From contig DAHUXR010000047.1 in NCBI GenBank assembly GCA_027307045.1, positions 1 to 33,731 on the forward strand: a stretch of DNA of 33,731 nt. The letters run 5' to 3'. A program made the translations under genes and the position numbers. Positions 1 through 33,731 of this stretch are shown here, one piece after another (the first letter of the stretch is position 1; each line of letters begins with the position of its first letter). The notes under the pieces were generated by a model that was not told the origin of the DNA, made no database searches, and worked only from the letters and a program-made list of their open reading frames with translations. Source of the stretch: Acidobacteriaceae bacterium. GTDB lineage: Bacteria > Acidobacteriota > Terriglobia > Terriglobales > Acidobacteriaceae.

Positions 1-450
1 CTCTATTTCATCGCCAGCGAAGAAGACCTGCAAACGGGGCTGCGGCAGCCGTGGACCAGCATCGGCCTGGACGCGAATGAACTCTCGCTCGACGGACCGT
101 TGTTTGAGCCGCATACCCATCCCCGTTCCTTCGGCAGCATGCCGCGGTTCCTGGGACATTACGTTCGCGATCTCCAATTGATGCCGCTGGAACAGGCAAT
201 CCGCAAGATCACTTCCCTGCCCGCGCAGCGCGAGCACCTGGTGGGCCGCGGGCTCATCAAAGAAGGCTTCTTCGCCGACATCACGATCTTTGATCCTGAC
301 AACATCGTAGACAAAGCCACGTACACTCAGCCTGCGCAGTTGGCGGAAGGAGTGAAGTATGTGATCGTGAACGGGCAAGTAGCATTCGAAAACGGAAAGG
401 CTACGGGAGCGATGGGGGGAAAAGCGCTGAAGGGACAAGGGTTAAAGTAG
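1..450 (+). CDS. N-acyl-D-amino-acid deacylase, C-terminal part (partial at window edge)
   Basis: The frame is open from base 1 and ends at TAG 448-450, so only about the last 149 residues are present. The text resembles the end of metal-dependent D-aminoacylases of the amidohydrolase superfamily: an HPRSFGSMPRFLGHYVRD block near residues 40-57, then PLEQAIRKITSLPA, and a closing beta-sandwich segment (GFFADITIFDPDNIVD, then YVIVNGQVAFENGK). Family members hydrolyse N-acyl-D-amino acids to the free D-amino acid and a carboxylate. The metal ligands of the barrel lie mostly upstream and cannot be checked. The ATG at 100 is internal, not a start. The following genes face the other way, so this is probably the last gene of its unit. 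Confidence 0.85.
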   Translation, partial: LYFIASEEDLQTGLRQPWTSIGLDANELSLDGPLFEPHTHPRSFGSMPRFLGHYVRDLQLMPLEQAIRKITSLPAQREHLVGRGLIKEGFFADITIFDPDNIVDKATYTQPAQLAEGVKYVIVNGQVAFENGKATGAMGGKALKGQGLK

Positions 451-456
451 GCTAGT

Positions 457-570
457 CTAGTCGTGGTCCCGGTCAATCCATTCCCGAGTTATCTTTTCCG
501 GCAGGGGCGGAATCTTATCCGAAAACTGCGCCAACGAATCAAGCCATGCGCGGATTTCCTTTTGACCCAT
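457..570 (-). CDS. Small ORF, 37 aa, possible antitoxin-tail remnant
   Basis: The ORF starts at ATG 570-568 and ends at TAG 459-457. It encodes a charged 37-residue peptide with a leucine/proline-rich centre (SDKIPPLPEKITREWID) and a DRDHD end. The frame stays open upstream to a stop at 625-627, so it could be the tail of a longer, degraded reading frame. The closing pattern 'PPLP...REWIDRD' recalls the C-termini of small VapB-like antitoxins, but this is a weak resemblance and no PIN toxin follows. It lies 60 bases downstream of the Uma2-type gene on the same strand. No Shine-Dalgarno sequence is evident. It may be non-coding. Confidence 0.2.
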   Translation of the reverse strand: MGQKEIRAWLDSLAQFSDKIPPLPEKITREWIDRDHD

Positions 571-632
571 GGAGCTTCGGATATTGTTTAGGAATTGACT
601 CCACTGTGAAATCCCGTTGGCTTTTCAAGGTC

Positions 633-1193
633 TTACTGCCGAAAAATGTCATCGAAAAGCGCAGACAGCGACAGAGAAAACTTGAATCCGCTAAATATTT
701 TGGATTCCTGGAGAGGCTCCGGTTCAGTGATGCGGCGGACTCCGGCGGCATCATGTACTTCTATAAGTCGCAACGTGGGATACACAAGCCAGACTGCGTG
801 GCTGCCCGCCTCAAGATACTGACGGACTTTCTTTGCTGTGTCCTGCGCCAGATTCGTTGGCGAAATAACCTCAATAGCCAGAGCCGGTGCGCCTTCAACC
901 GGAGAATGGTCGGGATCGATGTCCCGTAGATCGTCTGAGACGATGAAAGCGACATCTGGATTTCTTACGGTGTCCGTGCCAAGCCGGAAATCCATTTCTT
1001 CCACAACGACCCCCAGACGATGAGAACGCACAAAATGGGTCAGCTGCTCGGCAATCCTTTGACGGATCAAATTGTGGCGCAGCGCCGGCGACGGCTCCAT
1101 CAGAAGTGTCCCCTCATCAAGTTCATAATGGGTTCCCTCTTTTTCCGGGAGCTTCTCGTATTCCGCAAATGTCAGCCGGGTCGTGGTGCTCAT
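633..1193 (-). CDS. Uma2 family (DUF820) PD-(D/E)XK nuclease-like protein
   Basis: The 186-residue protein has the usual length and layout of Uma2-type restriction-endonuclease-fold proteins. It opens with TFAEYEKLPEKEGTHYELDEG (first acidic residue E24). The core follows: NPD at 78-80, then PALAIEVISP with E108 as the second catalytic acid, and K122 in the helix KKVRQYLEAG. The strand AVWLVYP and the Val/Ile-rich end close the fold. Family members are common in Cyanobacteria, Chloroflexi and Acidobacteriota; their substrates are mostly unknown and many copies are thought to be mobile or selfish. The gene stands alone, divergent from the RND operon, with no methyltransferase nearby. The start is the first ATG before the conserved N-terminus. 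Confidence 0.85.
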   Translation of the reverse strand: MSTTTRLTFAEYEKLPEKEGTHYELDEGTLLMEPSPALRHNLIRQRIAEQLTHFVRSHRLGVVVEEMDFRLGTDTVRNPDVAFIVSDDLRDIDPDHSPVEGAPALAIEVISPTNLAQDTAKKVRQYLEAGSHAVWLVYPTLRLIEVHDAAGVRRITEPEPLQESKIFSGFKFSLSLSALFDDIFRQ

Positions 1194-1330
1194 AATCGTG
1201 ACCTGAAGTGCTTGTTAAAAGCCAATGTAGCATGAAAACCCTTTAAATGCAGGCTGTTTCTTACGGATTGGCGGTACTTCAGGTATAACCGTAACGAAGG
1301 ATTCAGATCCTAAAAAGGGCAAGTCATTTT
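1194..1330. other. Short intergenic stretch with no gene
   Basis: The 137 bases lie between the divergent Uma2-type gene and the CopG-like remnant. They are relatively A+T-rich. No convincing promoter pair or hairpin was found. Confidence 0.4.
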
Positions 1331-1500
1331 ATGCAGAGCAAACGTAAGCCGGGGTTATCCGTAGAGCAGATCGCTCGGATCGCGGAACGCGACAACGATG
1401 TTTCCCGCTTTTTCACCAACACCGGCAAGACGATGAATACCGATTCAACGGGTCAATGTCGATTTCGCGCCGAAACGGGATTGCGCCAGCAAAAATTAAA
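1331..1500 (+). pseudogene. Frameshifted CopG/RHH-type antitoxin remnant
   Basis: From ATG 1331 the frame reads a good match to the N-terminus of a CopG-like antitoxin family: LSVEQIARIAERDNDVSRFF and then TNTGKTM. The expected continuation 'PIQRVNVDF' is present, but in the +1 frame (codons from 1440, reading PIQRVNVDFAP). One extra base, or two missing, between 1436 and 1440 therefore breaks the gene. Downstream the helix region of the ribbon-helix-helix fold has decayed: frame 3 stops at TAA 1497-1499, while the original frame runs on to 1564 as unrelated sequence. Intact relatives bind DNA and neutralise a partner toxin. No toxin gene is visible here. The family assignment is recalled from sequence patterns, not searched. 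Confidence 0.65.
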
Positions 1501-1745
1501 GCGAGATAAATGTGTGCGCTGCAAACCTCTGCAGGTTGGCCGTTATCATTCCAGGTCTTTTTAACAATTATTTACAAAATCAAGTGTTGTAACCCTCTGA
1601 TTTAACGTCAAATAGAATAGCTGGTGCAGAGAATTCAGATCGGCACATTCCTAGCGGTACCGGCCCCCGCCGGCAACCGGCAATTGCTGAACAATCGAAG
1701 TCTGTTAGGATTTCAGATTTCCCAGATCCTGCCCTGAGAGGACAG
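1501..1745. other. Leader region of the RND operon
   Basis: After the antitoxin remnant this region holds an A+T-rich segment (about 1555-1620), then sequence up to the adaptor gene. A TAGAAT hexamer at 1613-1618 is a possible -10 box, but no well-spaced -35 accompanies it. An AGAGGA ribosome-binding sequence lies at about 1737-1742, directly before the ATG at 1746. Confidence 0.35.
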
Positions 1746-2963
1746 ATGTCAAAATTTTTACGCCACAAACTGGCCGTTAGCGCTCTGGTATGCGCATGCT
1801 TCGCTCTGGTTCTGGGCGGCTGCGGCCATACCAGCGCCGACTCCAAACAGAAAGGCGGAGGAGGTAAGGGCGGCCGTGGTGGCGGCGCTCAAATGACGAT
1901 TCCTGTCGCGGTAGCCAAGGCTGAGGTCCGCGACCTGCCGATTCTCCTGAACGGGTTGGGATCGGTGGAGGCCTTCAATACGGTGGCAGTCAAAAGCCGT
2001 ATTGATGGACAGTTGATCAAGGTGAACGTCAAAGAGGGGCAAGAAGTAAAGGAAGGCGAGTTGCTGGCGGAAATTGACCCGCGCCCTTATGAAGTGCAGC
2101 TGAGCCAGGCGCAGGCGACCCTGTTCAAAGATCAGGCAGCGCTGAGAGATGCACGGCTGAACCTTGAGCGATTTCAACAGCTCTATAAAGACGGTGTGAT
2201 TCCCAAGCAGCAGTTCGATACACAAGGCTCACTTGAGGCCCAGCTTGACGGCGCGGTCCGCGCCGACCAGGCGCAGGTGGATTCAGTAAAGCTGAATCTC
2301 GTCTATACGCGCATCACAGCGCCGGTGAGCGGACGGATCGGCCTTCGCCAGATTGATGTGGGCAATATCGTCCACGCATCCGATCCCAACGGCTTGCTGG
2401 TAATCACGCAGTTACAACCGATTGCGGTGATCTTTAGCCTGCCGCAGGACGATCTGCAGGCGGTTTCACAGCACATGAATAAAGGCAGGCTTGCCGTGGA
2501 TGCATACAGCCGCGACGACCAGACAAAGATTGCCACGGGCTTCCTGACGACCATCGACAACCAGATTGATACCACCACAGGCACTGGAAAACTGAAAGCC
2601 GTGTTTGAAAATCGCGATCGCTCGCTCTGGCCGAACCAGTTCGTAAACATCCATTTGCTGCTTGAGGTGCGAAAGAACAATATCGTGGTGCCTGCAGCGG
2701 CAATTCAGCGCGGGCCGCAGGGAACATACGTGTTTGTGGTAAAGCCGGACAAGACGGCGGAGATGCGCAATGTCACCGTAACAATCAGCCAGGGAAATCT
2801 TGTGGCGGTCTCACAAGGCCTGCAGGCGGACGAATCGGTGGTAACCGACGGGCAAGATAAGCTTCAGCCCGGCACGAAGGTGGAAGTTCGCGGCGGCGCC
2901 GGACAAAACGGCAGTTCCGGACAATCGAATGGCGGCCACGCAAGCGACGGCCAAACGCAATAA
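1746..2963 (+). CDS. RND efflux periplasmic adaptor (membrane fusion) lipoprotein, MdtA-like
   Basis: The 405-residue protein begins with a basic and hydrophobic signal peptide ending in the lipobox LGGC (cysteine 26), so it should be lipid-anchored in the periplasm. A glycine/lysine-rich linker follows. The HlyD-type core starts with the lipoyl half-motif around VAVKSRIDGQLIKVNVKEGQ, then the alpha-hairpin (residues about 115-175, rich in Q, L and A), the second half-motif RITAPVSGRIGLRQIDVGN, a beta-barrel and the membrane-proximal domain. The last 30 residues are Gly/Ser/Gln-rich. Adaptors of this type link an RND pump to an outer-membrane channel. Two RND permeases follow on the same strand, giving an MdtABC-like order. 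No TolC-type gene is in view. Confidence 0.92.
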   Translation: MSKFLRHKLAVSALVCACFALVLGGCGHTSADSKQKGGGGKGGRGGGAQMTIPVAVAKAEVRDLPILLNGLGSVEAFNTVAVKSRIDGQLIKVNVKEGQEVKEGELLAEIDPRPYEVQLSQAQATLFKDQAALRDARLNLERFQQLYKDGVIPKQQFDTQGSLEAQLDGAVRADQAQVDSVKLNLVYTRITAPVSGRIGLRQIDVGNIVHASDPNGLLVITQLQPIAVIFSLPQDDLQAVSQHMNKGRLAVDAYSRDDQTKIATGFLTTIDNQIDTTTGTGKLKAVFENRDRSLWPNQFVNIHLLLEVRKNNIVVPAAAIQRGPQGTYVFVVKPDKTAEMRNVTVTISQGNLVAVSQGLQADESVVTDGQDKLQPGTKVEVRGGAGQNGSSGQSNGGHASDGQTQ

Positions 2964-3027
2964 ATGCCACGATGGCGTGTACGGTTGAAAAAGACAATCG
3001 AGAAGAAACGGCATTTGAAAACACATC

Positions 3028-6000
3028 ATGCCTAATGGCGGCCCATCAAAATTATTTATCCTGCGTCCGGTAGCCACGTCGCTACTGATGATTGGATTGC
3101 TGCTGGTGGGCGTGGTTGCGTACCTGCAACTCCCGGTCTCCGCCCTTCCCCAGGTGGACTATCCCACCATTCAGGTCATCACTTTTTATCCTGGCGCAGG
3201 GCCGGAAGTAATGGCGTCATCCGTCACGGCGCCAATGGAGCGTCAGTTTGGCCAGGTTCCGGGACTGAGCCAGATGACCTCAACCAGTTCTTTTGGCAGC
3301 TCAGTCATCACACTGCAATTCAATCTGGAACAGAGCATTGACATTGCGGAGCAGGAAGTACAGGCCGCCATCAACGCTGCCACCACATTCCTGCCGCGCG
3401 ATCTGCCGAACCCGCCGATTTACAGCAAGGTCAATCCCGCGGACGCGCCCATTCTTACGCTGGCGCTGACATCAGACAGCCTGCCGCTTTCCAAAGTTGA
3501 AGACCTGGCTGACACCACGCTGGCACAGAAAGTTTCCCAGCTTACCGGTGTAGGCATGGTTTCCATCAGCGGCGGGCAGAAGCCCGCGGTACGTATCCAG
3601 GCCAATCCCACGGCTCTGGCTTCTTACGGACTGAGCCTGGAAGACCTGCGCACGGTGCTGGGGCAAGCCAACGTCGATCAGGCCAAGGGTATTCTGGAAA
3701 ATCAGCGGCAGGCATTCACCATCTCAACGAATGACCAGCTGCTTTCCGGCAATGAATATAAAGATGTCATCATCGCCTATCGCAATGGCGCTCCGGTGCG
3801 GTTGCGCGACGTGGCCACGATCATCGATGGCGCTGAGAACGCCAAGCAGGCCGCGTGGATGGGAACCACGCAAAACGGCCAGGCCCTGCTGGCGCCGGCG
3901 GTGATCGTCAACATACAGCGCCAGCCCGGGGCCAACATCATCAGCGTGGTGGACCGCATCAAGAAAGTTTTGCCGCAACTCCAGGCAGGACTTCCGAGCT
4001 CAGTAAAAGTGGCGATCCTTACTGACCGCACGGAAACGATCCGCGCGTCAGTAAAAGACGTTGAGTTTGAAATGATGCTCACCATCTGCCTGGTGGTGAT
4101 GGTGATTTTTCTTTTCCTGAGAAATCTTTCAGCCACCATCATTCCGGCGGTGGCCGTGCCGCTTTCGATCGTCGGCACGTTTGCCGTGATGTACCTGCTG
4201 GGCTACAGCCTGGACAATCTCTCTCTGATGGCGCTGACTATCTCCACGGGCTTTGTGGTGGACGACGCGATTGTGATGATCGAAAACATCGATCGTTTTC
4301 TGGAAGAAGGCCACTCCCCGATGGAAGCCGCGCTCCAGGGCGCAGGACAAATCGGATTTACGATCATTTCGCTGACGGTTTCACTGATTGCGGTTTTGAT
4401 TCCGCTGTTGTTCATGGGCGACATTGTGGGCCGGCTCTTCCGCGAATTTGCCGTGACGCTGGCTGTGACAATCGTAATCTCGGCACTGGTTTCACTTACA
4501 CTCACGCCGATGATGGCAGCGCGGTTGCTGAAGAATCCCAAGACCGTCAAGCATGGCCGCGTTTACCAGGCCACGGAACGCGCTTATGAACGCGTGATTG
4601 AGTGGTACGGAACCACGCTGCGCTGGGTACTGAAACACCAAACCATCACGCTGCTGGCTACGGCTGCGGCGCTGGCTCTGACCTTATATTTATACGTAAT
4701 AGTGCCCAAGGGATTTTTCCCGGTCCAGGATACCGGCGTGATTCTGGGCATTTCAGAAGGGCCGGAAAACGTATCGTTCACTTCCATGGCAGAACGCCAG
4801 CAGAAGCTGGCCAAAGTGATCCTGGAAGATTCCGACGTGGCCAGCTTGTCATCGTTTATCGGAATAGATGGAACCAATACCACGCAGAACAGCGGACGCA
4901 TACAGATCAACCTGAAGCCGCATGAAGACCGCAGCGACACCGCTTCAGATATCATCCGGCGGCTGCAGCCGGAGCTGGCCAAGGTGGAAGGCATCACCTT
5001 ATATATGCAGCCGGTGCAGGACCTGACGGTGGAAGATCGCGTGAGCCGCACGCAGTTCCAGTACTCACTGGAAGATGCTGACGCCAACGAACTGAATGAC
5101 TGGTCCAACCGGATTCTGGCCAAATTGCGAACGCTACCGGAACTGCGCGATGTGGCCAGTGACCAGCAAAACGGCGGGCTGAAAGCTGACCTGGTTATTG
5201 ATCGCGATACCGCGGCGCGCTTTGGCATCCTGCCGCAGAATATTGACGACACACTCTATGACGCGTTCGGGCAGCGCCAGGTCTCCACGATTTTTACGCA
5301 GCTGAATCAGTACCACGTGGTTCTTGAGGTGGGGCAGCAATTTCAGGATGATCCTAGCGACTTGAGCAATATTTACGTTAAATCCTCAACCGGGCAGCAG
5401 GTGCCGCTCTCAACGTTCAGCCACTTTGTCACGTCTCCGGCGCCGCTCGCAATCAATCATCAGGGACAGTTTCCGGTAGTAACGATTTCATTCAATCTTG
5501 CGCCAGGAGAATCGCTGGGCAAAGCGACCAAGGCCATTGCGCAGGCCGAGCAGGAGATGGGAATGCCGGTCAGCATTCATCCCAGCTTCCAGGGAACGGC
5601 TGCGGCGTTCCAGAACTCTCTGGCATCGGAACCGTGGCTGATCCTGGCCGCGCTGATCACGGTTTATATTGTGCTGGGCGTGCTGTATGAAAGCTACATC
5701 CATCCGGTGACGATTCTTTCCACGCTGCCATCGGCCGGCGTGGGCGCCATTTTGGCGATGATTATCACGCGCAACGACCTGACGGTGGTGGCGCTGATAG
5801 GAATTATTCTGCTGATCGGCATTGTGAAAAAGAACGCCATTATGATGATTGACTTTGCTCTGGACGCGGAGCGCAACCAGGGCAAGCCGCCGGAAGAGGC
5901 CATCTATCAGGCCAGCCTGCTCCGCTTCCGCCCGATCATGATGACCACGATGGCAGCGCTGCTGGGCGCCGTACCGCTGGCGTTTGGACGCGGCACCGGT

Positions 6001-6171
6001 TCAGAGTTGCGGCATCCGCTGGGCATCACGATTATCGGCGGACTGCTGCTGAGCCAGGCGTTCACGCTCTATACCACGCCGGTGATCTATATATGGTTTG
6101 ACAAGCTGGCGAGCCGATTCTCGAGGTTCCAATTGGGTAACGAGATTTTGCCGGAGACCAGCGGAGATTGA
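3028..6171 (+). CDS. RND multidrug efflux permease, MdtB-like
   Basis: The 1047-residue length is typical of inner-membrane HAE1-type RND pumps. The N-terminus is the usual [19 protein letters not shown] membrane segment followed by [15 protein letters not shown]. The TM4 proton-relay motif [14 protein letters not shown] carries the paired aspartates, and the TM10 motif [15 protein letters not shown] carries the expected lysine. The two halves are pseudo-symmetric, each with a large periplasmic domain (residues about 40-335 and 560-870). The pump exchanges protons for drugs, bile-salt-like amphiphiles or other solutes. It starts 64 bases after the adaptor gene and has a second permease downstream, so a hetero-oligomeric MdtBC-like pump is likely. 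No strong Shine-Dalgarno sequence precedes the ATG. Confidence 0.95.
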
Positions 6172-6386
6172 GTTTGCCAAAGTCCCGAACGCCGTAGGCG
6201 GAGGGACCGCTATTGTAAGACGATTTGTCCTATGACGATGATCGCCAAAACGACACGAAGGATTTATGACACCTGGCAGGGACCTCCTCTGTGTCAAGAT
6301 TGGGCCAAAAAGGCTGGCGCTTCAGCAGTGAATAGGAAATCGTGTAAGCGGGTAGGGATTCCTCGCTCCGCTCGGGATGGGGGAAG
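6172..6386. repeat. Spacer between the two permease genes with a dispersed-repeat fragment
   Basis: The 215-base spacer contains, at about 6355-6385, a 'GGGATTCCTCGCTCCGCTCGGGATG' type fragment (quoted in part: GATTCCTCGCTCCGCTCGGG). Similar wording recurs near 15098-15166 and 17265-17345, marking it as a dispersed intergenic repeat. The last bases (GGGGGAAG) serve as the ribosome-binding site of the second permease gene. No terminator with a T-run was seen, so read-through is plausible. Confidence 0.5.
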
Positions 6387-9300
6387 ATGAACATATCCGC
6401 ACCATTTATCCGGCGGCCGGTTGCCACGTCATTGCTGGCAATGGGACTGTTAATGGCGGGAATCCTGGCTTATTTCCGCTTGCCGGTGGCGCCGATTCCG
6501 CAGGTTGAATATCCCGTGATCAGCGTGAATGCCGGCTTGCCGGGCGCGAGTCCGGAGACCATGGCCTCGTCTGTGGCCACTCCGCTGGAGCGGCAATTTG
6601 GACGCATTGCGGGCGTGAACCAGATGACTTCAACGAGCCAGCTCGGCTCGACGAGCATCACGATGCAGTTCGATCTCTCGCGGAATATCGACGCGGCGGC
6701 GCGGGACGTTCAGGCAGCAATCAATGCGGCGCTGGGGCAACTGCCGGCCAACTTGCCGACCCGCCCGAACTGGCGCAAGGTGAACCCCGCCGACGCGCCG
6801 ATCATGATTCTCTCTTTGACCTCAGAGAGCATCACCAAGCCGCGCATGTATGACGTGGCCGACTCCGTGCTGGCGCAGAAGCTCTCCCAGGTACCGGGCA
6901 TCGGACAGGTATTTGTGGGCGGCGGCGCAAGGCCGGCAGTGCGTGCGGAGGTGAATCCCACGCTGTTGAACAAGCTGGGTGTGGGCGTGGAGCAGGTGCG
7001 CGCGGCACTAAGCGCGGCGAATGCAAACCGGCCTAAAGGGGAATTTTCCGGCGCGGTGAACGCGTGGCAGATCACGGACAACGATCAGCTCTTTAAAGCC
7101 GAAGATTACAAAAACATTATCGTTGCCAAAAACACAACGGGCGGCGTGGTGCGTTTGCAGGACGTGGCAGACGTGCAAGATTCGGTGGAAGACATCCGCA
7201 ATACCGGAATAGCGAACGGCAAGCCGGCGGTGCTGATGATCGTGTTTCGCCAGCCGGGCGCCAACATTATTCAGGCAGTGGACCACGTGAAGGAGCTAAT
7301 CCCGGAGTTGCAAGCGTCGATCCCCGCAGGCATCAAGCTGGAAGTGGCGCTTGACCGAACGACGACGATTCGCGCGTCCGTGGCCGACATCCAGATCACC
7401 CTGCTGATTTCCATTGTGCTGGTGGTGCTGGTGGTTTTTGTTTTTCTGCGAAACCTGCGCGCGACGTTTATTCCCAGCGTGGCCGTGCCGCTGTCATTGA
7501 TCGGCACGTTTGGCGTAATGTACCTGCTGGATTACAGCGTGGATAACTTATCGTTGATGGCGCTGGCTATTTCCACCGGCTTTGTAGTGGATGATGCGAT
7601 TGTTGTCCTGGAAGACATCACGCGCTACATGGAACAGGGCATGGGGCCGGTGCAGGCGGCGTTTCGAGGCGCGCGCGAGATTGGCTTTACCGTACTTTCC
7701 ATGAGCACATCGCTGGTCGCGGTTTTTATTCCTATTCTGCTGATGCAGGGGTTGGTAGGGCGGCTGTTCCGCGAATTTGCCGTGGTGCTGAGCACGGCCA
7801 TCGCCATGTCATTGGTGATTTCGCTCACGGTCACTCCGATGCTGTGCGCAAAATTTCTGCGTCCGGAGAGCGAGAAGAAGCATGGCCGTATATATCGCGC
7901 CAGTGAACGAGCATTTGATTGGATGCTGGAGGTATATCGCCGCAGTCTGGGCGTGGTACTGCGACATCAACCGCTGACGCTGCTGGTGACGATTGGCACC
8001 GCTGTTCTGAGCGTCGTGCTGTACTGGTACGCGCCGAAAGGATTTTTTCCGCAGCAGGACACAGGCCGGCTGGGCGGCGCAATCCAGGCATCGCAGGATA
8101 TTTCTTTCCCCGCTCTGCGCGACAAGATGCAGCAATATGTCCAGATTGTGCTGAAAGATCCGGCAGTGAACAATGTTGCGGGGTTTGCCGGAGGCCAGGG
8201 CAGTTCGAATACAGGACGCATGTTCGTGGTGCTGAAGCCGCCGAACGAGCGCAAGGCGACAGCAGACCAGATCATCAACCGGCTGCGCCCCAAGCTGGCG
8301 GTGGTACCAGGATCGACGCTATTTCTTACCGCCACGCAGGACCTGAACATTGGCGGAAGATTTTCCAACGCGCAGTTCCAATACACCATTCAATCAGAAG
8401 ATTTACAGGACCTGAATTACTGGGCGCCAAGAATCCTGGCCAAGCTGCGCTCTCTGCCGGAGCTGCGCGACGTGAACTCTGACCAGCAGGACAAAGGTCT
8501 GGCGGCCGAAGTGGTTGTCGATCGAGATACGGCTTCACGGCTGGGGATTTCTCCGGCACAGGTGGATGCGGCGCTCTATGCGTCATTCGGGCAGGCGCAG
8601 GTTTCAACCATGTATCGGCAGTTGAATCAATATCACGTGGTAATGGAAGTCGATCCCAAGCTGTTGCCCGGCCCGGACGCCCTGAAGAATACTTACGTGA
8701 AGTCGTCGACCGGAGTTGAGGTGCCGCTCTCATCATTCACACGCTACCAGCCTTCCAATACGGCGCTGCAGGTCAACCATCAGGGCTTTTATCCGGCGGT
8801 AACGCTTTCATTCAACCTGGCGCCGAATGTGCCTTTGGGCAATGCCGCAAAGGTTGTGGAAAGCGCCATGCACGACGTGGGAGTTCCGGCCAGCGTACAT
8901 GGAGGATTTCAGGGAACAGCCGCAGCGTTCAAAGACTCCGCGCAGAGCCAGCCATTGCTGATTTTAACTGCATTGATCACCGTCTATATTGTGCTGGGCA
9001 TGCTGTATGAGAGCGTGATTCACCCGATTACGATTCTTTCGACTCTGCCTTCGGCCGGCGTGGGCGCGATTCTGGCAATCATGATGACAGGCAACGACCT
9101 GAACGTGATTGCATTGATCGGAATCATTTTGCTGATCGGCATTGTAAAGAAGAACGCCATTTTGATGATTGATTTTGCGGTGAACGCCACGCGCGTGGAC
9201 AACAAGAGTCCGGAAGAGGCGATTTATCAGGCATGCATTCTGCGCTTTCGTCCCATCATGATGACGACAATGGCGGCGTTGCTGGGCGGGTTGCCCCTGG

Positions 9301-9500
9301 CGCTGGGCGGCGGCACGGGATCAGAGCTGCGTCGTCCGCTGGGCATCGCCATTGTGGGCGGCCTGATTGTGAGCCAGGCGCTGACGCTCTTTACCACTCC
9401 CGTGGTTTATCTCTACATGGACCGCATACGGCTGCGCGTGGCGCGGTGGCGCGGCGCGCATCGGAAGCCAGCCCAGCCTGTGCTGGGAACAGGAGATTGA
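6387..9500 (+). CDS. RND multidrug efflux permease, MdtC-like
   Basis: The 1037-residue RND pump is clearly paralogous to the preceding permease along its whole length. It opens with the same [19 protein letters not shown] and RLPVAPIPQVEYPVI layout. It has the TM4 motif [14 protein letters not shown] with both aspartates and the TM10 lysine motif [15 protein letters not shown]. The GTGSELRRPLGIAIVGG block near the end matches that of its partner. A GGGGGAAG sequence just before ATG 6387 supports this start. Two adjacent permeases of this type usually form a mixed trimer sharing one adaptor, as in MdtABC. Substrate cannot be told from sequence alone. Confidence 0.95.
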   Translation: MNISAPFIRRPVATSLLAMGLLMAGILAYFRLPVAPIPQVEYPVISVNAGLPGASPETMASSVATPLERQFGRIAGVNQMTSTSQLGSTSITMQFDLSRNIDAAARDVQAAINAALGQLPANLPTRPNWRKVNPADAPIMILSLTSESITKPRMYDVADSVLAQKLSQVPGIGQVFVGGGARPAVRAEVNPTLLNKLGVGVEQVRAALSAANANRPKGEFSGAVNAWQITDNDQLFKAEDYKNIIVAKNTTGGVVRLQDVADVQDSVEDIRNTGIANGKPAVLMIVFRQPGANIIQAVDHVKELIPELQASIPAGIKLEVALDRTTTIRASVADIQITLLISIVLVVLVVFVFLRNLRATFIPSVAVPLSLIGTFGVMYLLDYSVDNLSLMALAISTGFVVDDAIVVLEDITRYMEQGMGPVQAAFRGAREIGFTVLSMSTSLVAVFIPILLMQGLVGRLFREFAVVLSTAIAMSLVISLTVTPMLCAKFLRPESEKKHGRIYRASERAFDWMLEVYRRSLGVVLRHQPLTLLVTIGTAVLSVVLYWYAPKGFFPQQDTGRLGGAIQASQDISFPALRDKMQQYVQIVLKDPAVNNVAGFAGGQGSSNTGRMFVVLKPPNERKATADQIINRLRPKLAVVPGSTLFLTATQDLNIGGRFSNAQFQYTIQSEDLQDLNYWAPRILAKLRSLPELRDVNSDQQDKGLAAEVVVDRDTASRLGISPAQVDAALYASFGQAQVSTMYRQLNQYHVVMEVDPKLLPGPDALKNTYVKSSTGVEVPLSSFTRYQPSNTALQVNHQGFYPAVTLSFNLAPNVPLGNAAKVVESAMHDVGVPASVHGGFQGTAAAFKDSAQSQPLLILTALITVYIVLGMLYESVIHPITILSTLPSAGVGAILAIMMTGNDLNVIALIGIILLIGIVKKNAILMIDFAVNATRVDNKSPEEAIYQACILRFRPIMMTTMAALLGGLPLALGGGTGSELRRPLGIAIVGGLIVSQALTLFTTPVVYLYMDRIRLRVARWRGAHRKPAQPVLGTGD

Positions 9501-9804
9501 AGGGTCAGCCATCCTCCCTTTTTCGCCGCAGGTTACGCTGATCGGAAGATTGCCGCGAATTTCGCGAATTAACGCGAATTAACCCAAGAGAAAGAGCGCG
9601 AGGCCGGCTTGCGTGCCGAGCGCCTCTACAGCAGGAGCCGATAACTTTATCGGCTTGTCCTACCACTGGAGCGGGTTGGAGCATAGGGACAAAATTAAAG
9701 ATCCGCGCTGATCAGCTTAATCTGCGGCGATTCGCCCGTTTTTCATCGATACCGTAAAATGCTTCCATTCTTTCAGCAGCCGAAAATGCTGAAAAGGAGC
9801 GGCC
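9501..9804. repeat. Intergenic stretch with GAATT-type repeat and a CTTTA hairpin
   Basis: Two repeat signals lie here. At 9552-9583 a periodic GCGAATT repeat occurs (GCCGCGAATTTCGCGAATTA, then ACGCGAATTAAC); related wording recurs in the inverted-repeat elements at 10383 and 11726. At 9637-9654 GCCGATA and TATCGGC form a perfect 7-bp stem with an ACTT loop. No T-run follows, so it is not a canonical terminator. No gene is supported. Confidence 0.55.
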
Positions 9805-10374
9805 TTGGATATTTCTTATGCGTTCATAGCCATTGCGGCTCTCGCCGCAGTGCTGTTGTTTTTGCTGCTCAAGACCTACAACGGCCTGGTCAAGATGCGG
9901 AACGCGGTGCAGAGCGGCTGGTCAGACATCGACGTGCAACTGACACGGCGGCATGACCTGGTGCCAAACCTTGTAGAAGCCGTAAAAGGCTACATGACGC
10001 ACGAGCGCGAAACGCTGGAAGCCGTGACACGCGCGCGGACTGAGGCTGTCGCGGCGGGCGGCGGAGCGTCTCTGGCAACGCGGGCCGTGGCCGAAATGGC
10101 GCTGACCGGGGCTGTTGGCAATCTATTTGTTACGGCGGAGCGATATCCGGCGCTGAAGGCTTCACAGCAGTTTTTGCTTTTGCAGGAGCAGATTACGTCC
10201 ACGGAGAACCGCATTGCGTTTGCGCGGCAGCATTACAACGAGTGCGTGCGGAAGTACAACACGGCGCAGGCGGAGTTCCCGCGCAACCTGATCGCGGGAC
10301 CAATGGGATTTACGCCCGCGGCGCTGTTTGCGGCGGATGCTGGCGACAAGGCGAATGTGCAGGTAAAAGTCTAA
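9805..10374 (+). CDS. LemA family protein
   Basis: The 189-residue protein has one N-terminal membrane anchor (residues about 4-22) followed by the hallmark LemA helices: YNGLVKMRNAVQSGWSDIDV, then QLTRRHDLVPNLVEAVKGYM and HERETLEAVTRARTEA. The later EQITSTENRIAFARQHYNEC and FPRNLIAGPMGF blocks are equally typical. LemA proteins are membrane-anchored four-helix-bundle proteins of unclear function. The start is TTG at 9805, preceded by AAGGAG at about 9794-9799 with 5 bases between. Compared with many relatives the central loop is extended by a Gly/Ala stretch. The usual partner, a TPM-domain protein, is absent downstream; only a repeat element follows. Confidence 0.92.
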   Translation: MDISYAFIAIAALAAVLLFLLLKTYNGLVKMRNAVQSGWSDIDVQLTRRHDLVPNLVEAVKGYMTHERETLEAVTRARTEAVAAGGGASLATRAVAEMALTGAVGNLFVTAERYPALKASQQFLLLQEQITSTENRIAFARQHYNECVRKYNTAQAEFPRNLIAGPMGFTPAALFAADAGDKANVQVKV

Positions 10375-10382
10375 GAACTCTC

Positions 10383-10546
10383 GCCGCAGATTTTCGCAGA
10401 TGGGCGCAGATCAGGAAAGTTTCAGTCGCGAATCACACGACAAATGCGAATTTATCTATTCCTGTTTCCGTTTTATTCGTGTTCATTCGCGCGATTCGCG
10501 GCCAAATTTGTTTTTCTGATCTGCGTTTATCTGCGAAATCTGCGGC
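10383..10546. repeat. Inverted-repeat element A
   Basis: The left arm (10383-10414) reads GCCGCAGATTTTCGCAGATG and GGCGCAGATCAG. The right arm (10515-10546) is its near-perfect reverse complement, ending ATCTGCGAAATCTGCGGC. Inside, a second pair of arms (TCGCGAATCACACGACAAAT against ATTCGTGTTCATTCGCGCGA) gives a nested long-hairpin design. The right end abuts the stop codon of the PLP-enzyme gene on the - strand. A related element lies at 11726-11970. Confidence 0.75.
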
Positions 10547-11700
10547 TAAAGCTTTTTCAAAGCCTGCGCCAGGTCGTCAATCAAATCATCGGGATGTTCC
10601 AATCCAATAGACAAGCGTAGAAGATTTGCGGGGCTGCGCGTGGCTGCGCCTTCGACCGACGCGCGGTGCTCGATCAGGCTATGCGTGCTGCCGAGGCTGG
10701 TAGCGTGGCTGAAAAGTTTTAATCCGGCGATGAGCTTGAAAGCTTCTGCCTGGCCGCCCTTTACCTGTATGGACATCATCCCGCCGAAGCCAGACATTTG
10801 CGCGGCGGCGATTTTGTGTCCGGGATGCGAACGCAGACCTGGATAATGGACGGCTTCAATCTTAGGCTGAGTACTGAGGAATGCGGCAACGCGATGGGCG
10901 TTTTCAGAGTGGGCACGGACGCGGTAAGGAAAGGTCTGCAGGCCGCGCAAGGTCAGCCAGCATTCAAACGGAGACGGAACGGCTCCGCCTTCATGCTGGA
11001 TGCTGGTGATTTTTTCCAGCAGCGGGCTTTTGTCCTCCCCGCCGTTCTCTTTCCCGAGGTTCTCCCTAAAGACCAGCGCGCCCAGAGTCACGTCACTATG
11101 TCCTGAAAGATATTTAGTAACCGAATGCATGACCACATCCACGCCAAGGTTGAGCGGAAGCTGGAAAAGCGGAGTGGCCCAGGTGTTATCACAGGCAACA
11201 ATGGCGCCGCACTTTTTTGCCAGCGCGACGATGGCGCGAAGATCGGTAACGTTGAGCAGCGGGTTGGAGGGCGTTTCCGTCCAGATGAGGCGGGTGGCAG
11301 GAGTGATGGCGCGCGCGACCGCGCTGAGGTCCTGCATGTTAACCAGCGTGTGCTTGAGTCCCCAGTTGGCCATAACGGTGCGCAGAAGAATGGGCGTGCC
11401 GTAATAAGCGTCTTCCGCGGCGATAACGTGATCCCCGGGGGCGAGCGACTGAAAGACGGCGAGCGTGGCGGCGCTGCCGGAAGAGAAAGCCAGCGCAGCC
11501 GCGCCTTCTTCCAGCGATGCAAGCGCGCGCTCAAGCGATTCACGATTGGGATTGTTAGGGCGGCCATAGAGATATCCGCCGGGAAGAGAGCCATCGTCGG
11601 CCTTGTGGAATGTGGTGGAGAGATGGATGGCGGGCACAACGTCGCGTGATCCGCCTTCAGGTTTGCGGCCGGCATGGACGGCGCGGGTTTCAATTTTCAT
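10546..11700 (-). CDS. Cys/Met metabolism PLP-dependent enzyme (cystathionine gamma-synthase/lyase-like)
   Basis: The 384-residue protein has the full-length fold of gamma-family PLP enzymes of transsulfuration. Visible motifs are TRAVHAGRKPEGGSRDVVPA at the N-terminus, YLYGRPNNPNRESLE (residues 43-57), the phosphate-binding SSGSAA segment (73-78), D171 in ACDNTWATP (contacts the PLP ring nitrogen), and the Schiff-base lysine K196 in HSVTKYLSGHSD. Substrate choice (synthase, beta-lyase or gamma-lyase) cannot be decided by eye. The gene lies alone between the two related inverted-repeat elements. Its TAG stop (10548-10546) overlaps the edge of element A, so the repeat may have set the present C-terminus. 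No strong ribosome-binding site precedes ATG 11700. Confidence 0.9.
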   Translation of the reverse strand: MKIETRAVHAGRKPEGGSRDVVPAIHLSTTFHKADDGSLPGGYLYGRPNNPNRESLERALASLEEGAAALAFSSGSAATLAVFQSLAPGDHVIAAEDAYYGTPILLRTVMANWGLKHTLVNMQDLSAVARAITPATRLIWTETPSNPLLNVTDLRAIVALAKKCGAIVACDNTWATPLFQLPLNLGVDVVMHSVTKYLSGHSDVTLGALVFRENLGKENGGEDKSPLLEKITSIQHEGGAVPSPFECWLTLRGLQTFPYRVRAHSENAHRVAAFLSTQPKIEAVHYPGLRSHPGHKIAAAQMSGFGGMMSIQVKGGQAEAFKLIAGLKLFSHATSLGSTHSLIEHRASVEGAATRSPANLLRLSIGLEHPDDLIDDLAQALKKL

Positions 11701-11725
11701 GACCGTTTAGAGTACAACAAACCTT

Positions 11726-11970
11726 GCCGCAGATTTCGCAGATAGACGCAGATAGGAAGTTTGGCCGCGAATGGACGCGAAAAAGCACGAAGCCTTGGTT
11801 CTGTCGCTTCGCTCCAAACCGCTCCAGTGTCTGCCCCGCCCGTAGAGTTGCGTGCTTCTGAAGCAAGCCGCTCAGCGCGCAACCCGGCTTCGCTAACGTT
11901 TTCTTCCAGTTCACTTGCTAGCATTCGTGGCGCGCTTTTTCTGATCTGCGTTCATCGCGAGATCTGCGGC
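11726..11970. repeat. Inverted-repeat element B
   Basis: The left arm (11726-11757) begins GCCGCAGATTTCGCAGATAG. The right arm (11941-11970) ends with its reverse complement, ATCTGCGGC, after CTGATCTGCGTTCATCGCGA. Inner arms are weaker (GGCCGCGAATGGACGCGAAA at about 11762 against ATTCGTGGCGCGCTTTTTC near 11924). It is a longer relative of element A; the extra central sequence includes CTGTCGCTTCGCTCC. It lies upstream of the PLP-enzyme gene and downstream of the DUF4177-type gene, both on the - strand. Confidence 0.7.
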
Positions 11971-11988
11971 TAAGCAAGTAGTCGCGGA

Positions 11989-12558
11989 CTATTCGTGCGG
12001 AAGTTTTTGCCGCTTGAAGAATGCGATCCACTCATCTGCGCCGTTGCGGTCCGTCAGCACGACGCTGACCAGTTCCCACGATTGCGTACCCAGGTTGGTG
12101 GCTGTGGATTCAAGCTCCTGCGCTGTCCTGGCCCTTTCCATCCGGTACTCCCACTGCGCGACCGGCATGGGCTTGACGTTGAGCGTAAAGTTCTGGGACT
12201 GCGGGCCGTTGCCGGACCTGGGCGGGTCAAAACCGCTGGCCACGGCCATTAACGCGACGTTAAAGGAACCCGTGGCCGCGGTGGGCAGAGCCGTAAGAAC
12301 AATGGTGCTGGCGCCGGCGCGTCCGCTGGGGATTTGCGCAATGACGCCCGAGGGCAGGCCTGAGAGGCTGAATTCAATGTTGGGCCGCTCATTGATGGCG
12401 ATATGCACGGTCAACGATGCCGTGCCTCCCTGCGTGATGGTGACGATGGAGGGACTTACGCTGACAACAAACTCAGGATCCGTCTGGGCGGGCAAGCGTG
12501 AAGCAAGCCCGATCAAGAACAGAAACAGAACGGCTGCACGGATGGCAGGTTGCGGCAT
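11989..12558 (-). CDS. Secreted protein: Ig-like domain plus DUF4177-like C-terminus
   Basis: The 189-residue protein has a clear Sec signal peptide (hydrophobic VLFLFLIGLASRLPAQ, cleavage near Ala24-Gln25). A beta-rich Ig-like domain follows (residues about 28-130; SPSIVTITQGGTASLTVHI resembles bacterial Ig-like/NEW3 repeats). The last 60 residues contain WEYRMERARTAQELESTATN, a WELVSVV block and WIAFFKRQ. These match the DUF4177 pattern, normally a small free-standing domain. The start is well supported: GGAGG lies 7 bases before ATG 12558. Function is unknown. The combination of an exported Ig-like domain with DUF4177 is noteworthy. Confidence 0.75.
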   Translation of the reverse strand: MPQPAIRAAVLFLFLIGLASRLPAQTDPEFVVSVSPSIVTITQGGTASLTVHIAINERPNIEFSLSGLPSGVIAQIPSGRAGASTIVLTALPTAATGSFNVALMAVASGFDPPRSGNGPQSQNFTLNVKPMPVAQWEYRMERARTAQELESTATNLGTQSWELVSVVLTDRNGADEWIAFFKRQKLPHE

Positions 12559-12906
12559 AAGAATTCCTCCACGTTAGCTAGAACGTCCTAATTTGACCTT
12601 TATGCTGCTTATTAGGATACCGCGTGCAGGGTTTTTGTTCTTGTCCGGGCGTGGAAAAGAGGGCCAATCCAACGGTTATGGAGCAACCGACAGCGACCGA
12701 ACCTCAAGCGGAAAAGTCTGCATCTGCTGATTATGGGCTTTGAAGTACTTGCGATTAGCGAAGTCCTCCACCCGCTTGAAACGGAGAGCATCGATGCTGT
12801 GTTAATCGCCTCTAACATGAATTAGGATTTGAGAGGCATTCAGGAGCGATATGCGCTGCTAATACTGATCTTAAATATCGCGCTCACATCATGAGTGGCT
12901 TTTCCT
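12559..12906. other. Gene-poor stretch with a possible response-regulator fragment
   Basis: The first bases carry the GGAGG site of the - strand secreted protein. On the + strand a frame ending at TAG 12823-12825 reads MGFEVLAISEVLHPLETESI and then DAVLIASNMN. This recalls the 'GYEV...DAVLID..MP' pattern of receiver domains, without the rest of the domain. Otherwise no gene is supported. Confidence 0.3.
12733..12825 (+). pseudogene. Possible receiver-domain fragment
   Basis: A 30-residue stretch from ATG 12733 has the spacing of response-regulator helix 1/strand 2 and strand 3 (GFEVLAIS ... SIDAVLIASNMN). The phospho-acceptor aspartate expected after DAVLI is replaced by alanine or serine. 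The frame is open upstream for more than 30 codons without recognisable sequence. It may be chance. Confidence 0.2.
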
Positions 12907-13719
12907 TTAAGCAGTTGCGCTCTTCAGTGGCGGACGTTTTGGGGTAGATCGCGCTGGCTCTTCACCATGGATCACAACAACGCTAGTATTTTCAGGGACA
13001 TCGCTTTGGCGAAGAAGCTGATGCCAATGCTTCTCTGGCCTTATGCGCTTTGTCTCATAAATGACGTAAATGAAGTGCTCCCAATCCCTTGAAGTGTATC
13101 CGCGCGTGTCTGCCAGCACTTCGTCGGCAACTCTCTTGGCATCTTCTTGGCTCCCGATGAATTTGTACTCGATTAACGTCTTTACTCCCGGCAACCCTGT
13201 GTCTGGCTCGAAATGTTTGATCTGTTTGCTTATCCGGGGTTTGCGCATGAGATCGGAGAAGACGCACCGCAGAACTGCCTCAATCCGCACATGGACTTCT
13301 TTTTCATCCTTGGGTGGGCGTGGAAAACAGAGTCTGTCAGTAATCGAATATTGAGTCTCGCGCAGAATCTGAATCGCGTCCTTTGTGACCGTGGTGGCCT
13401 TAGGCTCGCCAAACATGATCCGCAGCGCCCGGACATGCTGCCGCAGTCTGGGTACCCAGACCAGATATGGCTCGTCTGTTTCCTCGTCCAGTTCAGTTTT
13501 CGTGTAGTCCGTAGCGGCCTCCGATTCCAACTTCTGTACGGCTTTTAGAGCTTCTAGAAGGGATGCAGCTTCTAAGAAAAAGCGCAACCTCATAAACGCG
13601 ACGCGTATTGCGACATCAGCGTCGCCGCCACGCGAGTACTGGTTGTCAGCATAATCGAGCGCTTCCAAGATTGCGGTCAAAATGTCTTCTGCTGGATTTA
13701 AAGTGAGATTGTGGATCAT
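12907..13719 (-). CDS. PD-(D/E)XK nuclease-like protein (DpnII/MboI-type C-terminal domain)
   Basis: With the start at ATG 13719 (TGGAG 8 bases upstream) the protein has 270 residues; GTG 13743 would add 8. The N-terminal half (about 1-135) is helical with no recognised motif. The C-terminal half looks like a restriction-endonuclease fold: E147 in VRIEAVL, then P172-D173, E184-Y-K186 in LIEYKF (D-x10-E-x-K), and a DTRGYTSRDWEHFIYVIYET segment typical of DpnII/MboI-like domains. It is the second gene of a pair, 27 bases after the 94-residue protein. Base composition is lower in G+C than the flanks. No methyltransferase is nearby, so it is not an ordinary restriction system. Nuclease activity is inferred only. 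Confidence 0.65.
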   Translation of the reverse strand: MIHNLTLNPAEDILTAILEALDYADNQYSRGGDADVAIRVAFMRLRFFLEAASLLEALKAVQKLESEAATDYTKTELDEETDEPYLVWVPRLRQHVRALRIMFGEPKATTVTKDAIQILRETQYSITDRLCFPRPPKDEKEVHVRIEAVLRCVFSDLMRKPRISKQIKHFEPDTGLPGVKTLIEYKFIGSQEDAKRVADEVLADTRGYTSRDWEHFIYVIYETKRIRPEKHWHQLLRQSDVPENTSVVVIHGEEPARSTPKRPPLKSATA

Positions 13720-13746
13720 GCCGTCACTCCAATAACGCACCACTCA

Positions 13747-14031
13747 TTATTTCGGATTCGATACTTCAACCACAATCAGTTGCTTAGGCTTAAGGCGTTT
13801 AGGCAGGTCGCCTCCGTAGACCTCAAAATGAGATTCAAGTGGCCTGTGACCACCGTATAGAAATTTTCCAGACCGAGCATCTCGTATGACCAGATCAATT
13901 AAATCGTGCGATTTTAGTCCGAGTAACTCTGCAGTGTCCTTCCCAATTTGGAAGTTGCCATTAAAGAGCTTGGCTTTTGTGACTGGATATACCCTTGTCT
14001 CAAAGACTATTCTCAGAATGCGCTTCTTCAT
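13747..14031 (-). CDS. Uncharacterised 94-aa protein paired with the PD-(D/E)XK gene
   Basis: I do not recognise this family. The 94 residues are predicted beta-rich: a basic start (MKKRILRIVFETRVYP), GNFQIGKDTAELLGLKSHDL, then IDLVIRDARSGKFLYGG, SHFEVYGGDLPKRL and a terminal VVEVS strand. The 'IGKDTAELLGL..HDLIDLVI' run is vaguely like B3 or AbrB-type DNA-binding folds, but this is speculation. The start is secure: GGAGG lies about 9 bases before ATG 14031. It is co-directional with, and 27 bases ahead of, the nuclease-like gene, so the two are probably co-transcribed. One 60-base line across its 3' end has 24 G+C, well below the neighbouring genes, which suggests transfer. Confidence 0.6.
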   Translation of the reverse strand: MKKRILRIVFETRVYPVTKAKLFNGNFQIGKDTAELLGLKSHDLIDLVIRDARSGKFLYGGHRPLESHFEVYGGDLPKRLKPKQLIVVEVSNPK

Positions 14032-14232
14032 GTCTCTGACCTCCTCAATTAGCGACGGTGGCGCTAACAGATGAGACGTATTCTAATTCTGTCTTAGCAG
14101 CAGGTAGACATATGCTGGCGGCACAGTCTTGGGCCAACCGAATCCCTATACTCGAACCACAATCAACTCCAGCATCTAACGAATCAAGTGAAGGCGACTG
14201 CCGGGATTTCCGCGCTTTCAGCGCGGCTCCAA

Positions 14233-14485
14233 TCAAGGCTTCTTCGGATGAGACTCACTCATTTTGGAAGACGCGACGAGATACTGGCCGTCGTCGGCAT
14301 TGACGGGATCAAGATCGACAAAAACCTGATGAAATGCGAACGCACGCATCCTGAAGTAATAAATCTTTCCAGCTTCAGCGGTGAGATTCGCCAGTCCCGC
14401 AGGCGGCTTTGGCTTTGGCGATTGCGGCATCGTCCTGCCCAAAGGCAACGCAGGAAAGAAGCATGAGGGCAAGAAAGGTCTTCAT
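14233..14485 (-). pseudogene. Secreted DUF2846-like protein gene with internal deletion and frameshift
   Basis: From ATG 14485 (GGAG 7 bases upstream) the frame gives an intact signal peptide, MKTFLALMLLSCVAFGQ, and the start of a mature protein, DDAAIAKAKAACGTG, then hits TGA. In another frame the tail continues GLANLTAEAGKIYYF, FVDLDPVNADDGQYLVASS and SESHPKK, ending at 14233. These look like the two ends of one secreted family of about 170 residues seen in Acidobacteriota (DUF2846-like); roughly the middle half is missing and the frame is shifted at the join (about 14390-14400). The family name is recalled from pattern. The broken state is read directly from the sequence. Confidence 0.5.
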
Positions 14486-14873
14486 AATCATTCTCCGGGA
14501 AAGTCCCCACACAAGATTGTGAGATGAGCAAGGAGGCGGCGAGGATTTTTTTAAATTAAGTATTGTTGAGAAGTTGAGGAGTCAAGGGGTGGGGGGACGA
14601 TGTCGCGGCGCCACGTCTGCACGGCGGAATTATGGCGGTCCGCGGCACATCCATACCTGCCACGGCCATCATCGTAAGTTGGCCACCAAGCTTTGCGCAG
14701 CGCTGCAGTTGCTCAGCACAATTCATTGCTACTATTAGCATCAGTCCCTGGCTGAGGTTGATGGTACGAAGGGAAGAAATCCTTCTTGTGTCGCCCCGCT
14801 GGGGCTCGCGCGTTTTTCTTGTTTACCCACTCTTCCGGCTTCGCATACGCTCGCCTCCAGGGTGGGCTAACTA

Positions 14874-15040
14874 CTTGACGCGCCTCCGGCGCTGATTCTT
14901 CCAAGAATGACTCCTTCGAGTCCTTAAGTGCATTCTCCACGGGATTTCAAGAGAAAGTCTGTGTTTTGCATGAGGTTGGCTAAATTTCTTGTCGGGCCTA
15001 CGGCGCTGATTCTTTTGGGAATGATTCCTTCGAGTCACGT
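14874..15040. repeat. Two direct copies of a ~50-base repeat
   Basis: Copy 1 (14874-14925) reads CGCCTCCGGCGCTGATTCTT then CAAGAATGACTCCTTCGAGT. Copy 2 (14989-15040) reads GGCCTACGGCGCTGATTCTT then GGGAATGATTCCTTCGAGTC. They lie about 115 bases apart in the same orientation and differ at several positions. Each has a short GGCGC-type hairpin at its start. Confidence 0.6.
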
Positions 15041-15068
15041 CCTTCACAACCGTTAGAAAATGATTGGA

Positions 15069-15166
15069 CAGCCCTGAAGAGCAGCGGAGCAGATCCCTCG
15101 CTTCGCCGCGATGTCATCGAAGCCCATGACAGCAAGCGAATGGCTCGCTCGGGATGGCGCGTCGAG
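15069..15166. repeat. Dispersed repeat upstream of dnaG (copy 1)
   Basis: This copy begins ACAGCCCTGAAGAGCAGCGG, continues GATCCCTCGCTTCGCCGCGA and ends GCTCGCTCGGGATGGC. A second, more diverged copy in the same orientation lies at 17239-17345, on the other side of dnaG. Confidence 0.6.
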
Positions 15167-15340
15167 TGGATAGAGCGGGTGGCGCTTGAAGCACTGTGGC
15201 GAGCCAGACCCCTGGACATTCGGACCGAGACACCGATTGTGACCGGATTTAGTTTTTTAAAATCCTTGATCCACGATTGCACCAACTTCTGGCATTCCCC
15301 TGTGACTGAATTTCGGCCACAATAGACATCATTCAGTCAT

Positions 15341-17140
15341 ATGACCACTCTCAGCGACTTTAAGGAAACGGTGCGGCAGCAGGCGGACATTGTCCGCGTG
15401 ATTGGCGATTACATCCAGCTCAAGAAAGCCGGCGGGCAGAATTTTGTTGGGCTGTGCCCGTTCCACGGAGAAAAGACGCCGTCGTTTTCCGTCCACGCGA
15501 CGCGGCAGTTCTTCCATTGCTTTGGCTGCGGCAAGTCTGGCGACGTTTTTAAGTTTGTGCAGGAGCGGGAGCAGATCAGCTTTCCCGAAGCAGTGCGGTT
15601 GGTGGCGGAAAAGATGGGCATTCCGCTGCCCAGGATGCAATACAGCTCTGAGAGCGAAGCCGAGGATGCAGGCAAACGCGGCAAGCTGATTGAAATGCAT
15701 GAGCGGGCGTGCAAGTTTTTTGAAGAGCAGCTGCGGCGGCCGGAAGGAGCGCAGGCGCGCGAATACCTGGCGGGTCGCGGGCTGAAAGAAGAGACGATCC
15801 GGACGTTCAGAATCGGGTTTGCGCCGGATTCGGGCTTTACGCTCAAAGACCGGCTAAAGGCCGACTTTAGCGACGAGATGATGCGGGCGTCCGGATTGTT
15901 TTCTTTTAAAGAAGGGTCGGAGGGCAACGCGGCGGCGATGTATTCCAAGTTCCGCAACCGGATCATGTTCCCCATCGCCAACGAGTCTGGGCGGGTGATC
16001 GCCTTTACCGGCCGAACCCTCTCCACCGACGAAAAAGCCGGGCCCAAGTACCTCAATTCGCCGGAAACCGCCATCTACTCAAAGTCGCGTGTGCTCTTCA
16101 ACCTGGACTTGGCCAAGGAGGCTATTCGCAAGCTCGACTACGCCATCCTGGTAGAAGGCCAGATGGATTGTATTGCCGTGTATTCCGCAGGCTTTCACAA
16201 CGTGGCGGCAAGTTCCGGCACGGCGTTTACCGAAACGCAGGTGCGGCTGCTGGGCAGGTTCAGCAAAGATATTGTGGTGAATTTTGATCCGGACACGGCG
16301 GGCGCGGCGGCCACGGACAAATCTCTGGGCATGCTGCTGGAAGAAGAATTCAATATCCGCGTGCTGCGGCTGGAGGCGGGGTTCGATCCTGATCTGTTTA
16401 TCCGGAAGAACGGCGCGGAGGCTTACGCGAAGGCGCTGAAAGGCTCGGCAAAATACTTTGACTATCTGGTGGAGCGGGCGCTGAAGCTGTTTCCGACGCG
16501 GAGTCCGGAGGGGAAGAAGAACGCGGTGAACTTTCTGCTGCCGCATATCCATCGCGTGCCCAGCAGGATTGTGCGCGACGAGTTGGCCAATGATATCGCG
16601 CAGAAGCTGAACATCGACACAACGGTACTGCGGCAGGAGTTTAAAGCAGCAGCGGTGAGCAGAGCGGCCAGCGGTCTGAGGAACCAGCCGGATGAAGACG
16701 TAACGGCGTCGGAAAAAGTACTGGTACGGGCTGCGTCGTCAATGGTCGGCGAAGAAGCGGAGCTGCGGCACATGGCGCTGGACGCGTTGGCGGAAGAGCG
16801 TCTGCACGCGGGGCTGACGACGGAGACGCTGCTGGAGGCGATCCTACAGAATGCGCTGGCGGTGGAGCGCGGCGAAGGCCTGGATGACGCGATGGCGCTG
16901 CCGCTGAGCGACGCGGACCGGCAGAGGCTGGCGAGGATTGTGATGCGAGAAGACGATCCGCTTACGGCGGACCTGCTGTCCGGAGCGCTGAATGCGTTGA
17001 GGCATCGGCGGCAGATAAGCCAGCGCGAAGGCGAGATCAAGCGCGGGATTGTGGAGGCTGAGCGCAAGAATGACGTGGCGGCGCTGCTGCGGCTGAAACA
17101 GGAAAAGCTGGAGCTGGACAGAAAGCTGGCGGGATTTTAG
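15341..17140 (+). CDS. dnaG: DNA primase DnaG
   Basis: The 599-residue protein is a standard bacterial primase that makes RNA primers at the replication fork. The N-terminal CHC2 zinc-binding domain shows C39, H42, C60 and C63 in LCPFHGEKTPSFSV and FFHCFGCGKSGDVFKF. The core and TOPRIM domain follow: GRVIAFTGRTL, then LVEGQMDCIAVYSAGFHNVAAS with the catalytic glutamate, and VNFDPDTAG with the metal-binding aspartates. The C-terminal helicase-binding region (about 440-599) is helical and poorly conserved, as usual. The start ATG at 15341 fits the family N-terminus but lacks an obvious ribosome-binding site. rpoD lies 1.4 kb downstream on the same strand, recalling the dnaG-rpoD macromolecular-synthesis cluster. 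Confidence 0.97.
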   Translation: MTTLSDFKETVRQQADIVRVIGDYIQLKKAGGQNFVGLCPFHGEKTPSFSVHATRQFFHCFGCGKSGDVFKFVQEREQISFPEAVRLVAEKMGIPLPRMQYSSESEAEDAGKRGKLIEMHERACKFFEEQLRRPEGAQAREYLAGRGLKEETIRTFRIGFAPDSGFTLKDRLKADFSDEMMRASGLFSFKEGSEGNAAAMYSKFRNRIMFPIANESGRVIAFTGRTLSTDEKAGPKYLNSPETAIYSKSRVLFNLDLAKEAIRKLDYAILVEGQMDCIAVYSAGFHNVAASSGTAFTETQVRLLGRFSKDIVVNFDPDTAGAAATDKSLGMLLEEEFNIRVLRLEAGFDPDLFIRKNGAEAYAKALKGSAKYFDYLVERALKLFPTRSPEGKKNAVNFLLPHIHRVPSRIVRDELANDIAQKLNIDTTVLRQEFKAAAVSRAASGLRNQPDEDVTASEKVLVRAASSMVGEEAELRHMALDALAEERLHAGLTTETLLEAILQNALAVERGEGLDDAMALPLSDADRQRLARIVMREDDPLTADLLSGALNALRHRRQISQREGEIKRGIVEAERKNDVAALLRLKQEKLELDRKLAGF

Positions 17141-17429
17141 GAATCGCCGAGATCGCCGTCATCCCACCCAGCAAGCGAAAAGCGGGCCCACCGGGGGACT
17201 CGTTCATTGCCGCAATTGGACACCTAGGAAAATGTGTTTGGGCAGCCCTCAAAAGCAGCGGAGCCGATCCCTCGGCCTCACTCAGGCTGTGTACGAGCCC
17301 GCAATGCTGAGTCAGGTTCGTCCTTCGGGATGGCAGGTCGTGAGGGAGAGTCTACACAGTGAACCATCGGACACAGGCTGCGGACGTCTCTACCCCAACA
17401 AGCTCAGGGGCGCGATTTCGGCAAATCGA
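17141..17429. repeat. Spacer after dnaG with second copy of the dnaG-flanking repeat
   Basis: At 17239-17345 the text reads GGCAGCCCTCAAAAGCAGCG, then GAGCCGATCCCTCGGCCTCA, and later CGTCCTTCGGGATGGCAGGT, matching the element at 15069-15166 with substitutions and added bases. The first part (17141-17238) shows no gene. No T-run terminator was found after dnaG. Confidence 0.55.
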
Positions 17430-18203
17430 TTAGCGGAGAAGCTTCTTTTTGGCGGCGGCAAACTCGGAGTCGGTGAGGGTGCCGCGGTCGCGGAGATCGG
17501 CGAGCCGGGCAAGTTCGTCGGACAAACGTTCGTGAGACAAATGTTCGGCGGACAAACGTCCTTCGCCGAAATCGGAGGCTGCTGCAGCGGAGGCGGCTGG
17601 CGAGGTCGCATTGGCGGTGGACGCTTCATCGTAATCGAAGTGCTGTGGATTGGCGGGATCAACGCGAAGAGCGAGGCGGTCGCCGACGGAGGGAATTTCG
17701 CCGAGCATGAATAGTCCCTTCAAAATACCTTCGTAGGCTGGGGAGCCATCTTGGCGCTGAATGCGCAGGCGGAGACGACGCCGGATGTAAACGTTGTTGA
17801 CGACGACGTTCATCCACGGCTTGAGCACTTCAAGCACAACGCCGGTGGCGCGGATGCCCCGCTGCTGGAGTGATTGAGCACGCTGGGTAGACTGGCCGAT
17901 CCAGACGGCAACGGCAATCGCGACCGCCGCGCAAAGCAGAAGGAACCAGGGCGAGACGGGGACTGACCAGTCGACGCCCCAGGGAAGCAGCGAGGCGATA
18001 AACCACCAGAGGACTTTTTGGTCGCCGACCAGATTCATGACCCACATGAAGATGCCAAACTGCGCCAGGTAGCCGACGATCCAGAGCCCGGCCAAGTAGC
18101 CGGGGATGGACGTGCGGATGTCAATGCGGGCAACGAGTTCGACGACACCCGGCGCCAGCAAAAGCACGCACCAGAGGGTCAGCAGTGAGTAGAGTTTGCG
18201 CAT
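17430..18203 (-). CDS. Membrane protein with C-terminal SHOCT domain
   Basis: The 257-residue protein has about four hydrophobic segments in its first half (around residues 5-22, 36-58, 63-78 and 86-104). A soluble beta-rich part follows (RGIRATGVVLEVLKPWMNVV, then a segment ending VGDRLALRVDPANPQHFDYD). A low-complexity Ala/Ser linker leads to a terminal SHOCT motif, ELARLADLRDRGTLTDSEFA and AAKKKLL. SHOCT is a short helical domain found at the ends of many membrane or secreted proteins, with a presumed oligomerisation or interaction role. The middle part resembles DUF3592-like domains only loosely. It is encoded against dnaG and rpoD and interrupts that conserved pair. Confidence 0.75.
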   Translation of the reverse strand: MRKLYSLLTLWCVLLLAPGVVELVARIDIRTSIPGYLAGLWIVGYLAQFGIFMWVMNLVGDQKVLWWFIASLLPWGVDWSVPVSPWFLLLCAAVAIAVAVWIGQSTQRAQSLQQRGIRATGVVLEVLKPWMNVVVNNVYIRRRLRLRIQRQDGSPAYEGILKGLFMLGEIPSVGDRLALRVDPANPQHFDYDEASTANATSPAASAAAASDFGEGRLSAEHLSHERLSDELARLADLRDRGTLTDSEFAAAKKKLLR

Positions 18204-18563
18204 ATTTTGTAAGGGATACTTTAGGGGATAAAGCCCGCAAGTGCCAGAGGATACATGCGTTCGGCGAAGTCCGTAATCCCAACGTTCTAGGCGAAAATTT
18301 GTTGCATCCAGCCGGGGAAAGAGTGCGAAACCTTAGAGGGCGGGCGGCATCTAATCTTCAAGGGCAATTCACAGGGCAGCGGTTCCGGTATCTTCTTTGT
18401 TTTGGCGCGGGTGGCAGGGAAAGACTCTTTTCTTATTGACCGAGTTTATGCTAACCTTAGTACTCTCGGGACGTGCGCGCATTCCAAACCAAAATACCTG
18501 CCGATATGCTTTAGTGGACACAAGCGTACAGCCCCGTATTGCCATAAAAATGAGGTCCGTGGT
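18204..18563. promoter_or_regulatory. rpoD upstream region
   Basis: This 360-base region separates the divergent SHOCT gene from rpoD. A TTGACC hexamer at 18436-18441 is a good -35 candidate; about 16-17 bases on, TAGTAC/AGTACT is a poor -10. Bases 18402-18563 are open in the rpoD frame but encode Cys/His/Lys-rich text unlike any sigma factor, so they are read here as untranslated leader. A GAGG sequence at 18552-18555 lies about 8 bases before the TTG start. Confidence 0.4.
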
Positions 18564-20252
<1,689 letters not shown>

Positions 20253-20559
20253 CACCCACCACGGAGACACGGAGGAAGACAATTGAAATTCAAGGCGCTG
20301 CGACGAGCGGCGCCTTTTGTTTTGGCTGAATGTTGAGTGCTGACTGCTCAGTGCTTCTTTGCGATCCTTTTTCTTTGCGATCTTTGCGTCCTCTGCGGTG
20401 AAATGGGTTCTCCGATCGCGCCCGAATCGTGAGTACCACGTGCGCTCACACTTGGCCGTGATGGCCGTCACTTCAAACCTGGCTGGTAAGCACGAAACTG
20501 ATTATAGGCAGCGGTATTTGGACAGCAAATAAACGCGGCCATCAGAAGGAGTACCAGCG
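20253..20559. repeat. Post-rpoD spacer with terminator and mixed dispersed repeats
   Basis: After the terminator at 20292-20323, the text at about 20328-20404 consists of the repeat families AGTGCTGACTGCTCAGTGCT and TTTGCGATCTTTGCGTCCTC then TGCGGTGAAAT. The same families recur at 21697-21862 and, in frame, inside the gene at 24756-26192. The last part leads into the next gene, whose ribosome-binding site is AGAAGGAG (about 20545-20552). Confidence 0.6.
20292..20323 (+). terminator. Rho-independent terminator after rpoD
   Basis: AAGGCGC (20292-20298) pairs with GCGCCTT (20310-20316) around an 11-base loop, followed by TTGTTTT. Near-identical hairpins follow two other genes at 21666-21700 and 22816-22846. 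Confidence 0.8.
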
Positions 20560-21057
20560 ATGAAACTTAAATTCTCGGTTTTGATGCTCGTTTTAGGAGC
20601 GGCTCTTTTTGTCCTGGGGCGCGCAACTGCGGACAAGCAGCCTGCCTTGCATGCCCAGACCAAGGCAAATCTCTCCACGGCCATGCACGGTGAAGCCTTT
20701 GCCTACGCAAAATATTCATTGTTTGCTGAGCAGGCCCGCAAAAACGGAAACACTCAATTGGCGGATCTCTTTGAGAAAACCGCCAAGATGGAGCTCACGG
20801 AACACCTGCGTGAGCATGCGGAGCTTGCCGGACTTGTCGGCACTGACCAGGAAAACCTGAAGGACGCCATCAAGGGCGAATCCTATGAGACCAACACCAT
20901 GTATCCCCAGTTTGCGAGAGAAGCCAAAGCGGCGGGCGACGCTGAAGCATTCAAACGCTTTGAAGAAGTCGGCAAGGATGAAGCCGTCCATCGGGACGAA
21001 TTCCGTAAGGCTTTAGCCGCGCTTGAAACCAAAAGCCAGGGCGCGCCGGGCAAGTAA
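20560..21057 (+). CDS. Exported rubrerythrin/ferritin-like protein
   Basis: The 165-residue protein has an N-terminal hydrophobic segment (residues 4-20), either a signal peptide or an anchor. A four-helix diiron bundle follows: E45 in MHGEAFAYAKYSLFAEQA, E78/E81/H82 in AKMELTEHLREH, E107 in IKGESYETNTMYPQFA, and the ExxH motif E141-H144 in KDEAVHRDEF. This matches the rubrerythrin diiron domain, which reduces peroxide, but the C-terminal rubredoxin domain is absent, so an external electron donor would be needed. Export to the periplasm is unusual for this family. A GGAG site precedes ATG 20560. A haem-binding protein gene follows after 73 bases on the same strand, suggesting a shared redox role. 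Confidence 0.85.
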   Translation: MKLKFSVLMLVLGAALFVLGRATADKQPALHAQTKANLSTAMHGEAFAYAKYSLFAEQARKNGNTQLADLFEKTAKMELTEHLREHAELAGLVGTDQENLKDAIKGESYETNTMYPQFAREAKAAGDAEAFKRFEEVGKDEAVHRDEFRKALAALETKSQGAPGK

Positions 21058-21076
21058 GGCTGCCGCACTCATTGCA

Positions 21077-21117
21077 GTGGCGTCGCTTGAACAAAGCCGT
21101 GGCGTCGCTTGAACAAA
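21077..21117. repeat. Tandem duplication of a 19-base unit
   Basis: GTGGCGTCGCTTGAACAAA occurs at 21077-21095 and again, identical, at 21099-21117 with 3 bases between (22-base period). It lies between the ferritin-like and haem-binding genes, just before the latter's AGGAG site. Confidence 0.9.
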
Positions 21118-21130
21118 CAGGAGTATTGCG

Positions 21131-21625
21131 ATGAAAAAATGGCTGAAGCTATCGCTCATTACACTGATTGCCCTGGTGGTGGCGGCACAGGTTGTGCGCC
21201 CCGCCAGGACCAATCCACCCATTGATCCGCAAAAAGAAATCGGCGCGCACATGCAGATGGACCCGGCGGTCATGGCTACTTTGTCCCGCGCCTGCAATGA
21301 TTGCCATTCCAACCGCACGGAGTGGCCATGGTATAGCAACGTTGCGCCGGTTTCATGGCTTGTAGCGCGCGACGTGAATCAGGGCCGCGAAGAACTGAAC
21401 CTATCCGAATGGGGCGCAAGCAAGGAAAAAGAGCCCGGCAAACTGCTGGGCAAGATCTGCTCAGAGGTAACTGATGGCGAAATGCCCGTGGCAACTTACA
21501 CGCTGATGCACCCCCAGGCCAAACTCACCCGTGAAGAAGTACAGAACGTCTGCCGGTGGACAAGCAGCATGGCAAAAAATGTCGCCGAAACCGCGAAGGA
21601 CAAGGAAGATGATGACGACGACTAA
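21131..21625 (+). CDS. Haem-binding domain protein (monohaem c-type, Haem_bd-like)
   Basis: The 164-residue protein has an N-terminal membrane segment (residues 5-22), a single CxxCH haem-attachment motif (C55-N-D-C58-H59) and the family signature SNRTEWPWYSNVAPVSWLVA, then the NLSEW segment. This fits the haem-binding domain often fused to, or found near, peroxidase and cytochrome genes; the haem would face the periplasm. The C-terminus is a striking acidic tail (KDKEDDDDD). AGGAG lies just before ATG 21131. The gene follows the ferritin-like gene on the same strand and is ended by a strong terminator, so the two may form a small stress-related operon. Confidence 0.85.
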   Translation: MKKWLKLSLITLIALVVAAQVVRPARTNPPIDPQKEIGAHMQMDPAVMATLSRACNDCHSNRTEWPWYSNVAPVSWLVARDVNQGREELNLSEWGASKEKEPGKLLGKICSEVTDGEMPVATYTLMHPQAKLTREEVQNVCRWTSSMAKNVAETAKDKEDDDDD

Positions 21626-21987
21626 ATTGTTTTACCACTGATTTATACGGACCAATACTTATCTGGAGAAGGCGCTGCAGAAACGCGGCGCCTTTCTCTT
21701 TGCGATCTTTGCGTCCTCTGCGGTAAAAATTTGGTCCATGTCATCCGTGATAAGTTTTGCTTAAATCTGCGTTCATCTGCGAAATCTGCGGCGAGGGTTT
21801 TTTCTTTGCGATCTTTTCCGCACTTTGTTTTGGCTGACTGCTGAGGGCTGAGTGCTGGCTCATTACTTAGGTAACCAATTTTTTTGCGCTGGCTTGCACC
21901 GCCTGCGGTACACTCGTGCACACGTATCGCAAAAAATAGATTTTTTATCGCCCCTTTAGACTCACCACGCCCATGGAGGAAAAGCTT
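21626..21987. repeat. Spacer with terminator and dispersed repeats
   Basis: After the terminator at 21666-21700 come TTTGCGATCTTTGCGTCCTC/TGCGGTAAAAAT (about 21699-21729), AATCTGCGTTCATCTGCGAA/ATCTGCGGC (about 21764-21793) and GCTGACTGCTGAGGGCTGAG (about 21832-21851). These are the same families seen at 10515, 11941 and 20328. A-rich and T-rich tracts (21880-21950) precede the lipoprotein gene and may carry its promoter, but no clear -35/-10 pair was found. Confidence 0.6.
21666..21700 (+). terminator. Rho-independent terminator after the haem-binding gene
   Basis: AAGGCGC (21669-21675) pairs with GCGCCTT (21688-21694). GAG (21666-21668) and CTC (21696-21698) extend the stem past one bulged T. 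The loop is TGCAGAAACGCG. The hairpin belongs to the same family as those at 20292 and 22816. Confidence 0.75.
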
Positions 21988-22773
21988 TTGCGCCCTGTCC
22001 ACATTGCCATTGCCACTTTCTGTCTCTTGCTTTCAGGCTGCGGAGGAGGAAGCTCCACCCCGGCCCCCACGCCCACGCCGGTTCCTCAACTCGCTCTCAC
22101 GCCGGGTAACTGGGATTTTTCCGCGGCCTCCAGCAGCGGGCCAAGCTTCCTGATTGGTGGCAACGTGGTGCAAACCGGGAACAGTATCGCCGGCGGCCTG
22201 CATGTAATCAACTCAGCGTGCTTTTCAGCCAGCACTCCGGTGCCAATCACGGGCAATATCAGCGGGCCCACGGCAACCGTAACTTCAGCCGCCATCGCAT
22301 CGCAAACTATTGGCGCCACGCTTTCCGGCAACGCCACGTCGCTCAGCGGGACTTATGCCGTTACCGGCACAGGCTGCGCCGGGGGAGACAAAGGCAATAT
22401 CACGGGCGTGCTTGTTCCTTCCGTCAACGGAACGTGGAAAGGCGCGTTTGTCTCCAGCGTCGTCGCCAATCCCACGGTAATCACTACGGCCGTAATTACT
22501 GAAGGCACGGCGGACGCCAATGGCCTTTTTCCCCTCACCGGCACTGCAACTTATTCCGGCTCGCCATGTTTTGCTTCCGGGACCACGGCCACCGGCAGCG
22601 CCATCTCCGGGCGCACCAATGACGTGATTCTCAAGAACAATGACGGCAGCACCGTGGAGTTCGTCGGCTTTTTGACCAACCCCGCTTCGCCCACGCAGAT
22701 GACCGGCACTTATACCGTGAGCGGCGGCCTCTGCAATGGCGACTCCGGCAGCGGCACGCTCTCAAAACAGTAA
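21988..22773 (+). CDS. Lipoprotein of unknown function
   Basis: The protein is Ser/Thr/Gly-rich with a signal peptide ending in the lipobox LLSGC. I favour the TTG at 21988 as start, because GGAGG (21975-21979) lies 8 bases before it; this gives 261 residues with the lipid-anchored cysteine at 18. The ATG at 21973 would add 5 residues but overlaps that GGAGG. After a Pro/Thr linker, two similar beta-rich halves can be seen (GTWKGAFVSS..., LSGTYAVTGTGCAGGDKGNI and MTGTYTVSGGLCNGDSGSG). The family is unknown to me; such proteins are often surface or periplasmic. It is followed by a strong hairpin terminator. Confidence 0.7.
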   Translation: MRPVHIAIATFCLLLSGCGGGSSTPAPTPTPVPQLALTPGNWDFSAASSSGPSFLIGGNVVQTGNSIAGGLHVINSACFSASTPVPITGNISGPTATVTSAAIASQTIGATLSGNATSLSGTYAVTGTGCAGGDKGNITGVLVPSVNGTWKGAFVSSVVANPTVITTAVITEGTADANGLFPLTGTATYSGSPCFASGTTATGSAISGRTNDVILKNNDGSTVEFVGFLTNPASPTQMTGTYTVSGGLCNGDSGSGTLSKQ

Positions 22774-22815
22774 AGCGAAGCTTAACCGCTGATTACACCG
22801 ATCAACACTGATCTG

Positions 22816-22846
22816 AAGGCGCTGCGACGAGGGGCGCCTTTTTCTT
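22816..22846 (+). terminator. Rho-independent terminator after the lipoprotein gene
   Basis: AAGGCGC (22816-22822) pairs with GCGCCTT (22834-22840), loop TGCGACGAGGG, followed by TTTTCTT. It is almost identical to the rpoD terminator. Confidence 0.8.
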
Positions 22847-22917
22847 ACGTCTCTTCATGTCCCCTGCGGTTTACCCGTCTGATCGGCGGCCATCTGCGTA
22901 CTCCGGCAGGAATTCTG

Positions 22918-23553
22918 TCAGCGCGTCTTCACGGCCGCGCATGCCGCATCAAACTCACTCTTGCCGCCTTCATGCAGCGTTACCGGTGAGACCTCTTCCA
23001 TGTACGGGCGTGAGGCCCCTGTGGCATAGAGCTTCGCGTCGTGATCAAAGTTGCGCGCCACCGATCCATGATCGTCGAGCACCAGATCAGGATTGTTCCA
23101 CTTGCCGCGCAGTTCCAGTTCCGGCCTGCGGTCCGCGCCTGTCAGCTGCTTTCTTACGCTCCGGTTGAACATATAAATGCTGACTTTCCTGCCGTTGGAG
23201 TCGGTCCCTGGGGGCTTTTCAAAGTCGCCACCCAGTTCAAGGTTGAACCTTTCGCCGCGCGGCGTGCAGACCAGGGCTCTGCCTTGTACGTACGCAAGCT
23301 GGCGAAATTTGCCGTGATCAGGCCAGAACCAGACATAGACAACATAGTCGCCGCCGGCGCTGTTTGAGTGGATCCGTCCCCAGCCCTGCCATAATGGTAT
23401 CGCATGGAAGCGGCCGCCCATGTAGAACCCCCACGGCGCCATCACCGCCATAACACCTGCCACTGCGACGCCACCGAGCACGAACACCAGCACGAGCCGC
23501 GCGAGGCCGCCGATCTTTGATTGTGATTGTCTGTGTGTGGCGACTGTGGTCAT
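22918..23553 (-). CDS. Membrane-anchored protein, paralogue 1 of 2
   Basis: The family is unknown to me. Starting at ATG 23553 the protein has 211 residues (an upstream in-frame ATG at 23685 would add 44 unconvincing residues). A membrane segment (residues about 18-40) leads into APWGFYMGGRFHAIPLWQGW, then GRIHSNSAGGDYVVYVWF, a CTPRGERFNLELGGDFEK block, RGKWNNPDLVLDDHGSVARN and a final LHEGGKSEFDAACAAVK. The same blocks occur in the protein at 27572-28216, so the two are paralogues. Most of the chain is predicted outside the cytoplasm. No ribosome-binding site is evident at the chosen start. Confidence 0.7.
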   Translation of the reverse strand: MTTVATHRQSQSKIGGLARLVLVFVLGGVAVAGVMAVMAPWGFYMGGRFHAIPLWQGWGRIHSNSAGGDYVVYVWFWPDHGKFRQLAYVQGRALVCTPRGERFNLELGGDFEKPPGTDSNGRKVSIYMFNRSVRKQLTGADRRPELELRGKWNNPDLVLDDHGSVARNFDHDAKLYATGASRPYMEEVSPVTLHEGGKSEFDAACAAVKTR

Positions 23554-24050
23554 TTGAGAAGTAGTGTATCGCAGCACAGCGGACGACTTCTCCATGATGC
23601 ACGAGATGGCCCTAGTGATCGCCATGGCAGGCAGCTTCGGACTTCGTCCGTCAGAATTGCTTTCACGTGCGGAACGGAAGTGCATGAAGCATGCCCAAAC
23701 GACCTTGCCGACTACGCCATCCTCGCCAAGCTCGCGGAGAAAAAACTAGTAGATCAGTAGCTCATTCGCAGCCACTCTCGGTCTTCTCCGCGCCTCCGCG
23801 GCGAAGCGTGCCTTTCCGATTACGCAGGCCAGCGTTATTGACAAGACTCTATTGCCATATCTTTGCTGAAAGGGAGATTAAGTGCCTTTTGGAAGGAGTT
23901 GATCTCATGCAGAAGCCCCGGTCTTAGCCTTGGTTCGGAAAAATCCTGCCAGCGCACCAGGAGAAAGCTGGAGACTGCCATGCTTATGTGGCACAGCCAC
24001 CCTCGGCTGTGCTTGGCTTTTAACCATGTGAATGGCCTGTGTGTCTATAT
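23554..24050. other. Intergenic stretch with repeat fragments
   Basis: No gene is supported. CTTCTCCGCGCCTCCGCGGC near 23777-23796 recurs at about 24701-24720, marking a dispersed repeat. A + strand frame ending at 23760 (reading EACPNDLADYAILAKLAEKK) looks somewhat protein-like but overlaps the upstream extension of the - strand gene and has no start or family support. The REP hairpin at 23991-24012 lies at the right end. Confidence 0.45.
23991..24012. repeat. REP hairpin, left of the RAYT remnant
   Basis: GCACAGCC (23991-23998) and GGCTGTGC (24005-24012) form a perfect 8-bp stem around ACCCTC. The sequence and loop resemble the hairpin on the other side of the transposase remnant (24482-24501, opposite orientation) and the pair at 30866-30927. 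Confidence 0.75.
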
Positions 24051-24463
24051 TTATGATTCCGGCTCCCACAGCCATGGGTATTCTTCCGGTTTGGAGACCA
24101 ACCCTTTTCTTACAGGATTTTGCCGGACGTATTCGATCTTCTGTTCCAGACTGTCCGCATGCCTCACTGCATGGTCAAACGATTCATCCTGCCAAACCGT
24201 TCCGGATCTTTTTAAAGCTTTATTGATGGAGTGAGCGGACGCGCCCTTAATAGGGCCGACGATTTCCTCAAAGCTGAAGGTCTCATGTTTTTCGTCTTCC
24301 AGCGGCATAAAGATCAGGTGCACGTGATCGGGCATCACAACAGCGATGTATAGCTGCATCTTCGTGCCATGATCGTGCAAGCAGTGTTTCAGCGCGAGAT
24401 CGCGCCGCCGGGTCTTTCTATGTGAGGCAGGTTGCGGCGGTAGTCATACTTACGGATTTTCAT
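24051..24463 (-). pseudogene. REP-associated tyrosine transposase (RAYT, IS200-like), internally deleted
   Basis: The C-terminal part is unmistakable: the HUH motif in AVVMPDHVHLIFMPL, then GASAHSINKALKRSGTVWQD, ESFDHAVRHADSLEQKIEYV and RQNPVRKGLVSKPEEYPWLW, ending at TAA 24053-24051. The N-terminal start survives separately: ATG 24463 gives MKIRKYDYRRNLPHIERPGG and then stops at TGA after AISR. The next recognisable text (ALKHCLHDHGTKMQLY) is in a different frame. About 30 residues expected between RPG and LKHC (the 'FVTFRT' strand) are missing. The gene is therefore inactive by deletion plus frameshift. REP hairpins in opposite orientation flank it. RAYTs are single-strand transposases thought to spread REP sequences. 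Confidence 0.8.
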
Positions 24464-24481
24464 TCTTGTTTTGCAAAACCC

Positions 24482-24501
24482 CACAGCCGTGGGCGGCTGT
24501 G
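24482..24501. repeat. REP hairpin, right of the RAYT remnant
   Basis: CACAGCC (24482-24488) and GGCTGTG (24495-24501) enclose GTGGGC. The reverse complement has the loop GCCCAC, close to the ACCCTC/GCCCTC loops of the other copies, so this copy is inverted relative to the one at 23991. Confidence 0.7.
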
Positions 24502-24545
24502 CCACAAGATTCTAGCCGATGCCCAAAGTATCGTCTCCCCCCTCA

Positions 24546-24610
24546 CTTCCCACATTGCTCAACTCAATCGCCTCCATTCTCTTCAGGGCAATCCGGCCAA
24601 TTGTGCCGCG
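24546..24610 (-). pseudogene. Degenerate copy of the 3' end of the HEAR/nuclease-like gene
   Basis: On the - strand it reads RHNWPDCPEE, then after a frameshift EAIELSNV. This matches the HNWPDCPEWLEVIELSKVV end of the gene at 24756-26192. At DNA level, TTGCTCAACTCAATCGCCTC and GGGCAATCCGGCCAATTGTG here correspond to TTGCTCAACTCAATCACCTC and GGGCAATCTGGCCAGTTATG at 24793-24843. The copy lies 239 bases downstream of the intact end. Confidence 0.6.
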
Positions 24611-24755
24611 CGTCACTGCAAAACCGAAACCCGGATCAGAGGATAAACAGCTATCCTAAAGCGCCTATTTGCGTACCATTCCCCTTCATTCGTGGGCGCT
24701 CTTCTCCGCGCCTCCGCGGTTCGCTTCCGCTTTTCGATATTTCCCGATTTCCCGA
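24611..24755. other. Short spacer with repeat fragments
   Basis: It contains TCTTCTCCGCGCCTCCGCGG (about 24700-24719), also present near 23776, and short direct iterations of TTTCCCGAT/TTACCCGAT (about 24735-24765). These CCCGAT iterations run into the last codons and stop of the HEAR gene. No gene is seen. Confidence 0.45.
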
Positions 24756-26192
24756 TTACCCGATCTCCCGTTCACCCAATCTCTTCACCACTTTGCTCAA
24801 CTCAATCACCTCCAGCCACTCCGGGCAATCTGGCCAGTTATGCTTCCAGCACACAATCGCATGGCACCCTCTGGGGTTGTGCCGATGCAATTTGAAATTC
24901 CTGCTGTAGATCTCCAGCTCAATAAACACCAGTTCCCACTTTCCCGGCGCGACCTCTCGCTTGGCCTCGCAATCCGGAAACGCCGCCTGCAACCGCTCCA
25001 CCCGGAACCCCAGGTCCGCCGCCACAATTCCAAACAGAAATAGCACGCCTAGCTCGTTTGTCGGCGCATGCGCCATCGCCGCCAGCCCCAGCGGCTCTCC
25101 ATACACCACCGCCCGCCCACACGGTGCTTGCCCGTCAGCAAGAGCCCCGTGTCTATCCGCCAGCTCATGCATTTCCTCTGTGTTGCTTTGCGCCCTCTGG
25201 GGTTCAAGGTTTTGATCTTCATCTCGCTCTACGTTTTGATTTTGATCTTGGTTTTGATCTTGCCAATTGCTATTTGCTAATTGCCGGTTGCTGCCTTCTA
25301 ATTGCCGATTGCTCCCCTCCGGCTGACTGCTGAGTGCTGACGGCTGAATGCTTCTTTGTGCTGATTGCTGAGCGCTTCTTTCCATCGCCATCAATATCTC
25401 AATCGCCAGTGCCGCCGCCACCACCTTCCCCAACTTCATCCCGCTGTGTTGCCGATCAGTGGCCATCAGTGGTAGACATTCTGGCTCTGGCATTTCTCCA
25501 GCACCCGTGCGCCTCTGTGCGCTCTGTGGTTCCCGATTTTCATTCGTGCCGCTTCGCGTTAATTCGCGGTCAACCTCTCCGATCTGCGTCTCTCTGCGCC
25601 AATCTGCGGCAAAGTTTTCCTTTGCGTCACCGGGGCCCCCGGCAAGCACGGGTTTGGCTTGATGGGGTGGCTCGGCGTCCTCTGCGGTGAATGGTTTTTG
25701 CCAATTGCTATTTGCTGATTGCCAATTGCTCTCCTCCGGCTGAGTGCCGAGTGCTGACCGCTGAATGCTTGTTTCCAGCAGCGGAAATTTGCTCACCACA
25801 GTCTTCACCACGTCCGCCCACTCGCGCTCCAGATGAAACTCCCTTACCAGCAGCACAAACTTGTGCGCCATCTGGCTCCAGACGATGCGCGCGTGCAACG
25901 TTCCTGCATGATGGATTCCATGTTCGGAATATTCCGCGCGACTGGGCAGCCGACCCAGCTTGCGCACCACGCGCGCCCAATCCAGCGTCAGCGCGTTCAC
26001 GTCCAGCGCGCCGCCTCGCGGCCCCGGCTCCAGTCCCGCCGCCCGGACTGCCTGCCGCATCCCGCGGAAATGTTTGTACACCTGATACCAGCTGATCTTC
26101 GACGCCCGCCGAAACTCCGCCTGGCTCGGCGCGCGGCCCAGTCTCTCCGCGCATTTCTTGATCGCCGCAATAATCTCGTCTCGTTTGTGCAT
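24756..26192 (-). CDS. HEAR-repeat protein with PD-(D/E)XK-like C-terminal domain and repeat-derived linker
   Basis: The start is ATG 26192: GGAGGA (26202-26197) lies 4 bases upstream, whereas the ATG at 26270 has no such site. The 478-residue product has three parts. Residues 2-53 (IIAAIKKCAERLGRAPSQAE, then RGMRQAVRAAGL) and about 66-117 match homing-endonuclease-associated repeats, presumed DNA-binding. Residues 141-233 and 271-340 are Gln/Ser/Asn-rich and are literal translations of dispersed intergenic repeats (SNWQSANSNWQ, EGSNRQLEGSNRQLANSNWQ, QDQNQDQNQN). Residues 362-478 form a compact domain with D407 in FPDC, E425-L-E427, SRNF, HAIVCWKHNWPDCP and LEVIELSKVV, resembling a PD-(D/E)XK-type nuclease fold lacking the usual lysine. 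Function is unknown; the nuclease call is inference. Confidence 0.65.
   Translation of the reverse strand: MHKRDEIIAAIKKCAERLGRAPSQAEFRRASKISWYQVYKHFRGMRQAVRAAGLEPGPRGGALDVNALTLDWARVVRKLGRLPSRAEYSEHGIHHAGTLHARIVWSQMAHKFVLLVREFHLEREWADVVKTVVSKFPLLETSIQRSALGTQPEESNWQSANSNWQKPFTAEDAEPPHQAKPVLAGGPGDAKENFAADWRRETQIGEVDRELTRSGTNENREPQSAQRRTGAGEMPEPECLPLMATDRQHSGMKLGKVVAAALAIEILMAMERSAQQSAQRSIQPSALSSQPEGSNRQLEGSNRQLANSNWQDQNQDQNQNVERDEDQNLEPQRAQSNTEEMHELADRHGALADGQAPCGRAVVYGEPLGLAAMAHAPTNELGVLFLFGIVAADLGFRVERLQAAFPDCEAKREVAPGKWELVFIELEIYSRNFKLHRHNPRGCHAIVCWKHNWPDCPEWLEVIELSKVVKRLGEREIG
25173..25382. repeat. Dispersed repeats inside the HEAR gene, block 2 (residues 271-340)
   Basis: Repeat words seen elsewhere between genes occur here within the open frame: GCTGACTGCTGAGTGCTGAC (about 25322-25341), CCAATTGCTATTTGCTAATT (about 25263-25282) and GTTTTGATCTTGGTTTTGAT iterations (about 25240). 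All keep the - strand frame open. Confidence 0.75.
25494..25772. repeat. Dispersed repeats inside the HEAR gene, block 1 (residues 141-233)
   Basis: The block contains CCAATTGCTATTTGCTGATT (about 25701-25720), CGTCCTCTGCGGTGAATGG (about 25676-25694), CTCTGCGCCAATCTGCGGCA (about 25592-25611), TTAATTCGCGG (about 25559) and GCGCTCTGTGGTTCCCGATT (about 25519-25538). The same words make up the intergenic elements at 9552, 10383, 11726, 20328 and 21699. Confidence 0.75.
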
Positions 26193-26211
26193 GTTGTCCT
26201 CCAATAAGAAA

Positions 26212-26233
26212 GGCCACCCATTTTTGGGTGGCC
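26212..26233. promoter_or_regulatory. Perfect hairpin in the 5' leader of the HEAR gene
   Basis: GGCCACCCA (26212-26220) and TGGGTGGCC (26225-26233) form a 9-bp stem with a TTTT loop. On the - strand it ends 9 bases before the GGAGGA ribosome-binding site, so it would sit in the mRNA leader. No T-run follows on that strand. It could be a regulatory hairpin or a dispersed palindrome. Confidence 0.6.
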
Positions 26234-26789
26234 CGATTTCAAAGTTGTTTTGGTTCAGTGGCACCGGCACTCTTGCCGGTGAAAATTTAAGTACCGCCGT
26301 TTACTTGCATGATCGTGGAGCGCAGGCGGCTCGCCTGTGCGTTCAGTGTCCGTCCGAATTTTCTATGGGATCGAATCGATGAATGCAGCTCAAACACAAA
26401 AGCTAATTGCCAGCTGCTATTTGCTAACTGCTTTTTCGCACACCACGGCCACCGAACCAGGATGGCGGTCATCGCCAAGCGTGCCCATCCAACTGGCACA
26501 CTCCAAGATCCTCGGGGCCGCAGTAACTTGTGGGCGATACGATGGCCCACTGACCGCAGAGTTGCAGGCCTTTTTCCGCTTTTCACGGTCCTCCAATCTT
26601 TCGGAGGTTTCGCCGGCGCCGCTCCCGGCTAGCTTCGCCTACTATAGCGAAATCGGCACGAACAAGTCAACAGTTTTCTTCTTTAGAATCTATTATTTAA
26701 CGTCTGATAACGTGTTCAATCCGTCAAGCTGATTGCATTATTTCAAGCACCCTATCTGCCGGGTTCAAATACCCAATCGCCCCAAAACT
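26234..26789. other. Gene-free stretch upstream of the HEAR gene
   Basis: CGGCACTCTTGCCG at about 26267-26280 can form a short hairpin. CTAATTGCCAGCTGCTATTT and GCTAACTGC at about 26402-26431 belong to the AATTGCTATTTGC repeat family. Bases 26650-26720 are A+T-rich. No gene is supported on either strand. Confidence 0.45.
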
Positions 26790-27440
26790 CTACTGCGCCC
26801 GGATGGTCACGAAGACCCGGGTCTTCTCCCATTCCATGTTCAGGTCGGCGCTGTCGTTGGAATCCTGGTCCAGGGCGATGGTGAACTGCTCAACGGGCAC
26901 CACGATCTCCTGTTTCTTCATGTCCACGCGCGCCAGGTCCTGCTCCTGATGGTATTCGGTGCCCCACTGCCCGGTTTGCTTGTTGATGATGAGCTTCCAT
27001 GTGCCTTCTGAAGGGAGCGTGTACAGGGTGTAAGTGCCGGCCGGGACCTTGGCGCCGCCGATATCGAGCGCGGTGGCCGTGGTGAGCGTGGTGGCTTCAT
27101 TGGCGCCGGTACGCCAGACTTTTCCGTAGGGCGCAAGATCTGTCCCCAGTTTTCTGCCCTTAAGAGAAGGACGGCTGTAATCAATGGTGACTTTCTTGCC
27201 GTTGATGGTGCAGTCAGCGGTGCCGGGAGGGCTGGGACGCTTGCTCTTGTCTTGGGGCTGCTGCTGCGGCTGGGCGGAAGCGGCGGACGGCTGCTGAGCG
27301 GAAGTAGCGGGCGTCGACTGAGCGTTGGCGGAAGCAGTGAGCCCAGGTTGGGGAGCGGATGCAGCCATCGGCTGCGCCAGGGCGAACGCCGCGAAGATGA
27401 ATGCGCTGAGCGCTAGTGCGGAAAAATGTTTGATGGTCAT
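26790..27440 (-). CDS. DUF2911 domain secreted protein
   Basis: The 216-residue protein has a Sec signal peptide (hydrophobic residues 6-22, AFALAQ) and a Gln/Ala/Ser/Pro-rich linker (about 23-72). The DUF2911 domain follows: TADCTINGKKVTIDYSRPSL, KGRKLGTDLAPYGKVWRTGA, NEATTLTTATALDIGGAKVP, AGTYTLYTLPSEGTWKLIIN and a final EWEKTRVFVTIRAQ. DUF2911 proteins are common in Bacteroidetes and Acidobacteriota and have no known activity. AAAGGA about 9 bases before ATG 27440 supports the start. It is upstream of, and co-directional with, the HEAR gene but 600 bases away. Confidence 0.88.
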   Translation of the reverse strand: MTIKHFSALALSAFIFAAFALAQPMAASAPQPGLTASANAQSTPATSAQQPSAASAQPQQQPQDKSKRPSPPGTADCTINGKKVTIDYSRPSLKGRKLGTDLAPYGKVWRTGANEATTLTTATALDIGGAKVPAGTYTLYTLPSEGTWKLIINKQTGQWGTEYHQEQDLARVDMKKQEIVVPVEQFTIALDQDSNDSADLNMEWEKTRVFVTIRAQ

Positions 27441-27571
27441 GATGAATTGTCCTTTCCTGAAAGGGTTCCATTATCGCGCAGCCGGGCCGCAGGTGGCCAG
27501 CAGCCGGCGGACGTCATCGCGCCAGCGATGAGCCTTTCGACAAAACTGTGCCGCTACCCAGCGTTGGGAGC

Positions 27572-28216
27572 TTACTTGCCCTTCAGCGCGGCGCAGGCGG
27601 CGTTGAAATCCGATTTGCCGCCTTCCTGCAGGGTAAGAGGCACCACCTCTTGTTTGTAAGGACGCATATGGTGATTCGTGACCAGCGCGCCGCCGGGATC
27701 AAAAGCGCGGTTGAGCGAGCCGCCGTCGTCAAGCACCAGGTCAGGGTTGTTCCACTTGCCCCGGAAATCAAGCGATGGCGCGGTGCTGCCGCTGAAGGTG
27801 GAGTAATTGGAGGCATAAATATGCGCCGTCTTACCCTGAAGATCGATGCCGTGAGGGTTTTGAAAGTCGCCGCCAAGCCTGAGGTTGAATTTTTCTCCGC
27901 GCGGGGTGCAAATCACGGCGTTGCCGGTAACATGCGTCAGTCCCATGTGCCTGCCGGTCTTGGGAGAAAAGGTCATCAACACGGCGTAGTCGCCGGCGAT
28001 ATTGGAATGCATCCGCCCCCAGCCCGACCACTGCGGGATGATGTGGAAATGGCCGCCCATATAAAAGCCCCACGGCGTAAAAACTGCCATGATGCCCATG
28101 AGCACCGCGACGCCAAACACAAGCGCGGCCAGGACCTGCACCACGCATCCGTGGCCGGCCTTGCGTGGCGCTGGCATTCCTGGCGGGAAAGACGAAGGAT
28201 TCAAACCGTGCTCCAT
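27572..28216 (-). CDS. Membrane-anchored protein, paralogue 2 of 2
   Basis: The 214-residue protein shares its whole layout with the product of 22918-23553: a membrane segment (about residues 24-46), then TPWGFYMGGHFHIIPQWSGW, GRMHSNIAGDYAVLMTF, CTPRGEKFNLRLGGDFQNP, FRGKWNNPDLVLDDGGSLNR, and LTLQEGGKSDFNAACAALKG. Conserved islands such as RGKWNNPDLVLDD are identical in both copies. The family is unrecognised. The start at ATG 28216 lacks a good ribosome-binding site; the ATG 13 codons later is an alternative. It is transcribed away from the Mo/W operon. The 131 bases between it and the DUF2911 gene show no terminator. Confidence 0.7.
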   Translation of the reverse strand: MEHGLNPSSFPPGMPAPRKAGHGCVVQVLAALVFGVAVLMGIMAVFTPWGFYMGGHFHIIPQWSGWGRMHSNIAGDYAVLMTFSPKTGRHMGLTHVTGNAVICTPRGEKFNLRLGGDFQNPHGIDLQGKTAHIYASNYSTFSGSTAPSLDFRGKWNNPDLVLDDGGSLNRAFDPGGALVTNHHMRPYKQEVVPLTLQEGGKSDFNAACAALKGK

Positions 28217-28284
28217 GGCGGCTGATTGAACGGCAGTAAGTGTACCGCAACGCGGGTACCGGATTTAGCAGCGGTTAGATGTGG

Positions 28285-28316
28285 TTGACAGTATTGATTT
28301 GAATCGTATTAAATCA
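28285..28316 (+). promoter_or_regulatory. Candidate promoter and operator of the Mo/W transport operon
   Basis: TTGACA (28285-28290, a consensus -35) is followed after 16 bases by TATTAA (28307-28312). A dyad TGATTT-N10-AAATCA (28295-28316) overlaps the spacer and -10 box. It could be the site of the HTH-TOBE regulator encoded downstream. It does not match the Escherichia coli ModE box. Confidence 0.55.
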
Positions 28317-28342
28317 TATATCCCCCCAGGAGCAACTGCAAA

Positions 28343-29374
28343 TTGCAATACTGCGCCACTTTGCCTGCAAGATCATCTGCCGCCCTGACGCGACGCCGGC
28401 TTCTTGCGCGCGCGTTGACGTTCGGCGCGGGCGCGGCGTTCGGCTTCCGGCCACTATCGGCGCTGGCGGATTCATTGTCCCCGCTCGATGTGGCCTACGC
28501 GGGATCCATGGGATCGCTGATGGAAGGCCCGTTGAAATCGTTAGCGGCGCAGGCCCTTAATCTCGACCTGCATGGCCGCGCTCAGGGTTCCAACGCGCTG
28601 GCCCAGTTGATCGTAGGCGGCAGCATTCGCCCGGACGTTTTTATCTCCGTGACACCCGCTCCCATGTTGACGGTGTTGCGCGCCGGCAAAGCTGAGATCG
28701 CACAGCCCATCGCGCGCACGGAGATGGTGATAGCGTACAGTCCGAAAAGCAAATTTGCGGAGAAGTTCGCAGTCGCCGCACGGATCGCGGGCAGTGAGAT
28801 ATTAGGTCCCGTGCCAGCCGGAATAAAAGAGGATCGCCGGCCTGGCCCTGCCGTTACGTGGTGGCAACTGCTGCAGGAACCCGGCTTACGCTTCGGCCGC
28901 ACCGATCCCGTTACCGATCCGCAGGGCCGCAACATTATTTTTACGCTGATGCTGGCTGAGAAACTTCTTAGGCGTCCCGGCATGGCGGCAAAGATTCTTG
29001 GGCCCACCATCAACCCGCAGCAGATCTTTACTGAGCCCACCGTCCAGGCGCGATTGCAAAGCGGTGAGCTCGATGCCGCATCGGCATACAAAACGCAGCC
29101 TGGCCCTTTCAATCTTCCTTACATCGCGCTGCAACCGGAAATCAACCTGAGCGGAGAGCGCGTCCATGCCGATCATCCTGAAATCAGCCTGACTGTGAAC
29201 GGCAAAACGTATCAGCCTGAGCCGCTGATCTTTTACGCCGCCGCGCTGAAAGATGCGCCCAGCAAAAAAGGCGCAGAGGCTTTCGTCGAATGGCTCACGG
29301 GCGCGGAAGCGCAGGCTATCTTCCGCCGCTATCACTATGGTCCTTCCGGAGCAGCCTCCGGACTACGCGCATGA
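28343..29374 (+). CDS. Molybdate/tungstate ABC transporter substrate-binding protein
   Basis: The 343-residue protein begins at TTG 28343 with AGGAG (28328-28332) upstream. It carries a twin-arginine-like signal, TRRRLLARALTFGAGAAFGF. The mature part has the ModA/WtpA layout: LDVAYAGSMGSLMEGPL with the anion-binding serine, RAQGSNALAQLIVGGSIRPD, VFISVTPAPM, then TEMVIAYSPKS, FGRTDPVTDPQGRNIIFTL and SGELDAASAYKTQPGPFNLP. The layout is closer to the archaeal/WtpA type than to classical ModA. It delivers the oxyanion to the permease. Its TGA overlaps the ATG of the permease gene (ATGA), indicating translational coupling. Molybdate versus tungstate cannot be decided by eye. Confidence 0.85.
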   Translation: MQYCATLPARSSAALTRRRLLARALTFGAGAAFGFRPLSALADSLSPLDVAYAGSMGSLMEGPLKSLAAQALNLDLHGRAQGSNALAQLIVGGSIRPDVFISVTPAPMLTVLRAGKAEIAQPIARTEMVIAYSPKSKFAEKFAVAARIAGSEILGPVPAGIKEDRRPGPAVTWWQLLQEPGLRFGRTDPVTDPQGRNIIFTLMLAEKLLRRPGMAAKILGPTINPQQIFTEPTVQARLQSGELDAASAYKTQPGPFNLPYIALQPEINLSGERVHADHPEISLTVNGKTYQPEPLIFYAAALKDAPSKKGAEAFVEWLTGAEAQAIFRRYHYGPSGAASGLRA

Positions 29375-30144
29375 GTACGTCACGCCACTGGATGGCCCGC
29401 GGTTTCTCGGCGCTGTTTGCGCTGGCGTTGTTGTATCCGTTTACCGCGCTGCTTGCTCGCATTGGCCCATGGCAATGGGGCGCGGAAGTTCGCGGCCCAG
29501 CGCTGGCATCTGTCCGTGTTTCGCTTCTGCTCACCGGCTTTGCGATGGTGATCATTGTCGCCGTGGGCACGCCGGTCGCCGCTTACATTGCGCGCTGCTC
29601 CACTCGCGAGCGTCTCTGGTGGCAAGCCATCTTGCTGGTTCCGATTCTTCTGCCGCCTCTTGCGCTCGGCATTCTGCTCACGCTGGCCTTTGGTCCGTAC
29701 GGTTCTCTTGGCGCGATTCTTGAGCATCTTGACCTGCGCCTAACCAACAGCGCCGCTGCTTTTATCGTCACGCAGATTTATGTCGGCATGGGTTATTACG
29801 TTCTGGGCGCCGTCGCCGCGTTTGACGCCGTTCCGACGATCCTGCAAAAGCAGGCAGCTCTGCTTGGCCTTCCGCCGGCAAAAGTTTTTCTGCGCGTCAC
29901 TTTGCCGCTCTCGCGTTTGGGACTGGCGGTGGCCCTCAGCATCGCCTGGGTTCGCGCCATAGGAGAATTTGGCGCAGTTGTCGTCACCGCTTATTATCCT
30001 TCCGGCATGCCAGTGCAATTGTGGGTGAACCTGCAAAGCTTTGGATTGCCCGCGGTGATGCCGCTGCTGGTTGTCTTTCTGGCCGTCGCGCTGCCGCTGC
30101 CGTGGCTGGTGCATGTGCTGGCCCAGAGAAATCGCCATGCTTAA
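29371..30144 (+). CDS. Molybdate/tungstate ABC transporter permease, ModB-like
   Basis: Starting at ATG 29371, which overlaps the stop of the binding-protein gene, the permease has 257 residues with about six membrane segments. Typical blocks are the VRVSLLLTGFAMVIIVAVGT and PVAAYIARCSTRERLWWQ starts, LVPILLPPLALGILLTLAFG, and the EAA loop: ILQKQAALLGLPPAKVFLRV, LPLSRLGLAVALSIAWVRAI, then GEFGAVVVTAY. This GEFGA motif is characteristic of sulfate/molybdate permeases. It forms the inner-membrane channel with the ATPase whose gene overlaps its 3' end. The longer frame from 29290 runs inside the upstream gene and is not used. Confidence 0.92.
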   Translation: MSTSRHWMARGFSALFALALLYPFTALLARIGPWQWGAEVRGPALASVRVSLLLTGFAMVIIVAVGTPVAAYIARCSTRERLWWQAILLVPILLPPLALGILLTLAFGPYGSLGAILEHLDLRLTNSAAAFIVTQIYVGMGYYVLGAVAAFDAVPTILQKQAALLGLPPAKVFLRVTLPLSRLGLAVALSIAWVRAIGEFGAVVVTAYYPSGMPVQLWVNLQSFGLPAVMPLLVVFLAVALPLPWLVHVLAQRNRHA

Positions 30145-30844
30145 AGCCCACATCATCAAAAACCGCCGCGACCTGGAGGTCAACGTCACTCTGGAACTGG
30201 AACCCGGCACCGCCGTGGGATTGTTCGGCGCGTCTGGCGCGGGCAAGAGCACAGTGCTTGCATGCATCGCCGGCATTGAGCAGCCCGATGACGGCTTTGT
30301 GCAGCTCAACGGCCTCCAACTTTTTCCGCCTTCGCTGCCGCTGCATCGCCGCGCACTCGGCTACATGACGCAGGAGCCCGGCCTCTTCCCTCACCTGAGC
30401 GTCAGTGAAAATATTTATTTTGGAATTGCAAAAGCTCTGGCCGCCACCGCGCGGCAACAGCAATGGATCGCCACTTTGCGCGATCGCCTGCAACTTGACC
30501 CGCTGTGGCACGCACCCGCCGCGCTCATCTCCGGCGGACAGGCGCGCCGCGTTGCTTTGGCGCGGATGCTTGCGCGCAAGCCGCCTCTCGTCCTGCTCGA
30601 CGAACCTTTTGCCGGGCTCGACCGCCAGCTTGTCCGCGAGTTGATTGACGATCTCATCTTCTGGAGCCGGCAGATCGGCTTCAGCATGATCGCCGTCGAT
30701 CATCAGGCCGAAGTATTGAAGCGTCTCTGCCCACAGCAGGCCATCGTGCTTGAGCAAGGCAAAATCGTGCAGCGTGGCACGTGGACTGAACTTTACAACG
30801 CACCGGCGACACCGCTGCTGGGATCGTTGCTGGCGCCGCTGTGA
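30137..30844 (+). CDS. Molybdate/tungstate ABC transporter ATPase, ModC-like without TOBE domain
   Basis: The start is ATG 30137, overlapping the permease stop (TAA 30142-30144) by 8 bases. The 235-residue ATPase has Walker A GASGAGKS (31-38), the Q-loop glutamine Q79 (YMTQEPGLFPHLSVSENIYF), the signature ISGGQARR (131-138), Walker B LVLLDEP (151-157) and a VDH switch histidine. Classical ModC carries a C-terminal molybdate-binding TOBE domain of about 130 residues. Here the protein ends right after the ATPase domain, and a TOBE domain appears instead in the regulator 154 bases downstream. It powers oxyanion import. Two REP hairpins lie after the stop. Confidence 0.9.
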   Translation: MLKAHIIKNRRDLEVNVTLELEPGTAVGLFGASGAGKSTVLACIAGIEQPDDGFVQLNGLQLFPPSLPLHRRALGYMTQEPGLFPHLSVSENIYFGIAKALAATARQQQWIATLRDRLQLDPLWHAPAALISGGQARRVALARMLARKPPLVLLDEPFAGLDRQLVRELIDDLIFWSRQIGFSMIAVDHQAEVLKRLCPQQAIVLEQGKIVQRGTWTELYNAPATPLLGSLLAPL

Positions 30845-30865
30845 GAATAAATGACATTTGGGGAC

Positions 30866-30927
30866 CGCAGCCGCCCTCGGCTGCGCCCATGTTTCTTGAT
30901 CGTCGATCGCAGCCGCCCTCGGCTGCG
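30866..30927. repeat. Pair of tandem REP hairpins
   Basis: Two identical hairpins, CGCAGCC-GCCCTC-GGCTGCG, lie at 30866-30885 and 30908-30927 in the same orientation, 42 bases apart. Flanking wording is also similar (GGACCGCAG and GATCGCAG). The loop and stem match the REP hairpins beside the RAYT remnant at 24051-24463. No T-run follows. Confidence 0.8.
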
Positions 30928-30998
30928 CACACATTTCCGGATCGTGGACCGATTGAACCTCGTGAGAGCGTTCTTATGAGACAAAAGGAGTTGACGCA

Positions 30999-31424
30999 AT
31001 GCGATCTGAACCGCCAAAAAAACTTTATCCTCTGCGCGATGCATGCAAGGTCCTGGGCGTGAGTTATCCCGCGCTCAAACAGTGGATCTACAAAGGCAAA
31101 ATCAAGACCGTAAAAACTCCTGGCGGACATCATCGCATTCCAGAAACGGAAATTGACCGCCTGCTGCCCGCCGTTCCACAACGCGGTACCGTACAAACGC
31201 GAAGAGAAAGTTTCCGCACCATCAGCGGACGCAACCAACTTGTGGGACGCGTCGTGGAGTTAAAGATCGAAGGCCTGATGGCGCAGGTCACGCTCTCCAT
31301 CGGCGGCCAGCGCCTCACCGCCATCATCACCGCCGACGCGGTGCGCGAGATGCGACTGGAAAAAGGCCAGATCGCCGCCGCCCTGGTTAAATCAACGGAC
31401 GTGATGGTGATGAGAGCGCGGTAG
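30999..31424 (+). CDS. MerR-like HTH plus TOBE (Mop) domain regulator, ModE-like in role
   Basis: The 141-residue protein joins two domains. Residues 8-57 (LYPLRDACKVLGVSYPALKQ, WIYKGKIKTVKTPGGHHRIP, ETEIDRLL) form a MerR/excisionase-type winged helix. Residues 76-138 (SGRNQLVGRVVELKIEGLMA, QVTLSIGGQRLTAIITADAV, a GQIAAALVKSTDVMV end) form a molybdate-binding TOBE/Mop domain. Classical ModE uses a LysR-like winged helix with two TOBE domains; this is a compact alternative. Its position after the transporter genes suggests it senses Mo/W and controls the operon, but that is inference. An AGGAG site (about 30987-30991) lies before ATG 30999. Dimers or higher oligomers would be needed to bind oxyanion. 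Confidence 0.85.
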   Translation: MRSEPPKKLYPLRDACKVLGVSYPALKQWIYKGKIKTVKTPGGHHRIPETEIDRLLPAVPQRGTVQTRRESFRTISGRNQLVGRVVELKIEGLMAQVTLSIGGQRLTAIITADAVREMRLEKGQIAAALVKSTDVMVMRAR

Positions 31425-31793
31425 CGCTGCCAAGTCCGGAAAACTTTACAGACATTGATCTTCTTGAGAGCGATACAAGTGTCAGGGCACGACTTTAGTC
31501 GTGCCGTAACGATGCCCGTAACCCTCTGTCATCCTGAGCGACTCCGAGGAAGCAACGCGAACCGAGGAGGAGTCGAAGTATCCCAAGAATGTTTCCCCGT
31601 ACCATGCCGCCGCAAGGCGTTCTACCGATAAATCCTCAAGCAAAACAGGTGTCAACACGAGTTCAATCGTCGCATAAGTGCCTCAAATTCACTCGGGCTT
31701 TAGTCCTTGGCTAAAGAATCACCGCGTCGTCGGTTGCTGCTGCGTTACCTAATGTAATTGACAGCCACGCCCGAATTGCCTACGCTTTGGCAT
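31425..31793. repeat. Intergenic stretch with palindromes and dispersed repeats
   Basis: GGCACGACTTTAGTCGTGCC (31486-31505) is a perfect 9-bp stem with a TT loop. At 31529-31583 a GTCATCCTGAGCGACTCC ... GAGTCGAAGTATCCC repeat has an internal stem CGACTCC/GGAGTCG (31539-31545, 31569-31575). GGGCTTTAGTCC at 31695-31706 is an imperfect hairpin with the same CTTTA core. No gene is seen. Confidence 0.6.
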
Positions 31794-32035
31794 GTGGAAG
31801 TCCGTTTAACGCCCGACTTGGAGGCAAAGCTGAATCAGCTTTCCGCACAAACCGGACGCGCGAAGGAAGACCTTGTGCAGGACGCGATAACCGGATATCT
31901 GACAGAGCTTTCGCGGGTCGGTAGCAAGCTCGACGGTCGCTACGACGACAATAAGCGTGGGAGAACCCAACCCATCGATGGAGAAGAGGCATTCACCCGC
32001 TGCGGCAAAAGAAGAGCGCCCGTAGCCGTGCCTAA
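31794..32035 (+). pseudogene. RHH-type antitoxin with frameshifted C-terminus, orphan
   Basis: From GTG 31794 the frame reads MEVRLTPDLEAKLNQLSAQT, GRAKEDLVQDAITGYLTEL, then SRVGSKLDGRYDD and PIDGEEAF: a ribbon-helix-helix antitoxin of the type that usually precedes a ParE-like toxin. TTG 31758 would add 12 residues and is possible. After EEAFTR the expected tail LRQKKSARSRA with stop TAA 32033-32035 is present, but one base out of frame: a single-base loss near 31998-32001. As written, the frame instead runs to 32087 with an unrelated tail through repeat sequence. No toxin gene follows. The DNA-binding part is intact, so the product might still work. A sequencing error would look the same. 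Confidence 0.65.
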
Positions 32036-32261
32036 AGCGTTTTCCAGCGAAAACGTAGACCGCCGCGGGGTGGAGCAGGCCCTTTAGGCCTGCGATAACG
32101 CCTGTATATGCTCCGGCTTTAGCCGCCGAGGTATCTTTCCTCATTCTTTGAAAATGCTTTAAAGAGTGATTTCTTTCTGCATGGCCGCAATCCTGCGCGA
32201 TCGAAAATAAACTCAACTCTCCACGTTCTCGCGTACACTGTACTGCCTCATCAACAAACCC
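32036..32261. repeat. Spacer with CTTTA hairpins upstream of the DASS gene
   Basis: GCAGGCC-CTTTA-GGCCTGC (32075-32093) is a perfect 7-bp stem; CGGC-TTTA-GCCG (32114-32125) is a shorter one. They share the CTTTA core of the hairpins at 9637, 31486 and 31695. The rest shows no gene and no clear promoter. Confidence 0.55.
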
Positions 32262-33692
32262 ATGTCCGCCGCCGCCATCCAACCCGCTCCACGAAGCGAC
32301 CTCAAATGGGCCGGAAAATGGGGACGCCTCACTCTGGCCGTCTCGCTTGGCCTTGCTCTTCACTGGCTGCCGCTCACCCACGGACTCACCGCGCCCGCGC
32401 GCCTCATCCTCCAGATCACCGCTTTCACCGTGGTGCTCTGGGTCTTTCAGGTCATCAATCCCGGATTCGTCTCCATCCTCATGATGGGCCTCATGCTGCT
32501 CTCCGGCGTGCGGCCGCCCTCGGTTTTCAGCGGCTTTTCCAGCGGCGGATTCTGGGTATTGGTCTGCGTGCTTTTTTATGGCTTTGCCATGCAGCACACC
32601 GGGCTGGCCCAGCGCATGTCGTATTACGTGCTCGCGCTTTTTCCCGGCACGTACACCGGAGTAACTTCTGCCTTTCTCGTGATCGGCGCAGTGCTGGCGC
32701 TGGGCATTCCGTCGATGACCGTGCGCACTGCCATCATGGTCCCGATCGCGTGGGCGCTGGTCAAATCCGTTGGACTGGCGCCGCGCAGTCGCGGCTCCGC
32801 GCTCATCATGATCACCTGCGTTGAGATGGCGGTCTTTCCCGGCTGCGCCTTTCTTTATGGATCGCTCTTCGGTCCCGTCGTCGACCAGATTTTTCACGCC
32901 CGGCAATTACCCATTAGCTGGCTCGGCTATGCGCAGGTCCTCACGCTGCCGGTGCTGGTCATCTGCGTGGCGTTGATTTTTCTGAACCGCGTGGCCTTAA
33001 AGCCGGAAGCGCCGCTCAATGTCCCCGCCAGCTTTGGACGCGAACGCCTGAACGCCTTGGGCAAGATCACGCGCGGCGAACTGATCACCGCCGCCATCGT
33101 GCTCGGCTCCATTGCTTTCTGGGCCACTGACCGCTACCACCACCTTCCATCTTTTCTTATCGGCATGTTTGGCCTGGCGGTCTTCGCGCTCTGCGGCATC
33201 GTGCGCGATAAAGACATCAGCACCGGAATTTCCTGGCCGCTCGTCCTTTTTATGGGCGGCGTCTTCAGCCTGGCCGGCGTGGTGCAGGAATATAAAGTCA
33301 CTGACTGGCTTGCCGCGCTGGTCCTGCCCTCGGTCACGCACCTTGTGGGAATTCCCGTGCTGTTTCTTCTGGTCGTGGGGTTGGTCATGTACCTGGCTAG
33401 CTTTCTCGATCCCTCCGGCATGCTCGCCATCCCCATGGTCTTTCTCCCCGTGGTGGAAGTTGCCGCCCACGCCGGCATTGTTCCGCTCGTCACCATGGCC
33501 GCTATCCTTATTACTGCGGTACCTTTCTGGGCGTCTTACCAGAACATATGGATCGCCATGGGTGAAAACATCACTGAAGGTCTGGCCTTCACCGCCGGCC
33601 AGCGCGCTCGTCTGGCGACGGTCTATGGTTTAGTTGCGTTGGCGGCTCTGGCGCTGGCTGCGGGATATTGGAAGATGATGGGACTGCTGTGA
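32262..33692 (+). CDS. DASS/SLC13-family anion symporter
   Basis: The 476-residue protein has about 11-12 membrane segments with the layout of divalent anion:sodium symporters: an N-terminal ALHWLPLTHGLTAPARLIL start, the FSSGGFWVLVCVLFYGFAMQ hairpin, VIGAVLALGIPSMTVRTAIM in place of the usual SNTAT-type motif, and a second half with WPLVLFMGGVFSLAGVVQEY and AVPFWASYQNIWIAMG. The family imports dicarboxylates, citrate, sulfate or similar anions; the substrate is not readable here. The lone gene follows a repeat-rich spacer. ATG 32262 lacks a Shine-Dalgarno sequence; the family N-terminus varies, so the start is probable only. No neighbour hints at a pathway. Confidence 0.8.
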   Translation: MSAAAIQPAPRSDLKWAGKWGRLTLAVSLGLALHWLPLTHGLTAPARLILQITAFTVVLWVFQVINPGFVSILMMGLMLLSGVRPPSVFSGFSSGGFWVLVCVLFYGFAMQHTGLAQRMSYYVLALFPGTYTGVTSAFLVIGAVLALGIPSMTVRTAIMVPIAWALVKSVGLAPRSRGSALIMITCVEMAVFPGCAFLYGSLFGPVVDQIFHARQLPISWLGYAQVLTLPVLVICVALIFLNRVALKPEAPLNVPASFGRERLNALGKITRGELITAAIVLGSIAFWATDRYHHLPSFLIGMFGLAVFALCGIVRDKDISTGISWPLVLFMGGVFSLAGVVQEYKVTDWLAALVLPSVTHLVGIPVLFLLVVGLVMYLASFLDPSGMLAIPMVFLPVVEVAAHAGIVPLVTMAAILITAVPFWASYQNIWIAMGENITEGLAFTAGQRARLATVYGLVALAALALAAGYWKMMGLL

Positions 33693-33731
33693 TCACCGAT
33701 TCTTTGGTCAAGAACACAATGCCGAAGTTTT

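Follow-up and report, generated by a model that had tools for sequence, protein, structure and literature searches.

Dispersed intergenic repeats read in frame within the linker of a HEAR- and nuclease-like protein of a soil acidobacterium

Results

Organization of the locus

The window, i.e., the whole stretch of 33,731 nucleotides analyzed here, comes from the draft genome of a soil acidobacterium (G000, 4,985,350 bases). On its reverse strand lies a gene for a 478-residue protein with an N-terminal HEAR part, a long linker and a C-terminal nuclease-like domain, as presented in Table 1. The protein belongs to the family PF18780 (HNH_repeat / HEAR), which it matched in two stretches with 63.5 bits for a curated cut-off of 26, and the HEAR part is presumed to bind DNA. 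In a structural model computed from a 51-row alignment, we observed two confident domains (residues 1-147 and about 356-478), with a low-confidence region between them that contains a single helix (253-280). Mean pLDDT per 10 residues was 82-98 over the HEAR part (residues 1-140). Linker residues 151-252 and 283-351 were mostly below 50, a low value that is also expected where the alignment is shallow.

The hairpin preceding the gene belongs to a recurrent type (CCACC..GGTGG followed by a T run), which we found 12-74 nt before the start codon in 22 of 62 family copies compared to none of 334 control genes; it is possibly a leader terminator or attenuator carried along with the gene. A known RNA element was rejected, since the Rfam scan of the window gave no match at gathering score. 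Beside the gene, at 24051-24359, lies a partial remnant of an IS200-like (Y1_Tnp) transposase, whose profile match starts at position 42. The window also holds a protein with a DpnII-MboI-type restriction domain (12907-13743) and a Uma2 family protein (633-1193).

Table 1. Features of the window gene and its immediate surroundings (positions in the window).
Feature	Position	Strand	Basis
Window gene, 478 aa, HEAR-linker-nuclease-like (P0001)	24756..26192	-	Open frame; ATG 26192, stop 24756
HEAR part, N-terminal, residues 1-140, two HNH_repeat PF18780 stretches	25773..26192	-	Pfam E 2.3e-17
Linker, residues 141-361, largely repeat-derived, predicted disordered	25110..25772	-	Genome matches and model
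Repeat stretch, AATTGCTATTTGC and CTGAGTGCTGA types (SIQRSALGTQPEESNWQSANSNWQ)	25692..25769	-	Genome matches in query 583-660, some weak
Repeat stretch, TTAATTCGCGG / ATCTGCGGC and related types, residues ~175-218	25539..25670	-	Query 430-561, best E 1.7e-12
Second composite repeat stretch, with the first copied in frame at an offset of 417 nt	25234..25383	-	Query 125-274
Conserved island GMKLGKVVAAALAIEILMA within the linker, predicted helix (model 253-280)	25386..25442	-	Without repeat cover in six linkers
C-terminal domain, PD-(D/E)xK-like, residues 362-472	24777..25109	-	Alignment, model pLDDT 93, structural neighbours
Hairpin followed by a short T run, 16 nt 5' of the start codon	26212..26233	-	Same type before other family copies
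Decayed fragment, 82% like the C-terminal end of the window gene, just downstream of the stop	24543..24606	-	Similarity

The C-terminal domain

Residues E380, D407, E425, E427, H436 and H438 are invariant in the alignment. D407 and the E425-x-E427 pair are invariant in 55 rows, with Glu where the active site of a PD-(D/E)xK nuclease would usually have Lys; BamHI has Glu in place of Lys. The domain looks PD-(D/E)xK-like. Pfam gave no match for the C-terminal domain in the window protein or in three homologous C-terminal domains, the PDB sequence search with this domain returned only rows at E 0.57 and above, and Foldseek gave no match at E≤0.001 with either the full model or the domain. PHROG rows were few and of unassigned function (phrog_22655; E 0.0008 with the window protein, 2.5e-6 with one family member). 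Three family proteins matched no known defence or NCBI-named family, and such an assignment was rejected. The window protein is a putative nuclease and presumably expressed.

Repeat content of the linker

We compared the linker with the remainder of its own genome. As counted by hand from the matches of the best 40 of 114 genome candidates, 315 of its 663 bases match elsewhere at E≤1e-3 (query 125-274, 430-561 and 589-621) and 416 at E≤1, in pieces of 17-92 query bases; among the same best 40 of 114 candidates, at least 48 other places of the genome match at E≤1. In 394 kb of other DNA from this genome together with the rest of the window, the linker gave 14 matches of at least 34 bits. The controls gave a mean of 0.01 (maximum 1) for 100 first-order Markov resamples of the linker and a mean of 0.37 (maximum 4) for 100 random coding stretches of the same length, and the gene's own N and C parts gave 0 matches and 1 match. 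All 14 linker matches fell in DNA called intergenic by our in-house, unpublished hexamer gene finder, while 81% of the 394 kb was called coding. Where the context of a matching genome place was fetched, it was intergenic in 28 of 29 cases; the remaining place, near a contig end, is in coding sequence that appears to encode NrdJ, a class II ribonucleotide reductase.

The first analysis of this DNA, a sequence-only reading, had described residues 141-233 and 271-340 as translations of repeat words that otherwise occur between genes, in an open frame with intact domains on either side. Both points were borne out, the repeat nature of much of residues 141-340 being far above chance; the words it listed were right in kind, with diverged copies. 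Its estimate of about 490 repeat bases held as to origin and not as to extent, given the hand counts above. The motif AATTGCTATTTGC, with at most one mismatch, occurs at 42 places in the genome, compared to 5 for the reversed pattern. Because the repeat copies have diverged, exact 11-mers of the genome's own intergenic DNA covered no linker base. The linker repeats thus occur in intergenic DNA and, in frame, within a gene as well, as do bacterial RPE- or MITE-type repeats.

Part of the linker length comes from internal duplication, as an internal repeat is 83% identical over 77 nt at an offset of 417 nt, a multiple of 3. Between the two repeat stretches, at residues ~251-269, we also observed a conserved, helix-predicted island without repeat cover, on which the sequence-only reading had not remarked.

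Linkers of the gene family

The protein was found in at least 6 of 41 genomes, all six being among the nine of the window's genus; copies may be missing from this count, as the best 39 of 40, 65 and 45 candidates were scored for G000, G004 and G005, respectively. A first contig scan with the single window protein as query found no relative. Among 72 sequences (71 loci and the window), we retained 63 copies in which both domains were detected at 1e-4 and dropped nine one-domain sequences; the tree comprises 60 rows, three broken copies being left out. In the 63 two-domain copies, the linker ranges from 25 to 257 aa, and that of the window (231 aa) is the second longest.

The linkers were then compared with an independent intergenic set, an 800-kb sample of G005, and those matching at least three intergenic places were termed repeat-bearing. 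None of the 47 linkers shorter than 70 aa matched this set. Among the 16 linkers of 70 aa or more, six were repeat-bearing and ten had no match, so long linkers are not always made of repeats. By a similar test, with cut-offs of 36 and 38 bits for the contrast, 6 of 63 family linkers were repeat-bearing compared to 1 of 652 genes in the G005 sample; that gene reaches three places in its C-terminal tail, 17 others reach one, and reversed genes reach none. In the family, the three matches in N parts sit at the linker edge and the two in C parts near the gene end. The six repeat-bearing copies form one clade and are therefore not independent: they make up a single branch (support 98/89) inside the 16-row long-linker branch. 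Since they share one supported branch, the linker seems to have become permissive once, and the lineages seem to have taken different mixtures later.

The mixtures differ accordingly between copies. ATCTGCG is common to the linkers of the window, L078, L059, L079 and L124, and the AATTGC type to those of the window, L059 and L099. Among the linkers compared, GGACACnAAGG is limited to L059, L079 and L099, and CCCGAT to L124. Other repeat mixtures, partly of the same types, thus occupy the same point in L124, in L059/L079/L099 and in the G005 orthologue (L078), and the 47 short-linker copies lack them. These are the two kinds of homologues that the sequence-only reading had proposed to look for, and both were found; among the homologues compared, no distant one carried the same linker residues, the first of two observations that it had named as counter-evidence; the second, an outward spread of the repeats from this gene, was likewise not seen in the genomes compared. 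Outside the genus, as judged by name and sequence among the best 80 of 126 relatives, 43 of 58 named loci carry 130 or more residues N-terminal to the C domain, and 39 of these 43 have at most 220. For the four longer ones the excess lies, by eye, before the presumed HEAR part.

The flanks of 15 copies from the window's own genome contain 7.0 repeat matches per kb, compared to 1.15 in other intergenic DNA. Mobility was assessed for three copies. L067 and its flanking repeats are missing at the matching G005 site (L282), which spans about 275 bp including repeats compared to about 3 kb at L067, and for another of the three only the C domain was found in the G005 counterpart. Among the broken relatives, L094 is a G005 locus where the C domain alone was found.

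Selection on the domains and turnover of the linker

The G005 orthologue, L078, has N and C parts 96% and 99% identical to those of the window gene. Its linker is permuted, contains the helical module twice and is open through to 502 residues; as the two genes share ancestry, their linkers are not independent. Over both domains we obtained dN 0.016 and dS 0.388, i.e., a dN/dS of 0.042, the lowest of 15 orthologue pairs. Within the linker, the helical island gave pS 0.424 and pN 0.023, a 15-codon stretch near the linker end gave pS 0.5 and pN 0.054, and one repeat segment gave pS 0.105 and pN 0.113, its near-neutrality resting on 27 codons in the best case. From this pattern, the frame and the domains are held, and the repeat residues are not visibly held.

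These values bear on an alternative in which selection acts on the linker residues themselves, for instance for binding or condensation; the linker would then be an adaptive Gln/Ser/Asn-rich region and its likeness to repeats secondary. Its composition (Gln, Asn, Ser and Glu amount to 36% of the linker compared to 16% of the domains), the conserved island and the 15-codon stretch are consistent with such selection. However, pN about equals pS in the 27-codon repeat segment, order and content differ between orthologues with nearly identical domains, the DNA matching the linker is almost all intergenic beyond it, and 47 of the 63 copies have linkers under 70 aa. We therefore consider a linker selected for its residues to be unlikely, and favor repeat DNA captured in a frame that selection preserves.

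The upstream side of the locus is also shared, window 26381-26760 and the gene at 27572-28648 having matches beside L078. No match to the DUF2911 gene of the window (26790-27440) was found at the corresponding G005 place. Downstream of L078, only 45 bp match the window, and gene order is thus shared on the upstream side only.

The open frame and the orientation of the repeats

As the sequence-only reading had noticed, several repeat families are strung together without a stop: the linker contains 0 stops in the gene frame, compared to 7 and 12 in the other two sense frames (0, 11 and 12 in L078). We joined G005 repeat pieces (113 pieces) into random strings, which were open over 490 nt in 53 of 20,000 trials, and in 223 of 20,000 when each piece was set in its stop-poorer orientation. 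Such a linker is thus open by chance in about 0.3-1% of cases.

The open frame could also be a chance fusion in a decaying gene, i.e., a pseudogene or an assembly artefact, and decayed copies do exist in the family (an internal stop in L064, frameshifts in L083 and L095). Yet the gene is also present, with an open linker and beside the same upstream DNA, in a second, separately assembled genome, openness by chance is rare, and the dN/dS of 0.042 over both domains led us to reject decay; of the explanations weighed here, we regard this as the least probable.

The orientation of the repeats was highly consistent. Across 12 HEAR and NrdJ linkers, 39 of 39 motifs of five types were in one orientation, partly by inheritance and hence not fully independently, and two further motif types were in the opposite orientation in 7 of 7 cases in the HEAR and NrdJ linkers. 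The forward CTGAATG repeat is closed by stops in all frames, and its reverse is open in all three with the same seven-residue peptide cycle in each; a capture could then read as the same peptide, and only its total length would have to fit the frame. The TTGCTAA repeat has stops in both orientations, and the unit therefore needs variants to stay open. Of 8 direct duplications within linkers, 6 had an offset divisible by 3 and the other two, both in L124, did not, and the start of one of nine window/L078 alignments was out of register. Among the linkers compared, we saw no single repeat gained in one allele and absent in another.

A parallel in the ribonucleotide reductase NrdJ

The NrdJ match led to a comparison of this enzyme in the genus (loci L236/L283/L284 and L285-L290). 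In six other genus members, NrdJ has a variable linker at this place, followed by an intact C-terminal Cys motif. Of the six NrdJ linkers tested, three had matches at three or more intergenic G005 places and one more had a single match, while the part before the linker had no intergenic match in any of the six; the G004 locus L286, missed by motif and read later, is outside these counts. Three NrdJ linkers contain the peptide VAQPPSAV or VAQPASA, whose coding DNA resembles the repeat GTGGCACAGCCGCCCTCGGCTGTG. When up to 3 mismatches are allowed, this repeat has 4 occurrences in the intergenic DNA of the G005 sample and none in the 652 genes. In this genus, intergenic repeats could repeatedly have supplied the material of inter-domain tethers in unrelated genes, NrdJ among them, some heptads being pre-adapted by their open orientation, a generalization to which we give an even chance.

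Distribution of the repeats across genomes

In G001, G002 and G007, which belong to the same genus and in which no copy of the gene was detected, we counted 56, 81 and 88 AATTGCTATTTGC sites; conversely, G003 has 12 matched gene segments and 1 AATTGCTATTTGC site. The gene is therefore not needed for this repeat. For CGCGTTAATTCGCGG the case is less clear, with 3, 17 and 8 sites in G001, G002 and G007 compared to 6 to 42 in other genus members.

These counts address an outward spread, in which the repeats were born in this gene family and dispersed from it, for example by the nuclease itself. The position of nuclease copies in repeat-rich islands would agree with this, as would the CGCGTTAATTCGCGG counts of 3 and 8, near the low end of the genus, in two copy-less genomes, the third having 17. 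However, both the AATTGCTATTTGC-rich genomes without a detected copy and G003 argue against it, as do the short-linker copies without linker repeats. On the AATTGCTATTTGC data we rejected spreading by the nuclease, and we hold an origin inside the gene family to be very improbable, in favor of capture of pre-existing intergenic repeats.

In G008 and other genus members, several AATTGCTATTTGC and CGCGTTAATTCGCGG sites occur as inverted pairs roughly 50-100 bp apart, which suggests hairpin-forming elements. A small count in G005 intergenic DNA gave 2 such pairs for one motif and none for another.

Discussion

The window protein very probably combines a HEAR part, a flexible tether and a small PD-(D/E)xK-like nuclease, the tether of one clade having captured dispersed repeats while selection on the domains kept the frame. 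The sequence-only reading, in which repeats entered in frame-preserving steps and now form a disordered linker, is supported in this respect, as frame keeping and predicted disorder agree with it.

We propose the following scenario. A flexible tether would connect a DNA-binding HEAR part with a small PD-(D/E)xK-like domain, and the family would multiply in this acidobacterial genus within intergenic islands rich in repeats. One clade would have become free to vary its tether in both length and content. Its tethers would then have captured short dispersed repeats (often degenerate 7-bp units), each probably by insertion, and tether blocks would have been duplicated. The captured residues would be close to neutral. 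As strong purifying selection acts on the domain that follows the tether, the frame could not be lost and only frame-keeping versions would survive.

In this case, repeat DNA between genes can be traced into a protein. Conserved controls are available on either side of the linker and within it, and near-neutral residues, a selected frame and rapid turnover are found together. The origin of bacterial disordered linkers thereby becomes testable by orthologue comparison. The results also suggest that a simple rule of orientation and unit governs whether a repeat can enter genes. For annotators, repeat-like sequence in an open frame is no evidence against a gene.

The overall plan proposed for the window protein is that of modular homing endonucleases of the I-Bth0305I type, in which a DNA-binding region is connected through a loose tether to a restriction-enzyme-type nuclease domain (PMC3943268). 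Unlike these, the window protein has a C domain without Pfam match, and its linker is expanded in some copies only.

Intergenic repeats in frame inside bacterial genes, tolerated where the protein can bear them, are already known elsewhere (PMC10969869 and PMC2229807). In the literature covered, which was partial and included few subscription journals, we found no report of a multicopy gene in which such repeats turn over repeatedly within one tether, of in-frame repeat linkers in Acidobacteria or of the NrdJ parallel; within that coverage, the turnover in one multicopy-gene tether and the NrdJ parallel appear to be new.

Rickettsia palindromic elements (RPE) and other intragenic MITE fusions are likewise intergenic repeats in frame within genes. 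RPE are discrete palindromic elements of about 105-150 bp, unlike the window linker, where a single tether contains a reshuffled string of several short, degenerate families, often based on heptads. A closer likeness in unit size is offered by the TAACTGA heptamer direct repeats of Beggiatoaceae and Cyanobacteria, 7-bp units that are mostly intergenic (PMC4679880). As MacGregor describes there, stops close every frame in one orientation and none in the other, and the repeat is present in some open reading frames. CTGAATG obeys this orientation rule as so described, and TTGCTAA does not. In contrast to TAACTGA, the units of the window linker are other, more degenerate and mixed with other repeats, and they fill a linker between two conserved domains with orthologues for comparison.
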